Part shown: positions 1 through 64,000 of the stretch, one piece after another | Layout: every line of letters starts with the position of its first letter | Position numbering within the stretch: the first letter of the stretch is position 1 | Assembly (NCBI GenBank): GCA_030427985.1 | Contig: JAUIBH010000009.1 | Location: 1 to 64,000, forward strand | Source: Bacteroidia bacterium | GTDB taxonomy: Bacteria > Bacteroidota > Bacteroidia > Flavobacteriales > Flavobacteriaceae | DNA: 64,000 bases | Direction: 5' to 3' | Position numbers and translations under genes: made by a program | Notes under the pieces: model-generated | Seen by the model: the letters and a program-made list of their open reading frames with translations, nothing else | The model's database searches: none | Told to the model about the DNA's origin: nothing

Positions 1-60
1 AAATTGGGTACCAAAATTCACCTTTTTTTCGTATATTGTATAGAGAAATCAGAGGTTGAA

Positions 61-1716
61 ATGGGGTTATATCCACGGTTAGACTATAAAAAGAGTAAAA
101 AAGATACCACCAAAGATGATGAAGTGAGGGTAGTTGTTGATTACTACTACAACGGGGAGAGAACAAAAATCACCACAGGGGTTTCTTGTTTGGTTAAGGA
201 TTGGGATGAAAATTGGAGAAAAAAACCTTCCAAGAAACCGATAAGGACAACGGATAGGGAACACCGAGGAAAAAACTTATTGATTCAAAATAAGTTGGAT
301 GAAATAAATGGGGTGGTACTCACTATACAGAAACAGGATAAGGAACCCGTTGTACCACTCGTAAAGAGTTATTTGAGAAAAGAAAGGAAGGAAAGGAAGG
401 ATGATACACAACGGGAAATACACTTCTTACCCTTGCTGGTGGAGTATGAAAATTACATCAAAAGTGAACATTACGAGAATAGGGAAAGTACAAGGAGATG
501 GGTACTCTCTTGTATAAAACAGATTATAGAATACACCACTTATTATCAGAATAAAAACAATACACTTCTTTTCCCCGATGAACTTGATAGGGATTGGGTA
601 TATGGATTTATCAAATGGAGTTTTGATACCAAAGGGTTAAAACCCTCTACGATAAAGAAAAGGGTAAAGGTACTCTCCCACTTTTCCAATTGGAGTAAAG
701 AGAAATACAACACCACATTCCAAATCAGAAAACCGAAAAAGGTATTTTTGGGAACTGATGAAAATCTTGATATAGTTTTTCTTACCAGGGATGAAGTGGT
801 GAAACTGTACAAGTACGATGGGTTTGATGAAGAAAACCCCGAACACGTAAAAATACTTACCAAGGAAAAAAGACTCACCTATATGGAAGATAAGTGGGTA
901 CACTCCAAAGAAGGGGAGAAAAGTAGAACCTACACCACTTTTGAGGTATATAAGGATATGTTGGTTTTTCTTGTGAACGTGGGTTGCAGATGGGGAGATT
1001 TGGTGGATATGAAGGTTGGGGATTTGGTATATGATAAGGTAGTTGATAAAGAACAGGGATTTACGGTTGGGTACTTTTCATATTTTATGGGAAAGATTAA
1101 AAACCAAAGGAATATGGTTAAAGTACCAAGGAACAAGATAACGTTTGAGATATATAAGAAGTACTCCACAGGTAAAAACTTGGAACACCATATTTTTCCA
1201 CGTACCAGATATGGAAATAGTATAACGAACCAAAAATTTAACAACTACATAAAAGAGGTTTGCAGGATAGTTGGATTGAACCGAAAGGTTAAAAAAACGG
1301 AGTGGAACCTGAACGGTGAAGAAATGAAGGATAGTACCGAATATCTCTCTTTACACGAGGTAGTTTCTTCCCACATCGGTAGAAAAACATTCATTAGAAC
1401 ACACATCCAAAAAGGAACCCCGATTAGAACGATTATGAAAATGACCGGACACAAGAGTAGAAAGGTGTTTGATGGTTATTATGAGATACTTGACGAGGAT
1501 ATTAAGTACAAGAACGATGATTTGTTTAGTGAGATGATAGTGGAGGAAAACAAATCCTTGAAAACCCAAAAGGTAGAACCTCATCAGAAAACAACTTCCC
1601 CCTTTTCCAAAGAAAAGGAACAAGAGATAGAAAAACTTAAATACTCCCTTGATAAGGAGTGGATTACACAGGAAAAGTACGATGAACTTTTCCAAAAAAT
1701 GATTATCGGTGAATAA
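61..1716 (+). CDS. Tyrosine recombinase / phage-type integrase
   Basis: Site-specific recombinase expected to integrate and excise the small element at the left of the window. The C-terminal half carries the tyrosine-recombinase signature: Arg310 in CRWGDL, His438-x-x-Arg441 in SSHIGRKTF, His464 in TGHKS, and the nucleophile Tyr473 or Tyr474 in DGYYEI. The N-terminal half has the arm-binding and SAM-like core-binding look of long Bacteroidetes integrases. I chose ATG 61; the frame is open upstream to a TTG at 4, which would add 19 unconserved-looking residues. At 551 aa it is longer than average. A 48-codon gene overlaps its stop. Codon use (AGG/AGA Arg, TAC Tyr, many GTAC) differs from the chromosome to the right, which fits a mobile origin. 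Family assignment is firm; target site unknown. Confidence 0.93.
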   Translation: MGLYPRLDYKKSKKDTTKDDEVRVVVDYYYNGERTKITTGVSCLVKDWDENWRKKPSKKPIRTTDREHRGKNLLIQNKLDEINGVVLTIQKQDKEPVVPLVKSYLRKERKERKDDTQREIHFLPLLVEYENYIKSEHYENRESTRRWVLSCIKQIIEYTTYYQNKNNTLLFPDELDRDWVYGFIKWSFDTKGLKPSTIKKRVKVLSHFSNWSKEKYNTTFQIRKPKKVFLGTDENLDIVFLTRDEVVKLYKYDGFDEENPEHVKILTKEKRLTYMEDKWVHSKEGEKSRTYTTFEVYKDMLVFLVNVGCRWGDLVDMKVGDLVYDKVVDKEQGFTVGYFSYFMGKIKNQRNMVKVPRNKITFEIYKKYSTGKNLEHHIFPRTRYGNSITNQKFNNYIKEVCRIVGLNRKVKKTEWNLNGEEMKDSTEYLSLHEVVSSHIGRKTFIRTHIQKGTPIRTIMKMTGHKSRKVFDGYYEILDEDIKYKNDDLFSEMIVEENKSLKTQKVEPHQKTTSPFSKEKEQEIEKLKYSLDKEWITQEKYDELFQKMIIGE

Positions 1717-1855
1717 GATACCCTCCAAGAAAAGAAGAAAGGAACTCCGTAGAGAATACGAAAGAATACAAGGGTTGAGGTACCTGCAAGAATTGGAGAA
1801 CCAACCAGATATCACGTGGTTTGATTGGGTAGGTTATATGTTGAGGTACAATTAG
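1709..1855 (+). CDS. Small basic protein overlapping the integrase stop
   Basis: A 48-codon frame starting GTG inside the last codons of the integrase and running past it; the 8-base overlap suggests translational coupling. The product is very basic at the N-terminus (SKKRRKELRREYERI) and then has an aromatic segment (TWFDWVGYML). Codon use matches the integrase. It could be a small DNA-binding accessory protein of the recombinase, such as a directionality factor, but no family is recognised. It is supported only by coupling, composition and reading-frame length. Confidence 0.5.
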   Translation: MNKIPSKKRRKELRREYERIQGLRYLQELENQPDITWFDWVGYMLRYN

Positions 1856-1988
1856 AACTTCTTTTTTTCTTAAAAACGTTAAAGTTTCCACTTTTTTCCA
1901 AAAAACCTTACGTTTTTCTTTTTTCCACATACTTATAGTTGAACACCTTTTAGTACGAGAGTACGAGGTTAAAAATTGATGGACCCGA

Positions 1989-2016
1989 TTAGGGTATATG
2001 GGTACTTTATACCCAG
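1989..2016. promoter_or_regulatory. Small hairpin just upstream of the HUH gene
   Basis: The gap 1856-2034 holds AT-rich sequence and a short inverted repeat, GGGTA-ctta-TACCC, about 20-30 bases before the HUH protein start. Hairpins of this size are typical nick sites for HUH replication initiators, but no nick motif can be proven by eye. Confidence 0.25.
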
Positions 2017-2034
2017 TAACCAACTACAAGTGAT

Positions 2035-2418
2035 ATGAATAAAGTGATATGTACAATACGGAAATGGGATTACAGAGGGAACAAAAGGTACAATCCAAGT
2101 ATAAAGAACCTCAACAAACAGATACACACCCTCCACAAGAAGTTAAAAAAGAAGGATACTGTATATACCACCTACACCATAGAAAGGGATGAAGGAAGGA
2201 ACGGGTACCACGTACACTCTCTTTTCCAGTACAAGGATAAAGAGAACCTCCACGAAAACCTGCAAAAGTTTGTTGGTGGTGAGGTAGATAAAAAAGGAAG
2301 TTTTGATACTTGTTTTGGAAAATGGGGAACAATATTTATAGATGAGGTGAGGGATGAAAACCAATACACTAGATATATGAACAAATTTGTGAACAGAACA
2401 AGTAAAACACTTGTATAA
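2035..2418 (+). CDS. Compact HUH endonuclease-like (Rep) protein
   Basis: Candidate rolling-circle replication initiator or relaxase-like nickase of the element. It shows an HUH metal-binding motif, His59-Val-His61 in GYHVHSLFQY, on a beta strand after an ERDEGRNG turn. About 50 residues later comes QYTRYMNKF, matching the YxxR/KYxxK active-site helix of Rep proteins from single-stranded-DNA phages and plasmids (Tyr111, Tyr114, Lys117). At 127 aa it is much shorter than the usual 200-350 aa Rep, so it would be a bare nuclease domain with no helicase. It is followed 12 bases later by the next gene. Inference rests on motif spacing; no activity can be shown from sequence. Confidence 0.6.
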   Translation: MNKVICTIRKWDYRGNKRYNPSIKNLNKQIHTLHKKLKKKDTVYTTYTIERDEGRNGYHVHSLFQYKDKENLHENLQKFVGGEVDKKGSFDTCFGKWGTIFIDEVRDENQYTRYMNKFVNRTSKTLV

Positions 2419-2430
2419 AAAGGAGTAACT

Positions 2431-2865
2431 ATGATAGATGGAATAAAAAACAAAGATATACTCACCGAGGAACAACAGAGATTACGGAATATGGAACTTA
2501 TCGGAATGGAACTTGACGAGAACCAAGTGGATAAATTAAAGAAGTACGTGGAAGATAAGTTTGATATGGTTGATTTGGAAGAATTTATCTGGGAGTTTGA
2601 GTTGGAGAACGGTTATGATGAAAAAGGTAGTGATGAACTTGAACTCAATAAGATTATGGATGAAATATGGGGTGATGAACTGAATGGATTAAAGTTGGAG
2701 AACCTTGAAATAAACGATGGGATTGAGTACGAGATAGGATATAAGAACCCCTACGGAAAATACGGTGGAATGATAAAAAAGTTTGATGGTGAAAACCACT
2801 TCAAAAATTGGTACAACTTTATGGATGGTAAAGGATATAAATTGATTACAGTAAATAAATTATGA
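2431..2865 (+). CDS. Acidic hypothetical protein of the mobile element
   Basis: A 144-residue, strongly acidic protein with no recognised domain: long helical segments rich in Glu/Asp (LEEFIWEFELENG), then an aromatic C-terminus. It has a good Shine-Dalgarno site (AAGGAG, 7 bases before ATG), which is rare in this phylum and stands out here. Its stop overlaps the start of the downstream HTH gene (ATGA), so the two are co-translated. It could be a DNA-mimic or a partner of the HUH protein upstream; this is a guess from charge and context only. Confidence 0.7.
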   Translation: MIDGIKNKDILTEEQQRLRNMELIGMELDENQVDKLKKYVEDKFDMVDLEEFIWEFELENGYDEKGSDELELNKIMDEIWGDELNGLKLENLEINDGIEYEIGYKNPYGKYGGMIKKFDGENHFKNWYNFMDGKGYKLITVNKL

Positions 2866-3044
2866 TGGAAAGATATACAATGGATGAACTGACGGAAAGG
2901 TACAACGTCAGTACAAGGACGATATACAACTGGATAAAGGAAAAAGGATTACCCATAACACAGATTACACCTCAACAGAGATGGGTATATAAAGAAGATT
3001 TGGAAGAATGGGAAAACTCATTTAGAGAACCCGTCAGAGGTTAA
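2862..3044 (+). CDS. HTH domain protein, excisionase-like
   Basis: A 60-residue single-domain winged-helix/MerR-like HTH (HTH_17 type): MDELTERYNVSTRTIYNWI forms the HTH and QRWVYKEDLEEW the wing and final helix. Such proteins serve as excisionases or small regulators in Bacteroidetes mobile elements. The start overlaps the previous stop (ATGA). A strong terminator follows 50 bases later, so it ends an operon with the HUH protein. Confidence 0.8.
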   Translation: MMERYTMDELTERYNVSTRTIYNWIKEKGLPITQITPQQRWVYKEDLEEWENSFREPVRG

Positions 3045-3092
3045 AAGAAATTATATGAATGTTTGATATACTATATAATGGACCTCCACACA

Positions 3093-3130
3093 GAACCCCC
3101 AGCAATAACCTTGACGGGGGTTCTTCTTTT
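3093..3130 (+). terminator. Intrinsic terminator after the HUH/HTH operon
   Basis: Perfect 8-bp stem GAACCCCC / GGGGGTTC with a 15-base loop followed by TTCTTTT. It lies about 50 bases after the HTH gene stop and closes the first operon of the element. Confidence 0.8.
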
Positions 3131-3137
3131 GTACAGA

Positions 3138-3207
3138 ATAATTTCTTGCTAAAACACCCCCTTTATTGAAACCTTAAATGACGAGTTTTATATTGGAACT
3201 GGTTTTT
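3138..3207 (+). repeat. Direct repeat, copy 1 (upstream of the lipoprotein gene)
   Basis: About 70 bases beginning AATAATTTCTTG, with runs of C, then AACCTTAAA and ending GGAACTGGTTTTT. A diverged copy of the same length and order lies at 4341-4420. The copies flank the lipoprotein gene, and each precedes a gene start by roughly 80 bases, so they may be shared promoter/leader regions as well as traces of cargo insertion. Confidence 0.6.
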
Positions 3208-3284
3208 ACAGAAGGATTTGAAGTTTTTTTCCTACTTTTATTTCCTCCCCCAACAATACAAATATCAATACCAACCAAACCAAA

Positions 3285-4259
3285 ATGAAGTACCTCATTC
3301 CTATAATTGTTTCATTCCTTTTCATCAGTTGCAACAATCCCTCCAGTAAATCATTGATGACTGAACTCACCCCGGAGGAAATCAACACCATTTCCCAAAA
3401 GGATACTCTGTTCAAAGATTTCTACAAAATGATGGAGGTGGTACGGGATTCTGTTTTGGTTTCTGATGTGGACAAATCCGAATATATTGACCTCAAATAC
3501 AAAGATTATTTGGATTTAACCGAATTCTATCTTGATTCCACCTATTGGAACAGTATGGATAATTCACTGGAAGAGAGATGGAATAGGGAGTATAAGGGAA
3601 CCAAAGACCAAATCGATTCTATCATCCAATTTTACAACCAAAGGTACCAAAACAATAATTTGAACAGTTATCTTAAAATAGAGTTGGATAGGGTAACCAC
3701 CAATTATTATTCATATTCATCAGGGGTTAAGGACGTTCGGTTAGGTTTCAAACTAACCCCCCTAAAAGGAGAAATACAACAACTTGTGTTTTATTATTCA
3801 TTAACCCCAAAGATTAATGAGAACAAAGATGATTCCCTTTTAGGGAACCTTCTCAAAGACCTCAATGGTTGCAGGAGTATGACTCCGTTTTCAAGACCAA
3901 TCACAAGATATTGGAAGGTGGATTATTCACTTGAAAAAGAATTAAGTGGTTCAACCAAAGATGAGGTATTGAGAGATTACAATTTAGAGATTGACATTGA
4001 TAGGATACGTATCAACAATATGAATTTGGATAGTGATGATTCCAAATTACCTCACGAAATTGAAATGTACAATGAGTATGAAGATTCTCCTTTTATGAGA
4101 GAACTTTATGAGGAAGATATTGCAGAGGAATATCTGAATAAAAAATATCTATCCGTATCCAATTTCAAACGGGAAGTACAAGATAGTATCGTAAACTCAA
4201 ATGAAAGGTTCAAGAAAATAAATGACCTCTACAAAAAGTACTATGATAGAGACCGTTGA
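3285..4259 (+). CDS. Hypothetical lipoprotein, cargo of the mobile element
   Basis: A 324-residue predicted lipoprotein: signal peptide with lipobox LFISC (Cys16) followed by Asn-Asn-Pro-Ser. The rest is rich in charged and Tyr residues, with long predicted helices and no recognised domain. It is flanked by two ~70-bp direct repeats and uses more TAT/GAT-type codons than the recombinase and HUH genes, which suggests a cargo gene of separate origin. Surface lipoproteins on phages and integrative elements sometimes block superinfection; that role here is only a hypothesis. Confidence 0.75.
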   Translation: MKYLIPIIVSFLFISCNNPSSKSLMTELTPEEINTISQKDTLFKDFYKMMEVVRDSVLVSDVDKSEYIDLKYKDYLDLTEFYLDSTYWNSMDNSLEERWNREYKGTKDQIDSIIQFYNQRYQNNNLNSYLKIELDRVTTNYYSYSSGVKDVRLGFKLTPLKGEIQQLVFYYSLTPKINENKDDSLLGNLLKDLNGCRSMTPFSRPITRYWKVDYSLEKELSGSTKDEVLRDYNLEIDIDRIRINNMNLDSDDSKLPHEIEMYNEYEDSPFMRELYEEDIAEEYLNKKYLSVSNFKREVQDSIVNSNERFKKINDLYKKYYDRDR

Positions 4260-4340
4260 TTCAGTCACATTAGAATGAATATCAATCCGTTGTAGATATT
4301 TAGATATAATATTTTGGAATTTGACCTTACAAGATTAAGA

Positions 4341-4420
4341 AATAATTTCTTGTAAAAGTACCCCCACCCCCCTTCATTAAAAACCTTAAAGGACCGGTTT
4401 ATATATCGGAACTGGTTTTT
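4341..4420 (+). repeat. Direct repeat, copy 2 (upstream of the 175-aa gene)
   Basis: Second copy of the repeat seen at 3138-3207: same AATAATTTCTTG start, C-rich run, AACCTTAAA and GGAACTGGTTTTT end, with scattered substitutions. It precedes the 4497 gene as copy 1 precedes the lipoprotein gene. Confidence 0.6.
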
Positions 4421-4476
4421 TTCATATAGGAACTTTTTCTTACCCACCATCATATTTATAGTTGGAACGAATTATT

Positions 4477-4500
4477 ATGAACCTAAATGAAAAAATATGA
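4477..4500 (+). other. Mini-ORF overlapping the next start codon
   Basis: ATG followed by six codons and TGA (product MNLNEKI); its stop shares bases with the ATG at 4497 (ATGA). It could couple translation of the 175-aa gene. It is too short to be certain that it is translated. Confidence 0.25.
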
Positions 4501-5024
4501 AGAATATAGTACCAAGTTTTGAATTGGATGGATTGAAAAAACTACTTGAAGAAAGTGGAATAGAGGGTGTGATGAAGTACACGGATGTTATCGTTTTGAA
4601 CCACCTGATAGAAAGGGGTGTTATCCCATACCAAAGGGATAAGATGATAAGTACCCTTAAAGAAGATACCGATATGGATTATTCCAAGATTATGGATTTA
4701 GTGAACAAATACGATAAATGGAAAAAGTACCTACCGTCTTACTCCTTGCAACTGAACCAAAAACTGGATAGGATAAATACCGAAATGGATACCGTTGTAC
4801 CATTCAGAAAAATAAATGAAAGTATGATAGGGTTTGTACCCGATACGAAGGATAGGGATAAGATAAAGGTTATGAACGGTTCAAGGAACCACCTGATTAT
4901 TTTGGGTACCGTTGATAAAAGGGATTGGAGTATAAACTGGAACGAGAACTGGATTATACAACCAGAGGTGAACAGATATGTTATCGGTGAGATTAAAAGG
5001 TTGAAAAAAGAAAATTGGGTATAA
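4497..5024 (+). CDS. Hypothetical protein of the mobile element
   Basis: A 175-residue soluble protein with no recognised domain. Residues 1-70 look helical (DGLKKLLEESGIEGVMKY); the C-terminal half has beta character and ends in a basic helix (GEIKRLKKENW). Codon use matches the recombinase and HUH genes (GTAC, AGG, ATA rich), so it belongs to the element's core. One base separates its stop from the next HTH gene, so both are probably one transcript. Confidence 0.75.
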   Translation: MKNIVPSFELDGLKKLLEESGIEGVMKYTDVIVLNHLIERGVIPYQRDKMISTLKEDTDMDYSKIMDLVNKYDKWKKYLPSYSLQLNQKLDRINTEMDTVVPFRKINESMIGFVPDTKDRDKIKVMNGSRNHLIILGTVDKRDWSINWNENWIIQPEVNRYVIGEIKRLKKENWV

Positions 5025-5025
5025 A

Positions 5026-5244
5026 ATGGAAAATTACTTTGAGGAAAAAATAAAAGGGTTGGATGAATACCGATGGATTACCGTGGAAGATTGCAGTGAG
5101 AAATTGGGAATATCCACAAGAACCGTATTCCAGTACCTGAAGGATGGAAAAATCAAAGGTGTTAAATGGAAGAAAAGAAGATTGATAGATACCGTATCAA
5201 TAATGGGGTTCTTAATCAGAGAAGGGGTTATGGATAAACCATAA
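5026..5244 (+). CDS. HTH domain protein, excisionase-like (second copy)
   Basis: A 72-residue HTH_17-type protein: VEDCSEKLGISTRTVFQYL is the HTH, followed by a basic wing (KGVKWKKRRL). It resembles the 60-aa protein at 2862-3044 in fold but not closely in sequence. Last gene before the GTAC-rich right end of the element, which is a usual place for the excisionase or a repressor. Start is immediately after the preceding stop. Confidence 0.8.
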   Translation: MENYFEEKIKGLDEYRWITVEDCSEKLGISTRTVFQYLKDGKIKGVKWKKRRLIDTVSIMGFLIREGVMDKP

Positions 5245-5403
5245 CATAGTACCCCCCAAAAAAAATAAACCGGTACCCCAAATATTTTGATTGTACCCTT
5301 TAGGTACTTAAATTAGCACCCAAGGGTACTAACAAAATATGATAAAGTCAATGAATATAGGGTATTTCAGAGGTGTTCCAGTACTGGAGGTACCACGAAG
5401 TGG
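5245..5403. repeat. GTAC-rich right end of the element with small palindromes
   Basis: No convincing gene. The stretch holds repeated GTACC/GGTAC words (near 5260, 5295, 5306, 5326), a perfect 12-bp palindrome TCCAGTACTGGA at 5377-5388 and a small hairpin CCAC-gaa-GTGG at 5393-5403. Such clustered short repeats fit recombinase arm sites or iterons near an attachment site. I found no matching core repeat at the left edge, whose att site probably lies outside the window. Confidence 0.4.
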
Positions 5404-5410
5404 CAACTAC

Positions 5411-5440
5411 AAAAGCCCATCCAAATTGGATGGGCTTTTG
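5411..5440 (+). terminator. Bidirectional intrinsic terminator
   Basis: Perfect stem AAAAGCCCATCC / GGATGGGCTTTT with a 5-base loop and A- and T-rich flanks, so it can act on both strands. It separates the element's right end from the HigBA genes and may originally have followed the chromosomal gene or site in which the element sits. Confidence 0.8.
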
Positions 5441-5489
5441 TTTTGGAACAAAACGGAATCAAAGTGTATGCTGAAAAAAAATGTGCTTT

Positions 5490-5792
5490 TTAAGCAACGT
5501 TTTTATTCTCAAACTTTTCTATTCCATCCAGTTCTGCTTTTTTCTCTTTCTTTTCTTCCTCAATATCATAATCGTCTTGAAGTCCGAGCCAAAATTTTGC
5601 AGAATTACCAAAGTATATGCTCAATCGCAAAGCAGTATCTGCAGTTATTCTTCTTCTACCTTTTAGTATCTCTGAAATTCTAGTTTGTGGTATTTTAAGG
5701 TCTTTGGAAAGTCTATATGCCGTAATTTCCAAAGGCTCAAGAAATTCTAGGTTTAAGACTTCGCCGGGATGTACATTTGCCAATTTTTCCAT
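5490..5792 (-). CDS. higA: HigA-family antitoxin
   Basis: Antitoxin of a type II toxin-antitoxin pair. It opens with the HigA signature HPGEVLNLEFLEPL, followed by an XRE-type HTH (ITAYRLSKDLKIPQTRIS, then EILKGRRRITADTALRLSI) and the family's FGNSAKFWLGLQ segment. The C-terminus is a charged Glu/Lys tail. It lies 13 bases after the toxin gene and is transcribed with it; such antitoxins normally repress their own operon. Length (100 aa) is normal. Confidence 0.92.
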   Translation of the reverse strand: MEKLANVHPGEVLNLEFLEPLEITAYRLSKDLKIPQTRISEILKGRRRITADTALRLSIYFGNSAKFWLGLQDDYDIEEEKKEKKAELDGIEKFENKNVA

Positions 5793-5805
5793 TTTCTTTC
5801 CTTTA

Positions 5806-6087
5806 TTAATGGTAGTCTATTATTTCTACTTCTTTTGCGTTTCCATTTTCCCAGAGAAAAATAATCCGCCATTGTTTGTTGATTCGTATGCTATAAAATT
5901 CGTTTAGCTTTCCCGTCAGCTTTTCAAGTCGATTGGATGGTGGTATCCGTAGGTCGGTAATATCTTGCGAGTTGTTCAACATTCTCAATTTCCGTCGCCC
6001 TGCATTTTGTATTTCAATTGGCATTTTTTTGACACGCATACCATTCCAAATTTTTTCGGTCTCTTTGGAGCCAAACGAAATAATCAT
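5806..6087 (-). CDS. higB: HigB/RelE-family toxin
   Basis: Predicted ribosome-dependent mRNA interferase, 93 aa, first gene of the pair (toxin first, as usual for higBA). Family marks: RRKLRMLNNSQDITDLRIPP, NRLEKLTGKL and the C-terminal strand pair YSIRINKQWRIIFLW. It is complete, with no frameshift. The pair is next to an integrated element and may stabilise the region. Confidence 0.92.
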   Translation of the reverse strand: MIISFGSKETEKIWNGMRVKKMPIEIQNAGRRKLRMLNNSQDITDLRIPPSNRLEKLTGKLNEFYSIRINKQWRIIFLWENGNAKEVEIIDYH

Positions 6088-6235
6088 ACTACTTTTTCAC
6101 GTTACTAACGTCAAAGGTAAGTAAAAATTTTAGTTTTAAAAAGTTGCTAAATGATCCCAACTATAATTTTGGCGGCTAAACCACAAGGTGCAATCTTGTG
6201 GGAGCGGGGGTGATTTGTAGCCGTTGTTAGTAGCC

Positions 6236-7021
6236 TTATTTTAGTTTCCTACTTTTTTTCAATTCTTCTTGTAAAGTTTTCATTTTAGAAGGTTTTACAT
6301 AAACTTCATGTATTATCGAAAGAAATAAATCATGCAACCCATTCGCATCTTCTTTTGTAAATTCATGTAGTGTAATATCAGTATCAGGATGTGCACCTTG
6401 GTTTCCAATGTCTTTTATAATTTTTGCATTATCATGAAAGACATCGGTTAAGTCAATTTCCAATAAGTTTTTATTAGTTTTTAACCATTCTAGCTGGTTG
6501 AACAAAGTTTTTCCTTTTCCTCCTAAAATGTCCTTTGCTAAAATTTGAATTGCTCTCCTATATAAAATTGCTGAAGCAATATATTTGGAGTTGCTTAAAC
6601 AATAGTCTGCTTCACTAGCAGTCTTTTTTAGGGAAGAATGCTTTTTAGGTATATCTTCATTTATGTATCCTTCTCCCTTTGCAGGAATTCGATAAAGCTT
6701 GTAGAGTCTATATGTATATTCGTAATGTGTAGAGTTTCCTTCAGTTATAGCTTTTTGTTCAACAAATTGGACTGTTTGTATAAAACTTTTTCTTCTACAA
6801 CTAGGACATTCCAAATATATATTAACAAACCTAGGCAAACCTTCTTCACTATAATATGGCTTGTCATATGTTTTGGAATATATTTTTAAAAATACGTCTC
6901 TTTTACAGTAATCACAATTTCCAGGTATTTCTTGTGAAATAGAGGATTCACTAGCTTCATAAACGCATTCATAATTATCACGTATGTGCTTTTCAAATTC
7001 TTCTTGGTTTAATAATTCCAT
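6236..7021 (-). CDS. DUF4145 domain protein with N-terminal zinc ribbon
   Basis: A 261-residue protein. The N-terminal third has two Cys-x-x-Cys knuckles (CDYC and CPSC) that would form a zinc ribbon. The C-terminal part (about 140-245) is the DUF4145 fold: SKYIASAILYRRAIQIL, KDIGNQGAHPD and a terminal helix, as seen in restriction-associated and HEPN-like proteins. DUF4145 genes often occur near defence or mobile regions, as here between HigBA and an XRE regulator. The biochemical role is unknown. Confidence 0.8.
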   Translation of the reverse strand: MELLNQEEFEKHIRDNYECVYEASESSISQEIPGNCDYCKRDVFLKIYSKTYDKPYYSEEGLPRFVNIYLECPSCRRKSFIQTVQFVEQKAITEGNSTHYEYTYRLYKLYRIPAKGEGYINEDIPKKHSSLKKTASEADYCLSNSKYIASAILYRRAIQILAKDILGGKGKTLFNQLEWLKTNKNLLEIDLTDVFHDNAKIIKDIGNQGAHPDTDITLHEFTKEDANGLHDLFLSIIHEVYVKPSKMKTLQEELKKSRKLK

Positions 7022-7142
7022 CTATTCTTCCTTTTATAATTGCTGGTAGCTTGTTTTAGAGCTACAAATGCAAACTATACCCCAAAATAAGAATAAAACC
7101 TATAATAGGCGTTGTTTTTACTTCAGCAAAGAAGACGGCATC

Positions 7143-7376
7143 CTATCCATCAAAACCTTCAGCAAAAAATTCAGTCACACTTAAATCAAAATAGGTGGCA
7201 ATTCTTTTGATGGTGCTGAATTTTGGGTCCCATTTCCCGGTTTCTATACGTCCAAAATGGATTCCTGTGTCATTATAAGCGTCTTCTTGGGTAAGATTTC
7301 GGGATTCTCTTAACCCCTTAACCCGGTTGGCTAAGTCTTTCAAAAAATCAACATTTTGGTCGTTTTTGTCCTTCAT
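7143..7376 (-). CDS. XRE-family transcriptional regulator
   Basis: A 77-residue single-domain HTH_3 protein: LRESRNLTQEDAYNDTGIHF is the first half of the HTH, and GRIETGKWDPKFSTIKRIA completes it, with a conserved final helix (YFDLSVTEFF). Probably a local repressor. The intergenic space to the DUF4145 gene (about 120 bases) shows no clear operator. Confidence 0.85.
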   Translation of the reverse strand: MKDKNDQNVDFLKDLANRVKGLRESRNLTQEDAYNDTGIHFGRIETGKWDPKFSTIKRIATYFDLSVTEFFAEGFDG

Positions 7377-7470
7377 ACGACAGCAATGTCAAAATTTTGA
7401 GTGTTGAAATTAATGACGTAAACGTCATTTTATGTATTTTTGAGACATCCCATTCTTAAATTAATCCACT

Positions 7471-7917
7471 ATGCCACCACGTCCCATTTCTTCCACGTTT
7501 ACCAACTTCCTCCACCAAAATTCTCCAACCCCACTACAGATCACCTTTGCCACCCTTAACATCTGCAACCACCAAAACAGGCAGTTGCTGCACTGCGTAC
7601 AACGGCCCCAGAGCCGTATCATCCTCCAAAAAATGCCACAAAAGGGTCTGGTGGAGATCACGGTGTTGGATAATCTGGTTTTTAGCTTCTCCTTTCAATT
7701 CCAGATACCCAACGCTCAAAAATTCCATGATGTGGAAATGTTGGCCCTGCCCCGTCCCTTAGATCAAGGCAGGTTATATATAGATGAAGAAAAATTGCAG
7801 CTCTCTTTTCGCATAGATGCCCCAGACCCCACCCTACGGGTGGAGGTGACGCATGTGTACCAAGGCATCCTCAAACTGGAACATTTTTGCACACGTCTTT
7901 GTCGGCCAATGCCATGA
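7471..7917 (+). CDS. Uncertain hypothetical protein
   Basis: Longest frame in an otherwise unexplained 560-base stretch. The N-terminal ~50 residues are low-quality (Pro/His/Gln-rich), but residues 60-140 read like a beta-rich soluble domain (GLVEITVLDNLVFSFSFQ, GRLYIDEEKLQLSFRIDA, LRVEVTHVYQG). No family recognised, and GC content is higher than in neighbours. It could be a real small gene with a later start (for example near codon 54), or a decayed fragment. Shorter competing frames exist on the minus strand; none looks better. Confidence 0.4.
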   Translation: MPPRPISSTFTNFLHQNSPTPLQITFATLNICNHQNRQLLHCVQRPQSRIILQKMPQKGLVEITVLDNLVFSFSFQFQIPNAQKFHDVEMLALPRPLDQGRLYIDEEKLQLSFRIDAPDPTLRVEVTHVYQGILKLEHFCTRLCRPMP

Positions 7918-7942
7918 GGTTGTGGCCATACGATGCCGAGTC

Positions 7943-8554
7943 CTATTTTTTTTCAAAAAGCAACTGAAAATAGTTTTTTAGCTGGGCTAGCTGACCTGAG
8001 ACGAGTGCTGGGTCATTCAAGGCTTTGGAAACCACGTAAGAGCCTTCAAAAATTACGGTAAAAAGGTTTGCTAAGGCTGCTATGTCCACTTCTACCTTAG
8101 CGTTGTATTCCTTAAGTACATCCTCCAATAATTGTTCAAATGTCTTTCGCCATGTCAACAGCGTTTCCGAAATAAACTCCAAAATTTCAGGTTTAAATTG
8201 ACTTGGCTCATACGTATAAGAGGCATACAAACAACTGGGCGGATCCGTTAGATCAGACATCATATCAACAAACTCCTGTATAAACTGGAGCAATCTATCT
8301 AAGGGGTCACTATGGAGTTCTCCTGCTTTTTGTAGCGCTTCCTGCATATGCCCAATATCATCCCTCGCAAATTCTTCAATTAGGGCCTGTGCCAGAGCAT
8401 TCTTGGTTTTAAAATGATAAAAGAAAGCACCTTTGGTAATACCGGTCCTTTCCAATATCTGGTCTATGCTTGTCCCTGAAAATCCATTTTCAAAAACCAG
8501 GGTTTTGGATTCTGCTAAAATTTTATCCCTTGTAGGTTTTCCATCTCTTGCCAT
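7943..8554 (-). CDS. TetR/AcrR-family transcriptional regulator
   Basis: A 203-residue repressor. N-terminal HTH: GTSIDQILERTGITKGAFF then YHFKTKNALAQAL, the classic TetR signature; the C-terminal ~150 residues are the ligand-binding helical domain. It is divergent from the small exported protein at 8671, and the shared 115-bp gap holds an inverted repeat over a promoter, so it very likely controls itself and that gene. Ligand unknown. Confidence 0.92.
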   Translation of the reverse strand: MARDGKPTRDKILAESKTLVFENGFSGTSIDQILERTGITKGAFFYHFKTKNALAQALIEEFARDDIGHMQEALQKAGELHSDPLDRLLQFIQEFVDMMSDLTDPPSCLYASYTYEPSQFKPEILEFISETLLTWRKTFEQLLEDVLKEYNAKVEVDIAALANLFTVIFEGSYVVSKALNDPALVSGQLAQLKNYFQLLFEKK

Positions 8555-8580
8555 GAGCTAAAGATAAAAATTTTTACAAA

Positions 8581-8623
8581 CTAGTTGGTATGTTTAAAAT
8601 TATTTTATATTTGTACCATCTAG
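8581..8623 (+). promoter_or_regulatory. Promoter of the 8671 gene with TetR-type operator
   Basis: Bacteroidetes-type promoter: TTG at 8585-8587, 18 bases, then TATATTTG (fits TAnnTTTG exactly) at 8606-8613. An inverted repeat CTAGTTGGTA (8581-8590) / TACCATCTAG (8614-8623), 9 of 10 matching, covers the TTG box and lies just downstream of the -7 box. This is a natural operator for the divergent TetR regulator. Confidence 0.6.
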
Positions 8624-8670
8624 TCTGTATATATAACTTGACATTTTTTAGTAACAATAAAACTTTCATC

Positions 8671-9009
8671 ATGACAAAAACAGTTCAACAAATCGCGCTT
8701 TTTAGCACAATGCTTCTTGGTTTGTTATTTAGCACGCCAACGTATGGCGCAAAAGAAAATGAGGATCCAAGAATTCGGATCGAAGGCCAGCAGGTTAAAA
8801 TCTGGCTGGTAAACACATTGGGATCTAAATTTATGGTTAGGGTCTACAACACTTCCAATGAATTGATTCATTTTAACCGTTTAGGAACAGAAGTTACCTT
8901 AGGTAAAATCTTGGACTTTGAAAACTCCAGAAAAGGGTATTATAGAATTATAGTGTCATCAGAAGAGGGAATACTCTTTGACAATAGACTCATGTTGGGC
9001 ACAAAATAG
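8671..9009 (+). CDS. Small exported protein, probable TetR target
   Basis: A 112-residue protein with a Sec signal peptide (QIALFSTMLLGLLFST, cleavage near TYGA-KE). The mature part is beta-rich (RIEGQQVKIWLVNTLGSKF, YYRIIVSSEEGILFDNRL) and looks like a small Ig-like/DUF3244-type domain, but this is uncertain. ATG 8671 is chosen over an upstream ATG at 8590, which lies inside the promoter/operator. A terminator follows directly. Confidence 0.75.
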   Translation: MTKTVQQIALFSTMLLGLLFSTPTYGAKENEDPRIRIEGQQVKIWLVNTLGSKFMVRVYNTSNELIHFNRLGTEVTLGKILDFENSRKGYYRIIVSSEEGILFDNRLMLGTK

Positions 9010-9025
9010 CCAAACTAGGTCGCTG

Positions 9026-9055
9026 AAAACCCGACAAAAATGTCGGGTTTTCTGT
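9026..9055. terminator. Bidirectional terminator between convergent genes
   Basis: Stem AAAACCCGACA / TGTCGGGTTTT with a 4-base loop and A/T flanks. It serves both the 8671 gene (+) and the large FG-GAP gene (-), whose stop begins at 9056. Confidence 0.85.
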
Positions 9056-12000
9056 TTAATTCTCAAATACCAATAAAGAATCTCGGTTTTGGGTCACCAC
9101 ATACAGAGTTCTGCCATTCGTGGTCTTCACTTGCCCCATGACCTTGGCATCGCCGCTGGCAGTAAAACCACTTTTATGGGCGGGGATGGTTGTAAAGCCT
9201 CCTTTGCCGTCACCTTTGAGCAGCAGCCCGTTCAGTGCATCTAAACGCCCAATAAAGGTTTCGTTCCCGTAATCGTTGCCAATCAACAGCACATCCAAAA
9301 GGTTATCGTGATCCACATCGGTAATGAGCATATCGTTGATGGGGGCCAGTTGGGCCTCATGGGGCAGTGGAACCAATTTAAACCTGCCATTTCCCAAATT
9401 TTCAATGTAGCTGCTCTTATCTTGGTTTCCGATGAGTTTTAGCGCACCTTCGCGTTCGGCTTCGGTAAAGATATCGGCTTGGGTGGCCAACCCATACTCT
9501 TTATAGAGGTTGAACTTCCCCCTAAAAATAGGACTCTGTTGAAACATATCACCCCAAAAATTCACCGGAAAAGATTCCAAATCGCCTTCGTTGTTCTTAA
9601 AATAGGCAAACACGATGGGGTCCATACTGCCATTGCCATCAAAATCCTTTCCTAAAACGGTGACTGGATTTTCCTTACTAGGTTTATAGAAATTATTGGC
9701 CCCAATGTTGCCCACGATAAAATCGGTATCGCCATCGCCATCAAAATCGGCCCCGGCGATACTTTCCCACCAACCCAGTTCGTCTTCCAATCCGGTTTCC
9801 AAAAGCGGTTTAAAGCCACTTTCATGGTTCATGAAAATGGTAACGGGCATATATTCGCCAACCACGATCAAATCCAAGCGCCCGTCCATATCCACATCGT
9901 TCCAAAGCGCATCGGTCACCATACCCGCTTTGGACAGATCAGGAGCCAGTTGTTGGGTCACATTCATCAATTTCCCTCGGTCATTTTTCAATAAAAAGCT
10001 TTTATCGGGATAGGGATAGGATCCCATGGGACTTCGTCCGCCCACAAAAAGGTCGGTATAGCCATCGCCATCAAAATCTGCGGTCACCACGGTGGAGCCA
10101 CTGGAATCAATAGTGGGAATGAGATTTGAAGCCAAGCTGAAATTTCCGTTGCCATCATTCACGAAAAGTCGATCTGTATGTTTGTTGCCCACGGGCATAA
10201 ACTCATTGCTCCCCGAAACGAGGTACAGGTCCAAATCGCCATCATTTTCCAAATCGAAAAGGGCGACTCCCTCCTCTTCATAGGCCCAATCTTGCGGTTC
10301 GCTGAACAGCTTTTGCTGCTCAAAAGTGCCATCGGGGTTTTGAAAAAATACCAAGGGCGAGTAGCCTGTGGAACTTCCCACCACAAAATCATCGGTACCA
10401 TTGCCATCCAAATCCCCCACGGCCAAACAAGGGCCATTTTGGGTGAGTTTATGGGGAAGCGTTCGCTGCAAATTATAATCGATGACATCTTGTTCTTCGT
10501 GTACAAAGTCAAGTCCGTCAATATCCATTTTTTTGGTGAGCAATGTTTTTGTTTTCGGTGGCGAAAATGGAAATGCCAAGTGCCCATCCTCCGAAACTTT
10601 GGCATCGGTATAGTTGATGGCCTGTACTTGATCTACAGCTACATTGGACAGTTTTTCCAGTTTTCCATCGGGCCAAAGCACCTCAACGGTTTTTACTTTA
10701 TCTTGATTTCCCAAACCAAAATGCAGAATTGGTTCCACCGAGGACATATAGCCTCTAGTGATGTAATTTTCAGCATATTGCATGCTATTCTCGGGAAACC
10801 GAAGCACCACTTTGGCACCAATGCCCAACGGATTGTTCTTGGGTCCCTGCAATTGAAGTCGGAGAAAATGCTTGTCCGGTTGTTGCTTTAGGGTGTTTTC
10901 AAAAACAAAGGCTTCTTCGTTGATGTTGTTCACCACGTAGTCCAAATCGCCATCATTATCTAAATCGGCATAGGCTGCGCCATTGGAAAATGAGGGAATA
11001 CTGAGGCCCCATTTTTCACTGACATCTTCAAAAGTTAAATCGCCATTATTTCGGTAGGCATAATTGGCAATCTTTACCACTGGGATGGAATCCAAAATTT
11101 GGGAAGGGCTGGTAAACGGACCTACTTTCAATCGGAAATCGCCAAAATCCCGGTCGGTAATATCGCGGGGGAAACCGTTGGTGATCAACAAATCACGATT
11201 TCCGTCATTGTCCATATCCACTACCAAAGGTGACCAACTCCAATCGGTTTTGTAGATACCGGCCATTAGGCCCATTTCACTGTAAGGTGCATCTGGACCG
11301 TTGCCCAAATGCAGCATATTCCGGATGTATTGGTACTCGTAATCCCAACGTTTGTTGAGGGTATAATAAATGTAATTGTGCTCCCCAATGGTGGTCTTCA
11401 TCCTGAGATTGCTGTCCCCGAGCATGTCCAAAGTGAAAATATCCAAAAACCCATCGTTGTTGAAATCCGAGATATCCGAGCCCATGGAAAAGCGACTCTG
11501 GTGCTTTACGTGTTTTTCAATATCATTTCGGAAAGTGCCATCTTTTTGGTTGATGTAGAGAATATCGTTGGTCATGTAATCATTGCTAATGTAGACGTCG
11601 GGCCATCCATCCATGTTGATGTCACTTACGGCCACACCCAATCCAAAACCCTCTATGGTGATGCCGGCTTCCATTGTGACATCGGAAAAAGAACCATCGC
11701 CATTGTTCCGATAGAAACGATCGTTGCTCAACGCACTGCCGTCCAATACCCTGGGCCGATAATTGGTGGGAATGGCATTCCCCATCTCATCAATAATGAC
11801 ATTATTGAGGATGTAGAGATCTAAATCGCCATCCAAATCATAATCAAAAAAGGTAGCTGCGGTGCAGTTTCCCGTGTCAGCGATGCCGTAGTCTTTGGCC
11901 ATGTCCTTAAAAGTGGGCACGCCATCCGCATTTACACCTTGGTTAACAAAGAGCATATTTTCCTTTTCATTGGGTTTTACCGATGCGCAAACGTAGAGAT

Positions 12001-12391
12001 CCAGCAGTCCATCATTGTTGATGTCCACAATTACAGCCCCTGTGCTCCACTTGTTCATGGCTTCCACACCCGCTTCAGCAGAAATATCCAAAAACTTGAA
12101 GTCCCCTTGGTTCAGGTATAATTTGTTGCCCACTTTAGAGCCTGAAAAAAACACATCTTGATTTCCATCCGCATTAAAATCTCCTACGGCGACGCCAGCA
12201 CCGTTATAGATAAGTTCTTCGGTGAGGATGTTGAAGGTGTCTGTTTCTTCAATAAAATTGTTAAAGGTGATTCCTGTTTCGGAAGAAGGTTTTAACACAA
12301 ATAGCGTTTGCTTGTCCTTAGTGCATGAAGTCAGCATGAGTCCCGACCCAGTGGCCATCATCATTAAAATTACAAAAAAACGTAAACGCAT
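9056..12391 (-). CDS. FG-GAP/VCBS-repeat lipoprotein with ASPIC/UnbV domain
   Basis: A 1111-residue CRTAC1-type surface lipoprotein. Signal peptide with lipobox MLTSC. About 14 FG-GAP repeats with Ca-binding loops of the DxDxDGxxD kind (DFNADGNQD, DINNDGLLD, DYDLDGDLD, DFDGDGDTD) form two seven-bladed propellers. Between them is an ASPIC/UnbV segment (GIGAKVVLRF, then HFGLGNQDKVKTVEVLWPDG). In Bacteroidetes such proteins often accompany SusCD glycan systems; none is adjacent here, but an AraC regulator follows 140 bases upstream on the same strand. Complete, no frameshift. Confidence 0.92.
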   Translation of the reverse strand: MRLRFFVILMMMATGSGLMLTSCTKDKQTLFVLKPSSETGITFNNFIEETDTFNILTEELIYNGAGVAVGDFNADGNQDVFFSGSKVGNKLYLNQGDFKFLDISAEAGVEAMNKWSTGAVIVDINNDGLLDLYVCASVKPNEKENMLFVNQGVNADGVPTFKDMAKDYGIADTGNCTAATFFDYDLDGDLDLYILNNVIIDEMGNAIPTNYRPRVLDGSALSNDRFYRNNGDGSFSDVTMEAGITIEGFGLGVAVSDINMDGWPDVYISNDYMTNDILYINQKDGTFRNDIEKHVKHQSRFSMGSDISDFNNDGFLDIFTLDMLGDSNLRMKTTIGEHNYIYYTLNKRWDYEYQYIRNMLHLGNGPDAPYSEMGLMAGIYKTDWSWSPLVVDMDNDGNRDLLITNGFPRDITDRDFGDFRLKVGPFTSPSQILDSIPVVKIANYAYRNNGDLTFEDVSEKWGLSIPSFSNGAAYADLDNDGDLDYVVNNINEEAFVFENTLKQQPDKHFLRLQLQGPKNNPLGIGAKVVLRFPENSMQYAENYITRGYMSSVEPILHFGLGNQDKVKTVEVLWPDGKLEKLSNVAVDQVQAINYTDAKVSEDGHLAFPFSPPKTKTLLTKKMDIDGLDFVHEEQDVIDYNLQRTLPHKLTQNGPCLAVGDLDGNGTDDFVVGSSTGYSPLVFFQNPDGTFEQQKLFSEPQDWAYEEEGVALFDLENDGDLDLYLVSGSNEFMPVGNKHTDRLFVNDGNGNFSLASNLIPTIDSSGSTVVTADFDGDGYTDLFVGGRSPMGSYPYPDKSFLLKNDRGKLMNVTQQLAPDLSKAGMVTDALWNDVDMDGRLDLIVVGEYMPVTIFMNHESGFKPLLETGLEDELGWWESIAGADFDGDGDTDFIVGNIGANNFYKPSKENPVTVLGKDFDGNGSMDPIVFAYFKNNEGDLESFPVNFWGDMFQQSPIFRGKFNLYKEYGLATQADIFTEAEREGALKLIGNQDKSSYIENLGNGRFKLVPLPHEAQLAPINDMLITDVDHDNLLDVLLIGNDYGNETFIGRLDALNGLLLKGDGKGGFTTIPAHKSGFTASGDAKVMGQVKTTNGRTLYVVTQNRDSLLVFEN

Positions 12392-12532
12392 GGTTGGTGG
12401 TTTTGGTTATTCACGGAGCCATCTCCTATATATAACAGGGCTTTTTTTCAAAAAAGAGACCAAAAATTCCCGATGAAATACACTAAAGCAACCTCTGAAG
12501 CCAAAGAATTCAACTTAAAATACCATTGTGAT

Positions 12533-13570
12533 TCAGCCAGTGACCCCCACATCTTTTTTACTGCTTTTAAACTCACTAGGGCTTATGCCGTATTTTTCCT
12601 TGAATATTTTTGAAAAATAGCTTCTGCTGGTAAATCCAATGGAATAGACCACTTCGGAGATGTTCATTTCGGTGGTGTTGATCAGGTCGCGGGCCACTTC
12701 CAATCTGGCATGCCGAATGTATTCCGTAACTGTTTTGTTGTAGAGCAATTTAAAGCCCTCTTGCAGTTTGGCCTGGGTAAGTGCTGTTTCGTGGGCTATA
12801 TCTTCCAAGGAGAAATCTTTGGAGATGTTCTTTTCTATCTTTTTGGCATAATTCCGAATGACCTTCAGTTCGCGTTTCAACAAGGAGGTTTGTGGTCGTT
12901 TGTTGGCCATTTCTTTATTGTGCTGCATCATGTGCATGGACAAAATCTGGTACACAAGGCCTTCAATCTGCATAATACGGATCATCCCCTTGGCCTTGAC
13001 CTTTTTCAGCGCGTTCATCTTATCGGCCATTTTAAGGTTATAGGAGCCAAAGTAGGAGAACACCTTTTCATGGTCGGTATCCAGAAAAACATGATAAAGT
13101 TCTTTGTTCAACGTCTCGCCTTGGTTAAGCCGTTTTCGCATAAAGGGTTTCCGCTCCACTTGAATGACACTGATGGAAAGTTTTACATCTTTTGGAAAAT
13201 ACACATGGTTGAACCCACCATCCCTGCTGGTTATGATCACGGATTGGAATTGCTCTAAAATTTTGAGCTCATCCATATCTTGATAGCCAAATTTGTGCCC
13301 GCCATAGCCTTCCAAACAATAGTAAAAATTTATGGGATTGTATTTTGAGGCATCCACTACGAGGGTTACCTCATCAAAAAAGGTAATGTCGTACTCCAGC
13401 AAACTCACCCCCCAATCAAACGAGGTAAACCGAATGTCGCCTTGCGCCTTGTCATTGGAAACCGATAAGGTATGCTGCCCCCACCTTTCGGTAATCTCGC
13501 CGCCAATGGTGTTCTTTATCTGCTCCACTGTTCCAGCCGTATCCTTGGCATCAACGGTAATTGTAATCAT
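12533..13570 (-). CDS. AraC-family transcriptional regulator
   Basis: A 345-residue regulator. The C-terminal ~100 residues hold both AraC HTHs: FSLEDIAHETALTQAKLQE and SEVVYSIGFTSRSYFSKIF with the terminal GISPSEF. The N-terminal ~230 residues are a cupin-like sensory part without a clear ligand family; a similar architecture occurs in PchR-type regulators. It sits upstream of the FG-GAP lipoprotein gene on the same strand and could regulate it; no operator is evident. Confidence 0.9.
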   Translation of the reverse strand: MITITVDAKDTAGTVEQIKNTIGGEITERWGQHTLSVSNDKAQGDIRFTSFDWGVSLLEYDITFFDEVTLVVDASKYNPINFYYCLEGYGGHKFGYQDMDELKILEQFQSVIITSRDGGFNHVYFPKDVKLSISVIQVERKPFMRKRLNQGETLNKELYHVFLDTDHEKVFSYFGSYNLKMADKMNALKKVKAKGMIRIMQIEGLVYQILSMHMMQHNKEMANKRPQTSLLKRELKVIRNYAKKIEKNISKDFSLEDIAHETALTQAKLQEGFKLLYNKTVTEYIRHARLEVARDLINTTEMNISEVVYSIGFTSRSYFSKIFKEKYGISPSEFKSSKKDVGVTG

Positions 13571-13803
13571 ACGACAAACGACTAATCTTTATTCATGTTT
13601 CTTTAGGCAAAGAACCCTAATCGGATAAAGATAACCTTTGTCTTGAATTGTGCAATCATTAAATCATGGGAAACACCCCATAACTTTTTCAGAACCAAGT
13701 TAAAAATTGAACAATATTATGGTATACGCATCACAAATAACTTTTTTTGAGTCAAACTGATTTTCATTTTTAGCATTACTTGTACTTACCATTATTTGAT
13801 ATT

Positions 13804-14493
13804 ATGATTTACAAACTTTCCAATGTAGCAGAGCGGACAGAGGTTGAGGCGGAGTTTGGAGTATATTTCAAATACCCCCATTTATATGCTCCCTGCACCA
13901 TTATTGATGGGTTCAAGGAAACCAATGTTTGCGTGGTTACCATGCAGGACAGGCACAAAATCTCATTTGCTATTTGGGGGCTTATGCCCCAAGACTTCAA
14001 AGAAGATTGGTACAACTTTCAAAACAATGCCAATACTTTGAACGTGCAACTTCAAGATTTGGAAAAAGTGGCATGGATGAAAGAATCCTTTGTAAAGCGA
14101 AGATGTCTGATCATTGTTTCGGGTTTTTATACCCACTTGCTCAAAAACGGAAAAACATATACCTATTACATAACCCTTCAAACCGAAAAACCTTTTTACT
14201 TGGCCGGGGTATATAATGTACTGGAAGATGGATTTCAATGTTGTGCCCTTATCACCACCAATACCAACACCTTTGTATCCAGTTATCACGACATCAGCAA
14301 TCAGGCCCCCATCATCATACCCAAAAGCCAAGCAACATCTTGGTTATCAAATGACTTGGACAATAGTTCCTTAAGAAAATTTATCGATAACCCTCCAGAA
14401 GTTAAACTCAAAGCCAATCTCATGGCCAAGGAGTTTTTCAAAAATACAATCTCCAGTGGCTCTATCTTGCATCCCGATTTTTTAGAAAATTAA
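13804..14493 (+). CDS. Degenerate SRAP (HMCES/YedK-like) protein lacking the catalytic Cys
   Basis: A 229-residue member of the SOS response-associated peptidase family. Fold marks remain: SFAIWGLMPQDFK, NNANTLNVQ (usual NARSE region), RRCLIIVSGFYTH (usual GFYEW), FYLAGVYN, CCALITTNTN and SYHDISNQAPIII (usual HDRMP). The family's essential Cys2 is absent (protein begins MIYKLSN), and the active-site Glu of GFYEW is replaced (GFYTH). It should therefore not form the usual thiazolidine crosslink with abasic sites. ATG 13804 is preferred over TTG 13780. Stand-alone gene. Confidence 0.8.
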   Translation: MIYKLSNVAERTEVEAEFGVYFKYPHLYAPCTIIDGFKETNVCVVTMQDRHKISFAIWGLMPQDFKEDWYNFQNNANTLNVQLQDLEKVAWMKESFVKRRCLIIVSGFYTHLLKNGKTYTYYITLQTEKPFYLAGVYNVLEDGFQCCALITTNTNTFVSSYHDISNQAPIIIPKSQATSWLSNDLDNSSLRKFIDNPPEVKLKANLMAKEFFKNTISSGSILHPDFLEN

Positions 14494-14643
14494 TCGCTAC
14501 GCACCACATACCTCATACAACTGTTATTTTATCGCTTATGGATTAACATAAAATTGGATAGGAGCAAGGTTTCAACCAAAATCCTCCCAAATTTGTAATG
14601 TGCTGATTAAGAGCTAGTCAGACAACAACCAAAAACTATAGAT

Positions 14644-14805
14644 ATGTTACGTTGGACAGTCACCTTTATCATTTTGGCCATCATTGCCGGAATATTCGGT
14701 TTTGGAGGAATTTCTGCTGGTGCGGCCAGTATTGCCAAAATCTTATTTTTCATTTTTATCGTATTATTTATAATATCTCTGATAACAGGAAGAAAAAAAC
14801 TATAA
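14644..14805 (+). CDS. DUF1328 small membrane protein
   Basis: A 53-residue protein matching the DUF1328/YtjA family: MLRWTVTFIILAIIAGIFG, GGISAGAASIAKILFFIFI and a short basic tail (TGRKKL). Two transmembrane helices. The family is often induced under stress; function unknown. Probably co-transcribed with the small lipoprotein 34 bases downstream. Confidence 0.85.
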   Translation: MLRWTVTFIILAIIAGIFGFGGISAGAASIAKILFFIFIVLFIISLITGRKKL

Positions 14806-14839
14806 ACAATCACTAATTATTAACTAAAATTTGGAACAC

Positions 14840-15043
14840 ATGAAAAAATCGATTAGCACATTAATGTTACTGCTTCTTTTTGCCGCCAGTGCGAGCTTGA
14901 GCAGTTGCAGGGAAACCAAAGAAAGTAAAGCTGAAGAAGCCGTAGAAGATGTTAAGGATGGCATTGAGGAAGTTGGCGATGGAATTGAAGATGCCGCCGA
15001 TGATGTTGGCGATGAGATTGAGGACATGACGGATGACCAATAA
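14840..15043 (+). CDS. Small acidic lipoprotein with heptad-like repeats
   Basis: A 67-residue lipoprotein: signal peptide LLLLFAASASLSSC, then an acidic helix made of repeats of the form DG/DA-I-E-E/D-V/A-x-D-D (for example DGIEEVGDGIEDAADDVGD). ATG 14840 is used; the frame also opens at TTG 14831. Similar short entericidin-like or hydrophilin-like lipoproteins are stress-associated, but no specific family is claimed. A terminator follows. Confidence 0.75.
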   Translation: MKKSISTLMLLLLFAASASLSSCRETKESKAEEAVEDVKDGIEEVGDGIEDAADDVGDEIEDMTDDQ

Positions 15044-15069
15044 CATCCTTTTGTGAAGGACCAAATCTG

Positions 15070-15102
15070 AACTCTGGGCAGTTACATGTCCAGAGTTTTT
15101 TT
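15070..15102 (+). terminator. Intrinsic terminator
   Basis: Stem AACTCTGG / CCAGAGTT (8 bp) with a 12-base loop and a seven-T tail, 26 bases after the small lipoprotein stop. Confidence 0.85.
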
Positions 15103-15146
15103 ATGGATAAAACTGTGGTGTTTTAGTTTTTACGTAGTAGTTTAGA

Positions 15147-16592
15147 ATGCATCTAACTGAACCCGCCGTATTGAAGACCTTACTTATAATAGCGTACATT
15201 GTCCTTTCGGTTTGGTCCATCGGTTCCATCATTTATCACGGAAGACGTCCCTCCCGATCCATTGGTTGGGTGCTAGCCATTGTGGTCTTGCCCTTTGTTG
15301 GAGTGATTCTTTACTATCTTTTTGGTATAAATCGGCGCAAGTTCAAATTTTTCAACACCAAGGAATTTAAACAACGTAAACGCTTTTCCTATGGAAATGC
15401 CCCAACTTCCAATCAATTCAAAGCCAATTTTGATTTGGACATACGCAAAAAGCGATTGAACCAACTCATCAATGCCAATTCCAACACCTTGGCCACTGGC
15501 GGCAATGCCATAACGGTGCTGCAAGATGGCGGTGAAACCTTCAACACACTGTTCAAGGCTATGGGAGAAGCCCAAAGCTTTATTCATGTACAATACTACA
15601 TTTTGGAACGGGGCAACCTTTTTGAGAAAATGTTGGAACTCTTTCAAAAGAAAATATCCGAAGGTGTGGAAGTGCGCATTATCTATGATTCCTTTGGAAG
15701 TTACAGTTTACGGGGCAGGCCTAAAAAAAGATTTCAGGAAATCGGGGTCAAAATCCATCCCATAATGCCCATCAGGCTAAAAAATCTTTTGTTTTACCTC
15801 AATTTTAGGAACCACAGAAAAATTGTGGTCATAGACAACAAAGTGGCCTTTACGGGCGGGGTGAACATTTCAGACAAATACATTAAACACGATAGTGAAC
15901 TGGGCAAATGGAAGGATACGCATTTAAAGTTGGAGGGACCCATTGTAAACGACCTACACCAAGTTTTTCTCAAGGATTATTTTTTTGCCAGTAAAAAGGA
16001 AAATTTCAGCATAGAAGACTACTTATTCGAACAATCAAAATGTGGAGAAGTGCACGCCCAAGTAGTGGCGGGCGGACCAGATTCCACCTATCCTACCATT
16101 ATGCAACAATACATTGGTATGGTTAATCAGGCCCAAAAGTCCATTTGTATTGCAAATCCTTATTTTTTACCGGGCGAAGCATTTTTTCAGGCCCTAAAAG
16201 TGATTGCCCTCCAAGGGGTTGAAATCCGTCTGCTGATCCCTAAAAAATCGGATTCCCTAGCGGCCATGTTTGCCATGTTCTCCCAATTTGAAGAGCTCTT
16301 GGGTGTTGGTGTTAAAATTTTTCTGCGGAAAGATTTTTCCCATGCCAAAATCCTACTTGTTGACGATGACCTGGCCTCCATTGGTTCGGGTAATTTTGAC
16401 ATTAGAAGTTTTGAACTCAATTATGAGGCCAATATCCTCATTTATGATGAGGCCATTACGCAAGAAATGAAAAACGAGTTCAACAGCATCTGTGAAAAAG
16501 CCGAACAAATTTCCTTGGAAGAATTCAAGAATCGCCCCAGATGGAAAAAATTCATGGAGGGCCTTTCTAAATTTTTTAAGCCCATCCTCTAA
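15147..16592 (+). CDS. cls: Cardiolipin synthase
   Basis: Makes cardiolipin from phosphatidylglycerol in the inner membrane. Two N-terminal transmembrane helices (about 8-28 and 42-62), then two phospholipase-D domains with HKD motifs: NHRKIVVIDNKVAFTGG and SHAKILLVDDDLASIGSGNFD (each His-x-Lys-x4-Asp). At 481 aa it has the normal length of ClsA-type enzymes. Single gene between two terminator-bounded units. Confidence 0.95.
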   Translation: MHLTEPAVLKTLLIIAYIVLSVWSIGSIIYHGRRPSRSIGWVLAIVVLPFVGVILYYLFGINRRKFKFFNTKEFKQRKRFSYGNAPTSNQFKANFDLDIRKKRLNQLINANSNTLATGGNAITVLQDGGETFNTLFKAMGEAQSFIHVQYYILERGNLFEKMLELFQKKISEGVEVRIIYDSFGSYSLRGRPKKRFQEIGVKIHPIMPIRLKNLLFYLNFRNHRKIVVIDNKVAFTGGVNISDKYIKHDSELGKWKDTHLKLEGPIVNDLHQVFLKDYFFASKKENFSIEDYLFEQSKCGEVHAQVVAGGPDSTYPTIMQQYIGMVNQAQKSICIANPYFLPGEAFFQALKVIALQGVEIRLLIPKKSDSLAAMFAMFSQFEELLGVGVKIFLRKDFSHAKILLVDDDLASIGSGNFDIRSFELNYEANILIYDEAITQEMKNEFNSICEKAEQISLEEFKNRPRWKKFMEGLSKFFKPIL

Positions 16593-16657
16593 CACATTCG
16601 TACATTTTTTGCGGCAAACATTATTTGTTTTGAGACAACTCAAAATAACGTTTAACC

Positions 16658-16665
16658 TAACTTTG
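16658..16665 (+). promoter_or_regulatory. Promoter -7 box of the OMP gene
   Basis: TAACTTTG, an exact match to TAnnTTTG, 18 bases upstream of the ATG at 16684. An upstream TTTTG lies at 16628-16632, slightly farther than the usual spacing. Confidence 0.45.
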
Positions 16666-16683
16666 GTGCAAAACAATGTTATT

Positions 16684-17148
16684 ATGAGAACTATAGTAAG
16701 TATTCTTTTTGTATTGGCAACAATGGGCCTTAGCGCACAGAGTATTTCCAAAAATGCTTTGGGTATACGCGTTGGCGACAATGATGGTTTTGGAGGTGAG
16801 ATTTCCTACCAACGCTATTTGCATGAGAACAACCGATTGGAATTTGACCTTGGTTGGAGGGATTCCAACAACGTAGATGCTTTTAAATTGGTTGGACTGT
16901 ACCAATGGGTCATGCCCATTGATGGTGGTTTTAACTGGTACGTTGGTGCCGGTGGCGGAATAGGATCCTTTGATGCCGGTGATAATGACGGTACTTTTCT
17001 TCTTGTAGCAGGAGATATTGGTATAGAGTACGATTTTGAGATACCATTGCTTATTTCTTTGGATATGCGACCAGAACTTGGATTTAACGATAGTTATTCT
17101 GATGATCTAGATCTGGATATTGCCCTGGGTCTCCGATATCAGTTTTAA
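16684..17148 (+). CDS. Small outer-membrane beta-barrel protein
   Basis: A 154-residue protein with signal peptide (IVSILFVLATMGLSAQ). The mature part has alternating amphipathic strands with aromatic girdle residues and ends in RYQF, a C-terminal Phe typical of outer-membrane barrels. Probably an 8-stranded barrel of the OmpA/OmpX kind. Start at ATG 16684; the frame is open upstream into the cls 3' end but that part is a shadow. Confidence 0.8.
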   Translation: MRTIVSILFVLATMGLSAQSISKNALGIRVGDNDGFGGEISYQRYLHENNRLEFDLGWRDSNNVDAFKLVGLYQWVMPIDGGFNWYVGAGGGIGSFDAGDNDGTFLLVAGDIGIEYDFEIPLLISLDMRPELGFNDSYSDDLDLDIALGLRYQF

Positions 17149-17165
17149 TAAACACTACATCACAT

Positions 17166-17197
17166 AAAAGGGCAAATGTAGATTTGCCCTTTTTTTA
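17166..17197 (+). terminator. Intrinsic terminator
   Basis: Stem AAAAGGGCAAAT / ATTTGCCCTTTT with a 4-base loop and T-tract, just after the OMP stop. Confidence 0.85.
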
Positions 17198-17209
17198 TCC
17201 CTTTTCATC

Positions 17210-17836
17210 TTGAAGAAGATCATCAAAAAAATTACAATACTCCTTTTATTCCTATTAATCACTCATATTATTTTGTCCAAACCCAAAAAAGTCATTCCAG
17301 AAAATATAAAGCCCGAGGTTGAAGTAGCCTTAAGGCACTTCCCTGAACTCAAGCACATTCCCATAGAGTTCAAGTTTAAAAAGAACATTAAAAAATCTGT
17401 GATGCAGGCCCAGCCTACCTTTAAAGACATCTTTAAGGCCAAAGAAAATAGAAGCTATAAGATATTGATCAGTGAAAAGTTTAAAATTACTGGCGAGGAA
17501 TACCGAACCACCAATGTTCCCAAAGACGTCCTTATAGGATGGATTGGCCACGAACTGGGGCATGTCATGGATTACCAAAACCGGAGCAGTCTCAATCTGG
17601 TTGCATTTGGATTCAGGTATGCCTTTTTAAAGGAATATGTAAAAAAAGCGGAAAGAGCTGCCGATTCTTTTGCGGTTTTACGCGGCATGGCCGATTACAT
17701 CATCAAAACCAAGCAATTCATTCTTGAAAATGCCAAAATTGACCCGCTCTATAAAGAACGAATCAAAGAATATTATCTGTCACCAGACGAAATCATGGAA
17801 ATGGTGAAAGAAAAGGAAGAAGCTATTCAAGAGTAG
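17210..17836 (+). CDS. M48-like zinc metalloprotease, small exported form
   Basis: A 208-residue protein with an N-terminal membrane anchor or signal (ITILLLFLLITHIIL). Gluzincin motif His114-Glu115-Leu-Gly-His118 in IGHELGHVMDY; the third ligand is probably in KKAERAADSFA (ExxAD, Glu148), as in M48 peptidases. It is shorter than M48 enzymes and lacks HtpX-like membrane helices. Starts at TTG 17210, since no ATG precedes the signal sequence. It converges on the GH3 gene with only 3 bases between stops. Confidence 0.7.
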   Translation: MKKIIKKITILLLFLLITHIILSKPKKVIPENIKPEVEVALRHFPELKHIPIEFKFKKNIKKSVMQAQPTFKDIFKAKENRSYKILISEKFKITGEEYRTTNVPKDVLIGWIGHELGHVMDYQNRSSLNLVAFGFRYAFLKEYVKKAERAADSFAVLRGMADYIIKTKQFILENAKIDPLYKERIKEYYLSPDEIMEMVKEKEEAIQE

Positions 17837-17839
17837 GTA

Positions 17840-19366
17840 CTATCCCGTTTTTTCCGATACAAAATCTTCCCATTCGGCAAATTTTTCTTCACCCATCACG
17901 CGCTCCATTTTTACCTGTCCGCCTTTCTTTTTATTGGCGCCGCTCCACTCCGCAAATAGGTTCTGGGAGACAAAATTTACCTTAACTCCTTCCAAAGCTT
18001 TGCTTCGGGCCACTTTATAGTTTTTATTGGCACTTTTGAGATAGTCATCCAAAACTTTGGCCGTTTTGTCTGAATCAACCATACTGTCCGACCCCAAATA
18101 CCACGTGTGGTAGAAGCCATCATCAAAACGTTTTGCACACAGCGTGTATTCCGGAATTTTAACATCCAGTTCCTCCTCCAAATGTTTTACGGCATTGTTC
18201 AGTTTATTCACCGAAAGCTGAGATCCAACAGTGTTCAAAAAGAATTTTGTTCTTCCGGTAATCTTAACTTCCGCACGTTTTACATCGGTAAATTCAATCG
18301 TATCTCCAATAATATAGCGCCAAGCTCCCGCAACGGTTGATATGATCAGCACATAATCCTCGCCTTCCTCCACTTGATCCAAAGTCATGGACGGAGCATC
18401 ATCGGTGAGTGAGCCATCTTGGTTGATGTATTCCGGTTTAAACGGAACAAACTCAAAATAGATTCCGTTGTCGGTAATCAATCGCATAGCGGTGGTATCC
18501 GGCCTATCCTGAAAGGCCAAAAACCCCTCTGATGCCAAATAGGTGTCTATAATCTGGATGGGTTTTCCCAAGAGCGCATTGAAACTCTTCTCATAAGGGT
18601 CGAACGCTACACCACCTGAAGTATACACCTGCAGATTGGGCCAGATTTCGTGAATATGCTCCAATTCATGGTATTCAATCACTTTTTTGAGCATCAATTC
18701 CATCCAAGAAGGAATTCCGCTCAAAGCACCAATGTCCCAGTTTTTGGCTTCCTTGGCAATTTTAAGGACGCGATGGTCCCAATCATCAATCTGGGCTATC
18801 TCATCACCCGGCTTGTAGTATTTTTTAAACCAAAATGGGATGTTGCTTGCGCTGATGCCACTGATTTCGCCTTCTTTGCGCCCATTGTGTTCTTCCAAAT
18901 CGGTGGAACTGCCCAACATCATGATTTCTTTTTCAAAAAATTCAGCGGGCAAGTCAAAATTACTGAGTGCATAAATCTGTTTTATGCCCGCACCTTTAAT
19001 GGAAGACAGCATATCCTTGGTTACAGGTATCCGTTTGGATTTCTTTCCTGTGGTTCCTGAACTCAATGCAAAAAAATCAGGATTTCCCGGCCAGGTTACA
19101 TTGGGTTCACCTTTAATGGTTTTGTACCACCATTCTTTGGAGATTTTTTTGTAATCGAAAAAGGGAACAGATTGAGCAAAGGTCTTGGCCCTGTCTTTGG
19201 AAGACAAAATCGCTTCAAAATCGAAGTGTTTTCCAAATTGGGTGTCTTTGGCCTGGGAGAGCAAGTTCTGCAGCTCGTTTTTTTGTTCTTCAATAGGGTT
19301 TCGTTCCAAACTCAATGAACCCCTTGCTTCTATAAAACCCTTTATGATGTTCCCAATGATTGCCAT
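17840..19366 (-). CDS. GH3-family acyl-adenylate/amide synthetase
   Basis: A 508-residue GH3 auxin-responsive-promoter family protein, related to plant acyl-amido synthetases and part of the ANL (adenylating) superfamily. Marks: ATP-binding loop ALSSGTTGKKSKRIPVT, YTSGGVAFDPYEKS, LASEGFLAFQ, and a C-terminal domain with KITGRTKFFLN and TLCAKRFDDG. Widely present in Bacteroidetes, where the substrate is not established. Stand-alone, complete. Confidence 0.93.
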   Translation of the reverse strand: MAIIGNIIKGFIEARGSLSLERNPIEEQKNELQNLLSQAKDTQFGKHFDFEAILSSKDRAKTFAQSVPFFDYKKISKEWWYKTIKGEPNVTWPGNPDFFALSSGTTGKKSKRIPVTKDMLSSIKGAGIKQIYALSNFDLPAEFFEKEIMMLGSSTDLEEHNGRKEGEISGISASNIPFWFKKYYKPGDEIAQIDDWDHRVLKIAKEAKNWDIGALSGIPSWMELMLKKVIEYHELEHIHEIWPNLQVYTSGGVAFDPYEKSFNALLGKPIQIIDTYLASEGFLAFQDRPDTTAMRLITDNGIYFEFVPFKPEYINQDGSLTDDAPSMTLDQVEEGEDYVLIISTVAGAWRYIIGDTIEFTDVKRAEVKITGRTKFFLNTVGSQLSVNKLNNAVKHLEEELDVKIPEYTLCAKRFDDGFYHTWYLGSDSMVDSDKTAKVLDDYLKSANKNYKVARSKALEGVKVNFVSQNLFAEWSGANKKKGGQVKMERVMGEEKFAEWEDFVSEKTG

Positions 19367-19559
19367 TTCAATTCAACGTTTTAAATTTATTTCATAAATG
19401 TACTTCTCTGGCCCTTTGAAGCTTTACTCAATTCATTTTTTGATTGACTTGATTCAATAATCATGCGTCTTGCATCAAAAACAGCAGCTCCCTTAGATAT
19501 TTTTCCTACATTTAGAATCAGCAGCAAATAATCTTCCACCATATCCAAACTCATAGCAG

Positions 19560-22500
19560 ATGAAAAAATATGGTGCTTTTTTTACCATCTTTATTATTTC
19601 CCTCCAGTTTTTGCATGCCCAAAATTTCCTTTCGGGAACACTATTGGATGCCGATACAAAAGAACCTGTTGACTATGTGAACATTGGCGTTGTTGATCAG
19701 GCCAAGGGCACCGTATCATCGGATGATGGAACCTTTATGCTTAAGCTGGAAGATGGCGACATCAATACCATAAATACCGTCCAATTTTCAAGAATAGGGT
19801 ACGAAACCCTCACTTTTACCACTAAAGAACTGTACCAACACCTTCAGGAAAATCCCCATATTCTCATAAAGGAATCCTTTTATGAGTTGGAGGGCGTTAC
19901 GCTTAATCTAAAAAATGCGAAAAAAAATAGAGTAGGCTATGTTAGCAACGACAAGGAAAACTTTGCATTTTGGAACGATAGTCTTGCACTAGGCGGTGAA
20001 CACGCTTCAAAAATCCGTATCAAGGATGGCCCCTTAAAATTGGAGGACATGTCGTTCAATGTAATTGCAAGTATTTCAGACAGTATTTTGGTGCGAGTAA
20101 ACATTTACGAAATAGGAAGAGGAGGGCTGCCCGGCAAGAACATATCCAACCACAACATTCTCCACACTATTAAAGGGAAACGAGGAAGGGTAACCATAGA
20201 CCTTTCCCCATACAACATTGTTGTAAAAGACCATTTTATTGCCAGTTTGGAACTTCTTAAAATTTATGGGGGAAAAGTGGGTATTCTCATTTCTTCTTTT
20301 GATGACGGCGCCCGATCGTATTCCAGATTGATTAGTCAGGATAGCTGGAAAAGAATCCGAAAAGGCACTACCATTGCGTTCAGTTTAAACACTTCACTTT
20401 TGGAAGATGACCAATACATAGATGTTGTTGATTCTCAAAACAAGTTGCGCGACAAACCTGAACAAATTACCCTATTATGGGACACTTCCTACTCCATGAA
20501 AGGCAAAAATCTTGAGAAGGAACTGGCATTTTTAGATGATTACTTTGCTTACCTCAACCATGTTGGTGTTGAATTGAAATTGTTCGGCCATGCGCTTTCC
20601 ACAGAAAGATTTACCGTTGAAAATGGCAATTGGCAAGCGCTTAAAAAACGATTACTTGAAATTCCCTATGATGGTGCGGGCAAGCTTGAAGTACTCCAGG
20701 GACTACAACCAGATAATCATACCTTACTTTTTACCGATGGAAAAGGGTTTCCTGAGAATATTGATGAGAATTGGAGGGCCACAGTTTTTACAATCAACAG
20801 TAAGACAGATGCTAACCACGAATTGTTGAAATCCATTGCCGAAGGCTCTGAGGCCAACTACATAAATCTGGACAAAATTGATGATCAAGAACTGGCGTTG
20901 GACTACACCAAAAAACATATCGTTGATAATTTGGAGTACACCTCTTCAATTTCAAATGTCAATGCGCTTCGAGAAATAAAAGGAACGGTTACTGATTTTG
21001 ATGACCCGCTTCCCAATGTTACCATCAAGGTCAAGGGAACGGATAGAACGGTAAGGACCAATACTAAAGGAAACTTTTCCATTTCGGCAAAAAATGGTGA
21101 CATTTTGGAATTCACTTATCCGGGAAGGGAAAGTACAGAATCCGTGGTGAACACCAACACGGACCGACTCAGCATCACCATGCCCATGGGCGTAAAAGTG
21201 TTGGACGAAGTGGTCTTGGAAGAATATCGTAAAGTCAACGCCATTAAAGGTGCTGATCCCCGAAAGACCGATATAGCAACAAATTTTGGAACCATAGATG
21301 TTGAGCGAACCGGTTTTGCCATAAAGCAGATTCAAAATGATAAAATAAGCTCTATCCACCGGGACATCTCGGACGCCTTAAAAGGGAAATTTCCAGGAAT
21401 TCGTGTTTTTGGGGACGGAGAAAATGCCCGAATCGCATTGAGGGGTGGTGAAATTATAAAATCATATGCCGCTTGGGATGTTGACGGTCTTGTATATCCC
21501 CCGAACAACCCGCCGTTACACATTAATGTTTTAAACGTTAAGAGCGTAACCATTATGCCGGGTAGTTGGGCCGCCGCTCGGTATGGTCGGATTGCTTGGG
21601 GTGGAATTATTATCGTTAAAACAATCAATCAGTCTTTTGAGCAAGAAGCTACAAATAGAGATTCCAAATGGGATTCTTTGCGGTCTAATGACATCTACAA
21701 GAACGATGCAGTTCTTTTGGAGCAAACCCAAGGCAGTCTCCCTAGATATATCCAATGGATATCAGGAGCCGAATCGTTGAATGAAGCTTACGAGACTTAT
21801 TTGGAACAAAGAAAATTATTTGGACATCTGCCTCATTTTTATGCTGATGTTTATGCATTCTTTCTCCAAAAATGGGACAACAAAAATGTAGCCGAAAAAA
21901 TTCTTTCCAATATCGAAGAGATTTTTTCCGAAGATGCCAACGCTTTGCGGTTGCTTGCCTTTTACCTTGATGAAAATGGTTTGTTCGAGGAATCCCATAT
22001 CATCTATGCCAAAATATATGGCATGTTCCCTTCGCAAGCCCAGAGTTTAAGGGACTTGGCACACAGTCATGTTACTCTGGGGGAAGTACAAGAAGGTTGG
22101 TCGCTGTATAAAAAGTACTTGCTCGGCATAAGTGGTGAACTGGATGCGGAAGGTATTGACAAAATTATACGGGACGAAGCCATAACCTTGGCCAATCGGT
22201 ATCGTTCAGAAATTGATTTGGACTTACCCCCCACTGAAGATGAAATCGACGACATGGAGATTTTGGTTGAATGGAACAATCCCAATACCGAATTTGAACT
22301 GCAGTTTGTGGGACCAACAGGGCATTATTTTACGTGGAAGCATACCAAAGAGGCCAACCCAAGTTTAATCTCGGACGAAATCTTTAAAGGATATTTCTCC
22401 AACAGTTTCCAGATTAATGACCTAGAACAAGGTGAATGGCTGTTGAATGTAAAATATTTGGGAAACCAAACCAACTTTCCATCCTTTCTAAAAGCAACCC

Positions 22501-22613
22501 TAAAAAACAATTTAAACGGCACAGAAACCATAAAGGTCCTTCGACTACAGCAAAAGGGTGTAAATTTTCAGTTTTTAAAATTGACACCAGATAAGGTTTC
22601 CGATTTTGAATGA
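19560..22613 (+). CDS. Mosaic secreted protein: carboxypeptidase-regulatory, VWA, TonB plug, TPR-like and DUF2135-like
   Basis: A 1017-residue exported protein. After the signal peptide (FFTIFIISLQFLHAQ) comes a CarboxypepD_reg-like domain (about 22-100) and a jelly-roll-like part. Next is a VWA-type domain with MIDAS DTSYS near residue 308 (LLWDTSYSMKG, later TLLFTDGKG), then a second CarboxypepD_reg domain (from ~473, KGTVTDFDDPLPNVTIKVKG). A TonB-receptor plug follows (~590-690: ISDALKGKFPGIRV, SVTIMPGSWAAARYG), but no beta barrel. Residues ~730-870 are helical and TPR-like; the C-terminus (~890-1010, ILVEWNNPNTEFELQFVGP) resembles DUF2135/YfaP. Domain limits are by eye. Confidence 0.8.
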   Translation: MKKYGAFFTIFIISLQFLHAQNFLSGTLLDADTKEPVDYVNIGVVDQAKGTVSSDDGTFMLKLEDGDINTINTVQFSRIGYETLTFTTKELYQHLQENPHILIKESFYELEGVTLNLKNAKKNRVGYVSNDKENFAFWNDSLALGGEHASKIRIKDGPLKLEDMSFNVIASISDSILVRVNIYEIGRGGLPGKNISNHNILHTIKGKRGRVTIDLSPYNIVVKDHFIASLELLKIYGGKVGILISSFDDGARSYSRLISQDSWKRIRKGTTIAFSLNTSLLEDDQYIDVVDSQNKLRDKPEQITLLWDTSYSMKGKNLEKELAFLDDYFAYLNHVGVELKLFGHALSTERFTVENGNWQALKKRLLEIPYDGAGKLEVLQGLQPDNHTLLFTDGKGFPENIDENWRATVFTINSKTDANHELLKSIAEGSEANYINLDKIDDQELALDYTKKHIVDNLEYTSSISNVNALREIKGTVTDFDDPLPNVTIKVKGTDRTVRTNTKGNFSISAKNGDILEFTYPGRESTESVVNTNTDRLSITMPMGVKVLDEVVLEEYRKVNAIKGADPRKTDIATNFGTIDVERTGFAIKQIQNDKISSIHRDISDALKGKFPGIRVFGDGENARIALRGGEIIKSYAAWDVDGLVYPPNNPPLHINVLNVKSVTIMPGSWAAARYGRIAWGGIIIVKTINQSFEQEATNRDSKWDSLRSNDIYKNDAVLLEQTQGSLPRYIQWISGAESLNEAYETYLEQRKLFGHLPHFYADVYAFFLQKWDNKNVAEKILSNIEEIFSEDANALRLLAFYLDENGLFEESHIIYAKIYGMFPSQAQSLRDLAHSHVTLGEVQEGWSLYKKYLLGISGELDAEGIDKIIRDEAITLANRYRSEIDLDLPPTEDEIDDMEILVEWNNPNTEFELQFVGPTGHYFTWKHTKEANPSLISDEIFKGYFSNSFQINDLEQGEWLLNVKYLGNQTNFPSFLKATLKNNLNGTETIKVLRLQQKGVNFQFLKLTPDKVSDFE

Positions 22614-22773
22614 AATAAGCTCCGAAACTTTTTTCTCCAAATGGTCTCAGTGGTCGTTTTTAACATCCACATTCTTAATGTTTTCATAAATATGAAAATT
22701 GAATCGCTCCATAGACATAAAGTATTATACGAACTCTTATATTTAGCCAATCTAGATTAATTTTAAAATAAAA

Positions 22774-23001
22774 ATGACACAAGATCTACTGTCAAAAGCC
22801 GAAGAGTTCGAGAACAGGTCACTGAGCCATATGTCCACAAGCGATAGGGTTGAAGCGTCGAGAGAAGCCAAAAAGCTCATCCTATCCATCAATGAAATCT
22901 ATAAAAAGACCAAGGATTCCAAATTAATGGAGACCATGAAGAGTCTCACCGAGAAAAAGCGAAAAATAGAAAAGCGCCTCAAGGGAAAGCCTTTGGTTTA
23001 A
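22774..23001 (+). CDS. Small helical hypothetical protein
   Basis: A 75-residue, highly charged, all-helical protein (FENRSLSHMSTSDRVEASRE, ending KRKIEKRLKGKPLV). It has an ATG after an AT-rich leader and no overlap with neighbours. No family recognised; probably cytoplasmic. Confidence 0.65.
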   Translation: MTQDLLSKAEEFENRSLSHMSTSDRVEASREAKKLILSINEIYKKTKDSKLMETMKSLTEKKRKIEKRLKGKPLV

Positions 23002-23284
23002 GACCGAACGCTCTCCACTATTTAAATCGCATCCAAAATCCTTCCCCAACATCTTTCTTGCCCCTATACCGTAATTGTTTGATTGGCAGACAAAACAATA
23101 TGTATTTGCCTGTTGCCATCCTAGCCTATTTTTGCCCTAAAAAAACAGTTTTTCCATTTACATAGCAATTACTACCAATTATATCCTATTTCCTGCAACG
23201 AATAAAAATATGGATTGTTGACCCATTGTTTTGAGTAATTTCGATGAAAAGAAACACTCTCAATTAAAACAACTCGTAAACAAA

Positions 23285-23386
23285 ATGAACACTGTAGAAA
23301 CTAAGTTGGGCTACCTCTTTTGGTATTTTGTAATTGCCCTCTCCGTTTGCTCCCTTATCAATAGTCTTTACCTGTATATCTCTTAA
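23285..23386 (+). CDS. Possible single-pass membrane micro-protein
   Basis: A 33-residue frame: MNTVETKLGYLFWYF then IALSVCSLINSLYLYIS, one predicted transmembrane helix. A near-consensus -7 box TAATTTCG lies about 45 bases upstream. The surrounding interval 23002-23548 has no other convincing gene. Support is limited to frame, start, hydrophobic helix and promoter-like box. Confidence 0.35.
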   Translation: MNTVETKLGYLFWYFVIALSVCSLINSLYLYIS

Positions 23387-23548
23387 GCTATATAAACACC
23401 AACATCATCAATCAAAATTCTTCAGTAGTAAATAAGTCTCTTATGTATAAAGGCGCCCATAACAAGGCGTCTTTTTTTTGCACTAACACCTTAATTGATT
23501 CTAAGGTCAAAATTTTATTGGCTTATCTTTGGTTTAGATCTATTACCA

Positions 23549-24046
23549 ATGCGAGTTGCACTGCTTTTATTTCTCTTTTTCACATTGGGCCTGGTCTCAT
23601 GTGCCCAACAGTCCATCCCAAAGGTTCTGGAGGAACTCAATGACGGTACGGTTGACTATATTTCTGTAGATGCGTTACAAAATATGGAAGCCCCCTTTAT
23701 TTTGGATGCCCGTGAAAAAGAAGAATTTCAGGTAAGCCATTTGCAGCATGCCATTTGGGTAGGATACGATGAATTTGACATTACCAAAGTATTGCAACAA
23801 CTGCCCAACAAGGATAAACCTGTAGTTGTGTATTGTTCTATAGGGGTTCGTTCCGAAGATATTGGCGAGCAATTACTAAATGCCGGGTACACTAACGTTA
23901 AAAACCTGTACGGGGGCATATTTGAATGGAAAAAAGAGGGGCATGCCGTTTATGATGAAAATCAACAAGAAACCGAAAAGGTACATGCCTACAGCAAATA
24001 TTGGGGTCGTTTTTTAACCAAAGCAGATAAGGTATACAACCAATAG
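23549..24046 (+). CDS. Rhodanese-like domain lipoprotein
   Basis: A 165-residue lipoprotein (lipobox LGLVSC, then AQQS) with one rhodanese domain: FILDAREKEEFQVSHLQHA, the active-site loop VVYCSIGVRSEDI (Cys nucleophile) and YTNVKNLYGGIFEWKKEG. It could handle sulfane sulfur or related thiol chemistry in the periplasm. ATG 23549 is preferred over TTG 23495 because it starts exactly at the signal peptide. Similar lipoproteins occur near arsenosugar genes in this family, but the histidine kinase separates them here. Confidence 0.85.
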   Translation: MRVALLLFLFFTLGLVSCAQQSIPKVLEELNDGTVDYISVDALQNMEAPFILDAREKEEFQVSHLQHAIWVGYDEFDITKVLQQLPNKDKPVVVYCSIGVRSEDIGEQLLNAGYTNVKNLYGGIFEWKKEGHAVYDENQQETEKVHAYSKYWGRFLTKADKVYNQ

Positions 24047-24193
24047 ATTTCCGCTCCGCCCAATATGGTTATCGAATAAAAGCAAATGCACACAATTTTT
24101 TGGTAAAATATATGTTAAGTCTTTGTGTTTCTGTTGTTTTTTCTTACAGTTATTCTTGCAGATGAATAATTGATCTCTATTTAGAGAATTGGT

Positions 24194-26239
24194 ATGTTGA
24201 TGAAATCCATAAAAAAAGAGTTGATACTTCCCGTTGTGGTATTTGTAGTTTTTATGACCACGGTGTCCATTTTATGGAACAATTCATTAAAAACGCAAAA
24301 ATCCTCCTTCATTCAAGAAATCCGCAACACCGGTAATCTTCGTGCCCAAGAATTCTTCTCTTCCGTTAGGTACAATGTTAAATCACTTGAAAACCTAAAA
24401 CAACGTATTGAAATGACCGATGGGTCGTATTTTCAATATTGGGAGCAGGATGCCAAGCTTATTTTGGAACAGAACCCATCTTTTAAATTTGTGGAATGGG
24501 TAGATAGTCTCATGGTCATAAGGGTAGTGACCCCTTTAAAAGGAAACGAAGCTGCCATTGGCCTAGATTTATCCACACATCCAAGGAGTACAGAATGGAG
24601 AAGGCATATGGCCAATGCTTCTACCAATATCTCTTCATGGACAGAACTACACCAAGGGGGAAATGCCTTTTTGGTAGATGTGCCCGTTTTCTTTAAAGGA
24701 AGGTTCCAAGGGTCTATCACAGCCGGGATGGATTTTACCAACCCCTTCAACGAACTGTCTTCCAACCTAGGTACATATGCCATTGAAATACAGGATGAGA
24801 ACGGCACTGTTTTTTATGCAAAGAACAATTCCACCGAAGATGCCATTGCCAACGAGTATGTATTCACCACTTCTTGGGAGGTAGATCCACTTGACAAACG
24901 GGAATGGACGTTTAAATTGATGCCTTCAGGTTCAGATTTTATGGTGGCAAGACAAAAAGACACCTATATTTTGCTGATTTTTGGAACATTAATGGCATTG
25001 CTCACCAGTTCGCTTATTTATTTCTATCAGTCCTCGCGAAAAAAGAACATCCGCCTGAGCTATGTCAATGATAAGCTTAAAGATCTCAACAAATCTTTGA
25101 AAAAAGAAAGGCTGAAAGCTGAAAAATCATCCTTGGCCAAAACCGAGTTCATTTCCAACATGAGCCACGAGATACGAACCCCTTTAAATGCCATTATCGG
25201 TTTTATTGAAGTTTTAAAGCTTTCCAAATTACAAGGTTCCCTGCAAGAATATCTTTCATTGATGGATATCTCCTCAAAAAAATTGCTCATTCTAGTAAAC
25301 GATATTCTGGAAATTGACAAAATAGAATCTGGAAAGGTCAGCTTTAGGGAAGACATTTTTTCCCCGTTGGAAGAATTAAAGAATGTCATCAGCATTTATA
25401 GGCCCAATGCCGAAGAGAAGGGACTCCATATTCAACTTGATTCGCAGCATGAAAATGACCACAGCGTAAAAGGTGATGTTGGGAAATATGGGCAGATCAT
25501 TACCAATATTATTAGAAATTCCCTCAAGTTCACAGAAAATGGAGAAATAAGGGTTTTCTATCGTGAAGAAGTAAGGAAAGAAAACTTGGCCATTGAAATT
25601 ATTGTCAAGGATTCAGGAATAGGGATCCCAAAAAACAAATTGAAAACCATTTTTGACCGGTTTACCCAAATAGATACCGGCAAAGCAAAAAGACATGAGG
25701 GCAGTGGTCTTGGGCTCTACATTACCCGTAGGCTGGTGGAACTTTTGGGCGGAAAGATTTCTGTGGACAGCGAGATAAATATTGGTACCGAATTTTGCCT
25801 AAACCTGGAGTTCCCCATTGCAGAAGTAAAACAAGATTCCAGTTTGCCTTCTGCGGAACAAATAGACCTTAGCGGTTGTAAGGTTTTGATTGTGGACGAT
25901 AACCGGGTGAATGTCATTGTACTTAAAATGAGTTTGGAAAAATTGGGCATAAAAGCCGAATCGGTATGCAATGGATTACAAGCCGTGGAAGCCGTGGCCC
26001 AAAACGACTATGACCTTGTCTTTATGGACATTCACATGCCCAATATGGATGGGTTTCAAGCAACCAAGGAAATCAGGAAAGTCAATGAAGGCATCGCCAT
26101 TATTGGTCTTTCGGCTGACGTGACCAAAGAGGCCATTGATGAAGCCAAAGGTGTGGGCATGAACGATTACCTCACCAAACCCATTTCTTTTGATAAGCTT
26201 CGCACTATTTTGCCCGTTTATCTTATTAAAGTTTCCTAA
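24194..26239 (+). CDS. Hybrid sensor histidine kinase with receiver domain
   Basis: A 681-residue membrane kinase. First transmembrane helix at about 10-30, a periplasmic CHASE/CACHE-like sensor (~35-250), a second helix at ~260-280 (LLIFGTLMALLTSSLIYFY) and a short coiled coil. HisKA has the H-box SNMSHEIRTPLNAI; the ATPase domain has N-box NIIRNSLKFTENG, DSGIGIP and GSGLGLYITRR. The C-terminal receiver has acidic VDDN, phospho-Asp in VFMDIHMPNMDG and Lys in LTKPIS. No HPt or output regulator is adjacent. It precedes the arsenosugar operon by 70 bases; a functional link is not shown. Confidence 0.93.
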   Translation: MLMKSIKKELILPVVVFVVFMTTVSILWNNSLKTQKSSFIQEIRNTGNLRAQEFFSSVRYNVKSLENLKQRIEMTDGSYFQYWEQDAKLILEQNPSFKFVEWVDSLMVIRVVTPLKGNEAAIGLDLSTHPRSTEWRRHMANASTNISSWTELHQGGNAFLVDVPVFFKGRFQGSITAGMDFTNPFNELSSNLGTYAIEIQDENGTVFYAKNNSTEDAIANEYVFTTSWEVDPLDKREWTFKLMPSGSDFMVARQKDTYILLIFGTLMALLTSSLIYFYQSSRKKNIRLSYVNDKLKDLNKSLKKERLKAEKSSLAKTEFISNMSHEIRTPLNAIIGFIEVLKLSKLQGSLQEYLSLMDISSKKLLILVNDILEIDKIESGKVSFREDIFSPLEELKNVISIYRPNAEEKGLHIQLDSQHENDHSVKGDVGKYGQIITNIIRNSLKFTENGEIRVFYREEVRKENLAIEIIVKDSGIGIPKNKLKTIFDRFTQIDTGKAKRHEGSGLGLYITRRLVELLGGKISVDSEINIGTEFCLNLEFPIAEVKQDSSLPSAEQIDLSGCKVLIVDDNRVNVIVLKMSLEKLGIKAESVCNGLQAVEAVAQNDYDLVFMDIHMPNMDGFQATKEIRKVNEGIAIIGLSADVTKEAIDEAKGVGMNDYLTKPISFDKLRTILPVYLIKVS

Positions 26240-26309
26240 ATCAAAAAATCGGTTTAAAAATAAACGTGGTTTTGCCAGCTCCTAGACCCTTTATGGTATC
26301 TTTGAACGT

Positions 26310-26939
26310 ATGGACAAAAACCTACTTTTAATCCTTACCCGAAACCCTGAACTCGGCAAGTGCAAGACCCGATTGGCAAAAAAAATCGGGGATGTTGCAG
26401 CTTTGGACATTTACAAATTCTTACTGGACCATACCGTTTCGTTCACCAAGAACCTTAATGTGGAAAAATGGGTGTACTACTCAGAAGAAATTTGGGAAAA
26501 TGATATTTGGGACAACAAGTACTATCAAAAAAAACTTCAGGTAGGCACTGACTTAGGCGAACGGATGTTGAATGCCTTTCAAGAAGGGTTCAATTCCGGT
26601 TTTGAAAAAATCATTATTATTGGCAGCGATATGTACCACCTTTCCCAAGCCGATATGGAAGAGGCTTTTTTGCGACTCAATGAACACGATTATGTAGTGG
26701 GTCCAGCAGAAGATGGTGGATATTATCTGTTGGGCATGAAATCCCTTAATAAGAAAGCTTTCCAAAACAAATCGTGGGGTACTGATACCGTTTTGTCCGA
26801 TACCTTGAAGGATTTGGAATCTGGAAGCATTTTTATGCTTCCCGTGAAGAACGATGTAGATTACTACGAAGACATTAAAAACATTGAGGCTTTCCAGCCT
26901 TTTTTAAAACACATAAAGAATGACCCAAGCACAACTTGA
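26310..26939 (+). CDS. TIGR04282-family arsenosugar-associated glycosyltransferase
   Basis: A 209-residue CofC-like nucleotidyl/glycosyltransferase of the arsenosugar group. Marks: LLILTRNPELGKCKTRLAK (family N-terminus), IIIGSDMYHLSQADME and DYVVGPAEDGGYYLLGM. First gene of a tightly packed operon; it overlaps the next gene by 20 bases. Assignment to arsenosugar synthesis rests on family naming and on ArsM in the operon. Confidence 0.88.
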   Translation: MDKNLLLILTRNPELGKCKTRLAKKIGDVAALDIYKFLLDHTVSFTKNLNVEKWVYYSEEIWENDIWDNKYYQKKLQVGTDLGERMLNAFQEGFNSGFEKIIIIGSDMYHLSQADMEEAFLRLNEHDYVVGPAEDGGYYLLGMKSLNKKAFQNKSWGTDTVLSDTLKDLESGSIFMLPVKNDVDYYEDIKNIEAFQPFLKHIKNDPSTT

Positions 26940-27735
26940 TGAATCCGTTGATCACTTAAAAAAAAGAGGGTTTGATGCCCCCGAAATTGGTATCGTCCTC
27001 GGTACCGGGCTAGGACAATTGGTGGACAATATTGAAGACCCCATCGAGGCGCACTACAACCATATCCCCTATTTTCCATTGGCCACGGTAGAATTTCACA
27101 CTGGAAAACTGATCTACGGAACCATTGCCGGAAAAAAAACTGTGGTCATGCAAGGCCGTTTTCATTTATATGAAGGGTACGACTTTTTGGACATCACCTA
27201 TCCCATTCGGGTGATGCACCAATTGGGTATTCAAAAATTGTTTGTCTCCAACGCCGCCGGTGCCATTAACCTCAACTTTAAAAAAGGGGACATTATGCTC
27301 ATTGAGGACCACATCAACCTTCAAGGTGGTTCTCCATTGGCCTTTAAAGGCGTATCTGAATTTGGGGACCGCTTTGTGGACATGAGTGAACCCTATGATC
27401 TGGATATGCGGAAAAAAATAGAGGCCATCGCTCAAAAAGAAGGCATTTCGCTCCAAAAAGGGGTGTATGCCTCGGTTGTTGGCCCACAATTGGAGACCAA
27501 GGCCGAATATCGGATGCTGAAAACCCTTGGCGCTGATGCCGTTGGAATGAGTACTGTCCCAGAAGTAATTGTTGCCAATCATTTACGACTACCCATTGTG
27601 GCCGTATCCGTTTTAACCGATGAATGCGACCCCAATAACCTGGAGCCCGTGAATATTCAAGAAATATTGGCCATTGCCAACAAGACCGAGCCCAAAATGA
27701 TTCAATTGTTCAAAGAACTAATTCAACAACTATGA
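26920..27735 (+). CDS. Purine-nucleoside phosphorylase
   Basis: Phosphorolysis of purine nucleosides, trimeric PNP family, 271 aa. Motifs: GIVLGTGLGQLVDNI (phosphate loop), VMQGRFHLYEGY, FVSNAAGAINLNFKKGD, YASVVGPQLETKAEYR and DAVGMSTVPEVIVA. In an arsenosugar operon it fits removal of adenine from the 5'-deoxyadenosyl-arsenical that radical-SAM chemistry would yield, before glycosylation; this is inference. Overlaps both neighbours (20 and 4 bases). Confidence 0.93.
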   Translation: MTQAQLDESVDHLKKRGFDAPEIGIVLGTGLGQLVDNIEDPIEAHYNHIPYFPLATVEFHTGKLIYGTIAGKKTVVMQGRFHLYEGYDFLDITYPIRVMHQLGIQKLFVSNAAGAINLNFKKGDIMLIEDHINLQGGSPLAFKGVSEFGDRFVDMSEPYDLDMRKKIEAIAQKEGISLQKGVYASVVGPQLETKAEYRMLKTLGADAVGMSTVPEVIVANHLRLPIVAVSVLTDECDPNNLEPVNIQEILAIANKTEPKMIQLFKELIQQL

Positions 27736-28697
27736 GCTATTTAAATGCCACCCAAGACCTCTACAAAGAGGCGGCCCTTACCCCAGATGTGGGACTTTGC
27801 TGCACCACCAATCCCATTTGGCAATTCCCAGGGCTTTCCATCCCCAAGATCATGCAAGAAATGAACTATGGCTGCGGAAGTACGGTCTCCGCACAGGATT
27901 TGGTGAACAACCCAAAAATTCTCTATGTAGGTGTAGGTGGTGGAATGGAATTGTTGCAATTTTCCTATTTCTCCAGACAACAAGGCGGTGTCACCGGAGT
28001 GGATTCGGTTGACGAGATGTTGGAAGCTTCCCGAAAAAACTTCAAAGTTGCTGAAGAAGAAAACGATTGGTTCAAAAGTGACTATGTGAATTTGGTAAAG
28101 GGCGATGCGCTCAACCTTCCCGTTGCCGATGAAAGTATTGACGTGGCTGCCCAAAACTGCCTCTTCAACATCTTTAAAATGGAAGATTTGAAGAAAGCCG
28201 TAGCTGAGATGTACCGAGTGTTAAAACCTCACGGTCGTTTAGTGATGAGCGACCCCATCTGCGAACAACCCATGAACGATGCGCTTCGCAACGATGACCG
28301 ACTAAGAGCGCAATGTCTCAGTGGCAGTATTCCACTAAAAGATTACGTAAAAGTGCTGACCGATGCTGGATTTGGCACCATTGAAATTAGAGGGAGAAGG
28401 TCATATCGGGTTTTGTCGCCCAACCATTACCCAACAGACGAACTCATTTATATTGAATCCATTGAAATTGCGGCCATAAAAGACCCCATGCCTGAGGATG
28501 GTCCTTGCATGTTTACTGGAAAAACAGCCATCTATTATGGTGATGAGGAATATTTTGATGATGGCAAGGGTCATGTCATGTACCAAAATCAACCCTTGGC
28601 TGTATGCGATAAAACGGCAGCTGCTTTGGCGAATGCCTCAGATGAAATTCACGTGAGCGAAAGCACGTGGCACTATAATGGTGGTGGTTGCTGCTAA
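27732..28697 (+). CDS. arsM: Arsenite S-adenosylmethionine methyltransferase ArsM (arsenosugar type)
   Basis: Methylates As(III) with SAM. The 321-residue protein has the class I SAM motif VGVGGGMELLQFS, the ArsM Cys set (Cys23/Cys24 in GLCCTTNP, Cys143 in AQNCLFNIF, Cys177 in DPICEQ) and the double Cys at the C-terminus (NGGGCC) typical of the arsenosugar-associated subgroup. The start overlaps the PNP stop (ATGA). The radical-SAM partner ArsS is not in the window. Confidence 0.92.
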   Translation: MSYLNATQDLYKEAALTPDVGLCCTTNPIWQFPGLSIPKIMQEMNYGCGSTVSAQDLVNNPKILYVGVGGGMELLQFSYFSRQQGGVTGVDSVDEMLEASRKNFKVAEEENDWFKSDYVNLVKGDALNLPVADESIDVAAQNCLFNIFKMEDLKKAVAEMYRVLKPHGRLVMSDPICEQPMNDALRNDDRLRAQCLSGSIPLKDYVKVLTDAGFGTIEIRGRRSYRVLSPNHYPTDELIYIESIEIAAIKDPMPEDGPCMFTGKTAIYYGDEEYFDDGKGHVMYQNQPLAVCDKTAAALANASDEIHVSESTWHYNGGGCC

Positions 28698-28714
28698 GCA
28701 TTCAAAAAAATCAT

Positions 28715-29458
28715 ATGAACATTGTCCTACATCTTTTACTTAGCGTGTTTCTGCTTTCCTGTAATGGCAAGAAAGAAAGGGCTGTAGTTGATTATCAAAT
28801 TAGCACCTCCAAACCTTCCCATGCGGTTTGGAACACGCTTTTGAAAAATCATATGGATGAAAATGGGAATGTGAACTATACAGATTTCAAGCAGAATGGT
28901 GCACAACTTGACAATTATTTAAGTCATTTGGCACAACACCCCCCTAATTCAAGATGGTCCAAAGAAGATTCATTAGCGTATTACATCAACCTCTATAATG
29001 CGGCCACGGTCAAACTGATTGTGGACCACTACCCCGTAGAAAGCATCAAGGACATTCCGAATAGATGGAACAAAAAATGGATAGACGTTGGAAAAAACAT
29101 CCTATCCTTGAATTACATTGAACACAAAATACTGCGCAAAATGAACGAACCACGAATCCATTTTGCCATCAATTGTGCCTCGTATTCCTGTCCTAAATTA
29201 TTGAATGAAGCCTTTGTTGCTGAAAACATGGAAGAACAACTTACCAAAGTGGCCATTGATTTTGTGAACGACCCCACAAAAAATCGCTTTGAAAACGGAG
29301 AAGCCCAACTGTCCAAAATATTCAAATGGTACAAAAGTGATTTTACAGAGGACACCTCACTTTTGGGGTACATCAATCAATCTTTGAAAAATTCCATTAG
29401 CAATGATGCCGATGTCGAATATTTAGATTATGATTGGGGCTTAAATGATGCCAAGTAA
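28715..29458 (+). CDS. DUF547 domain lipoprotein
   Basis: A 247-residue lipoprotein (lipobox FLLSC) with a DUF547 domain: LAYYINLYNAATVKLIVDHY, KILSLNYIEH-type strand and FAINCASYSCPKLL (conserved Cys pair). DUF547 has a papain-like fold in predictions; activity unknown. ATG 28715 starts at the signal peptide, whereas the frame opens earlier inside arsM. It overlaps the next glycosyltransferase by 14 bases, so it belongs to the arsenosugar operon. Confidence 0.85.
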   Translation: MNIVLHLLLSVFLLSCNGKKERAVVDYQISTSKPSHAVWNTLLKNHMDENGNVNYTDFKQNGAQLDNYLSHLAQHPPNSRWSKEDSLAYYINLYNAATVKLIVDHYPVESIKDIPNRWNKKWIDVGKNILSLNYIEHKILRKMNEPRIHFAINCASYSCPKLLNEAFVAENMEEQLTKVAIDFVNDPTKNRFENGEAQLSKIFKWYKSDFTEDTSLLGYINQSLKNSISNDADVEYLDYDWGLNDAK

Positions 29459-30152
29459 AAATCATTCCATAAGCATAATTATTCCTGTGCTCAATGAAGA
29501 GCTTTGCATAGGAAAGTTGCTCAATCACCTTAAACAGACTTCAACACCTTCCAATACCATAGAAATTATCTGTGTGGATGGGGGAAGTACCGACAAAACA
29601 ATAGAAATTGCTACGCAACAGGGTGCAAAAGTATTTCAATCCGAAAAAGGTAGGGCCAAACAAATGAACCTGGGTGCTGAACATGCCATAGGAGACGTAC
29701 TTTATTTTTTACATGCCGATACGTTTCCACCGCACAATTTTGACCGATATATTCTGGAAGCTGTTGAAAATGGGGTTTCAGCGGGTTGCTTTCGTATGAA
29801 ATTTGACACCCAAAATCTTTTTTTGCGCTTCTTTGCTTGGTTTTCCAGAGTGAATCTTCTTATTTGTCGAGGTGGTGACCAATCCTTGTTCGTGGAACGC
29901 GACCTCTTTTTAAAAAGTAAAGGATTCAACGAGGCTTATCCTATTTACGAAGACACAGAATTTATAGAGCGACTGTACAAAAAAACCAAATTCAAGGTAT
30001 TACCAATCCCAGTAATCACCTCAGCACGGAAATATCAGGAAGTAGGCACCTTGAAACTTCAATTCCATTTTGCCGTTATCCATCTAAAAAAATATTTGGG
30101 AGCCGGTCCAGAAGAGCTGTATCGCTATTATAAAAAGTTTGTTTGCTCCTGA
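29445..30152 (+). CDS. TIGR04283-family arsenosugar-associated glycosyltransferase
   Basis: A 235-residue GT2-fold enzyme: SIIIPVLNEELCIGKLL, VDGGSTDKTIEIA, DVLYFLHADTFPP (DxD region) and CRGGDQSLFVERDLF. It is named for its co-occurrence with arsenosugar genes and would add the sugar-derived aglycone group. Last gene of the operon starting at 26310; converges with the LysM gene. Confidence 0.88.
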   Translation: MMPSKNHSISIIIPVLNEELCIGKLLNHLKQTSTPSNTIEIICVDGGSTDKTIEIATQQGAKVFQSEKGRAKQMNLGAEHAIGDVLYFLHADTFPPHNFDRYILEAVENGVSAGCFRMKFDTQNLFLRFFAWFSRVNLLICRGGDQSLFVERDLFLKSKGFNEAYPIYEDTEFIERLYKKTKFKVLPIPVITSARKYQEVGTLKLQFHFAVIHLKKYLGAGPEELYRYYKKFVCS

Positions 30153-30157
30153 AAAGT

Positions 30158-31096
30158 TTATTGCTCAATAATGTCCAAATCGGCAAAATCGTTCATAATG
30201 CCATTGGTCAGCAAATTGGCAAGTAGTTTTTTATTAGGACGTACAGAAATTTTTTCTTCTGCTGATTTTGGCGCATCGTTGTCCAAGGTAAGCAAACTTA
30301 CCGCTGGAAGCGTGTTTTTGGCTAAGTACAGGCTATTACTGTCCTCAAATATCATGTTGTTATTCTCTGGGGAACGGGACACACTGTTCTTTTTGAACAC
30401 ATTTTGGATATTTTCTGCCAACCGCTGCCCTTCCTCGCTTTTGTTGTAGTGGTAAACGGCCAGGTTCATGTTGCCTTTTCCCGTAACGGCATTGGCCCGT
30501 ATGACCAATACGCGTTGGTATTTCCCACTGTTTTGAAGGTAACGCTTGTTGATGGCATCAATATACGTGTCCATATTTTGGGTTTGGGAAAGCCCAGCTT
30601 CATTCCCTGCTTCAATTTCTGGAACATCGTTGCCCATGATGTACACCTTCGCCCCATGGACCATGAGTTCCGATGCCAAATTTTGGGTGGTTTCCCTTAC
30701 AAACCCATTATCTTGATGCGCATCATTTTCCACAATCAGATAATAGACCGCATCTTTGAGTTTATCACTTTTAAGGGACATGTTGGCCAATTCTTCATCA
30801 AAAATGGGTTCTTCCGTTCCATTGTCTCCCAGAATCTGCACCCCCGTTTTCTTAAAAGAATCCGTTGCCTTTGGAATTTGATAGGCCACACCAACCTGTA
30901 GAAAGCTACCATCCTTAATTTTTCCTTCATTCAGTTTGAGGAATTCCGCATAGTGTTTTACTGGGTCAAGCCCCTGTTTTCTGAGAAGGGAAAAGATACC
31001 ATCGCCCTGTTCAGCAATGACCGTATCGGGAAGGTCTTGAGCGAAAATAAATGAGCACGTGCATACCCAAAACAAGAGGGATGGGAAAAATTTCAT
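30158..31096 (-). CDS. LysM and amidase_3-like exported protein
   Basis: A 312-residue exported protein. ATG 31096 gives a signal peptide (FFPSLLFWVCTCSFIFAQ); the frame extends upstream without support. Residues ~22-80 are LysM-like (GDGIFSLLRKQGLDPVKHYA, GVAYQIP). The remainder resembles an N-acetylmuramoyl-L-alanine amidase fold (YYLIVENDAHQDNGFVRETT, LIVRANAV, AENIQNVFKKN), but the amidase zinc ligands are not clearly kept. It is either a pseudo-amidase or a divergent cell-wall protein. Confidence 0.7.
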   Translation of the reverse strand: MKFFPSLLFWVCTCSFIFAQDLPDTVIAEQGDGIFSLLRKQGLDPVKHYAEFLKLNEGKIKDGSFLQVGVAYQIPKATDSFKKTGVQILGDNGTEEPIFDEELANMSLKSDKLKDAVYYLIVENDAHQDNGFVRETTQNLASELMVHGAKVYIMGNDVPEIEAGNEAGLSQTQNMDTYIDAINKRYLQNSGKYQRVLVIRANAVTGKGNMNLAVYHYNKSEEGQRLAENIQNVFKKNSVSRSPENNNMIFEDSNSLYLAKNTLPAVSLLTLDNDAPKSAEEKISVRPNKKLLANLLTNGIMNDFADLDIIEQ

Positions 31097-31199
31097 CAGG
31101 TTCAGTTTATAATTGGGAGGTGCATTACAAATATGGCAAAAATCATCTTTGCCAAAACCTGATGAGGCCAAAAAGTTTCAACAATCGGTATTGATAACC

Positions 31200-32213
31200 T
31201 TAAAGTTTTGATTTCTTAACTTGGGCGTAGTGCTCCCGAATTACGGATTCTGCCGGTTTATTTTGAGGGGTAAACCTGTTATCGGCGTAGCCGCCTGCCC
31301 GATCATGGTGTATGAACCATTTCCATACAAAACCACCCGCAAACCAATCCTCATTCCAAAACTCATCAAAAATGACCTGGGTGGCATCTGCTTGGGCCTT
31401 TAAATTGATTTTTTCCTGGATACGGTCCACCAACCAAGGTTTTTTTCCTGTATAATCCATGCTTCTGTATCCAAACTCGGTAAATAACATGGGTTTGTTG
31501 AGTTCTTCTGAAAGGTGCTTCAATTTCGTTTTCCATGGCTGCCATCCAGCCGTTAAGGTTTCCACCGTTGGGTTTTGTTTTTCACACAAGGGGAAATAGG
31601 CGTTCACCCCAATATAATCCAATTGGTCCCAAAAAGGGGTTCGGGCATATTCATCCCAATTGGCGGCATAAGTCACTTTTCCATGGTAGACTTGTCTTAC
31701 TTTCCCAATAAGATTGTTCCAAAATTCAGGTCTATGCTTAATAAACTCATCCCATTCCGTACCAATACAGTACACGCTGCATTGGGTTTCTTCGGCCAAT
31801 TTTGCATAGGTGAGGATAAAGTCTTCGTACGATTTTTCAAAAATGCTCCAATCCTCTTCGGATGGCAAGACCATATCGCCAGTAAATTCGCCACGCCGAA
31901 TCCAGATTTGGGGTTTCAGCATCACTTGCACCCCATTCTTGTGCAACACATCAATATACTGCTTGGCCCCGCGCGCCGTTTCTCCATACCACTGATGGTC
32001 TGAATTAAAAACAAGTTCTGGGGAGTTGGATTCCCGCATAAAACCAAAAGGCATGACCGCCGCATAATTGGCATGGATTTTCAGTAAGGGGTCCACATGA
32101 ACCTGGGCAACTTCCTCCCTAGACCCAACAAAACTGACACCATTGATTTTATCAAGATGCTGATTACCACAAGAAACTATTAATAAACACCAGAAAAAGC
32201 TAACTAATCTCAT
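31200..32213 (-). CDS. GH113-like glycoside hydrolase lipoprotein
   Basis: A 337-residue TIM-barrel hydrolase with a lipobox (LLIVSC). Likely acid/base Glu in YCIGTEWDEF and nucleophile Glu in MLFTEFGYRS, with strand motifs VMLKPQIW and YIGVNAYFPL; this pattern fits the GH113 beta-mannanase group. The product would be tethered to the outer surface or periplasm. Stand-alone; no polysaccharide utilisation locus adjacent. Substrate is inferred from family only. Confidence 0.82.
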   Translation of the reverse strand: MRLVSFFWCLLIVSCGNQHLDKINGVSFVGSREEVAQVHVDPLLKIHANYAAVMPFGFMRESNSPELVFNSDHQWYGETARGAKQYIDVLHKNGVQVMLKPQIWIRRGEFTGDMVLPSEEDWSIFEKSYEDFILTYAKLAEETQCSVYCIGTEWDEFIKHRPEFWNNLIGKVRQVYHGKVTYAANWDEYARTPFWDQLDYIGVNAYFPLCEKQNPTVETLTAGWQPWKTKLKHLSEELNKPMLFTEFGYRSMDYTGKKPWLVDRIQEKINLKAQADATQVIFDEFWNEDWFAGGFVWKWFIHHDRAGGYADNRFTPQNKPAESVIREHYAQVKKSKL

Positions 32214-32366
32214 ACCCTTACATCTGTACCCCTAAAAATAACCCATTAAAGTTTAACTCAATGTAAAAAATAAAACCGGTCATAAATTATATTCTTTCTA
32301 AATTAACGGATCGGGTTAAGTTCCTTGGATTTAGTTCGACACATTAGCAACAATCGATTTGACCAC

Positions 32367-33716
32367 ATGGAGAACATTGTCATTATTGGAAATGGAATAG
32401 CCGGGGTTACCGCAGCACGCCATATCCGCAAACTTTCGGACAAAAGGATTACCATCATTTCAGCAGAAACCGATTATTTCTTTTCTCGAACCGCACTGAT
32501 GTATGTGTACATGGGTCATATGAAATTTGAACACACCCAACCCTATGAAAATGGGTTTTGGAAGAAAAATAGAATTGAACTGGTTAAGGGATATGTCACT
32601 CAGGTCATCCCGGATGAGAACAAGCTTTTGCTTCATTGTGCCGAACCCATCTCCTATGACAAATTGATCATCGCCACAGGATCCAAACCCAACAAATTTG
32701 GATGGCCCGGACAAGATTTGAATGGCGTTCAAGGACTCTATTCCAAGCAAGATCTGGATCTTTTGGAACAAAATGCCCCTAACAACAAGGTTTGCAAAAG
32801 GGCTGTGATCGTAGGTGGCGGATTGATCGGGATTGAACTGGCCGAAATGCTCCGAACCAGAGACATTCCTGTAACCTTTCTGGTGCGCGAAGACAGTTTT
32901 TGGAACGGTATTTTACCCAGTGGTGAATCGCAAATGATCAACGAGCATATTGTGGAACACCATATTGATTTAAGGTTAAGCTCCTCCCTCAAAGAAATTG
33001 TTGCTGATGAAAACGGAAAGGTAAAATCCATCATTGTGGAAGAAACCGGAGAGGAAATCCCCTGCAATTTGGTTGGACTCACGGCCGGCGTTACGCCAAA
33101 CATTGATTTCTTAAACGATTCAGGAATTGAACTGGGCCGTGGGGTTAAAGTGAACCGTTTTTTGGAGACCAACATCAAGGATGTTTATGCCATTGGCGAT
33201 TGTGCCGAGCAACACGAGGCTATTGGAAACAGAAGACCTATTGAAGCAGTTTGGTACACAGGCCGAATGATGGGCGAAGTGGTCGCTCAGACCATCTGTG
33301 GCAATAAAACGCCCTACAATCCCGGACATTGGTTCAATTCTGCCAAGTTTTTGGACATTGAATACCAAACCTACGGCTGGGTGTTTTCGGACCAAAGAAA
33401 GAAAGCTGAAGAAGTCCATTTCCATTGGAGACACCCCAAAGAGAAACTCTGTATCACCATTGCCTATCATAAGGATTCGGAAGAGTTTTTGGGCATCAAT
33501 ACCTTCGGTATTCGGTTACGCCATGACATTTTTGACCGATGGCTCAGCGAAAAAAGAAAGGTTGACTATGTGCTTGAACATTTGGCCGATGCCAACTTTG
33601 ACCCTGAATTCTATAGAACCTATGAAAAAGACATTGTGGACCAATTCAATTCGGATTTTGGAAAATCCATCACCCTTAAAAAGAAAAGTCTTAAACGCAT
33701 CTTTCAGATTGCCTAA
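32367..33716 (+). CDS. FAD-dependent pyridine nucleotide-disulfide-type oxidoreductase
   Basis: A 449-residue flavoprotein: FAD-binding IIGNGIAGVTAARHIRK, NAD-binding AVIVGGGLIGIELAEML and FAD motif DVYAIGDCAEQ, as in NirB-type or rubredoxin-reductase-type enzymes. The C-terminal ~80 residues are a family-specific extension. It lies 9 bases before a membrane iron-sulfur protein, so the two probably form an electron-transfer module. ATG 32367 begins at the Rossmann strand; the longer frame adds an unlikely N-terminus. Confidence 0.88.
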   Translation: MENIVIIGNGIAGVTAARHIRKLSDKRITIISAETDYFFSRTALMYVYMGHMKFEHTQPYENGFWKKNRIELVKGYVTQVIPDENKLLLHCAEPISYDKLIIATGSKPNKFGWPGQDLNGVQGLYSKQDLDLLEQNAPNNKVCKRAVIVGGGLIGIELAEMLRTRDIPVTFLVREDSFWNGILPSGESQMINEHIVEHHIDLRLSSSLKEIVADENGKVKSIIVEETGEEIPCNLVGLTAGVTPNIDFLNDSGIELGRGVKVNRFLETNIKDVYAIGDCAEQHEAIGNRRPIEAVWYTGRMMGEVVAQTICGNKTPYNPGHWFNSAKFLDIEYQTYGWVFSDQRKKAEEVHFHWRHPKEKLCITIAYHKDSEEFLGINTFGIRLRHDIFDRWLSEKRKVDYVLEHLADANFDPEFYRTYEKDIVDQFNSDFGKSITLKKKSLKRIFQIA

Positions 33717-33725
33717 GTCACTATT

Positions 33726-35330
33726 ATGAGCACTTATAATAAGAGTATGGCCCTTACTGGGGAGCCACCAAAAAACTTAAGTACCAACCAAAAGTTGGCC
33801 ACCCTCACTGGTGTAGTAGGATTGGGAATCATGCTGTTGGCTATTTTCAACGTTTCTTTTCCCAACAAGACATTGTGGCTTTCCATTTCATTATCGGCCC
33901 TGTTTGTTGGAATTCTTTGGTTTTCGTGGGATGCTTATTCCCAAAAACTTCCCGGCATTAAAAATGATGGAGTTTGGTTCAAATCCATCTCCAGTCGTGG
34001 ATTTTGGGCATGGGTAGCTGGTCTTTCATTGACTGGATTCTATATTATCCTCTATTTCTATCCAGAATATCTGGGATTGGTGAGTGATGGTGACAACAAA
34101 GGGGTGATTGGACTTTTTGACCCCCTGAGCAAGGCACTGAGTGGCAATCCCGCTAGTCAATGGTTCGTATATGGAACCCTGTATACCGTTGCTATTCTGG
34201 CTTTTGGAATAAAATTTCTGTGGAAGTATCGCCATAACCGCTATGAAAAATTGCGCACCATTAGTGTCATGTTCTTTCAAACTGCTTTTGCTTTCATTAT
34301 CCCGGAATTGATGGCCCGTTTGAACGGCGATAAAATTTTGAACGGGGGCAGTTTGCCCTACTACGACCTGAAAAACGTATGGCCGCTTAACTACTACAAT
34401 TTTGAAAGCTACCGCATCAAAGGATTTTTGAGTTCCGGGGATATTGGTTTTGCCTTATTGATTTTTGGGATTCTATCCATTTTTGTCATAACCCCCATCC
34501 TCACCTACAAATATGGAAAGCGATGGTATTGCTCGTGGGTCTGTGGCTGCGGCGGATTGGCCGAAACTGCCGGGGATTCCTTCCGACAATTGAGTGACAA
34601 GTCCACTTTTGCGTGGAAAGTGGAACGTTGGGTGGTGCACAGCGTGGTGGTTTTTGTCACTTTGATGACCACAGCGGTAGTGTATTCTTATTTGGGAACC
34701 GATACCAGCAAATATTGGCTGACCAAAAGCACATTTTTAATTGGTGTGGCGGTACTGCTCACCTTGGTTTTTGGATGGGTGATGCTTTTTAAACGAAAAC
34801 AACTTCAAAAAGATGCCCAATATGGGGCCATTGGATACTTTGTAATTATTATAGCTCTTATTGGGTTCCATTTTTTTAGTGGTGATGGTTATGTATTCCT
34901 CTTCAAATCCGAAACACTTAGAAAATCCTATTCATTTTTGATTGGAAGTATTTTTTCAGGGGTGATTGGAACGGGCTTTTATCCCATTTTTGGGAGCAGG
35001 GTCTGGTGCAGGTTCGGATGCCCCATGGCAGCCATTCTTGGTTTCCAGCAGCGGTTGTTCTCCAGATTTCGCATCACTACAAATGGAGGTCAGTGTATTT
35101 CTTGCGGAAACTGTTCCACCTATTGCGAAATGGGCATCGATGTACGCGCCTACGCCCAAAAAGGGGAGAATATTGTCCGTGCCAGCTGCGTGGGATGCGG
35201 CATTTGCTCTGCGGTATGCCCAAGAGGCGTCTTGAAACTGGAAAACGGTCCGTTGGAAGGAAGAATCGAAAGTAACCAGGTTTTATTGGGCAATGATGTG
35301 GACTTAATGACTTTGGTGAATCAAAAATGA
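33726..35330 (+). CDS. Polytopic 4Fe-4S membrane protein (NapH/CcoG-like)
   Basis: A 534-residue protein with about eight transmembrane helices. It has a membrane cysteine motif WYCSWVCGCGGLAE, a second motif VWCRFGCPMAA, and two C-terminal 4Fe-4S clusters, CISCGNCSTYC and CVGCGICSAVCP. This is the layout of NapH/NosR/CcoG-type quinol-linked electron carriers. Paired with the upstream flavoprotein; the electron acceptor is unknown. Confidence 0.88.
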   Translation: MSTYNKSMALTGEPPKNLSTNQKLATLTGVVGLGIMLLAIFNVSFPNKTLWLSISLSALFVGILWFSWDAYSQKLPGIKNDGVWFKSISSRGFWAWVAGLSLTGFYIILYFYPEYLGLVSDGDNKGVIGLFDPLSKALSGNPASQWFVYGTLYTVAILAFGIKFLWKYRHNRYEKLRTISVMFFQTAFAFIIPELMARLNGDKILNGGSLPYYDLKNVWPLNYYNFESYRIKGFLSSGDIGFALLIFGILSIFVITPILTYKYGKRWYCSWVCGCGGLAETAGDSFRQLSDKSTFAWKVERWVVHSVVVFVTLMTTAVVYSYLGTDTSKYWLTKSTFLIGVAVLLTLVFGWVMLFKRKQLQKDAQYGAIGYFVIIIALIGFHFFSGDGYVFLFKSETLRKSYSFLIGSIFSGVIGTGFYPIFGSRVWCRFGCPMAAILGFQQRLFSRFRITTNGGQCISCGNCSTYCEMGIDVRAYAQKGENIVRASCVGCGICSAVCPRGVLKLENGPLEGRIESNQVLLGNDVDLMTLVNQK

Positions 35331-35427
35331 CATAAACTCTTCTCACAAGAAATTAAAAGCAACTTCTACGTAATAGTTTGTAAGTAGAAAAAATGTAATA
35401 ATGGCGTAAGTTTTGGTAGTTTTAGAC

Positions 35428-37857
35428 ATGATAAAAACGCCACAAAAAACAATGACCGTTACCAAAGCCTTTTTGCTACTTGCCTTTCTGATTTGTCAAA
35501 TCCCCCTGGCACAGACCGAACTCAACTACCCAAATGTTACACATCCCGTAACTGAGATCAAGGCCAACTGGGTAAGCCATCCAAAGGTGTTGGGAGGTGA
35601 AGATATTGCGCTTTTGTTCAGAAATTCGTTTTTGTTGGATAGCGTGGACGAAGACTTTATAATCAACATCTCTGCTGACAATCATTACTTTCTTTACGTA
35701 AATGGGCAAATTGTGACCCATGGCCCTCAGCTCAGTGATATTAAACATTGGAAGTATGAGACCCTAAATCTAAAGAATTACCTAAAAAAGGGAGAAAATG
35801 TAGTAGCGGTAAAAGTGATCAATTACGGCAAGAGAAGATTTTTGGGAATGCAATCCATTTTTACCAGTTTAATGGTCAATGGCGTAACCAACAACGCCAA
35901 AATTCTCACCACAACTGGCAAAGGAGATACATGGCGGTGCTTAATGGATAAGTCCTACAAGGCGATAGAAGTTAATTGGCGAGGAGACGGGCCACCCTCA
36001 ATTATAGGTGGGTTTTATGCCAACAATCCAACAGATTTTGTAGACATGAACTCATACCCTACGGGTTGGGAAACTATTGGTTTTGATGCATCAGGATGGT
36101 CAAAGACCGAATTTTTTGAGGGAGCGAGCAGTATGGGAGGATCAATAGCTTATTTATTGGAACCGCGTAACCTGCCCCTTTTAACTTGGGAAGAAGAACA
36201 GATTGGAAACATTGTCAGAAGTTCGGCCGCCATAAATTCAGATTTTCCGGTGAATGACATTCTAAAAATCCAAAAGCATAAAAAAATCACTTTTATCATC
36301 GACCAAAAATATGTTACCAATGGATTCCCTGAATTGACATGGAGTGGTGGTAAAAATGCCCATATTAAAATAAAATATGCCGAAAATTTATTCGGAAAGG
36401 ACAAATCAAAAGGCAATCGCAATATTATAAAGGACAAAATGCTTTTTGGTTATTACGATAGCATTGTCTCCAATGGTGAAAAAACACAAAAGTTCATCCC
36501 AAATTGGATGCGCACCTTTCGCTTTATTGAATTTGAAATTGAGACCAAAGACCATGAGCTGACCCTTGAGCGTTTTGTCAATCATCGTTCCAGAACTCAA
36601 ATTCCATCCACTGCCAGCTTTGTAACAGACAATGAGATGTACAATAGCATTTTTGATATCTGCAAACGCACGGTTGACATCTGCACCCAAGATTATTTTT
36701 TAAGCGATGCCTACTACGAAACCATGCAATATGTGGGCGACACTAAAGTACACGCTTTAATTTGGCAGGCAATGAGCGGCAATTTGGACCATACCAAAAA
36801 TGCCATTGAACAGTTTCACCAATCACGTGATTCCGAAGGTAATATCTTAGGAGCCTATCCTTTAAGGTCTACCTTTATTTACCCTACATATTCTCTGGTT
36901 TGGGTAGATATGATCCATGATTACTATAAACTCACCGGAGACACTGAATTTATAGAACAATACAAGGATGGGATAGTACACACACTGGCCGGTTTTGAAA
37001 AAAACATGAACGAGCTGAATCTCGTTAACAAGACCAAGTACCGTTATTTTGTTGATTGGTATGTGGGGCCCAACAATGGAGGAGGTACCGCAACAAACAA
37101 TGATGGCGAAAATTCGGCTGTGGTAACATTGCACTATGTTCACGCCCTTGAAAATGCAGCGGAGTTGTTTAGCCATATTGGTGGAAAAGAAGTATCACAC
37201 AACTACCTGAAACGTGCAGACGCCATTAAAAATGCGGTATACCAACAATGTTTTGACGAAAAACGACAGCTTTTTGCCGAAAGACCAGACAAATCGGTTT
37301 ATGACCAACACACCAACATTATGGCCATTCTCACAAATACGATTGAAAAAGACCGACAAAAGGCATTACTGTCTAAAATACTCACCGAAAAAGACTTGCT
37401 GCAAGCCACATATTATTACCGATTTTATCTTTTTAAGGCAATTGAAAAGGTGAATGCCCCAGAATTATTTTCCCATGCACAAAAACCATGGGAATCAATG
37501 GTTACCAATCATATGACAACAACATTGGAACGTTTTGAAAGTGAAGAAAAGCCCACTCGGTCAGAAGTACACCCGTGGAGCGCCTCCCCGGCCTATTTTT
37601 ATTTCCATTACTTAGCCGGAATACAATCTGTTAAAAACAATTTTGAGGAAATAGCCATCTCTCCGGTATTTGGAGAACTAAACACCATGAAAGGGGTGTT
37701 GCCAACAGTAAAAGGCCCCATAGAATTTAATTTGGAAAAATCAGGCAGCAAGTTGATCGCCGAACTTAACATCCCAGAAGGAATGAATGGGAACCTAATT
37801 TGGAATGGGACCACTATACCATTAAAAAAAGCCCATCAAAAATATACCATCAATTGA
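35428..37857 (+). CDS. GH78-like alpha-L-rhamnosidase family protein, exported
   Basis: An 809-residue exported hydrolase with signal peptide (KAFLLLAFLICQIPLAQ). An N-terminal carbohydrate-binding, jelly-roll part (DNHYFLYVNGQIVTHGP) leads to an (alpha/alpha)6-barrel with YFLSDAYYETMQYVGD, RDSEGNILGAYPL, YYKLTGDTEFIEQY and RSEVHPWSASPAYF, all GH78 traits. ATG 35428 is used; ATG 35452 is also possible. Its stop overlaps the start of a glycosyltransferase gene (TGATGA), so hydrolase and glycan-assembly genes share one operon. Confidence 0.85.
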   Translation: MIKTPQKTMTVTKAFLLLAFLICQIPLAQTELNYPNVTHPVTEIKANWVSHPKVLGGEDIALLFRNSFLLDSVDEDFIINISADNHYFLYVNGQIVTHGPQLSDIKHWKYETLNLKNYLKKGENVVAVKVINYGKRRFLGMQSIFTSLMVNGVTNNAKILTTTGKGDTWRCLMDKSYKAIEVNWRGDGPPSIIGGFYANNPTDFVDMNSYPTGWETIGFDASGWSKTEFFEGASSMGGSIAYLLEPRNLPLLTWEEEQIGNIVRSSAAINSDFPVNDILKIQKHKKITFIIDQKYVTNGFPELTWSGGKNAHIKIKYAENLFGKDKSKGNRNIIKDKMLFGYYDSIVSNGEKTQKFIPNWMRTFRFIEFEIETKDHELTLERFVNHRSRTQIPSTASFVTDNEMYNSIFDICKRTVDICTQDYFLSDAYYETMQYVGDTKVHALIWQAMSGNLDHTKNAIEQFHQSRDSEGNILGAYPLRSTFIYPTYSLVWVDMIHDYYKLTGDTEFIEQYKDGIVHTLAGFEKNMNELNLVNKTKYRYFVDWYVGPNNGGGTATNNDGENSAVVTLHYVHALENAAELFSHIGGKEVSHNYLKRADAIKNAVYQQCFDEKRQLFAERPDKSVYDQHTNIMAILTNTIEKDRQKALLSKILTEKDLLQATYYYRFYLFKAIEKVNAPELFSHAQKPWESMVTNHMTTTLERFESEEKPTRSEVHPWSASPAYFYFHYLAGIQSVKNNFEEIAISPVFGELNTMKGVLPTVKGPIEFNLEKSGSKLIAELNIPEGMNGNLIWNGTTIPLKKAHQKYTIN

Positions 37858-38552
37858 TGACACAGGCAGATATCAAAGTTATTATCCCCGCAATAAATGA
37901 AGGAGATTCCATCGGAAAAGTGGTCTCTGAAATCCCCAAACACGTTTCCGAAATTATTGTGGTGGACAACGGCTCTACCGACAATACCATGGAAAATGCC
38001 AAAAAAGCGGGTGCTACTGTACTCACCGAAACCCGCACCGGATATGGGTCCGCATGCTTGCGTGGAATAAATTATATAGGGCAACAATCCAAAGAGCCAG
38101 ACGTTATCGTATTTATTGATGGAGACTACTCGGATTATCCAGAAGAACTGGATAAAGTAGTCGCCCCAATCTTGGAGAATGACATAGATTTTGTGGTCGG
38201 AGCGCGAAAAAAGGCGCTCAGGGAACCCGGTTCCATGACTCCACAGCAGGTTTTTGGCAACAAATTGGCCACTTTTTTAATGAAAATCCTGTTTGGAGCA
38301 AGATTTACGGATTTGGGACCTTTTAGGGCCATAAAATATGAAAAACTCAAAAAATTGGAGATGCAGGACACGACTTATGGATGGACAGTGGAAATGCAGC
38401 TCAAAGTACTGAGGAAAAACATGTCATATACCGAAATACCAGTGCGTTATAAACGAAGAATTGGTGTTTCAAAAGTGTCAGGTACGGTAAAAGGTACTAT
38501 ATTTGCTGGCATGAAAATTTTGGGTTGGATTTTTAAATACAGTTTAAAATAA
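37857..38552 (+). CDS. GT2 glycosyltransferase, DPM/DPG-synthase-like
   Basis: A 231-residue GT-A enzyme: KVIIPAINEGDSIGKVV, IIVVDNGSTDNTMENA, FIDGDYSDYPEEL (DxD) and FTDLGPFRAIKYE, the last diagnostic for polyprenyl-phosphate mannose/glucose synthase-like bacterial proteins. No membrane domain. It probably charges a lipid carrier for the membrane glycosyltransferases that follow. Overlaps the previous stop by one base and ends one base before the next gene. Confidence 0.87.
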   Translation: MTQADIKVIIPAINEGDSIGKVVSEIPKHVSEIIVVDNGSTDNTMENAKKAGATVLTETRTGYGSACLRGINYIGQQSKEPDVIVFIDGDYSDYPEELDKVVAPILENDIDFVVGARKKALREPGSMTPQQVFGNKLATFLMKILFGARFTDLGPFRAIKYEKLKKLEMQDTTYGWTVEMQLKVLRKNMSYTEIPVRYKRRIGVSKVSGTVKGTIFAGMKILGWIFKYSLK

Positions 38553-38553
38553 T

Positions 38554-40038
38554 ATGGGACTCACAATTGCTCTTATCATTGTCGCTATTTATAGTACAGC
38601 CTTAATTTTGATCTTCTTCTACAGTCTTGCCCAATTAAATCTGTTGATCAATTACCTAGGTTATAAAAAGCGAAATGAGGAAGCACCCAAATTCAACCTC
38701 TTAGATCCCAAGGAAATACCATTTGTTACCATACAACTTCCCATTTACAACGAGGAGTACGTTATGGAGCGTTTGTTGGATAACATTGCCAAGATTGAAT
38801 ACCCTAAAAGTAAACTGGAAATTCAGGTTTTGGACGATTCCACCGATGACTCTGTCATAGAAACCGCTAAACGTATTGAAGAGCTCAAAAAAGAAGGGCT
38901 GGACATTCAACATATCCGAAGGGAAAACAGAAAAGGGTTCAAAGCAGGAGCTCTTAAAGAAGGGCTTGCTATTGCCAAAGGTGATTTCATCGCCATTTTT
39001 GATGCCGACTTCCTTCCCGAAACAGATTGGCTTAAAAAGACCGTTCCCTATTTTAAGGATGAAGAAATTGGTGTGGTACAGACCCGCTGGGGACACATTA
39101 ACCGCGATTATTCTACCCTCACCCGTATCCAAGCGTTTGCTTTGGACGCCCACTTTACTTTAGAACAGGTAGGCCGAAATTCAAAAGGACATTTCATCAA
39201 CTTCAACGGTACCGCTGGTATCTGGAGAAAAGAATGCATCTTGGACGCTGGGAACTGGGAAGGCGATACCTTGACAGAGGATTTGGATCTCAGCTATCGT
39301 GCCCAATTGAAAAACTGGAAGTTCAAATATTTGGAAGATGTGGAAACCCCTGCTGAATTGCCCGTGGTAATCAGTGCGGCACGTTCACAACAATTCCGTT
39401 GGAACAAAGGTGGTGCCGAAAACTTTAGAAAAACGGTTTGGAGCGTTATCACAGCCAAGAATATTCCACTGAAAACCAAATTCCATGGCGTAATGCACCT
39501 TTTGAACAGTTCCATGTTCCTTTGCGTGTTCATTGTAGCCTTGTTGAGCATTCCCATGCTCTACATTAAAAACACCTATGGCCATTTGGGATGGGTGTTT
39601 GAGGTGACCAGCTTTTTCATCATAAGTACCATTATCCTGTTCATTTGCTATTGGTTCACCTATAAAAGCATTCAGGGAAGCAGTTTTGACAACTTTGTGG
39701 ACTACATCAAACTCTTCTTTACCTTCTTTTCAGTGGCACTCGGATTTTCCTTGCACAACACCGTGGCTGTTTTGGAGGGCCATTTGGGCAAGCGAAGCGA
39801 ATTTGTTCGGACCCCAAAGTTCAACATTAACAGCATTAAAGATACCTGGAAAGGCAACAAATATTTGGCGAAGAAACTTTCACCGAATATGATTTTGGAG
39901 TTTGCCTTGATGATCTATTTCCTTTTTGGAATGTACAGTGCCGTTCCTTTGAATGACTACGGATTGTTCCCATTCCATTTGATGTTATTTCTTGGTTTCG
40001 GCTTTGTTTTCTTTAAATCACTTACCTCCAAGGCCTAA
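38554..40038 (+). CDS. Cellulose-synthase-like processive GT2 glycosyltransferase
   Basis: A 494-residue membrane GT2 protein: one N-terminal helix, the catalytic domain with D,D,D,QxxRW (VLDDSTDD, IFDADFLPE, LTEDLDLSYR, SQQFRWNKGG), then about four C-terminal helices. This is the core architecture of polysaccharide synthases. No BcsB/PilZ partner is nearby, so the polymer is unlikely to be classical cellulose; a glucan or mannan is possible. Confidence 0.9.
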   Translation: MGLTIALIIVAIYSTALILIFFYSLAQLNLLINYLGYKKRNEEAPKFNLLDPKEIPFVTIQLPIYNEEYVMERLLDNIAKIEYPKSKLEIQVLDDSTDDSVIETAKRIEELKKEGLDIQHIRRENRKGFKAGALKEGLAIAKGDFIAIFDADFLPETDWLKKTVPYFKDEEIGVVQTRWGHINRDYSTLTRIQAFALDAHFTLEQVGRNSKGHFINFNGTAGIWRKECILDAGNWEGDTLTEDLDLSYRAQLKNWKFKYLEDVETPAELPVVISAARSQQFRWNKGGAENFRKTVWSVITAKNIPLKTKFHGVMHLLNSSMFLCVFIVALLSIPMLYIKNTYGHLGWVFEVTSFFIISTIILFICYWFTYKSIQGSSFDNFVDYIKLFFTFFSVALGFSLHNTVAVLEGHLGKRSEFVRTPKFNINSIKDTWKGNKYLAKKLSPNMILEFALMIYFLFGMYSAVPLNDYGLFPFHLMLFLGFGFVFFKSLTSKA

Positions 40039-40043
40039 AAACC

Positions 40044-41396
40044 ATGCTCTCTTACTGGCGCCTGTATAAGTTTCCGATACTATTTGTATTCGGAAGTATT
40101 TTGTTCTATGCTAGTTTTGGGTACGATTTGGCTCGTACCGATTTTATAAAACTGCTCATGCTCTTTGCTGGGCTGTTCTTTTTTATGGTCAAACTCATGC
40201 AGTTTGAAAAATGGAACTTCAAGTTCCTCTTGGTAGCGGGGATTCTATTTCGATTGGTTTTTTTGTTGGCCGAACCCAATCTTTCCCAAGATTTTTATCG
40301 TTTTATTTGGGATGGGGAACTCATTAAAAATGGGCTCAACCCTTATCTGCACACTCCCAATGACCTAATAGGGCAACCTGATTTAGCCATTGCCAATGCC
40401 GAGGAACTGCACACCAACATGGGAACACTCCATGCCAAAAACTTTAGTAACTACCCTCCTGTAAATCAATTACTGTTTGCTTTGGCCGCTATTTTGGGTG
40501 GCGGTAGCATATTAGGTTCCATTATTGCAATGCGATTGACCTTGATTTTGGCCGATATCGGAGTGCTCTATTTTGGCAGAAAGTTGCTTCAAAACCTGAA
40601 CCAGTCTAATCATATAGTCTTTTGGTATTTCTTAAACCCATTGGTCATCATCGAATTAACGGGCAATCTCCATTTTGAAGGGGTAATGCTGTTCTTTCTG
40701 GTTTGGGCCTTGTACCTTATTTCAAAAAAGAAATGGGCCCTTGCCGCTCCCATCTATTCCCTTTCTATAATGGTAAAGTTGATTCCCTTGATGTTCCTGC
40801 CTTTCTTTTTAAAATATTTCAATTTTAAAAAAAGTGCATTGTTCTACGGACTTGTGGGAGTGGGATGTGCAATATTGTTTCTCCCCTTTTATGCACCATC
40901 CTTTATCGACAACTACTCAGAAACCTTAAAATTATGGTTTTCCAACTTCGAGTTCAATGCAAGCATTTACAACATCGTTAAAAAAATTGCGGTCGCCCAC
41001 TATGAAGCCAAACCTTGGGAGTTGATTGAATCCTATGGCAAAATCATCACCAAAGTAATTCTAGGCATCACCTTGCTCATTGCTTTCCTTCGGAAAAACC
41101 ACAATCTGGAAAGTGTGATTACCTCAATGGTACTGGTATTGTCTTGCTATTATTTTCTGTCCAGTACCATTCACCCTTGGTATATTGTTTTTTTATTGGG
41201 AGTGTCCATCTTCACAAAATATCGGTTTCCCTTGGTCTGGTCATTGACCATTGTGCTTAGTTATCAGGCGTATTCCAATCCCGATTACAAGGAGAATCTT
41301 TGGTTATTGGCCATTGAGTATATTTTGGTCTTTGGCTTTTTCATTTATGAAATGATAGGTAGGGATTCAAAAAAGTTATATTTCTTTAAAAAATAA
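40044..41396 (+). CDS. Polytopic mannosyltransferase-like GT-C protein
   Basis: A 450-residue protein with about 11 transmembrane helices. The motif LSQDFYRFIWDGELIKNG (early acidic loop) and the late FLSSTIHPWYIVFLLG match GT-C polyprenol-phosphate-dependent mannosyltransferases (GT87/MptB-like). It fits with the upstream lipid-linked sugar synthase. Last gene of the operon from 35428. Confidence 0.82.
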   Translation: MLSYWRLYKFPILFVFGSILFYASFGYDLARTDFIKLLMLFAGLFFFMVKLMQFEKWNFKFLLVAGILFRLVFLLAEPNLSQDFYRFIWDGELIKNGLNPYLHTPNDLIGQPDLAIANAEELHTNMGTLHAKNFSNYPPVNQLLFALAAILGGGSILGSIIAMRLTLILADIGVLYFGRKLLQNLNQSNHIVFWYFLNPLVIIELTGNLHFEGVMLFFLVWALYLISKKKWALAAPIYSLSIMVKLIPLMFLPFFLKYFNFKKSALFYGLVGVGCAILFLPFYAPSFIDNYSETLKLWFSNFEFNASIYNIVKKIAVAHYEAKPWELIESYGKIITKVILGITLLIAFLRKNHNLESVITSMVLVLSCYYFLSSTIHPWYIVFLLGVSIFTKYRFPLVWSLTIVLSYQAYSNPDYKENLWLLAIEYILVFGFFIYEMIGRDSKKLYFFKK

Positions 41397-41419
41397 ACCT
41401 AACTCTAGGTCAATTGGAA

Positions 41420-41427
41420 TTAATTTG
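41420..41427 (+). promoter_or_regulatory. Promoter -7 box of the arginine leader
   Basis: TTAATTTG matches TAnnTTTG at 7 of 8 positions and ends 15 bases before the leader-peptide ATG, leaving a very short 5' untranslated region, as expected for an attenuator leader. No clear TTG box at the usual distance. Confidence 0.4.
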
Positions 41428-41442
41428 TACTTTTATCCCGCA

Positions 41443-41523
41443 ATGAAAGGACAAGAATACATATTTACAGCATTGAGCATCCCTGCTCCAGTACGTCCAT
41501 TTTCTCCCCGTCGTCGCCCGTAA
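41443..41523 (+). CDS. Candidate arginine leader peptide
   Basis: A 26-codon frame (MKGQEYIFTALSIPAPV, then RPFSPRRRP) with four Arg codons, three consecutive just before the stop (CGT CGT CGC). It lies 91 bases before the first gene of a complete arginine operon. After the stop is a hairpin of GGAAAT / ATTTCC (41540-41561), extended by an inner GG/CC pair with one bulged base, and then a T-rich stretch. This is the layout of ribosome-mediated attenuation: stalling at Arg codons when Arg-tRNA is scarce would alter downstream folding. Seen: peptide and position. Inferred: regulation. Confidence 0.65.
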   Translation: MKGQEYIFTALSIPAPVRPFSPRRRP

Positions 41524-41614
41524 GGGTGCACTAATATCTATGGAAATAGGTGAGTCCATTTCCGCTAAACCATCAAAAACATCATTTTTAATTTTATCTG
41601 TTTAATCGCTTGCA

Positions 41615-42244
41615 ATGGATATTGTAATTGCTAACGAATCACATTTTAAATACGCACAAATTATCTGCGATACCATAGCGGAATCCGCTAAGGTGCGTGG
41701 CACTGGAATTGCCAAGCGTACCCCCGAATATATCATGAAACGTCTCCAGAATGGAAACGCCGTCATTGCCTTGGATGGCGATACATTTGCCGGCTTTTGT
41801 TATATTGAAGTTTGGGGAAACAAGGACTTTGTGGCCAATTCCGGGCTTATTGTGCATCCAGATTATAGAAACCAAGGGCTTGCCAAAAAAATAAAAAAAG
41901 CCGTCTTTGAGTTATCGCGAAAGAAATTTCCAGATGCCAAAATTTTTGGTATTACTACGGGGCTGGCTGTTATGAAAATGAACTATGAGCTGGGGTATAG
42001 ACCTGTAACATTTTCGGAGCTTACCGATGACCCTGATTTTTGGAAAGGATGCCAAACCTGTAAGAATTTCGACATCCTTACACGCACCGAACAAAAAATG
42101 TGCCTGTGCACAGGAATGCTATATGAGCCCAACGAAAAAAAGAGCGAGGAAAAGACAGCATCAAAAAAATTAAATGGAAAAGCTTTTCAACGATTAAAGC
42201 ATATAAAAGAAACCCTTTTCCTTAAAAAGAAACAAAAACCATAA
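41615..42244 (+). CDS. GNAT N-acetyltransferase of the arginine operon
   Basis: A 209-residue GNAT protein: GLIVHPDYRNQGLAKKIKK is the acetyl-CoA loop, followed by KIFGITTGLAVMKMNYELGY. A Cys cluster near the end (CQTCKNF, then CLCTG) may bind zinc, and the tail is Lys-rich. As first gene of the arginine cluster, with no other argA/argJ in the operon, it is the best candidate for acylation of glutamate (acetyl or succinyl). That role is inferred from context. Confidence 0.8.
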   Translation: MDIVIANESHFKYAQIICDTIAESAKVRGTGIAKRTPEYIMKRLQNGNAVIALDGDTFAGFCYIEVWGNKDFVANSGLIVHPDYRNQGLAKKIKKAVFELSRKKFPDAKIFGITTGLAVMKMNYELGYRPVTFSELTDDPDFWKGCQTCKNFDILTRTEQKMCLCTGMLYEPNEKKSEEKTASKKLNGKAFQRLKHIKETLFLKKKQKP

Positions 42245-42245
42245 T

Positions 42246-42300
42246 GTCAGTTCGAGCGCAGTCGAGAACGACAATACATCTCGACTGCGCTCGATGTGAC
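42246..42300. repeat. REP-like palindrome between GNAT and argG
   Basis: Inverted repeat: CGAGCGCAGTCGAGA and TCTCGACTGCGCTCG separated by about 10 bases, with GTCA / TGAC outer ends. The same word family recurs at 45408-45480 and, as a related unit, at 49415. Confidence 0.8.
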
Positions 42301-42321
42301 ACCCAAATTTGAATAAACAAA

Positions 42322-43509
42322 ATGAAAAAGTTAGTACTAGCATATAGCGGAGGGCTCGACACCTCCTATTGTGCCAAATATTTATCCCAAGAAGAAGGGT
42401 TTGAAGTACATGCCGTTAGTGTAAACACTGGCGGGTTCAGTAAAGCTGAAATCCAAGAAATTGAGCAAAAGGCACTGGCCTTGGGGGCAACCACCTATAC
42501 CTCCATCAATGCCATTTCCAATTTTTATGAAAAAGTGGTGAAATACCTCATTTTTGGAAATGTACTAAGAAACAATACCTACCCTCTTTCCGTAAGTGCA
42601 GAACGGATTGTTCAGGCTATTGAAATTGTGAATCACGCCAAAAAATTGGGTGCCCAATATATTGCCCACGGCAGCACCGGGGCTGGAAATGACCAAGTAC
42701 GATTTGACATGATCTTCCAAATTTTGGCACCGGAAATTGAGATTATCACTCCCATTCGGGATAAAAAATTGGCTAGGGAAGAAGAAATCAATTACCTGCA
42801 ACAAAACGGTATTGATTATTCGTGGGAAAAGGCAAAATATTCCATCAACAGAGGATTGTGGGGCACATCGGTAGGCGGTGAAGAAACTTTGACATCCCAC
42901 CTTTCCTTACCGGAAACAGCCTATCCAAGTCAACTGGAAAAAGAATTGCCCAAGGAATTAAAATTGACCTTTAAAAAAGGGGAACTTGTAGCGCTGGACG
43001 GCGAAAAAGATACTCCTGTGGCCAATATTGAGAAATTAGAGGCCATTGCATCCAAATATGCCATTGGAAGGGATATTCATGTGGGTGATACCATCATTGG
43101 AATCAAAGGAAGGGTTGGCTTTGAAGCAGCTGCTCCTCTAATTATTATAAAAGCACACCATTTGTTGGAAAAGCACACCTTGAGCAAATGGCAGCAGTAC
43201 CAAAAAGAGCAAATGGCCAATTTTTATGGCATGTTATTGCATGAAGGCAATTATTTGGACGAGGTCATGCGAAATATCGAAGCCTTTTTGACCGACACCC
43301 AAAAGAATGTTTCGGGGGATGTTTTTGTAACCCTTCACCCCTACAGATTTGAGTTGAACGGTATCGCATCAGACCATGATTTGATGAACGCTTCCTTTGG
43401 AAGTTATGGGGAAATGAACAAGGGTTGGACCGCCGATGACGCTAAAGGCTTCATCAAAATTCTGTCCAACTCAGGGAAAATTGCTAACCACGTAAATAAT
43501 AAAATTTAG
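42322..43509 (+). CDS. argG: Argininosuccinate synthase
   Basis: Condenses citrulline and aspartate with ATP. The 395-residue protein has the N-terminal P-loop-like KKLVLAYSGGLDTSYCA, AQYIAHGSTGAGNDQVRFD and the C-terminal synthase domain. Second gene of the arginine operon, 77 bases after the GNAT gene across a REP-like palindrome. Confidence 0.96.
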   Translation: MKKLVLAYSGGLDTSYCAKYLSQEEGFEVHAVSVNTGGFSKAEIQEIEQKALALGATTYTSINAISNFYEKVVKYLIFGNVLRNNTYPLSVSAERIVQAIEIVNHAKKLGAQYIAHGSTGAGNDQVRFDMIFQILAPEIEIITPIRDKKLAREEEINYLQQNGIDYSWEKAKYSINRGLWGTSVGGEETLTSHLSLPETAYPSQLEKELPKELKLTFKKGELVALDGEKDTPVANIEKLEAIASKYAIGRDIHVGDTIIGIKGRVGFEAAAPLIIIKAHHLLEKHTLSKWQQYQKEQMANFYGMLLHEGNYLDEVMRNIEAFLTDTQKNVSGDVFVTLHPYRFELNGIASDHDLMNASFGSYGEMNKGWTADDAKGFIKILSNSGKIANHVNNKI

Positions 43510-43514
43510 GAGCC

Positions 43515-43576
43515 GTCACCCTGAACTTGATTCAGGGTCTCACTAGAGTGAGATGCTGAACTAAATTCAGCATGAC
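43515..43576. repeat. REP-like double hairpin between argG and argC
   Basis: Two adjacent stems: CCCTGAActtgaTTCAGGG, then TCTCACTAGAGTGAGA, then ATGCTGAAcTAAATTCAGCAT, framed by GTCA / TGAC. A different repeat word from that at 42246 but with the same outer ends. Confidence 0.75.
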
Positions 43577-43597
43577 AATAAATAATTCTCCATTGAT

Positions 43598-44584
43598 ATG
43601 AGAAAAAAAAATATTAAAGCAGGAATCATAGGTGGTTCTGGATACACTGGTGGGGAACTCATTCGATTGTTGTTGAATCATCCTGAGACAGAAATCGACT
43701 TTGTGTACAGTACAACGCGAGCGGGGAAACCCATCACCTCAGCCCATCAAGATTTGTTGGGAATGACAGATTTGGAGTTTTCCGGTGAGATAAATCCAGA
43801 AGTGGATGTGGTCTTTCTTTGTCTGGGACATGGTAATTCAACCTCCTTTTTGAACGAAAACAAGTTTTCAGTTTCAACCAAAATCATTGACCTCAGCAAC
43901 GATTTCAGATTACAAGCTGATGCTAATTTTAATGGCCAGCGATTTATTTATGGGCTTCCTGAATTGAATAAGTCTGCAATACAATCAGCAGAGGCCATTG
44001 CTAATCCTGGCTGTTTTGCCACCACAATTCAATTGGCATTATTGCCTTTGGCAAAAGCTGGATTGTTGCAGAACGATGTCCATACCAATGCTGTGACCGG
44101 AAGTACTGGAGCAGGTGTTGGATTGTCGGCTACTTCGCATTTTAGCTGGCGAAACAACAACGTTTCTTGGTACAAGCCCTTTACCCATCAACATTTGGGT
44201 GAGATAGGTGAAAGTTTGGGTTCGTATGGAAATCCGGTAGGGAAATTATTGTTTTTGCCGAATCGGGGCAACTTCACAAGAGGAATTTTAGCTACATCGT
44301 ACACTCCTTTTGAAGGCTCATTGGAAGAAGCAAAGAAGTTATATAAAGATTTTTATAAGGATGCCCCTTTCACTCATGTTTCTGATGCCGAAATCCACCT
44401 AAAACAAGTAGTGAACACCAATCAATGTCACATTCATTTGCACAAACATGAAGACTTGATTTTGGTGACCTCGGCAACAGACAATCTGTTGAAGGGCGCC
44501 TCTGGGCAAGCCGTACAAAATATGAACCTGATGTTTGGTTTCCCTGAAACCGAAGGTCTGTTATTAAAAGCAGGAGTTTTTTAA
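43598..44584 (+). CDS. argC: N-acetyl-gamma-glutamyl-phosphate reductase
   Basis: NADPH-dependent third step of arginine synthesis. A 328-residue protein with IIGGSGYTGGELIRLLLNHP (Rossmann), the active-site Cys in IANPGCFATTIQLAL, and VTGSTGAGVGLS. It could act on the acetyl or succinyl intermediate. Complete. Confidence 0.95.
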   Translation: MRKKNIKAGIIGGSGYTGGELIRLLLNHPETEIDFVYSTTRAGKPITSAHQDLLGMTDLEFSGEINPEVDVVFLCLGHGNSTSFLNENKFSVSTKIIDLSNDFRLQADANFNGQRFIYGLPELNKSAIQSAEAIANPGCFATTIQLALLPLAKAGLLQNDVHTNAVTGSTGAGVGLSATSHFSWRNNNVSWYKPFTHQHLGEIGESLGSYGNPVGKLLFLPNRGNFTRGILATSYTPFEGSLEEAKKLYKDFYKDAPFTHVSDAEIHLKQVVNTNQCHIHLHKHEDLILVTSATDNLLKGASGQAVQNMNLMFGFPETEGLLLKAGVF

Positions 44585-44595
44585 AAGAATCAACC

Positions 44596-45390
44596 ATGAA
44601 AATAGCAATCATAGGAGCAGGAAACTTGGGATTGGCCATTGCCAAGGGTATTTTGCATACCAACGGCGCCACCACCATGTATCTAACCAAACGAAATACC
44701 AAATCCATCCAAGATTTTGAGAAATACGGCAATGTTACGGTTACTTCAGACAATGAGGAGGCGGTAAAAAACTCCGACATTCTCATTTTTGCGGTACAGC
44801 CGGGGCATTTTACCTCCATTTTGGAGCAGACCAAGAACCTACTTACCGAAAAGCATGTCATCATTAGTACCATAACGGGTTTTAGTATTCCTAAAATTGA
44901 AGGCATCATCGGCACCGATAAATTCATTATTCGAAGTATGCCCAATACGGCCATTTCGGTGGGGAAATCCATGACCTGTATTTGTAGCAACGAATTAGGT
45001 AAAAAGCGAATCGATTTGGCCAAGGCCATTTTTAACCGAATGGGCCATACTATGGAAATTCCAGAGGAGCAAATGCAAGCAGCCACCGTTATTTGTGCCA
45101 GTGGAATCGCCTTTTGGATGCGCTTGATTCGTGCTACCACACAAGGCGCCATTCAGTTGGGATTTGATGCCAAGGAAGCCCAAGAATTGGCCATGCATAC
45201 CTGTAATGGAGCAGCCAGTCTGCTGATTGAATCCGGAAGCCACCCCGAAGAAGAAATTGATAGAGTGACCACACCCAAAGGGTGCACCATTGAAGGGTTG
45301 AATGAAATGGAGCACCAAGGGTTGAGTTCTTCGCTCATTAGAGGTATTGTGAGCTCATTCGAAAAAATCAGTCAAATTAAAAAGGGGTAA
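44596..45390 (+). CDS. proC: Pyrroline-5-carboxylate reductase
   Basis: Converts pyrroline-5-carboxylate to proline with NAD(P)H. A 264-residue protein: KIAIIGAGNLGLAIAKGIL (nucleotide-binding), IIRSMPNTAISVGKSM and the C-terminal VTTPKGCTIEGLNEME signature. Its presence within the arginine operon links proline and ornithine/glutamate metabolism; this order is usual in the family. Confidence 0.94.
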   Translation: MKIAIIGAGNLGLAIAKGILHTNGATTMYLTKRNTKSIQDFEKYGNVTVTSDNEEAVKNSDILIFAVQPGHFTSILEQTKNLLTEKHVIISTITGFSIPKIEGIIGTDKFIIRSMPNTAISVGKSMTCICSNELGKKRIDLAKAIFNRMGHTMEIPEEQMQAATVICASGIAFWMRLIRATTQGAIQLGFDAKEAQELAMHTCNGAASLLIESGSHPEEEIDRVTTPKGCTIEGLNEMEHQGLSSSLIRGIVSSFEKISQIKKG

Positions 45391-45407
45391 AAATGTTAGG
45401 TCGAGCT

Positions 45408-45480
45408 GTCATATCGAGCGGAGTCGAGATGCGAGACCTTTTAAATGCAAAAACCACCTCTCGACTGCGCTCGAGGTGAC
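45408..45480. repeat. REP-like palindrome between proC and argD
   Basis: Inverted units ATCGAGCGGAGTCGAGA and TCTCGACTGCGCTCGA separated by ~28 bases, with GTCA / TGAC ends. Same family as the repeat at 42246. Confidence 0.75.
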
Positions 45481-45492
45481 AAATAAAAGATT

Positions 45493-46620
45493 ATGAAGTT
45501 ATTTGACGTATATCCACTGTATGATGTCGCCCCCGTGTCTGCCAAAGGGATTGAGGTTTGGGATGATAAAGGACAAAAATATTGGGACTTTTATGGAGGT
45601 CATGCCGTGATTTCAATCGGGCATACCCACCCGCATTATGTAAAGCGAATCAAGGACCAATTGGACAAGATTGCCTTCTACAGCAATTCCATCCAAAATC
45701 CCATTCAAGAGGAATTGGCCGAAAAGTTGGGTCAATTATCGGGATGTGAGGAATACGACCTGTTTATGTGCAATTCTGGTGCAGAAGCCAATGAAAATGC
45801 ACTGAAAATGGCATCGTTCCACACTGGGAAATCCAAAGTCATTGCGTTTAACAACAGTTTTCACGGAAGGACCTCAGCAGCAGTTGCCGCCACGGACAAT
45901 CCCAACATTAATGCGCCCATCAACAAACAACAGGCGGTTACCTTCCTCCCACTGAATGATTTTGAAGCATTTGAAAAGGCCATTTCATCTGAGGAATATT
46001 GTGCCGTGATTTTGGAAGCCATTCAGGGTGTGGGTGGATTGGATGAGCCTACCACAGAATTCTATCAATTCATCGCAGAAAAATGTAAGGAGCATCATGT
46101 TGTTTTGATCGCCGATGAAGTCCAATCCGGATATGGCAGAAGTGGAAAATTCTTTGCCTTTCAGCACCATGGAATTCAACCCGATATCATTTCCATCGCA
46201 AAAGGAATGGGTAACGGCTTTCCAGTTGGTGGTGTGCTGATCCATGAAACCTTTAAACCTTCCTACGGACTTTTGGGAACCACTTTTGGTGGAAATCATT
46301 TGGCCTGTGCGGCAAGTTTGGCTGTTCTGGAAGTGTTGGAAAGTGAAGGCCTCACTCAAAATGCCGATGAACTGGGAGCCTATTTCAGGGAAAAAGCACA
46401 GAAAATTCCAGAAATCAAGAACGTAAAAGGTCGGGGATTGATGATTGGCCTTGAATTTGACTTTGAAGTGGCCGACCTCAGAAAAAAACTGATCTATGAC
46501 CAACATATTTTTACCGGAAGTGCCAAAAACAAGAAGTTATTGCGGTTTTTACCCGCATTGAACATCACCAAAGAACATGTAGACCTATTTTTTGAAGCCC
46601 TGCAAAACGCATTGAAATGA
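45493..46620 (+). CDS. argD: Acetylornithine/succinylornithine-type aminotransferase
   Basis: PLP-dependent class III aminotransferase, 375 aa. Marks: GGHAVISIGHTHP, NSGAEANENALKMA, VVLIADEVQSGYGRSGKF and the PLP-lysine in ISIAKGMGNGFPVGG. Fourth enzyme of the pathway, producing N-acyl-ornithine. Its stop overlaps the next start (TGAAATGA region, 4 bases). Confidence 0.93.
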   Translation: MKLFDVYPLYDVAPVSAKGIEVWDDKGQKYWDFYGGHAVISIGHTHPHYVKRIKDQLDKIAFYSNSIQNPIQEELAEKLGQLSGCEEYDLFMCNSGAEANENALKMASFHTGKSKVIAFNNSFHGRTSAAVAATDNPNINAPINKQQAVTFLPLNDFEAFEKAISSEEYCAVILEAIQGVGGLDEPTTEFYQFIAEKCKEHHVVLIADEVQSGYGRSGKFFAFQHHGIQPDIISIAKGMGNGFPVGGVLIHETFKPSYGLLGTTFGGNHLACAASLAVLEVLESEGLTQNADELGAYFREKAQKIPEIKNVKGRGLMIGLEFDFEVADLRKKLIYDQHIFTGSAKNKKLLRFLPALNITKEHVDLFFEALQNALK

Positions 46621-47555
46621 AACATTTTTTATCTGTCAACGATATTGAGTCCCTCCCCGATTGGGTAGACGAAGCAATTACCTTAAAACAAAATCCCTAT
46701 CAGTTTGAAGATTTGGGGAAACACAAAACCTTGTGCCTATTGTTTTTCAACAACAGTTTACGAACACGGTTGAGCACACAAAAAGCCGCCATGCAATTGG
46801 GTATGGAAGTCATGATCATGAATTTTGGCAGCGAAAGCTGGGTTTTGGAATACCAAGATGGTTCCGTGATGGACCAAGGAACCTCGGAACACATCAAGGA
46901 AGCTGCCCAAGTGGTTTCCCAATATTGTGATATTGTCGCCATTCGTGCCTTTCCCGATTTAAAGGACAGGGAAAAGGACGAAGCCGAAGAAGTGCTAACC
47001 GGTTTTGCCAAATATGCTTCAGTTCCCGTGGTAAATATGGAAAGTTCTACGGGTCATCCTTTGCAGGCTTTGGCAGATGCCATAACTTTAGCGGAGCATA
47101 GCATAAAACCAAGACCCAAGGTCGTTTTGTCCTGGGCTCCCCATCCAAAGGCTTTGCCCCATGCTGTGGCTAATTCATTTACGCAAATGATGAAGTTGCA
47201 AGACGCGGAATTTATCATCACCCACCCCAAAGGGTACGAACTCAACCCCAAAATCACCCAAGGGTGCCAAATTGAATACAATCAAGAAAAAGCCCTTAAG
47301 GATGCCGATTTTGTCTATGTAAAAAATTGGAGCAGCTATACTAATTACGGAAAAGTGCTGAACCAAGACCTGAACTGGACCATGACGCAACAAAAACTGG
47401 GGCAGGCCAAATTTATGCACTGTCTTCCCGTGCGAAGAAACATTGTTGTGGAAGATGCCGTTTTGGATGGAAATAACTCATTGGTGATCAACCAAGCACA
47501 TAATAGAACCTTTTCAGCACAAATAGTGTTGAAAAAAATATTGGAAGCCTTATGA
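46617..47555 (+). CDS. argF: N-acylornithine (acetyl/succinyl) carbamoyltransferase
   Basis: Carbamoylates N-acylornithine to N-acylcitrulline, the route used in Bacteroidetes in place of free ornithine. A 312-residue protein with carbamoyl-phosphate loop NNSLRTRLSTQKA, HPLQALADAITL, and FMHCLPVRRNIVV. In my memory-based alignment, the residue that separates the succinyl- from the acetyl-specific enzymes (Pro in the B. fragilis enzyme) is Ser here (DQGTSEHI), so substrate is open. Overlaps argD and argB by 4 bases each. Confidence 0.92.
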   Translation: MKHFLSVNDIESLPDWVDEAITLKQNPYQFEDLGKHKTLCLLFFNNSLRTRLSTQKAAMQLGMEVMIMNFGSESWVLEYQDGSVMDQGTSEHIKEAAQVVSQYCDIVAIRAFPDLKDREKDEAEEVLTGFAKYASVPVVNMESSTGHPLQALADAITLAEHSIKPRPKVVLSWAPHPKALPHAVANSFTQMMKLQDAEFIITHPKGYELNPKITQGCQIEYNQEKALKDADFVYVKNWSSYTNYGKVLNQDLNWTMTQQKLGQAKFMHCLPVRRNIVVEDAVLDGNNSLVINQAHNRTFSAQIVLKKILEAL

Positions 47556-48331
47556 AACAAACACTATCCATTGTAAAAGTAGGGAGCAACCTCATTGAAG
47601 ACGATAAGGGGTTCGTCCGAATTTTAGATCTTTTCTCCAAAATGCCCGGTAATAAGATTATGGTACACGGAGGAGGAAAAAAAGCAACACAGATTGGAAA
47701 CAAACTGGGCATTGAGGCCAAAATGATCAACGGCAGAAGAATCACCGATGAAAAAAGTTTGGAAATTGCCATTATGGTGTACGGTGGATTGGTAAGTAAG
47801 CAGATTGTGGCACAACTGCAGGCTTTTGGTACCAATGCCATTGGCATGAGTGGTGCTGATGGAAATGCCATTCTAGCCCATAAAAGACCGGTCACAAAAG
47901 TGGATTTTGGCTATGTGGGTGATGTGGACAAAGTGAACGCTTATGGTATTTTTAAATTGTTACAGGCCGGTTTTACCCCAATACTTTGCGCCTTGACGCA
48001 CGATGGAAATGGACAATTGCTCAATACCAACGCTGATACCATTGCTGCGGAATTGGCCATTGCCATGTCTGATCAATTTGATACTACCCTGTATTATTGT
48101 TTTGAAAAGAAAGGCGTTCTGGAAGATGTAGAGGATGAAAATTCAGTCATTACCCACATCAACTCCAAAACATACGAAGAACTTCTGGCTTACGGTATCA
48201 TATCCAATGGAATGCTGCCCAAAATGCACAATTGTTTCCATGCCCTTAAAAACCAAGTAAAGAAAGTGTGTATCGGAGATATTGACATGCTTGAAAAAGG
48301 CAACCCAAATTTTACCACATTGACACTATGA
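47552..48331 (+). CDS. argB: N-acetylglutamate kinase
   Basis: Phosphorylates N-acylglutamate. A 259-residue amino-acid-kinase fold: IVKVGSNLIEDDKG, MVHGGGKKATQIGNKLG, AIGMSGADGNAILAH and NTNADTIAAELAIAM. It lacks the long N-terminal helix of arginine-inhibited forms, so feedback inhibition at this enzyme is not expected. Overlaps argF' and argE by 4 bases. Confidence 0.94.
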   Translation: MKQTLSIVKVGSNLIEDDKGFVRILDLFSKMPGNKIMVHGGGKKATQIGNKLGIEAKMINGRRITDEKSLEIAIMVYGGLVSKQIVAQLQAFGTNAIGMSGADGNAILAHKRPVTKVDFGYVGDVDKVNAYGIFKLLQAGFTPILCALTHDGNGQLLNTNADTIAAELAIAMSDQFDTTLYYCFEKKGVLEDVEDENSVITHINSKTYEELLAYGIISNGMLPKMHNCFHALKNQVKKVCIGDIDMLEKGNPNFTTLTL

Positions 48332-49398
48332 AAATTAATCAAGAAACATTGACCGAAAAAGCTATTGAGCTTTTAAAGCAACTCATTTCCATCCCTTCTT
48401 TTTCCAGCGAGGAGGACAAAACCGGTGATGCCATTGAGGCCTTTTTACAAGGGTTTGGAGTGAAAACGGAACGGCAATACAACAATATTTATGCCTTCAA
48501 CAAACATTTTGATGCTTCCAAGCCAAACCTCTTGTTGAACTCGCACCATGACACCGTAAAACCCAACAGTGCCTATACCAAAGACCCGTTTCATCCCCAT
48601 ATTGAAGATGGTAAACTCTATGGCTTGGGCAGTAACGATGCGGGTGGTTGCTTGGTATCGCTATTGGCCACTTTCGTGCATTTTTATGAGATGGAAGGAC
48701 TGAGCCATAACATTATTATGGCTGCCACTGGCGAAGAAGAAGATGCTGGCGAAAAAAGTATCCGTGCTTTGTTGCCCATCCTTCCTGAAATTAATCTTGC
48801 TGTTGTTGGGGAACCCACTTTGATGGATTTAGCCATTGCCGAAAAAGGCCTGGTGGTTTTTGATGCCGTTGTAGAAGGCACCCCATCCCATGCGGCCCAT
48901 CCGAATGACAACAATGCCATTTACAACACTATTGAGGTATTGCAGTGGTTCAAGGATTGTACGTTTGATAAGGTTTCCGATGCTTTGGGCGAAGTAAAAT
49001 TGACCGTTACCCAAATCAATGCCGGAAAGCAGCACAATGTGGTGCCCGCTCAAGTAGATTTGGTAGTGGACGTTCGAGTGAACGACTGCTATTCCAATCA
49101 GGAGATTTCAGATTTATTGCAAAAGGAAGCGCCTTGCAAAATGACTCCGCGTTCGCTTCGACTCAATTCATCTTGCATTGATCCCGACCATGATCTGGTA
49201 AAAAGTGGTTTGGCCTTGGGAAGAAAAACCTATGGTTCGCCAACTTTATCGGACCAAGCTGCATTGAGTTGCCAATCCGTGAAATTGGGCCCGGGCGATA
49301 GCACACGCTCCCATTCGGCCAATGAATTTATTTACGTAAACGAAATTGAAGAAGGCATAGACCTTTATATCAAAATCCTATCAGGATTTTTGCAATAA
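48328..49398 (+). CDS. argE: M20-family acylornithine/acylcitrulline deacylase
   Basis: Zinc peptidase-fold deacylase, 356 aa: LLLNSHHDTVKPN (metal His), GLGSNDAGGCLVSLLA (metal Asp), MAATGEEEDAGEKS (catalytic and metal Glu) and GPGDSTRSHSANEF (C-terminal His). In this operon it should remove the acyl group from N-acylcitrulline before ArgG. Start overlaps argB stop. Confidence 0.92.
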   Translation: MKINQETLTEKAIELLKQLISIPSFSSEEDKTGDAIEAFLQGFGVKTERQYNNIYAFNKHFDASKPNLLLNSHHDTVKPNSAYTKDPFHPHIEDGKLYGLGSNDAGGCLVSLLATFVHFYEMEGLSHNIIMAATGEEEDAGEKSIRALLPILPEINLAVVGEPTLMDLAIAEKGLVVFDAVVEGTPSHAAHPNDNNAIYNTIEVLQWFKDCTFDKVSDALGEVKLTVTQINAGKQHNVVPAQVDLVVDVRVNDCYSNQEISDLLQKEAPCKMTPRSLRLNSSCIDPDHDLVKSGLALGRKTYGSPTLSDQAALSCQSVKLGPGDSTRSHSANEFIYVNEIEEGIDLYIKILSGFLQ

Positions 49399-49414
49399 GA
49401 AAACGAAAATTGGG

Positions 49415-49476
49415 CCCTGAGCGAAGTCGAAGGGCAATGGATACCGAAATTATTAGATTCCCATTTTCATGGGAAT
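49415..49476. repeat. REP-like hairpins between argE and argH
   Basis: Two small stems: CCCTgagcgaagtcgaAGGG, and ATTCCCATTTTCATGGGAAT followed by GACA. The word CTGAGCGAAGTCGAAG recurs at 53109-53124 within a cassette leader. Confidence 0.7.
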
Positions 49477-49491
49477 GACAAATAGGAAAAT

Positions 49492-50778
49492 ATGAAACTC
49501 TGGGACAAAGGTTTTAGTACCGATAAAAAAATAGATCATTTTACCGTTGGAAATGATCGCGAACTGGATTTGGTCTTGGCAAAATACGATGTCATTGCCT
49601 CCACTGCTCATGCCAAAATGTTAGGAAAGGTCGGGTTAATCACTCAAGAAGAATCTGATGACTTGGTTAAGGCTTTGGGCAACATCGGTAAGGATATCGA
49701 GAAGGGAAAATTTACCATTGAGGACGATTTTGAAGACATGCATTCCAAAATTGAATTTCTCCTCACAAAAAAACTCGGTGATACTGGAAAAAAAATCCAT
49801 TCGGCCCGTTCCCGGAACGATCAAGTTTTGGTGGCCATGCAGCTCTACCTAAAGGATGAGTTGACAGAAATCACATCCCAAACAAAAGCTTTGTTCGACC
49901 TATTGTTGAATTTGGCCGAAAAGCATAAAAATGTGTTGCTACCAGGCTACACCCACTTGCAGATAGCCATGCCTTCCTCGTTTGGGCTTTGGTTTTCGGC
50001 TTATGCTGAAAGTTTGGTAGATGATCTGTACTTTGTACAGGCTGCCCATAAAGTGGCAGACCAAAATCCGTTGGGGAGTGCGGCAGGATATGGGAGCTCC
50101 TTTCCCATTGACCGAAGTTTCACCACAACCGAAATGGGATTTGACACGCTAAAATATAATGTAGTTGCTGCCCAAATGGGTCGTGGTAAAGTTGAAAAAG
50201 CCGTCGCATTCGGGATTTCCAGCGTTGCCGCTACACTGTCCAAAATGGCCATGGACATTTGCCTCTACATGAGTCAGAATTTTGATTTTATCTCTTTCCC
50301 GAATGAGTTAACCACGGGAAGCAGCATCATGCCCCACAAAAAGAACCCAGATGTTTTTGAACTGATTCGCGCGAAGTGCAACAAAATCCAGTCGGTGCCC
50401 AACCAACTCACTTTAATTATGAACAATTTGCCCAGCGGCTATCACAGAGATCTACAGTTGGTAAAAGAAGTGATTGTTCCCGCCTTACAGGACATGCAAG
50501 CCTGTTTGGAGCTGATGACCTTCAGTTTAAAGGAAATCAAGGTGAACCCAAACATTCTGGAAGACCCCAAATACGATTACCTCTTTAGTGTGGATACCTT
50601 AAATGAACTCGTGAAAAGTGGAATGCCCTTCAGAGACGCCTACAAAACCATGGGCAAGGCCATTGAAAATGGCAATTTCAAGCCCAAACGAGATATAGAA
50701 CATTCTCATGAAGGTAGTTTGGGGAATCTGTGTTTGGAGGAAATCCGTCAGAAAATGGAGAAGGCGCTGGGTTCCTAA
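49492..50778 (+). CDS. argH: Argininosuccinate lyase
   Basis: Final step, releasing arginine and fumarate. A 428-residue fumarase-superfamily protein with HSARSRNDQVLVAMQLYL, YTHLQIAMPSSFGLW and the signature GSSIMPHKKNPDVFEL. Last gene of the arginine operon; accessory cassette genes begin directly after it. Confidence 0.96.
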   Translation: MKLWDKGFSTDKKIDHFTVGNDRELDLVLAKYDVIASTAHAKMLGKVGLITQEESDDLVKALGNIGKDIEKGKFTIEDDFEDMHSKIEFLLTKKLGDTGKKIHSARSRNDQVLVAMQLYLKDELTEITSQTKALFDLLLNLAEKHKNVLLPGYTHLQIAMPSSFGLWFSAYAESLVDDLYFVQAAHKVADQNPLGSAAGYGSSFPIDRSFTTTEMGFDTLKYNVVAAQMGRGKVEKAVAFGISSVAATLSKMAMDICLYMSQNFDFISFPNELTTGSSIMPHKKNPDVFELIRAKCNKIQSVPNQLTLIMNNLPSGYHRDLQLVKEVIVPALQDMQACLELMTFSLKEIKVNPNILEDPKYDYLFSVDTLNELVKSGMPFRDAYKTMGKAIENGNFKPKRDIEHSHEGSLGNLCLEEIRQKMEKALGS

Positions 50779-50814
50779 AAACCCATCTTTCTTTTCCAGA
50801 AATTCATCAATTCA

Positions 50815-50926
50815 CAGGGCATATCTATCCATTTGGTCTTGATGTTATCCATAAAAAATCCGACCTTCACGTATCGGTCGATATAATTCATTTAAAAACG
50901 AATCATATCTTAAGACGTTGTAGGCA
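50815..50926 (+). promoter_or_regulatory. Cassette leader, copy 1 (before the PIN-membrane gene)
   Basis: Repeated leader: GGGCATA word, then TAAAAAATCCGACCTTCACG, the intact CACGTATCGGT (50868-50878), CGATATAATTC, AAACGAATCATATCTTAAG and the end core ACGTTGTAGGCA (50915-50926). Related copies precede the genes at 53180, 57878 and 59268. CACGTATCGGT is the exact inverse of ACCGATACGTG at 51898-51908 beyond the gene. Confidence 0.7.
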
Positions 50927-50935
50927 ATTTTAGAG

Positions 50936-51790
50936 ATGAACTATATTTTAGACACAAACATCATTATTCGATATCCAGAATTACTGGGAAAATCATTTGA
51001 TGGAGTAAAGTTTTATATATCAGAAAGAGTATTAGAAGAACTAAACATTGCCAATGCTCAAGCTTTGCGTAACGTTATTGAAAATCGTGACAACTCAAAT
51101 TTTATTCTTCAAGGAAAAGAAGAGATTTCCAGAATGGGAATTCAAACAAGACCAGGTCAAACTTTAAGAATTCCAGATTTTCAAATATTGAACTATGCTA
51201 AATACATAACTGAATTAAAAGGTAATTCTACATATCTAGTAACGGACGACAGAACGATGCGAATTAACGCGAATGAAAATGGAGTTAATTCCATTTCGTT
51301 AAAAGAGCTGAAAGAAAGACTGCCTGAAGAATCTGAAGAATCAAATACTGCAAAAAAGAAAGTTGACGAAATAAAATCATCGAATAATAAAAGGTTAATA
51401 CTTGGTTTTATTTCAGGTGTAGTTGTTACATTAATTGGCTTTTTTGCGTATTCACAAATCGAACTGATTGTAGAAACTATAAATATTTGGGGAACAATTT
51501 TATTGATATTCATTTCTGGAATTGCGTTATTTATCTTTAGAGAAAAACAAAGACTAGCTTATGGAATAGCAGAACTATTAGCTGGTTTATTAGCAGTAAT
51601 CTTATTATTCCCATCCGACTTTGAGTATTCAACAATTGATTTCAATCTAAATTTTGGATTAAAAATCTTCGCTTCCTTGTATATAATGGTTCGAGGTCAA
51701 GACAATATTATCAAATCAATATCAGGAACTAAACTTGGCGGAATGATTGAAAATAAATTGGGTAGAAAAACTGCCTACAACAATGTATAA
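50936..51790 (+). CDS. PIN-domain protein with C-terminal membrane domain (cassette gene)
   Basis: A 284-residue protein. Residues 1-130 form a PIN ribonuclease-like domain: MNYILDTNIIIRYPEL (catalytic Asp6), acidic RVLEELNIANA and STYLVTDDRTMRINA. A charged linker (EESEESNTAKKKVDE) leads to about four transmembrane helices (~152-175, 183-202, 208-228 and ~238-255). No antitoxin is next to it. It is the sole gene of a cassette: the core GTTGTAGGCA lies 9 bases before the ATG, and its stop falls inside the downstream hairpin. Membrane-bound nuclease is inferred; a TA toxin is less likely without a partner. Confidence 0.8.
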   Translation: MNYILDTNIIIRYPELLGKSFDGVKFYISERVLEELNIANAQALRNVIENRDNSNFILQGKEEISRMGIQTRPGQTLRIPDFQILNYAKYITELKGNSTYLVTDDRTMRINANENGVNSISLKELKERLPEESEESNTAKKKVDEIKSSNNKRLILGFISGVVVTLIGFFAYSQIELIVETINIWGTILLIFISGIALFIFREKQRLAYGIAELLAGLLAVILLFPSDFEYSTIDFNLNFGLKIFASLYIMVRGQDNIIKSISGTKLGGMIENKLGRKTAYNNV

Positions 51791-51908
51791 CCGCAATTAC
51801 GGTAGATGGTTAGTCAAATGAAACTTCCTACGAAAATTACTAACTTGTCAATCTGATAAAAACAAAACCGAAAAAACCGCAACTGCGGTTATACGGTACC
51901 GATACGTG
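51772..51908 (+). repeat. attC-like 3' site of the PIN cassette
   Basis: Starts with TGCCTACAAC (51772-51781), the exact inverse of GTTGTAGGCA at 50917-50926 before the gene. Then AAT, then a 19-nt arm (51785-51803) pairing with 51876-51894 at 17 of 19 positions (outer 11, GTATAACCGCA / TGCGGTTATAC, perfect). It ends GGT-ACCGATACGTG. Both mismatches are A-C on this strand, i.e. T-G wobbles on the other strand. Structure resembles an integron attC site with an asymmetric internal loop (3 versus 11 nt). Confidence 0.65.
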
Positions 51909-52130
51909 CCATTTCAAAACCCCTTCTTTTTTTAATCTTTCAGTTCCTCACAAAAAATCACCTAAGCTCTTGCCCAAAATTGTATCTTGAGCCCTAAACG
52001 CTTTAGTGGTTTCTTTATGCAACAACGAATTGTTACCTCCCTTCTAGCTTTTGCCTTGGTTTGTCTTTACGGAAATGCCCAAGATCAATATCCCAAAAAT
52101 GAAAACCTAGTTGAGCAAAACAATATGCTT
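51898..52130 (+). repeat. Duplicated 5' region of the M1 peptidase gene, copy 1
   Basis: About 230 bases matching 54107-54338 at roughly 88-90%: it begins at ACCGATACGTGCCATTTC, covers the upstream region of the M1 aminopeptidase gene and the first ~35 codons, then homology ends. The intact copy lies downstream of the DUF4304 cassette. Confidence 0.85.
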
Positions 52131-52226
52131 AGATGGTATCAAATAGAAAATGGAAAAGGTGCTAAACTTATGAAAATATGCTTTCTATCTAGAATGACGG
52201 AAAACATATTCCATAAACCCATATAG
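52017..52226 (+). pseudogene. Truncated copy of the M1 aminopeptidase gene
   Basis: The first ~33 residues (MQQRIVTSLLAFALVCLYGN, then AQDQYPKNEN) match the N-terminus and signal peptide of the aminopeptidase at 54226. After that the frame runs into unrelated residues and stops after 69 codons. No catalytic domain, so a remnant left by insertion or recombination, not a functional gene. Confidence 0.8.
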
Positions 52227-52285
52227 CCCATCCGTCAATTCCGCCTTATTCTAAAGGTGAAATTTATCGAATTTCATTCCCAATA

Positions 52286-52322
52286 CTGAACCTGTATCCT
52301 GTTCAGGAGAGCTTGTTTCAGT
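52286..52322. repeat. Small palindromic repeat
   Basis: CTGAACctgtatcctGTTCAG followed by GAGCTTGTTTCAGTA. The words CTGAAC and TTGTTTCAG recur in the insert at 53040-53082. Part of the short-repeat family scattered in this accessory region; the rest of 52131-52357 shows no gene. Confidence 0.5.
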
Positions 52323-52378
52323 AGCTAAAAATTGAAACAGCATTATGTCAAACCCTTATGCTAACAAACCTTCAAGGG

Positions 52379-52984
52379 ATGGGATTGGAATCATATCTAT
52401 TTTACGTAAAATTTGATGAAGAGGTTTCAGAACTGGAACTCGACCAACTTCTCATTTCCATTGGACTCAATCCAGTGAAAAAAGTTGGCAAAAAATTATC
52501 TGATTTTAGAAGCTACTATTACGAATTAATTACAGAAAAAGGAATCACAGAGGCGCATTGTCTTTTTTCACCAGACAACAAAATGGGGGAAAGTTTTTAT
52601 CTGAGGTTTTCAATATGTAGTCCGGTAGAGGTTATTGATCAGACCTTTATGTTGTTGGACAATTTGAACAGCAAGCAGTCAATCAGGGTTAAAGACACGG
52701 AAATTTACAATCATTATTGTAGACGTGAACGGCAAGAAGGAAAGGTTGATGCCAGTTTTAAAGGGTTGACAAAATCAGAAAATCAAATCTTACACGATAA
52801 AAGCTATATCTCGATTGACCCAAATGAATTCAAAAAAAACAAATTGGGAATAATGAAAAGAAATGTGCTCCTACAAGATGATGGTAATAAAGCAATTGTT
52901 CGTGGCGACTCAGAGACATTTCTTTATTTAGAAAAAAAGAGTCTAATTCAAAAGTTTATGGGATGGATTACCAAAGAGTTATAA
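52379..52984 (+). CDS. Hypothetical accessory protein
   Basis: A 201-residue soluble protein of unknown family (MGLESYLFYVKFDEEV start; DFRSYYYELITEKG, ESFYLRFSICSPVEVIDQTF, RGDSETFLYLEKKSLIQKF). Mixed alpha/beta. ATG 52379 is preferred; ATG 52358 would add seven residues. It lies between the truncated and intact M1 peptidase copies, so it arrived with the insertion. A role as an immunity-type protein is possible from size and setting but is not supported by any motif. Confidence 0.7.
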   Translation: MGLESYLFYVKFDEEVSELELDQLLISIGLNPVKKVGKKLSDFRSYYYELITEKGITEAHCLFSPDNKMGESFYLRFSICSPVEVIDQTFMLLDNLNSKQSIRVKDTEIYNHYCRRERQEGKVDASFKGLTKSENQILHDKSYISIDPNEFKKNKLGIMKRNVLLQDDGNKAIVRGDSETFLYLEKKSLIQKFMGWITKEL

Positions 52985-53160
52985 AAGCTGTTATATTGAT
53001 TTGAGCTGGATTTTGAGCTTAAAAAATCCGACCTTCACGCTTGTCTGCCGACAGGCAGGTACCTGTGCTGAACTTGTTTCAGTATCGGTTGATATAATTC
53101 ACTTTGTACTGAGCGAAGTCGAAGTATTAAAACGAATCATATCTTTAAACGTTGTACACC
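52985..53160 (+). promoter_or_regulatory. Cassette leader, copy 2 (before the DUF4304 gene)
   Basis: Same order as copy 1: TAAAAAATCCGACCTTCACG, TATCGGTTGATATAATTC, AAACGAATCATATCTTTAA and the core ACGTTGTACACC. The CACGTATCGGT word is split between CACG (53036-53039) and TATCGGT (53083-53089) by 43 bases of palindromic sequence. A second short insert holds CTGAGCGAAGTCGAAG. TATCTTTA resembles a -7 promoter box. Confidence 0.7.
53040..53082. repeat. Palindromic repeat inserted into the cassette leader
   Basis: TGTCTGCCGACAGGCAGGTACCTGTGC-type palindrome followed by CTGAACTTGTTTCAG, exactly between the two halves of CACGTATCGGT. Related units: 57802-57831 and 59190-59212 at the same place of the other leaders. 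Confidence 0.7.
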
Positions 53161-53179
53161 ATAAAAGACAGACCTGCAA

Positions 53180-53908
53180 ATGACGACACAGGAGTTTAGA
53201 AAGCAAATTGGAAAATATCTCGGAACTAAGATTCGTGAATTCGGATTTAAAGGCTCTGGATTCAATTATATAATGGACTCTGAAAGTTTTGTTTTTACAA
53301 TTGGTTTGCAAGCAAATAGATATGGTGGAAGTTTTTGTGTTGAGTTAGGAGTTCACCCGAAAGAAATAACAAACAACGGATTTGAGGATTTAGATTTTAA
53401 TAAGCTTAAGTACTATAATTGCGAATTTAGGACAAGATTAGCGAAAGAAGGTAAAGGTGATAAGTGGTGGAATTATACTGATTCAGAATCAAAAAACTTT
53501 GAAATCATAGATGATGTAATTCTTTATATTTCAAAATATGCTTTACCAATAATAAATGGATTCAAAAATGATACTGTATTATTGGAAAAGGTTAAAATAT
53601 CCGACATAAAGAATCGATTTATACCTATACCAGACTTTAAAGGTGGATTAACACCTATGACAACTGATATCAGATTGGCTTGGGCTTTAGCAGTGATTGT
53701 TGAAAAATCTAATCCTAAAAAATCATTGGAATTTGCTAAATATGCATTGAAGCATGACAAATCTCCAAGTACATTTTTTGGTACAAAGGATTTGAAAAGG
53801 ATAATTGAATCTTATCAGGACAGTTTCGAGAAAGATTTGCTGATAAAAGAAATGGACAATGATAAACCAAGTTTTTGGACAAAGATTACGGATAGATTTA
53901 AGAAATAG
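53180..53908 (+). CDS. DUF4304 domain protein (cassette gene)
   Basis: A 242-residue cytoplasmic protein. Residues ~1-130 fit DUF4304: FRKQIGKYLGTKIREFGFKG, FVFTIGLQANRYGGSFCVEL, FRTRLAKEG. A C-terminal helical part (RLAWALAVIVEKSNPKKSLE) is TPR-like. Function of DUF4304 is unknown. Only gene of its cassette: core GTTGTACACC precedes the ATG by 19 bases and its exact inverse follows the stop by 9 bases. Confidence 0.8.
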   Translation: MTTQEFRKQIGKYLGTKIREFGFKGSGFNYIMDSESFVFTIGLQANRYGGSFCVELGVHPKEITNNGFEDLDFNKLKYYNCEFRTRLAKEGKGDKWWNYTDSESKNFEIIDDVILYISKYALPIINGFKNDTVLLEKVKISDIKNRFIPIPDFKGGLTPMTTDIRLAWALAVIVEKSNPKKSLEFAKYALKHDKSPSTFFGTKDLKRIIESYQDSFEKDLLIKEMDNDKPSFWTKITDRFKK

Positions 53909-53917
53909 TTTAATTAC

Positions 53918-54117
53918 GGTGTACAACAATGTATAAAAAACATAAGTGGATCAGTGGTTTACGAAACTTTGGCGCATTTAATCAGCTCCGCCAAATCTGC
54001 GATTTGACGGGTTGTTTTAAAACTTTAAGTTTGTGTCAAAACGCAAATTTGGCTCAGTGCAACTTGACAGGTAAGAGCTTCGAAATCACTTACGTTTCTT
54101 ATACTAACCGATACGTG
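53918..54117 (+). repeat. attC-like 3' site of the DUF4304 cassette
   Basis: GGTGTACAAC (53918-53927) is the exact inverse of GTTGTACACC at 53151-53160. It is followed by AAT, an 18-nt arm (53931-53948) pairing with 54087-54104 at 16 of 18 positions, then TA-ACCGATACGTG (54107-54117). Same order and same 3 versus 10-nt internal loop as the PIN cassette site, but with different arm sequence. Both mismatches are A-C here, so T-G wobbles on the opposite strand. The loop (~138 nt) holds no gene; the 71-codon frame crossing it is not credible. Confidence 0.65.
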
Positions 54118-54225
54118 CCATTTCAAAATCCCTTCTCTTTTTAATCTTTCAGTTCCTCACAAAAAATCACCAAAGCTCTTACCCAAAATTGTATCTTGAG
54201 CCCTAAACGCTTTAGTGGTTTATTT

Positions 54226-55812
54226 ATGCAACAACGAATTGTAACCTTCCTTCTGGCCTTTATCTTGGTTTGTCTTTACACAAATGCCCAAGATCAATAT
54301 CCCAAAAACGAAAATGTAGACGTGCAACACTATGTGTTTGGCCTTTCCTTAACGGATGCCTCCAACGAAATTCAGGGTGAAACCCAAGTGACCGTCTCCT
54401 TCAAAGAAAAAGCCGTACCGTTTGCATTGGATTTGGTTGCCAAATCAGGAGGTTTTGGCATGGAAGTCACCGAGGTTATCGAGGACAGCCTCCAAGCAGA
54501 CTATACCTATACCGAAAACAAAATCAATATCGTTCCAAAGACAGAGGCCAAAACACAAACGTTCGTGGTAAAGTATCATGGTATTCCCGAAAGAGGTCTG
54601 GTCATCGATACCACCAAATTTGGAAAACGTTCCTTTTTTGGAGACAACTGGCCCAATTTGGCGCGGCATTGGCTTGCCTCGGTAGACCACCCATATGATA
54701 AGGCGAGCGTGGAATTTCAAATTACGGCTCCAGACCACTACGATGTGGTTGCGACTGGTGAAAAGATAGAAGAGAGTAACCTTGAAAACGGCTACAAACT
54801 CACCATTTACCACGAACCGGCTCCTGTTGCTACCAAGGTCATGACCATCGGTGTCACCGAATTTGCAAGTCGCTTGGTAGATGAAGTACAGGACATTCCC
54901 GTTACCGCTTGGGTATATCCACAAAACAGATTAGAGGGGTTTCATGATTATACTGTGGCTGGAAAAGTATTGGAATATTTCATCAATACCATTGGCCCGT
55001 ACTCTTATGCTAAACTGGCCAATATGCAGGCCAAAACCCAATGGGGCGGACTGGAAAATGCCGGGACCATCGCCTATTTTGAAAATTCAGTCACTGGAAA
55101 TAATGAGGTTGAACCTTTGATTGCCCATGAAATCGCCCACCAGTGGTTTGGTAATTCCGCCACGGAGAAAAGCTGGAACCACGTGTGGCTGAGTGAGGGC
55201 TTTGCTACCTATTTCTGTATCCTGTACTTGGAAAACGTGTACGGCGATGACCGCAGAAAAGAAGAATTGGCCATAGATCGAAGGGAAATCATTTCATATT
55301 ACAAAACCAACCCTTCCCCCATTGTGGATTTGACCATTACCGACCCCATGCGGGTGCTCAGCACTAATACCTACCAAAAAGGAGGCTGGGTGTTGAACAT
55401 GCTCCGCCATAAATTGGGCGATGACGTATTTTGGAAAGGCATTCGAAAATATTATGTCACTTATCGGAACAGTAACGCGCTAACTGATGATTTTCGGCTG
55501 GTAATGGAAGAAGTCTCAGGTAAAAACTTGGAGGGCTTTTTTCAGCAGTGGTTGTTCGTAAAAGGGCATCCGGAACTCAAATGGAATTGGGAATATAAAA
55601 AAGGGAAGGTTATGTTGAATTTGGAGCAAATGCAATCGCATCATGTGTTTCAATTTCCGCTGGAAATTGGTCTGGTCAAAGACGGAAAAACCGCTATTGA
55701 AACCATTCAAATGAAAGAGCGTTCCGGTAGCTTTGAACTCAATTCAAAAACACGCCCAGATCGCGTGATTTTAGACCCCAACCAATGGATTTTGTTTGAG
55801 GACATGAACTAG
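54226..55812 (+). CDS. M1-family aminopeptidase, exported
   Basis: A 528-residue zinc aminopeptidase with signal peptide (VTFLLAFILVCLYTNAQ). Substrate loop WGGLENAGTIAY (GxMEN equivalent) and zinc site HEIAHQWFGN with His301, Glu302, His305 and Glu324 in WLSEGFAT. A short beta-rich C-terminal part; shorter than the ~850 aa PepN because the large C-terminal domain is missing, as in many Bacteroidetes M1 proteins. ATG 54226 is chosen over TTG 54196. Its 5' region is duplicated at 51898-52130. Confidence 0.92.
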   Translation: MQQRIVTFLLAFILVCLYTNAQDQYPKNENVDVQHYVFGLSLTDASNEIQGETQVTVSFKEKAVPFALDLVAKSGGFGMEVTEVIEDSLQADYTYTENKINIVPKTEAKTQTFVVKYHGIPERGLVIDTTKFGKRSFFGDNWPNLARHWLASVDHPYDKASVEFQITAPDHYDVVATGEKIEESNLENGYKLTIYHEPAPVATKVMTIGVTEFASRLVDEVQDIPVTAWVYPQNRLEGFHDYTVAGKVLEYFINTIGPYSYAKLANMQAKTQWGGLENAGTIAYFENSVTGNNEVEPLIAHEIAHQWFGNSATEKSWNHVWLSEGFATYFCILYLENVYGDDRRKEELAIDRREIISYYKTNPSPIVDLTITDPMRVLSTNTYQKGGWVLNMLRHKLGDDVFWKGIRKYYVTYRNSNALTDDFRLVMEEVSGKNLEGFFQQWLFVKGHPELKWNWEYKKGKVMLNLEQMQSHHVFQFPLEIGLVKDGKTAIETIQMKERSGSFELNSKTRPDRVILDPNQWILFEDMN

Positions 55813-56022
55813 TTTTCGACCTTTTTCAAGATATTGATTATCCCCAATTAAAGTGCAGAGAATATTTTTGGGATAATATAAGTCGCATTCGTCCACATCT
55901 CTTTCAAATCTTAATATTTTCCCCCTAAAAACCCTACCTTCATGGGCTTGTTGTTCATTTTTAATTACTCATATATTCGAACATCAACCTTTAAAATAAC
56001 CAAAAATTAAAACCACAAGCCA

Positions 56023-57711
56023 TTGAAAACCTCCCCCATAATTCTATCGCTTTTACTATTACTTTCCCTTGGTTGTAAAAATGCCAAAAAGGAGGGAGCA
56101 ACCGAAACCCAAAATCAAACTGAAAAATTTACAACCAATGATTATGACGACTTAGTTGCCTTTTTTAAAGAATGGAGAACCTTCGAAAAGCCACCTCTTC
56201 TTGATGGTGCTCCTGATTACACTGTAGAATCCTTTGAAAAACGCTGGCCGACGTTTAAAGAATTGCAGTCCAAACTGCAATCCATTGACACCACCAATTG
56301 GTCCGTGGAAAACAAAGTGGATTGGATGGTTGTTTGGGCTGAAATGAATGGGTATGATTTTTACCATCGCATTTTAAAGCCTTGGGAACGAGATCCTGCT
56401 TTTTACAAATCCGTTTGGACGGGTCGAAGTGATGTGCCCGCACATGAAGGTCCTACGCATCATGCCGTAACCGACCTGTGGACGTACACATTTCCACTTT
56501 CCCCAGAAGAAAGACAGCGATTGCTATCAGATTTAAAAGTAATCGTACCGCTGAATGCACAAGCCCAGAAAAATTTAACCGGAAATGCCAGAGATTTATG
56601 GGTCACCGGAATTCGGGATATTGAGCAACAGAGTAGGGTGCTTTCCCGTCTAAAAGAAAGAGACCATATCAAAGATGATGCAGAATTGGTTGCGGTTATT
56701 GATGAGGCCTTAACCTCAACGGATGATCTTGTTTCTTGGTTGCAGGATGAATCCAAATCCAAAACCGGCCCATCGGGAATTGGAAAAGAAAATTACACCT
56801 GGTATCTACAAAATGTAAACCTGGTGCCGTTGACCTGGGATGATGAAGTTATGTTGCTAAAAAGAGAGCTTGCCCGCGCTTGGTCCTCGTTAAAATTGGA
56901 AGAGCACCATAATAGAAATCTCCCTGAATTAGTGGAGGCGGATTCCCCCGAAGCGTATGATAAAAAGGCGGATGCGGCGGCTACAAACCTGATTAAGTTT
57001 TTGGATAAACAAGACATCGTTACCGTAAAACCTTATTTTGAGCCTGCTCTGCGGGAACATTTAGGCAGTTTTGTGCCCAAGGAGACCCGTAATTTTTTCT
57101 CCATTGCCATGCATTACGACCCCAGAACGTTATACTCCCATTCGTACCATTGGTTTGAACTGGCGCGTATGGACAATGAGCCCCATAAAAGTGAGATTCG
57201 AAAAGGGCCTGTATTGTATAATATTTACAGTTCACGGAATGAAGGAACAGCTACTGCTGTTGAAGAAATGTTCATGCAAGCCGGATTGTATGACGATAGC
57301 CCAAGAACCCGTGAGATCATATATATAATGATGGCCCAACGTGCTGCTAGAGGTTTAGGATCATTATACGCCCATGCCAATGAGATGACCATGGAGGAAG
57401 CCGGGGGAATTCACAGCGAATACACCCCGCGCGGTTGGATGAAAACGGAAAAAGAGCTGCTTATTTTTGAACAACATCTGTATTTGCGTCAACCTGGATA
57501 TGGAACCAGTTATATTACCGGTAAATATTTATTGGAAAATGCCATAGCCGATTATGCCAAACTCAAAGAAGTACAGGGCGAACCGTTCGTGGTAAAGAAC
57601 TTTTTTGATACCCTGAATAGTATTGGAAACATCCCGATTACTTTGGGCCATTGGCAAATGACCGGCTCCGATGACCATTTAAAAGCGATGAACTCCGCTT
57701 CAGTTAACTAG
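56023..57711 (+). CDS. DUF885 family lipoprotein
   Basis: A 562-residue lipoprotein starting at TTG ([18 protein letters not shown], lipobox LSLGC). The DUF885 domain covers most of the protein, with [36 protein letters not shown] (conserved NEG), [20 protein letters not shown]885 proteins are related to M3-like metallopeptidases by fold prediction, though the role is not established. A peptidase function would suit the neighbouring M1 enzyme. Confidence 0.85.
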
Positions 57712-57734
57712 CTACAACACTTTACTAAATATTT

Positions 57735-57853
57735 TGTCAACCCAAATAGGGCATACATCAATTGCATCTAGATTGTAACTGTAAAAAATATAATCTTTAC
57801 TCCTGTCTGCCGAAAGGCAGGTACGTACCTGTACTTAGTGCCAACCGTAAGAC
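57735..57853 (+). promoter_or_regulatory. Cassette leader, copy 4 (before the 57878 gene)
   Basis: Begins TGTCAACCCAAATAGGGCATAC and continues TCAATTGCATCTAGATT, about 85% identical over its first 53 bases to the leader at 59125. Contains palindrome CCTGTCTGCCGAAAGGCAGG (57802-57821) and ends CGTAAGACGTGCAAATC, where ACGTG takes the place of ACGTTG. Confidence 0.65.
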
Positions 57854-57877
57854 GTGCAAATCACTGAAGTTGAAGTT

Positions 57878-59044
57878 ATGTGCGAGTATTCCACCATCGC
57901 TTTGAAAAGGCTGACTTATTTTTATGTTATTATTTTTTCAGCAATTTGTAATGCACAATATTACAAGTATGAAGACAAGGAATGTTTTAGCGATTCAGTA
58001 CATCTTAATAGACCCTGCACTTCCTCTAATGTAAAGACAACAGAATCTACCACATATAGTATGAACCCTTTGTCCATAACACCTACTTGGAAGGAAGAGG
58101 ATAGCCATTACTTCCGCCCACTTGACCCTGATCTTGTCATATTGGCTAAAATCGTATCTGTGAATACGGACCATGTAACTGCCAAGGTGTTAAAAGTCTT
58201 TGGCCAAAGCAACGCATATAATATGGGCAACCCGTACATTTTTCCCATTCGAAATTACCGTATTCCACCAGAGAACAATAGGTCCCTATCGATTAGACGC
58301 CCTGCAATTAAAAAACATCCTCATGTAGATGAACGAATTGAGCCCACGGTGGGAAAAGTATTTTATTTTATCAATGGGCCAACTGAGTTTGAACTGGTAG
58401 AGTCAAGCCCGGAGTTTGAAAGAGTGATTGATATCATTGTAACCCGAAAAACCATTTATCCTGATAACCCCACCCAAACTGAAATTGTTAATGACCTGAC
58501 CGATTGGGATCTTCGTCCACTCGCTTTGCAATATCTTGCCAATTCCAAAAAAGACGCTAAATTTTTTGTGCTGGAAGCCCAACTACAACTTGCACAGGGA
58601 AATGATGTTATAGATTGGTATACCCGTAATATGAATGAAGCAGATCATTTGCTCTTTTATGACTGGATTTCCGAGCAAAAATCTTTTCTGACCAGTGCTT
58701 ATTTAAAAAAAGAACTTCTTCGTCTGGTTGGATGGATCAAGAGTGAAAAAGCATTCGAAATCACCATGAAGATTATTCAAACCTTAGATTATGATGATGC
58801 ATCTGAAGTCAAGGAAATTCATGATTTCATTCGCAGTTTTAAATATTATGAAGCGTATATAAAGAAAGAGCTTTACCAGAATCAACTGATTGATTTGTGT
58901 AAAACGTATTTAAGCAATCCCAGCAGAGATAGAAGTCAGCTTTTATACAAGGATGATGGTATCGGGATTCTACTGAGAAACCTTCAAGGTGAAAAGAAAG
59001 AAAAGTTCCAAGCGATACTAGACGAGCTTAAAATTAAATTATAA
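57878..59044 (+). CDS. Hypothetical exported protein (accessory gene)
   Basis: A 388-residue protein with a likely signal peptide (LTYFYVIIFSAICNAQ). Residues ~70-190 look beta-rich (DLVILAKIVSVNTDHVTAKV); residues ~200-385 are helical repeats (ALQYLANSKKDAKFFVLEAQ). No family recognised. ATG 57878 preferred over GTG 57854. It follows a cassette-type leader, but no clear attC-like hairpin or inverse core is visible after it; a fragment of rluB comes directly next. Confidence 0.7.
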   Translation: MCEYSTIALKRLTYFYVIIFSAICNAQYYKYEDKECFSDSVHLNRPCTSSNVKTTESTTYSMNPLSITPTWKEEDSHYFRPLDPDLVILAKIVSVNTDHVTAKVLKVFGQSNAYNMGNPYIFPIRNYRIPPENNRSLSIRRPAIKKHPHVDERIEPTVGKVFYFINGPTEFELVESSPEFERVIDIIVTRKTIYPDNPTQTEIVNDLTDWDLRPLALQYLANSKKDAKFFVLEAQLQLAQGNDVIDWYTRNMNEADHLLFYDWISEQKSFLTSAYLKKELLRLVGWIKSEKAFEITMKIIQTLDYDDASEVKEIHDFIRSFKYYEAYIKKELYQNQLIDLCKTYLSNPSRDRSQLLYKDDGIGILLRNLQGEKKEKFQAILDELKIKL

Positions 59045-59051
59045 AAACTGA

Positions 59052-59124
59052 TCACTGCATCATCTTCAAATTGATCACTTCCTGTTCGGTAAGGTGGCGC
59101 CAATGGCCCCGGGGCGAGTCTTTC
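59052..59124 (-). pseudogene. Fragment of the rluB 3' end
   Basis: The minus strand encodes KDSPRGHWRHLTEQEVINLK then MMQ and stop, matching the C-terminus of the full RluB at 59706 (KDLPRGHWRHLTEQEVINLR, MIK). Only the last ~24 codons are present, at about 75% nucleotide identity. Homology ends exactly where the cassette leader at 59125 begins. Confidence 0.85.
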
Positions 59125-59259
59125 TGTCAACTCAAATGGGGCACACGTCAATTGTATCTAGATTTTGACTTTAAAAAAGATGAACTTCATGCCCGCCTGT
59201 TGGACGGGCAGGTAACCGAAGTATTAAAACGGATTCAAATCTTTTAACGTTTTAGCTAA
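59125..59259 (+). promoter_or_regulatory. Cassette leader, copy 3 (before the 92-aa gene)
   Basis: TGTCAACTCAAATGGGGCACAC, TCAATTGTATCTAGATT, then palindrome GCCCGcctgttggaCGGGC (59191-59209), GAAGTATTAAAACGGATTC, AAATCTTTTA and core ACGTTTTAGCTAA. Same module order as the other leaders. Confidence 0.65.
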
Positions 59260-59267
59260 TTTGAAAA

Positions 59268-59546
59268 ATGAAACCGAATCTTGAAGAATATAAAGACCGA
59301 CTCTTCGAAATCCTGTTGAGCAATAATCATCAGGACGGTTTTCTTAATCTAATTGAAAACCTATGTTTTCGAGGTCACACAAAAATAGACATATATGACC
59401 TCTTTCACGACTTTCATATGGAAATTCAAGTTGACATTAGAACAAAAGAAAATGAGGGACTCTATGACCGTCTAAGCGAATTCATGGATGGATTTACATC
59501 TTGGGGAAAAAATTTCAAGGTTCTACCAAACGAACCTGATTTATGA
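59268..59546 (+). CDS. Hypothetical acidic protein (cassette gene)
   Basis: A 92-residue acidic, mostly helical protein (MKPNLEEYKDRLFEILLSNN; IDIYDLFHDFHMEIQVDIRT; LYDRLSEFMDGFTSW). No family recognised; size and charge suit a small immunity or antitoxin-like protein, but no partner gene is present. It follows the leader core by 8 bases and is followed by an attC-like hairpin. Confidence 0.7.
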   Translation: MKPNLEEYKDRLFEILLSNNHQDGFLNLIENLCFRGHTKIDIYDLFHDFHMEIQVDIRTKENEGLYDRLSEFMDGFTSWGKNFKVLPNEPDL

Positions 59547-59580
59547 CTATAACTTAATCAGAATCAAACTTAAGATGGCT

Positions 59581-59699
59581 ATAAGTAATTGCTTGTTCTC
59601 GCCTACTTCTGAAAATCCTCTCGGATTTTCAGTTTGGTGTGTACTTGCAAAGTTTAGTGCTAACTCACGCAACTACTCATAAGCCGATACCGATACGTG
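59581..59699 (+). repeat. attC-like 3' site of the 92-aa cassette (partial)
   Basis: Arms ATAAGTAATTGC (59581-59592) and GCAACTACTCAT (59669-59680) pair at 10 of 12 positions, with both mismatches A-C on this strand (T-G on the other). The site ends ACCGATACGTG (59689-59699), the same end as the two better sites. An exact inverse of the 5' core (GTTTTAGCTA) was not found, so the outer pair has decayed or differs. The 64-codon frame crossing it is not a credible gene. Confidence 0.5.
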
Positions 59700-59705
59700 A
59701 AACCC

Positions 59706-60548
59706 CTATTTAATCATCCTTAAATTAATCACCTCTTGCTCTGTTAAGTGGCGCCAATGGCCACGTGGCAAGTCTTTTTTGGTGAGTCCCGCAAAAATGA
59801 CACGGTCCAATTTGGTGACGTTGTAGCCCAAATGTTCAAAAATACGGCGCACAATTCGGTTACGGCCACTGTGAATCTCCACACCCACTTCGCGTTTGGG
59901 TGCCCCTTGGATAAAGCTGATGCTATCTACTTCAATGGTACCATCTTCCAATTCCAAACCTGCCTCAATTTTATGTAGATCGGCCAGACTTAAATTATTG
60001 TCCAAGTGCACATGGTAAATTTTGCGCACCCCATGTTTGGGATGGGTCAATTTTTTGGTCAAATCGCCATCATTAGTAAAGAGCAAAAGACCTGTTGTAT
60101 TTCTATCCAAACGGCCTACGGGCAACAGTCGAGCTTTGGACGCACTGGAAATCAATTCCATGACGGTACGTCTGCCCTTTTCATCACTGGTGGTAGTGAT
60201 GAAATTTTTGGGTTTGTTTAGAAGGATGTATTCCTTTTTTTCAGGATTAAGGCGTTTGCCATCAAAACGAACATCATCGGAACGCTTTACTTTAAAGCCC
60301 ATTTCGGTAATCACTTTTCCGTTTACGGTAACATTACCCGCAGCGATGTAGGTATCGGCCTCCCTTCGGGAACAAATGCCCGCATTGGCAATATAGCGGT
60401 TCAACCGAATCTCGTCTGGATTGGATTTTTTTACCGGAGCATTTCGCTTTTCATGGGGTTTGTAATTTTTAGAATAGGGCTTTCGTTGATTGCCCCCTTT
60501 GGTATTTCGGGAAGGTTTCCGATTACGGTTATTGTCTGATTTCGCCAT
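59706..60548 (-). CDS. rluB: rRNA large-subunit pseudouridine synthase, RsuA/RluB family
   Basis: A 280-residue enzyme. Basic, Asn/Lys-rich N-terminal tail, S4 RNA-binding domain (IRLNRYIANAGICSRREAD), then the RsuA/RluB catalytic domain with GRLDRNTTGLLLFTNDGDL (catalytic Asp) and the C-terminal EIHSGRNRIVRRIFEHLGY. ATG 60548 is preferred over 60590. A truncated copy of its last codons lies at 59052-59124, on the other side of an inserted cassette. Confidence 0.92.
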   Translation of the reverse strand: MAKSDNNRNRKPSRNTKGGNQRKPYSKNYKPHEKRNAPVKKSNPDEIRLNRYIANAGICSRREADTYIAAGNVTVNGKVITEMGFKVKRSDDVRFDGKRLNPEKKEYILLNKPKNFITTTSDEKGRRTVMELISSASKARLLPVGRLDRNTTGLLLFTNDGDLTKKLTHPKHGVRKIYHVHLDNNLSLADLHKIEAGLELEDGTIEVDSISFIQGAPKREVGVEIHSGRNRIVRRIFEHLGYNVTKLDRVIFAGLTKKDLPRGHWRHLTEQEVINLRMIK

Positions 60549-60610
60549 CAGTCGTGAATTTTTTGCAAATGTAGTCTTTTTACACTCCAAAAAACTAAAG
60601 AGACAAAGAA

Positions 60611-61516
60611 TTACAAAATACGGTTCAATACCAAATCCACATCAATCAAAAGAATACTGAAAACTCCCGCTACAATGATGAATTTCAATATGTTGTGCAA
60701 CCACACGTAGTGCCTTTTATCCTTAGATTTCCAAAGAAGCACCAAAAACAAAATCAGAAGTACAATACAACCAATGAAATAAAGGTACATATAGCCCACA
60801 TCAAAGGTTTTGATGAGCAAGAGAGCCGGAACCAAAGTCAATACAATCAAGAGTGCAATGATGAACTTGGAAACTTTTGGCCCATAGATAATGGGAATGG
60901 TCTTGTAGTTCTGAGCCATATCACCTGCCATATTTTCCAAATCCTTGATCATTTCGCGGGCCAAAATCAACAAGAACAAAAAGAGGGCGTGTACAAATAT
61001 GACCGTTTGAAAGTTTCTATAGTAGACAAACACCACAAAGAAGGGTGCAATGGCCAAGGTGGCCGATACCAAGTTGCCCACAAAAGGTATCCGTTTAAGC
61101 TTGTGTGAATAGAACCAAATCCCAAAAATATAAGCCGAAAAGAACAACACCGCCCGAAACGAAATGTAACTGGCCGCCAACACCGCCAAAAAATTCAGGA
61201 TAAAATAGGTTGTTAGTTTAAAACGTTGACTTACCAACCTATCCAACATGCTTTTGGTGGGTTTGTTGATCAAGTCCTTTTCCGCATCATAAAAATTGTT
61301 GATGATGTATCCGCTGGCAATCACCAGCGCCGAAGCGGTAACGATCAAAAATAAATTAAGGTCAAAAACCACCTGCCGAAGCGGGATATTTGGGGATAAA
61401 ATATAGATGGATGCCAAGTATTGAGCCAGTGTAATGACCAGAATATTGTACCCTCGCACCACAGAGAACAGGCTCAACAGCTTAAAAAGCAAGAGTTTGT
61501 TTTTTCTACTAAGCAT
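60611..61516 (-). CDS. UbiA-family prenyltransferase (geranylgeranylglycerol-phosphate type)
   Basis: A 301-residue integral membrane protein, about eight helices. First Asp-rich motif in YIINNFYDAEKDLINKPTK (NxxxDxxxD), second in REMIKDLENMAGDMAQNY (DxxxD type). In Flavobacteriia such genes are annotated as digeranylgeranylglyceryl-phosphate-synthase-like; tight linkage to mevalonate genes supports a polyprenyl substrate. ATG 61516 is chosen; the frame extends into the kinase gene. 10 bases after the mevalonate kinase. Confidence 0.85.
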   Translation of the reverse strand: MLSRKNKLLLFKLLSLFSVVRGYNILVITLAQYLASIYILSPNIPLRQVVFDLNLFLIVTASALVIASGYIINNFYDAEKDLINKPTKSMLDRLVSQRFKLTTYFILNFLAVLAASYISFRAVLFFSAYIFGIWFYSHKLKRIPFVGNLVSATLAIAPFFVVFVYYRNFQTVIFVHALFLFLLILAREMIKDLENMAGDMAQNYKTIPIIYGPKVSKFIIALLIVLTLVPALLLIKTFDVGYMYLYFIGCIVLLILFLVLLWKSKDKRHYVWLHNILKFIIVAGVFSILLIDVDLVLNRIL

Positions 61517-61526
61517 GGGATTGCTT

Positions 61527-62465
61527 TTAGAAGTTGTACACGACTTCCAAATTGTAGTCTTTGAGTGCTTTTTTGGCTTTCTCCAAGTCTTCGGTAAAGC
61601 CCAAAATATATCCGCCACCACCAGAACCACAGAGTTTTAGGTAATAATCATTGGTTTCAATACCGTGCTGCCACAATTGGTGGAATTTGGCCGGAATCAT
61701 AGGCTTAAAATGATCCAAAACTACGTGCGAAAGCTGTTTTAGGTTCCCGAAAAGGGATTTTACATTACCATTCAAGAAATCTTCCACACAGGCATCGGTA
61801 TGCTTTACAAACTGGTTTTTAATCATGTTCCTGAACCCTTCCTGCTTCATTTTCTCCATAAAAATCTGAACCATGGGTGCCGTCTCCCCTGTGATTCCAC
61901 TATCCAACAAAAACACAGCTCCTTTGCCGTTGGTATTTTGGGATGGAATGCTAGTGGATTCAATATTGTCCTGGGACTTAATGAGAATAGGCAGACTGAG
62001 GTAACTGTTCAAAGGATCTAATCCTGAGGACTTTCCGTGGAAAAAAGATTCCATTTTCCCGAAGATTTTTTTCAGCTTCAACAGCTTGTCCCTGGTAAGG
62101 TTTTCAAGAACAGTAATCTTATCATTGGCATATTTATCATAGATAGCGGCTACTAAGGCTCCACTACTTCCAATGCCATAGCCTTGCGGAATGGAGCTGT
62201 CAAAATACATTCCGTTGGCGATGTCCTTTTCCAAAGATGCCATATCAAAAGAGACCAAACCCTTTTCCCGCTCTTCAATATTTTTCAGGTATTCTGCAAA
62301 AGCCTTAAGACTTTCATTGGACTTTTTGGCCAAGTCAGAATCGTTTTTGTCCCGCTTTAAAGCTCCTTTAAAAAAGTTATAGGGAATTGAAAGCCCTTTG
62401 GAATCTTTGATGATTCCATACTCTCCGAAAAGTAAAATTTTAGAATAAAATAGTGGACCTTTCAT
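61527..62465 (-). CDS. Mevalonate kinase (GHMP family)
   Basis: A 312-residue GHMP kinase: KILLFGEYGIIKDSKGLSIP (N-terminal), ATP loop PQGYGIGSSGALVAAIYD and C-terminal KLCGSGGGGYILGFTED. Together with the decarboxylase upstream it supports the mevalonate route to isopentenyl diphosphate. A phosphomevalonate kinase is not visible, so a role for this protein there cannot be excluded. Confidence 0.87.
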   Translation of the reverse strand: MKGPLFYSKILLFGEYGIIKDSKGLSIPYNFFKGALKRDKNDSDLAKKSNESLKAFAEYLKNIEEREKGLVSFDMASLEKDIANGMYFDSSIPQGYGIGSSGALVAAIYDKYANDKITVLENLTRDKLLKLKKIFGKMESFFHGKSSGLDPLNSYLSLPILIKSQDNIESTSIPSQNTNGKGAVFLLDSGITGETAPMVQIFMEKMKQEGFRNMIKNQFVKHTDACVEDFLNGNVKSLFGNLKQLSHVVLDHFKPMIPAKFHQLWQHGIETNDYYLKLCGSGGGGYILGFTEDLEKAKKALKDYNLEVVYNF

Positions 62466-62596
62466 ATGCTTCTACCAAGATACAAACAATTTTGTTTAAT
62501 TTTAAATACATCTCGATAAACAAAACAGTTTTCTCCTTGAAATCACTGATTCCTTTTATAACACGGGACAAATAACGCAAAAAAACGGCTTAACTG

Positions 62597-63691
62597 TTAT
62601 TTCTTACCCATTATTTTTTTGGCACCAACGCCAATGCGGTCGCAAATATAGTGCCCATTCTCACAGTGTGCAACCAATTCATCCTGAATAAATTGAATGG
62701 CTTTTTCCTTTACCGATTCTGGGTAGAGTACATGCACATTGGCCCCAGCATCCAAGGTAAAACAAATGGGGACTTTGGACTCGCTTCGGTATTTCCAAAT
62801 TTTGTTGATGATTTCCAAGGTATCGGGTTTCATCAAAATAAAATAGGGCATACTGGTCATCATCATGGCGTGAAGGGTAAGTGCCTCACTTTCCACTATT
62901 TTGATAAAATCCTGCAAATTACCTTCCGCAAAAATGGATTTTAAATTATCTAAATTGTCAAAGGCCTGTTGAAACCTTTTTTCAGCGTATGGATGTCCAT
63001 GCATTAGATCGTGACCCACGGTGCTGCTCACTTGTTTTTGCCCTTTGTGTACCAACAAAATGGTATCGTGATAGTTTTTAAAAATAGGGTTGACCTCAAA
63101 CGGGTATTTGATTCCGTATAAATTTGAGCTACTGGGAATTTGGGGATGTTTGCCCCATTGGATTAAATCACCCTCAACACTCCTACAGGCACTTCCAGAG
63201 CCCAGTCGGGCCAAAAAAGATGCTTTTCTGGAGAAAAACATTTCATCCATTTCAGGGTTCAACTGCTTTTCAATCTCCATTAAACAAAGTGACAACGCCG
63301 CCATACCACTCGCTGACGATGCAATTCCACTACTGTGCGGAAAAGAATTGGAAGTTTCAATGGTAAAGTCATACTCCTTTAAAAAAGGCACATAGTCCGC
63401 AATCCGATTAAAAAAAGTTTCAATCTTTGGTTTGAAATCTGTCTTGGGCTTCCCTTCAAAAAGCAAATCAAAAGAGAATCCACCTGTATTACCCTCTTTC
63501 TTTTGATATGAAATTGTGGTAGTGGTAGCACAGGCATCCAATGTAAAACTAATGGAAGGGTTTGCCGGGATTTGATTGGCCAATTTGCCCCAATATTTCA
63601 CCAAGGCAATATTGCTGGGCGCTTTCCAAGTCACTTTTCCATTTTTAGAAAAATGTTGGTATGGTGCTGGCAAAAAATCTTTTTCCGTCAT
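62597..63691 (-). CDS. mvaD: Diphosphomevalonate decarboxylase
   Basis: A 364-residue GHMP enzyme making isopentenyl diphosphate: APSNIALVKYWGKLANQ (signature), NSFPHSSGIASSASGMAAL (ATP loop), RLGSGSACRSVEGDLIQWG (catalytic region) and the C-terminal ICFTLDAGANVHVLYP. ATG 63691 is preferred over 63727. Heads the minus-strand cluster mvaD - kinase - UbiA - rluB. Confidence 0.94.
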   Translation of the reverse strand: MTEKDFLPAPYQHFSKNGKVTWKAPSNIALVKYWGKLANQIPANPSISFTLDACATTTTISYQKKEGNTGGFSFDLLFEGKPKTDFKPKIETFFNRIADYVPFLKEYDFTIETSNSFPHSSGIASSASGMAALSLCLMEIEKQLNPEMDEMFFSRKASFLARLGSGSACRSVEGDLIQWGKHPQIPSSSNLYGIKYPFEVNPIFKNYHDTILLVHKGQKQVSSTVGHDLMHGHPYAEKRFQQAFDNLDNLKSIFAEGNLQDFIKIVESEALTLHAMMMTSMPYFILMKPDTLEIINKIWKYRSESKVPICFTLDAGANVHVLYPESVKEKAIQFIQDELVAHCENGHYICDRIGVGAKKIMGKK

Positions 63692-63783
63692 GGGAAAGCT
63701 ATTTGGGCAAATATACGGTTGCAACACTCGTATTGGAAATTGGATTGAAATAAATTCTTATTTTAGACGGAGTTGCACCAACC

Positions 63784-64000
63784 ATGAAAAAAAGAATCAT
63801 TTACATTGCCATAAGCATTGCCGTATGTTTGTTGATAGGGCTTCTAGCTGGATTCGCCACACAGAGCTCGGTAAATGATTGGTACGCTACCCTGAACAAA
63901 CCCGAATTTACTCCTCCCAACGCCCTTTTTGCACCCGTTTGGACGGTACTGTACGTCCTCATGGGAGTGGCTGCAGGGATTGTTTGGTCCAAAGGATACC
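63784..64000 (+). CDS. tspO: TspO/MBR family protein (5' part; runs off the window)
   Basis: First 72 codons of a TspO/translocator-protein homologue: one helix (IYIAISIAVCLLIGLLAGFA), then WYATLNKPEFTPPNALFAP and WTVLYVLMGVAAGIVW, the family signature. An integral membrane protein that binds porphyrins and other ligands; usually ~155 aa, so about half is missing. Divergent from mvaD with ~90 bases between. Confidence 0.88.
   Translation, partial: MKKRIIYIAISIAVCLLIGLLAGFATQSSVNDWYATLNKPEFTPPNALFAPVWTVLYVLMGVAAGIVWSKGY

Follow-up and report, generated by a model that had tools for sequence, protein, structure and literature searches.

Three cassette-like units in one stretch of DNA

The window, the whole 64,000-nucleotide stretch of Flavobacteriaceae DNA that was analysed, carries behind argH a gene for a PIN-domain protein with hydrophobic stretches in its C-terminal half (read by eye), whose 3' end runs into a long imperfect hairpin. 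The gene is preceded by a 10-nt core, GTTGTAGGCA, of which an exact inverse, TGCCTACAAC, opens an attC-like site at the gene end; this site continues with the spacer AAT, two hairpin arms of 19 nt (51785-51803 and 51876-51894, 89% complementary) and the spacer GGTACC. On its sequence, the PIN-membrane gene is a single-gene cassette of the integron type, composed of a start core, a reading frame, a gene-specific inverse core and a bulged hairpin (attC). The PIN protein has a weak match to the CARF-PIN model of PADLOC (E 2.1e-4). The features of the locus are collected in Table 1.

A second unit of the same anatomy with a different core lies 2.2 kb downstream, in which the inverse pair GTTGTACACC (53151-53160) and GGTGTACAAC (53918-53927) encloses a DUF4304 gene (PF14137, 53180-53908) and is followed by AAT, a long hairpin (53931-54104) and the spacer TAACC. 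The third unit is decayed; it retains a reading frame of 92 aa (59268-59546) and an attC-like site (59570-59692) that has lost its inverse core. No integrase adjoins any of the three. The hairpins that receive the first two units (at 50868 and 53021) are copies that arose from a duplication which also took the 5' end of the M1 aminopeptidase gene, and they hold different cassettes. Between these two units lie the shortened copy of the aminopeptidase start (51987-52226) and a 208-aa reading frame (52358-52984). Pfam has no match for the 208-aa frame or for the 79-aa frame at 51987-52226, PADLOC has none for the DUF4304 protein or the 92-aa and 208-aa frames, and Rfam returns over 50800-54200 three matches which are all far under their gathering scores.

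Table 1. Positions of the cassettes and landing sites in the window
Feature	Position	Strand	Basis or remark
Landing site 1, left part	50868-50916	+	repeated before different cassettes in the same genome and the genus; empty copies exist
Gene cassette 1, including the G of both junctions	50917-51901	+	both ends from comparison of filled and empty sites
Start core (R' box) of cassette 1, GTTGTAGGCA	50917-50926	+	exact inverse at 51772-51781
Reading frame of cassette 1, 284 aa, PIN domain PF13638	50936-51790	+	Pfam, E 1e-13
attC-like site of cassette 1	51772-51900	+	covariance model R1, 51772-51904, E 7.3e-11
Landing site 1, right arm GATACGTG	51901-51908	+	ACCGATACGTG of the initial annotation starts at 51898
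Right flank with 5' end of the M1 aminopeptidase gene	51898-52130	+	second copy at 54107-54339 (90%)
Landing site 2, left part	53021-53150	+	two inserts, 53040-53081 and about 53105-53128
Gene cassette 2	53151-54110	+	R1, 53918-54113, E 4.3e-6
Landing site 2, right arm GATACGTG	54110-54117	+	sequence reading
Cassette 3 (decayed), start GTTTTAGCTA	59249-59692	+	R1, E 5.2e-13
Landing site 3, right arm GATACGTG	59692-59699	+	sequence reading

Inverse core pairs

The initial annotation had named two pairs of inverted strings around the PIN gene, the core pair and an outer pair, CACGTATCGGT (50868-50878) and ACCGATACGTG (51898-51908). Re-reading of the window sequence finds all four strings where they had been placed, and each pair is exactly inverse. 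By itself, the core pair does not exceed what chance gives in a single window on either strand: an exact inverse 150-2000 nt downstream is found for 5 of 449 GTTR-type 10-mers on the forward strand, two of these five being cassettes 1 and 2, and for 5 of 453 on the reverse strand. The pair carries weight because it is combined with a hairpin and a landing site and because the arrangement is replicated elsewhere. Among the matches listed by a pattern search of other genomes (described below), an exact 10-nt inverse of the core occurs within 3 kb upstream in 95 of 155 sites; where at least 700 nt of upstream sequence are available the figure is 89 of 136, the exact inverse being absent in the other 47, against 1.4% (332 of 23,576 comparisons) when the cores are swapped between sites. 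The inverted cores of the initial annotation are in this sense a property of other copies as well. The cores keep only GTTR and YAAC while their other positions are free but complementary; the strict GTTRRRY and RYYYAAC forms are not kept, in agreement with the earlier remark that the core comes near to this consensus without equalling it.

The landing hairpin

The two outer strings have proved to be part of the receiving DNA. The left part of landing site 1 consists of the outer arm CACGTATC(GGT), an inner hairpin formed by GATATAATTC (50880-50889) and GAATCATATC (50900-50909), and a spacer TTAAGAC that runs up to the junction; it matches the attC model R1 weakly (50866-50920, E 0.031). The genome from which the window is taken has five well-kept units, two in the window and three at unrelated places, one each on the contigs C147 (L004), C23 (L037, core GTTGGCATTA/TAATGCCAAC, with a protein that looks RDD-like by eye) and C154 (L042, whose core is GTTGTGCATA/TATGCACAAC and whose hairpin differs). 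All five are preceded by versions of the same stretch of about 50 nt, comprising CACGTATCGGT, the hairpin GATATAATTC..GAATCATATC and the spacer, in some cases with inserts, and are followed by GATA[AC]GTG. The two inserts of landing site 2 are REP-like repeats, a type recognised by eye, and similar inserts are present in the inner loop at L037 and L042.

The landing site is a dispersed repeat, which a composite query finds in 46 of 60 genomes of the genus, the window's own included. Copies from 37 loci were taken, of which 26 could be parsed into 21 filled, four empty and one ambiguous site. In the filled copies GTT (in two cases GTC) directly follows the spacer, while the empty ones run from the spacer into GATA: L207 (GATAAAAGTG), L212 (GATAAGTG), L223 (GATAAGTG, where the inner stem has changed in a compensating way) and L043 (GATACATG), the last of them from the window's own genome. 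The right end could be read in 11 of the 21 filled copies, ten of which end in ..ACC|GATA[AC]GTG and one (L208) in ..ACT|GATACGTG; one more match (L234), the twelfth, disagrees with these ends and is taken for chance. Since filled and empty copies share these junctions, CACGTATC.. and ..GATACGTG form the arms of the landing site and lie outside the cassette, which extends from 50917/50918 to 51900/51901. The outer pair of the initial annotation therefore stands as a pair of exact inverses but does not belong to the mobile unit. Its proposal that the unit circularises at ACG|T is replaced by the junctions ..TTAAGAC-G|TTGTAGG.. on the left and ..GGTACC-G|ATACGTG.. on the right, the existence of empty landing sites having led to the rejection of a unit bounded at ACG|T.

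The comparison of related strains for presence and absence, which had been suggested as a check, was made behind argH, where 260 nt 3' of the gene were read by eye in 30 genomes of the genus. In nine of these the sequence runs straight into the aminopeptidase gene with no unit, in 11 it begins like a landing site, and the remaining ten have neither arrangement within the 260 nt. Three of the 11 (G000, which is the window's genome, G074 and G072) have a cassette that is complete, its 10-nt core being exact and the right arm present, and the core differs from one genome to the next; the other eight are decayed, cut or ambiguous. One further genome feature concerns the flanks: in G011 the 3' end of argH occurs again, incomplete and containing one stop, about 6.4 kb downstream of the first (G011:C27, 219312-219716 and 226122-226472), beside another landing site (match at 226556), and duplication of the end of a host gene may thus recur at this locus.

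The cassette family and its attC fold

A search of 59 genomes with a degenerate motif gave 31 matches in 22 genomes, with the spacer AAT in 19 of the 31, against 30 for the reversed pattern; as the raw count is no better than this control, no count is built on it. A longer exact pattern is far more specific and occurs in at least 119 stretches of named genomes, the matches listed being by their titles from Flavobacteriaceae, except for one Lewinellaceae record and a few called only Bacteroidia or Bacteroidetes. Among these listed matches, 155 distinct cassette-site instances were analysed. A right hairpin arm is found in 141, the spacer behind it is readable in 131 of those (GAGACC in 95), and in 128 of the 131 it is followed by GTTG (91) or GTTA (37), the start of the next cassette. 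Cassettes in other genomes are thus arranged in head-to-tail arrays, an arrangement that is absent from the window, and the array cassettes are of the same kind but without the arms of the landing site. In Saonia flava (L147) two different cassettes lie between near-identical flanks. A heuristic count of 614 cassettes, which includes false positives (the wrong pair was picked for L049), is not used as evidence.

The cassettes end 3' in a bulged, covarying hairpin of the attC type. For the alignment, 65 diverse sites were selected by two features, an inverse core (no more than one mismatch) and an outer (L) stem of 6 bp, so that this outer stem is not independent evidence. RNAalifold predicts 14 pairs for the 65 sequences, 11 of them with changes on both sides. 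The inner helix (columns 22-30/121-131), which was no picking criterion, is paired in 91.7% of the cells, against 20-45% when slid, and its covariation is 0.673 against 0.146 when shuffled. Unpaired columns (26, 125, 127-128 and 132) interrupt the stem as they do in attC sites, and the alignment as a whole shows the features by which an attC fold is recognised, namely a stem containing R and L boxes along with bases that are unpaired or extra. The covariance model R1, the kind of search that had been recommended for the hairpin, matches all 60 genus genomes at E <= 1e-3; the window's own genome is matched at nine places. In the phylum, 78 of 198 genomes have a match at E <= 1e-5, the other 120 having none at that threshold. 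One weak R1 match on the minus strand of the window's genome (G000:C135:48172-48286, L278, E 2e-5) has no cassette that could be read around it.

Recombinases and attI-like sites at array starts

In relatives the arrays begin at an attI-like site beside the gene of a tyrosine recombinase, which lies either on the same strand with the array downstream of it (375-395 aa; L045, L049, L084, L142) or divergently (272-287 aa; L051, L055). With this, the comparison of the PIN unit to an integron cassette made in the initial annotation is supported: cores co-vary gene by gene, cassettes stand head to tail, and the arrays of related genomes start in the manner just described. Of 64 recombinase loci 60 could be parsed, and a complete cassette was defined by an inverse core with at most one mismatch, a stem and a CG end, starting within about 520 nt. 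Such a cassette is present at 33 of the 60 loci, 23 times downstream and ten times divergently, and absent at 27; when the four loci chosen for a cassette noticed there beforehand are left out, 29 of 56 remain. In the two control directions, for which the flanks were long enough at 57 and 54 loci, complete cassettes are found at three and none, respectively. The same or a near-identical attI is followed by different first cassettes in three pairs of loci (L242/L243, L254/L255 and L264/L265), just as different cassettes occupy copies of the landing site.

Of 199 Flavobacteriaceae genomes, all from different genera, 124 encode the longer kind of recombinase at E <= 1e-40 (among the good genomes, 112 of 164), mostly with one match per genome; 29 of its best 30 loci could be parsed and 13 have a complete cassette. 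Within the genus, 30 of 60 genomes encode a recombinase of one kind or the other at E <= 1e-50. The window's genome has none at either E <= 1e-40 or 1e-50, and the units of the window are probably left-over insertions or rely on an integrase copy missing from the assembly, which is 88.9% complete. Its contig C88 carries an attI-like sequence (L279, 808-855) that resembles the one of the platform in G011 and leads into a first cassette. The core of this cassette is GTTAGCTGCA/AGCAGCTAAC, with one mismatch, and its protein has a PADLOC match (E 1.5e-178) to PDC-S20, a candidate defence family. The reading frame upstream of this attI-like site has no recombinase motif discernible by eye, and no integrase is seen adjoining the site and its cassette (G000:C88, 808-2436 of L279).

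Outside the family, insert-less recombinases occur on contigs that also have R1 matches (L339-L343). Phage and plasmid collections were searched in part, with one integrase as the query. Two mobilizable plasmids with common neighbouring genes, NZ_CP092416 of Flagellimonas marinaquae (L346) and pSMS7 of Arenibacter algicola (L347), encode an integrase of the short kind; on NZ_CP092416 two R1 matches flank a gene of the dihydrofolate reductase family, and an annotated erm(F) adjoins the integrase.

Relationship of the recombinases to IntI and Xer

The array recombinases are related to integron integrases and, as judged from their alignments, lack the IntI-specific insert (the I2 region). Five of them score 192-219 bits with TIGR02249, in two pieces, against a cut-off of 265; in the genus search these pieces cover model positions of about 2-180 and 239-315 and skip about 180-238, and chain residues 180-246 of IntI4 (2a3v) stay unaligned. 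Scores below the cut-off also occur in all 14 control genomes. The distance between the first catalytic arginine motif and HxLRH is 91-92 residues in 66 of 67 array-type recombinases (32 of 33 and 34 of 34, one being unparsed), which were fetched with two queries or from the vicinity of R1 matches, compared with 96-98 in six proteins of the Xer type; among 20 canonical IntI from the phylum it is 133 in 18, the other two being unparsed. A quick maximum-likelihood tree, for which 75 of 93 rows were used (L182, L257 and L324 gave no protein), places the insert-less proteins in one clade (SH-aLRT 92) next to IntI (99), with Xer as the root (99); a warning given by the program is that the long branches of IntI and of Xer meet, and the labels A and B denote only the query with which a protein was fetched. 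On this tree the insert-less recombinases form a sister clade to IntI, apart from Xer.

The absence of an intI gene from the window, already noted in the initial annotation, extends to the genus, as none of its 60 genomes has a canonical IntI above the TIGR02249 cut-off. In the phylum 57 of 198 genomes do, and a cross-count of the lists finds such an IntI in 19 of the 78 R1-positive genomes; 26 of the 78 belong to the window's class, and none of these has one. Among the genomes of other families that have an insert-less recombinase, G315, G330, G342 and G429 encode a canonical IntI too. The five recombinases are not assigned to XerC or XerD either, their scores with TIGR02224 and TIGR02225 (175.5-198.3 bits) lying under the cut-offs of 335.15 and 329.6. 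With NF040815 (XerA) they reach 206-234 bits, three above and two below the cut-off of 220; the description of this model reads 'site-specific tyrosine recombinase/integron integrase', its name has also been given to such genes in two plasmid records, and the label is a designation that carries no weight as a test.

A proposed second kind of integron and its alternatives

The PIN unit is best explained, and in our view probably correctly, as a cassette of a non-canonical, I2-less integron that would have entered a secondary, attC-shaped landing hairpin in trans; these cassettes may then belong to an overlooked kind of integron. A cassette would be excised as a circle in which the two cores pair to form the base of a folded, single-stranded attC, the recombinase would cleave at G|TT (in cassette 1 after 50917), and the circle would be inserted at attI or, off target, in the landing hairpin at C-G|ATA[AC]GTG. 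The enzyme would most likely be the insert-less recombinase found beside the arrays of the genus and family, acting in trans. We infer the excision, the single-stranded state, the identity of the enzyme and the point of cleavage from comparison of sequences.

The broader proposal, which we favour with some reserve, is that Bacteroidota possess integrons of a second kind, widespread in Flavobacteriaceae, whose I2-less tyrosine recombinase would capture and shuffle cassettes through folded single-stranded attC sites, and for which the dispersed, attC-shaped G|AT repeat would be a genome-wide landing pad for single cassettes. If this is true, either the I2 helix is dispensable for attC recombination or the clade retains the state before IntI gained it, and the arrays that start at attI-like sites beside I2-less recombinases would make the origin of integron integrases directly testable. 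The recombinase in 124 of 199 Flavobacteriaceae genomes would also point to an added pool of cassettes, complete ones being present at 13 of the 29 parsed among its best 30 loci. The accessible text of PMC7790495 describes the I2 helix as the innovation that enabled integrons, as required to capture cassettes and as absent from every other protein; by this account the helix provides the docking of the bases of attC that are extra-helical and impedes the second exchange of strands. Because the missing helix is described as necessary, the insert-less enzymes may be unable to capture cassettes.

There is a different account, in which the units are ordinary integron cassettes whose canonical, I2-bearing IntI is located elsewhere or has come and gone, and in which the adjoining insert-less recombinase is not the cassette enzyme. 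It is consistent with the IntI found over the cut-off in the phylum, including 19 R1-positive genomes, and with a phage whose sites match R1 and whose attC, in the available text of PMC9892861, is usable by IntI1. We nevertheless consider it unlikely, as it leaves without explanation the absence of such an IntI from all 60 genus genomes and from every R1-positive genome of the class, and the position of the insert-less enzyme, which sits at the starts of the arrays. Much less probable still is that the host XerC/XerD moves the cassettes through folded single-stranded sites. A precedent exists in the CTX phage, for which recombination of a folded ssDNA site by XerC only is known (PMC7790495, in the portion available), and Xer-type proteins are encoded by the four genus genomes that supplied controls for the tree; the array-side recombinase forms a clade separate from these very proteins.

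Hardly any credence is left for a terminator or a REP- or MITE-like repeat with coincidental inverse cores, varied by homologous recombination between the flanks, which could draw on the chance-level core pair of a single window, the dispersal of the landing site (46 of 60 genus genomes) and the duplicated flank but fails on the gene-specific inverse cores (89 of 136), the phasing of the arrays and the cassettes beside recombinases. A transposon-like element comprising the unit and the landing-site arms (with the ACG|T boundary) is equally implausible, for although these arms are exact inverses and recur with the unit at several genomic places, the empty sites (L207, L212, L223, L043) keep both parts of the landing site with no cassette and the same kind of cassette is found in arrays that have no such arms.

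Comparison with known systems

The arrays resemble sedentary chromosomal integrons in that an integrase, either co-oriented or divergent, is located at the array start with an attI-like site between it and head-to-tail cassettes, and in that their attC sites have paired end cores and an interrupted stem. They differ in an integrase that has no IntI-specific insert and falls outside the IntI clade, and in cores of the form GTTR/YAAC that do not strictly follow GTTRRRY/RYYYAAC. The three units of the window are like CALINs or lone attC sites in having no integrase nearby, but unlike CALINs they comprise one cassette apiece, inserted in copies of a single recurrent landing hairpin; the phage study counted CALINs from two attC upward (PMC9892861, as far as its available text goes). 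With archaeal XerA and bacterial XerC and XerD the enzymes share the recombinase family and, for XerA, the scores given above, from which the separate clade of the six Xer-type controls and their spacing of 96-98 residues (91-92 in the array recombinases) set them apart.

Secondary integration sites of IntI1 have a GWT-type consensus. Sites of an attG type are named in PMC12901181. Insertion into the landing hairpin would likewise take place outside attI and at G|AT, with the difference that the target is a recurrent, folded repeat of the genus that is filled with different cassettes.

Earlier work has recorded integrons in the phylum (PMC8618304 and PMC2426708, in their accessible portions), and for Bacteroidetes proper IntegronFinder 2.0 is reported to have found integrase-only elements and one complete integron, in Salinibacter (PMC9024848, likewise). 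One survey kept only matches with the IntI-specific domain (PMC2426708, in the same portion), and surveys restricted in this way are expected to miss insert-less integrons. In the literature searched, from which preprints and most subscription journals were excluded and of which the sources were available in part, no earlier description was found of integrons with such integrases or of cassette arrays in Flavobacteriaceae.

A hint at function comes from the Polaribacter phage P12002L, in which R1 finds four sites within 38,029-39,710 (best E 2.3e-13, 68.9 bits). The attC sites of this phage are reported as a CALIN in a lytic phage, and the available text of that report names no integrase of the insert-less kind (PMC9892861). 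According to the same text, IntI1 carried out recombination between attI1 and the bottom strand of P12002L_attC2, which is presumably one of the R1 sites, and the junction was the correct G|TT; the top strand gave no recombinants and P12002L attC1 failed. The four sites (L345) lie around a methyltransferase gene and small genes, and two of them are only about 62-64 nt long.

What the first reader, a model, noticed from the sequence alone, without database searches (positions are those of the whole stretch)
50868..51908. PIN-membrane gene is bounded by gene-specific inverted cores, as in a recombination cassette
GTTGTAGGCA (50917-50926) before the ATG is matched exactly in inverse by TGCCTACAAC (51772-51781) at the gene end. 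A long hairpin follows, ending in ACCGATACGTG (51898-51908), whose exact inverse CACGTATCGGT lies at 50868-50878. If the unit circularised at ACG|T, the two cores would join as the outer stem of one imperfect hairpin: the logic of an integron cassette with its own attC. The core is near but not equal to GTTRRRY/RYYYAAC, and no intI gene is in the window.
Basis: partly seen in the sequence, partly recalled or inferred. Interest (0 to 1): 0.85.

Follow-up and report, generated by a model that had tools for sequence, protein, structure and literature searches.

The report
Scattered single-cassette docking sites
A gene in a marine bacterium sits as an exchangeable cassette in one of many scattered landing sites, which suggests that this bacterial family swaps single genes in and out of fixed chromosomal spots by an integron-like recombination system.

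Summary
The inverted cores are real and mark recombination boundaries. The PIN-membrane gene is an integron-type cassette (50918-51901): its start core GTTGTAGGCA pairs with its end core TGCCTACAAC, which an attC-like hairpin follows. The outer repeat CACGTATCGGT/ACCGATACGTG is not part of the cassette: it is the split arm of a separate 'docking element' (50810-50917) with a hairpin and a promoter-like stretch. A second filled docking site (DUF4304 cassette) lies 2.2 kb downstream. In the genus, 60 of 71 genomes have docking elements, up to 19 each. Of 106 examined, 44 hold exactly one closed cassette, 7 are empty and 55 are not closed by my strict rule; swapped cores close 0-1 of 106. Orthologous filled and empty sites agree at the junction. 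Four of 45 docked cassettes have proteins 83-91% identical in array stretches of other genera. The array recombinases lack an insert typical of integron integrases, and 17 of 164 core sites fit GTTRRRY. The own draft genome shows no such recombinase, and docking numbers do not depend on having one, so the acting enzyme is inferred.

The parts
50810..50917 (+). docking element 1 (target site), left part up to the cut
   Evidence: R1 match 50810-50916, 97.3 bits; cut after G 50917
50839..50869 (+). promoter-like stretch of docking element 1: TTG (50839-50841), 20 nt, GACCTTCA (50862-50869; a degenerate form of the -7 box TAnnTTnn)
   Evidence: sequence; T[TG]G-N20-box in 13 of 14 loci of other genera; not tested for activity
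50868..50878 (+). docking arm R'' CACGTATCGGT
   Evidence: exact inverse at 51898-51908
50880..50909 (+). docking hairpin stem GATATAATTC ... GAATCATATC
   Evidence: model R1 structure; sequence
50918..51901 (+). cassette 1 (984 nt), from TT after the cut to the G before ATACGTG
50917..50926 (+). cassette start core GTTGTAGGCA (its first G comes from the docking site)
50936..51790 (+). PIN-domain protein gene (284 aa), hydrophobic C-terminal half
   Evidence: PF13638 E 1e-13; 56 relatives at E<=1e-5
51772..51901 (+). attC-like site: R'' TGCCTACAAC (51772-51781), stem 51785-51803/51876-51894
51901..51908 (+). right arm of docking element 1, GATACGTG (first G is the last cassette base by the inferred cut)
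51898..52130 (+). 233-nt near copy (90%) of the M1 peptidase upstream/start region at 54107-54339
52994..53151 (+). docking element 2, interrupted by two extra stretches
   Evidence: repeats D2, D4, D5
53152..54110 (+). cassette 2 (959 nt)
53180..53908 (+). DUF4304 protein gene (242 aa)
   Evidence: PF14137 E 6.6e-21
53918..54110 (+). attC-like site of cassette 2, R'' core GGTGTACAAC at 53918
54110..54117 (+). right arm of docking element 2, GATACGTG

Best explanation
The region is a filled docking site of an integron-like cassette system. Shown from sequence: a cassette (PIN gene plus attC-like hairpin, with a gene-specific core at both ends) sits between G and AT inside the right arm of a dispersed hairpin target that carries a promoter-like stretch. 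The same kind of target is empty or holds other single cassettes in sister species, and the same kind of cassette fills arrays headed by IntI/XerA-type tyrosine recombinases in related genera. Inferred: such a recombinase, once resident or supplied in trans, joins the folded cassette attC to the folded docking hairpin. Insertion separates the two arms of the dock, so a filled site can no longer fold and takes one cassette only. The docking promoter then transcribes the cargo.
For: Own-core closure 44 of 106 against 0-1 with swapped cores. Seven empty elements. Filled minus cassette equals the orthologous empty site, best pair L186/L189, flanks collinear on both sides. Eight loci share one site by left flank: two empty, six with six different cores. 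The docking arm base T or G agrees with the exit base in 43 of 44 (39 T-A, 4 G-C, 1 G-A). Array grammar: 91 of 177 consecutive core pairs exact against 3 of 177 for the preceding site, repeated as 93 of 150 against 3 of 150. Downstream of 20 recombinase genes 178 attC-like sites lie on the same strand, 12 on the opposite one, 34 in reversed sequence. Circular attC folds better as bottom strand in 39 of 44. Array counterparts of four docked cassettes, in two of which DNA similarity starts at or within three bases of the cut.
Against: No experiment. Own draft genome (88.9% complete) has only a Xer-like best match, 180.8 bits. Docking numbers do not differ between 34 genomes with and 37 without the recombinase (means 4.7 and 3.7, p=0.78). 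55 of 106 elements were not closed by my rule (5 open, 33 with TT start only, 17 other), and the 100 sources were chosen because they held matches. No docking copy was found beside the recombinase in 12 genus loci. In the four array-dock pairs the DNA similarity stops before or within the attC hairpin, so whole-cassette transfer with its attC is not shown. Neither window cassette had an array counterpart. The promoter match is partial: the full motif in 36 of 106 genus elements, and the window's own -7 box is degenerate.
Confidence: 0.85

Rival explanations
1. Off-target insertion: an integrase put cassettes into incidental genomic attG-type sites, and the target has no dedicated role.
For: Cassette insertion into genomic attG sites is described for classical integrons (passages; the main paper was not read). 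The target core here is GAT; the reported GWT consensus is recalled.
Against: The target is a repeated, conserved element of about 105 positions in 60 of 71 genus genomes and 53 of 219 family genomes, the own one included, reused at orthologous loci with different cargo.
Confidence: 0.06
2. Docking element and cargo move together as one small transposon; the element is its left end.
For: The element occurs at many loci, and in 7 of 30 genomes shown argH and M1 adjoin without any element.
Against: Empty elements with both arms intact; different cores in orthologous elements; similarity to array cassettes starts at the cut, not at the element's edge, in two pairs.
Confidence: 0.05
3. The cassette-dock grammar is right, but the acting enzyme is a host Xer protein or another recombinase, not the array type.
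For: No array-type recombinase in the own draft; docking numbers independent of it; archaeal XerA structures score above IntI4.
Against: Arrays with the same core grammar are headed by the array-type gene; absence from drafts can be loss or supply in trans.
Confidence: 0.2
4. Single-strand (HUH, IS200/IS605-like) transposition of hairpin-bounded units.
For: Hairpin anatomy and a strand bias of folding.
Against: Paired gene-specific cores and arrays headed by tyrosine recombinases. No HUH gene was searched for.
Confidence: 0.03

Closest known systems
Sedentary chromosomal integron (superintegron) with attC cassettes
   Same: Cassette of one gene plus hairpin site, cores that pair only within the same cassette, exchange after G, same-strand arrays beside a tyrosine recombinase, bottom strand folds better.
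   Different: The recombinase lacks the IntI insert; the core is mostly not GTTRRRY (17 of 164 fit); cassettes also sit singly at scattered docking elements.
attG insertion of integron cassettes into genomes
   Same: Cassettes at genomic positions away from the array; target core of the G-W-T kind (consensus recalled).
   Different: attG sites are described as divergent from classical sites (passage); here the target is one conserved hairpin family reused across species.
Integron-like subgroup of tyrosine recombinases (Smyshlyaev 2021, PMC8138268, passages)
   Different: It calls the insertion essential for integron function; here genes without it head cassette arrays.
CALIN (attC clusters without integrase; passages of PMC9024848)
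   Same: attC-bearing cassettes without a resident integrase.
   Different: Not clusters: one closed cassette per site, in a defined target element.

Membership tests
Canonical integron | intI gene beside the cassette | tested here: not met
   Own draft genome: best match 180.8 bits, Xer-like, on another contig; the draft is 88.9% complete
Canonical integron | IntI-specific insert in the recombinase of the related arrays | tested here: not met
   Gap at about positions 180-240 of TIGR02249, no match over cut-off in 12 of 12 genomes; 14 of 14 control genomes also match below cut-off; IntI4 structure aligns in two pieces
Canonical integron | core GTTRRRY/RYYYAAC | tested here: not met
   17 of 164 array sites fit; window core GTTGTAG does not
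Canonical integron | attC anatomy R''-L''-L'-R' with cores that pair within the cassette | tested here: met
Canonical integron | gene oriented toward the attC | tested here: met
   longest ATG frame in cassette orientation in 41 of 44
Canonical integron | attI recombination and integrase activity on the folded bottom strand | not testable with these tools
   only folding energy: bottom strand more stable in 39 of 44
attG insertion site | insertion at a G-W-T core | tested here: met
   cut at G|AT; consensus recalled, paper not held
attG insertion site | sites divergent from classical att sites | tested here: not met
   one conserved hairpin family, 60 of 71 genus genomes
HUH/IS200-IS605 transposition | HUH transposase nearby | not tested
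   no search made

The most novel reading that the evidence does not exclude
A decentralised integron: a family of promoter-bearing, single-occupancy hairpin sites scattered over flavobacterial chromosomes receives cassettes one by one, drawn from integron-like arrays whose recombinases lack the IntI insert. The genome thereby expresses many acquired genes in parallel instead of only those near one array promoter, and occupancy itself inactivates a site.
Probability: 0.6. Interest if true: 0.93.

Novelty: new variant of a known kind. Interest (0 to 1): 0.87.

Why it matters
Integrons are usually pictured as one array beside one integrase. A 2022 survey reported only integrases without cassettes for Bacteroidetes earlier and then one complete integron, in Salinibacter ruber (passages of PMC9024848); a 2021 review lists Bacteroidota among phyla with integrons (passage of PMC8618304). 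Here one family shows long arrays and, besides them, scattered one-gene docks with a promoter-like stretch. This would explain how accessory genes of many kinds (one defence reverse transcriptase) are exchanged at fixed core-genome loci. It also makes directly testable whether cassette recombination needs the IntI-specific insert.

Tried and rejected
Rfam gave no match at gathering score near the site. The sigma-70 scan tool was not used, because Bacteroidetes promoters differ. A tree of ten recombinases with IntI1 and one Xer row did not resolve their place (long branches), so no sister relation to IntI is claimed; NCBIfam scores XerA_Arch above integrase_gron for the first row. A docking copy beside the recombinase was sought in 12 genus loci and not found. 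A recombinase of the array kind was sought in the own genome and not found. At order level only the own genome of 196 matched at E<=1e-5; many of the genomes listed came from one other genus. Ten paper searches listed nothing that by title or abstract start describes these docking sites or such arrays; the library is incomplete, and the 2024 attG paper was not read.

Rows dropped: A1 holds 10 of the 12 recombinase loci examined (one with an internal stop and one more divergent left out). A2 holds 23 of 24 docking sequences. A3 holds 38 of the 44 closed-cassette reading frames (six short ones left out) plus the DUF4304 protein. Elements without usual length were left out of the core count (164 of 196 used).

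Full report
Observation. The window lies in an unnamed draft genome of 3,631,564 bases in 188 contigs, 88.9% complete.

A second unit next door. About 2.2 kb downstream a DUF4304 gene is framed in the same way: GTTGTACACC before it, GGTGTACAACAATGTATAA after it, and the same exit ACCGATACGTGCCAT. The flanks of both units are near duplicates. The exit 15-mer occurs exactly three times in the own genome, each time at the end of such a unit: two in the window, one on contig 147. The contig-147 unit lies among other genes and has the same left flank. A probable fourth unit is on contig 23; its cassette end was not matched by my rule.

Arrays in the family. The motif YACAACAATGTATAA is in 62 of 149 family genomes; the backwards control is seen in two. 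It clusters in same-strand runs. In five fetched regions I found 196 attC-like sites on the array strand, 28 in reversed sequence and 20 on the other strand. The six variable bases at a cassette's start are the exact complement of those at the next end site in 91 of 177 pairs, against 3 of 177 for the preceding site and 84 of 3540 random pairings. Of 164 sites of usual length 17 fit GTTRRRY.

The recombinase. In G068, G034, G113 and G025 a tyrosine recombinase lies about 1-1.5 kb or less upstream of the first clear array site and reads in the array direction; for G101 a later stretch shows the same. The best match in each of these genomes to the integron integrase model has a gap at about positions 180-240, where the IntI4 structure has extra residues. 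None of 12 genomes passes the model's cut-off; the 14 control genomes match below it too. In plasmids most rows listed are IntI1, at about 32% identity, although a Chryseobacterium 'site-specific integrase' is closer at 38%. Archaeal XerA-type structures score above IntI4 (166 and 152 bits against 133), so 'IntI/XerA-type' is the fair name. From 20 recombinase genes read downstream for up to 20 kb (four stretches shorter), I found 178 attC-like sites on the same strand, 12 opposite and 34 reversed; 19 of 20 loci have at least two, and the one without is 1,289 bases long. Exact core pairs: 93 of 150, against 3 of 150 for the preceding site and 168 of 3000 at random. The protein identical to that of G113 is named 'site-specific tyrosine recombinase/integron integrase' of Urechidicola croceus.

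The docking element. The left flank of the window unit is a conserved element of 105 model positions (alignment A2; model R1): a promoter-like stretch, the arm CAC[GT]TATC, a hairpin GATATAATTC/GAATCATATC and the cut after ACG. R1 matches 60 of 71 genus genomes at E<=1e-6, up to 19 per genome, 297 matches in all (summed). In the wider family 53 of 219 genomes match at E<=1e-3, the own one included. Of 14 loci from other genera 13 have T[TG]G exactly 20 nt before a box [TG]AnCTTCG, and 11 of 14 boxes begin TA. The published -7 consensus is TANNTTTG (passages of PMC6847099). In the 106 genus elements the full motif T[TG]G-N18-22-TAnnTTnn is in 36, TAHHTT in 52 and NAHHTTCAC in 94, so the promoter is a hypothesis.

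State of the sites. I classified 106 elements found in 100 chosen sources. 44 are closed single cassettes: exact 9-nt core pair, L''/L' stem, and exit at G followed by the complement of the docking arm with at most one mismatch. 5 have a cassette end but no exit, 7 are empty, 33 start with TT only (10 of them with an exact exit arm further on) and 17 are other (7 with such an exit). No closed chain of two cassettes was seen. With the core of another element 0-1 of 106 close (20 rounds). The variable docking base agrees with the exit base in 43 of 44; one mismatch was allowed in the rule, so this is not forced, but relatedness is not controlled.

Filled and empty pairs. Taking the 982-nt cassette out of the Flagellimonas pelagia locus (L186) gives the Allomuricauda sediminis empty locus (L189)...CATATCTAATAACG|ATAAGTGCAAT... 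against ...CATATCTAATTACG|ATAAGTGCAAT..., flanks collinear on both sides; three further comparisons with empty L204 and L283 agree at the junction, with more diverged flanks. One site is shared by eight loci by left flank (L177, L204, L283, L285, L303, L308, L319, L329): two are empty, six carry six different cores. The argH-M1 site of the window is shared, directly or through another member, with L169, L173, L175, L282, L294 and L328, with seven different cores in all. In 7 of 30 genomes shown, argH and M1 adjoin without a docking element.

Exchange between arrays and docks. Of 45 docked cassettes tested by their longest frame (80 residues or more), four have proteins 83-91% identical over nearly full length in array stretches of other genera: L185-L364, L285-L054, L331-L372, L333-L358; the other matches are 24-37% identical, and neither window cassette has one. 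In two of the four the DNA similarity starts at the G of G|TT (L185, 86%) or three bases before the cut (L333, 92%, CCG|TTGTGCAT in both); in the other two it starts inside the cassette. In all four it ends before or within the attC hairpin, so gene and core are shared but the hairpin is not: either the hairpin evolves fast or it is exchanged.

Cargo. The longest ATG frame reads in cassette orientation in 41 of 44; median cassette length is 1036.5 nt. 39 proteins hit 65 Pfam families; in the 25 shown none is matched by more than two members. One is a DRT2-type reverse transcriptase. The window cargo is a PIN-domain protein with a hydrophobic C-terminal half, most likely a membrane-tethered nuclease (inference from the domain; PADLOC gives only a weak CARF-PIN match).

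Mechanism. Shown: boundaries, single occupancy in the closed class, different cargo at orthologous sites, array relatives of some cassettes, folding bias to the bottom strand (39 of 44). Inferred: recombination of folded attC with the folded docking hairpin by a tyrosine recombinase; loss of docking activity because insertion separates the two arms; transcription of the cargo from the docking element. Against a need for a resident recombinase: none in the own draft, docking numbers independent of it (34 genomes with, mean 4.7; 37 without, mean 3.7; p=0.78), and no docking copy beside it in 12 genus loci.

Verdict. An integron-type cassette in a dedicated, dispersed docking site. It works like an integron but fails two tested defining features of canonical integrons (IntI insert, GTTRRRY core). 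New variant of a known kind.

Noticed in passing
window 51898-52130 and 54107-54339: The region upstream of and into the M1 peptidase gene is present twice (90% identical); the first copy breaks off, so the locus looks like a merger of two alleles.
   Followed up: partly
window 52358-52984; L218: A 208-aa gene without Pfam match between the two docked units follows argH directly in G217.
   Followed up: no
window 53040-53128; L152, L164, L175: A palindromic repeat pair interrupts the arm and loop of docking element 2 and of several other docking elements.
   Followed up: no
L334 2239-3140 (G000 contig 23): Own docked unit whose docking arm (CTCGTAT) and apparent exit (ATAAGTG) do not fully match, so arms may decay or be mixed.
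   Followed up: partly
L059 (G025): The array recombinase gene carries a stop codon inside the matched stretch although its array is long.
   Followed up: no
A1 columns 1-100: Nine of the ten aligned array recombinases have an N-terminal extension of roughly 80-100 residues for which Pfam gives no domain in the one scanned.
   Followed up: no
G000 contig 128:289; L133: One ordinary attC-like site followed by another cassette's core lies near a contig start; it may be the edge of an unassembled array.
   Followed up: partly
L004/L132 (G000 contig 147): A third lone cassette in the same kind of dock; its gene appears to use a TTG start.
   Followed up: partly
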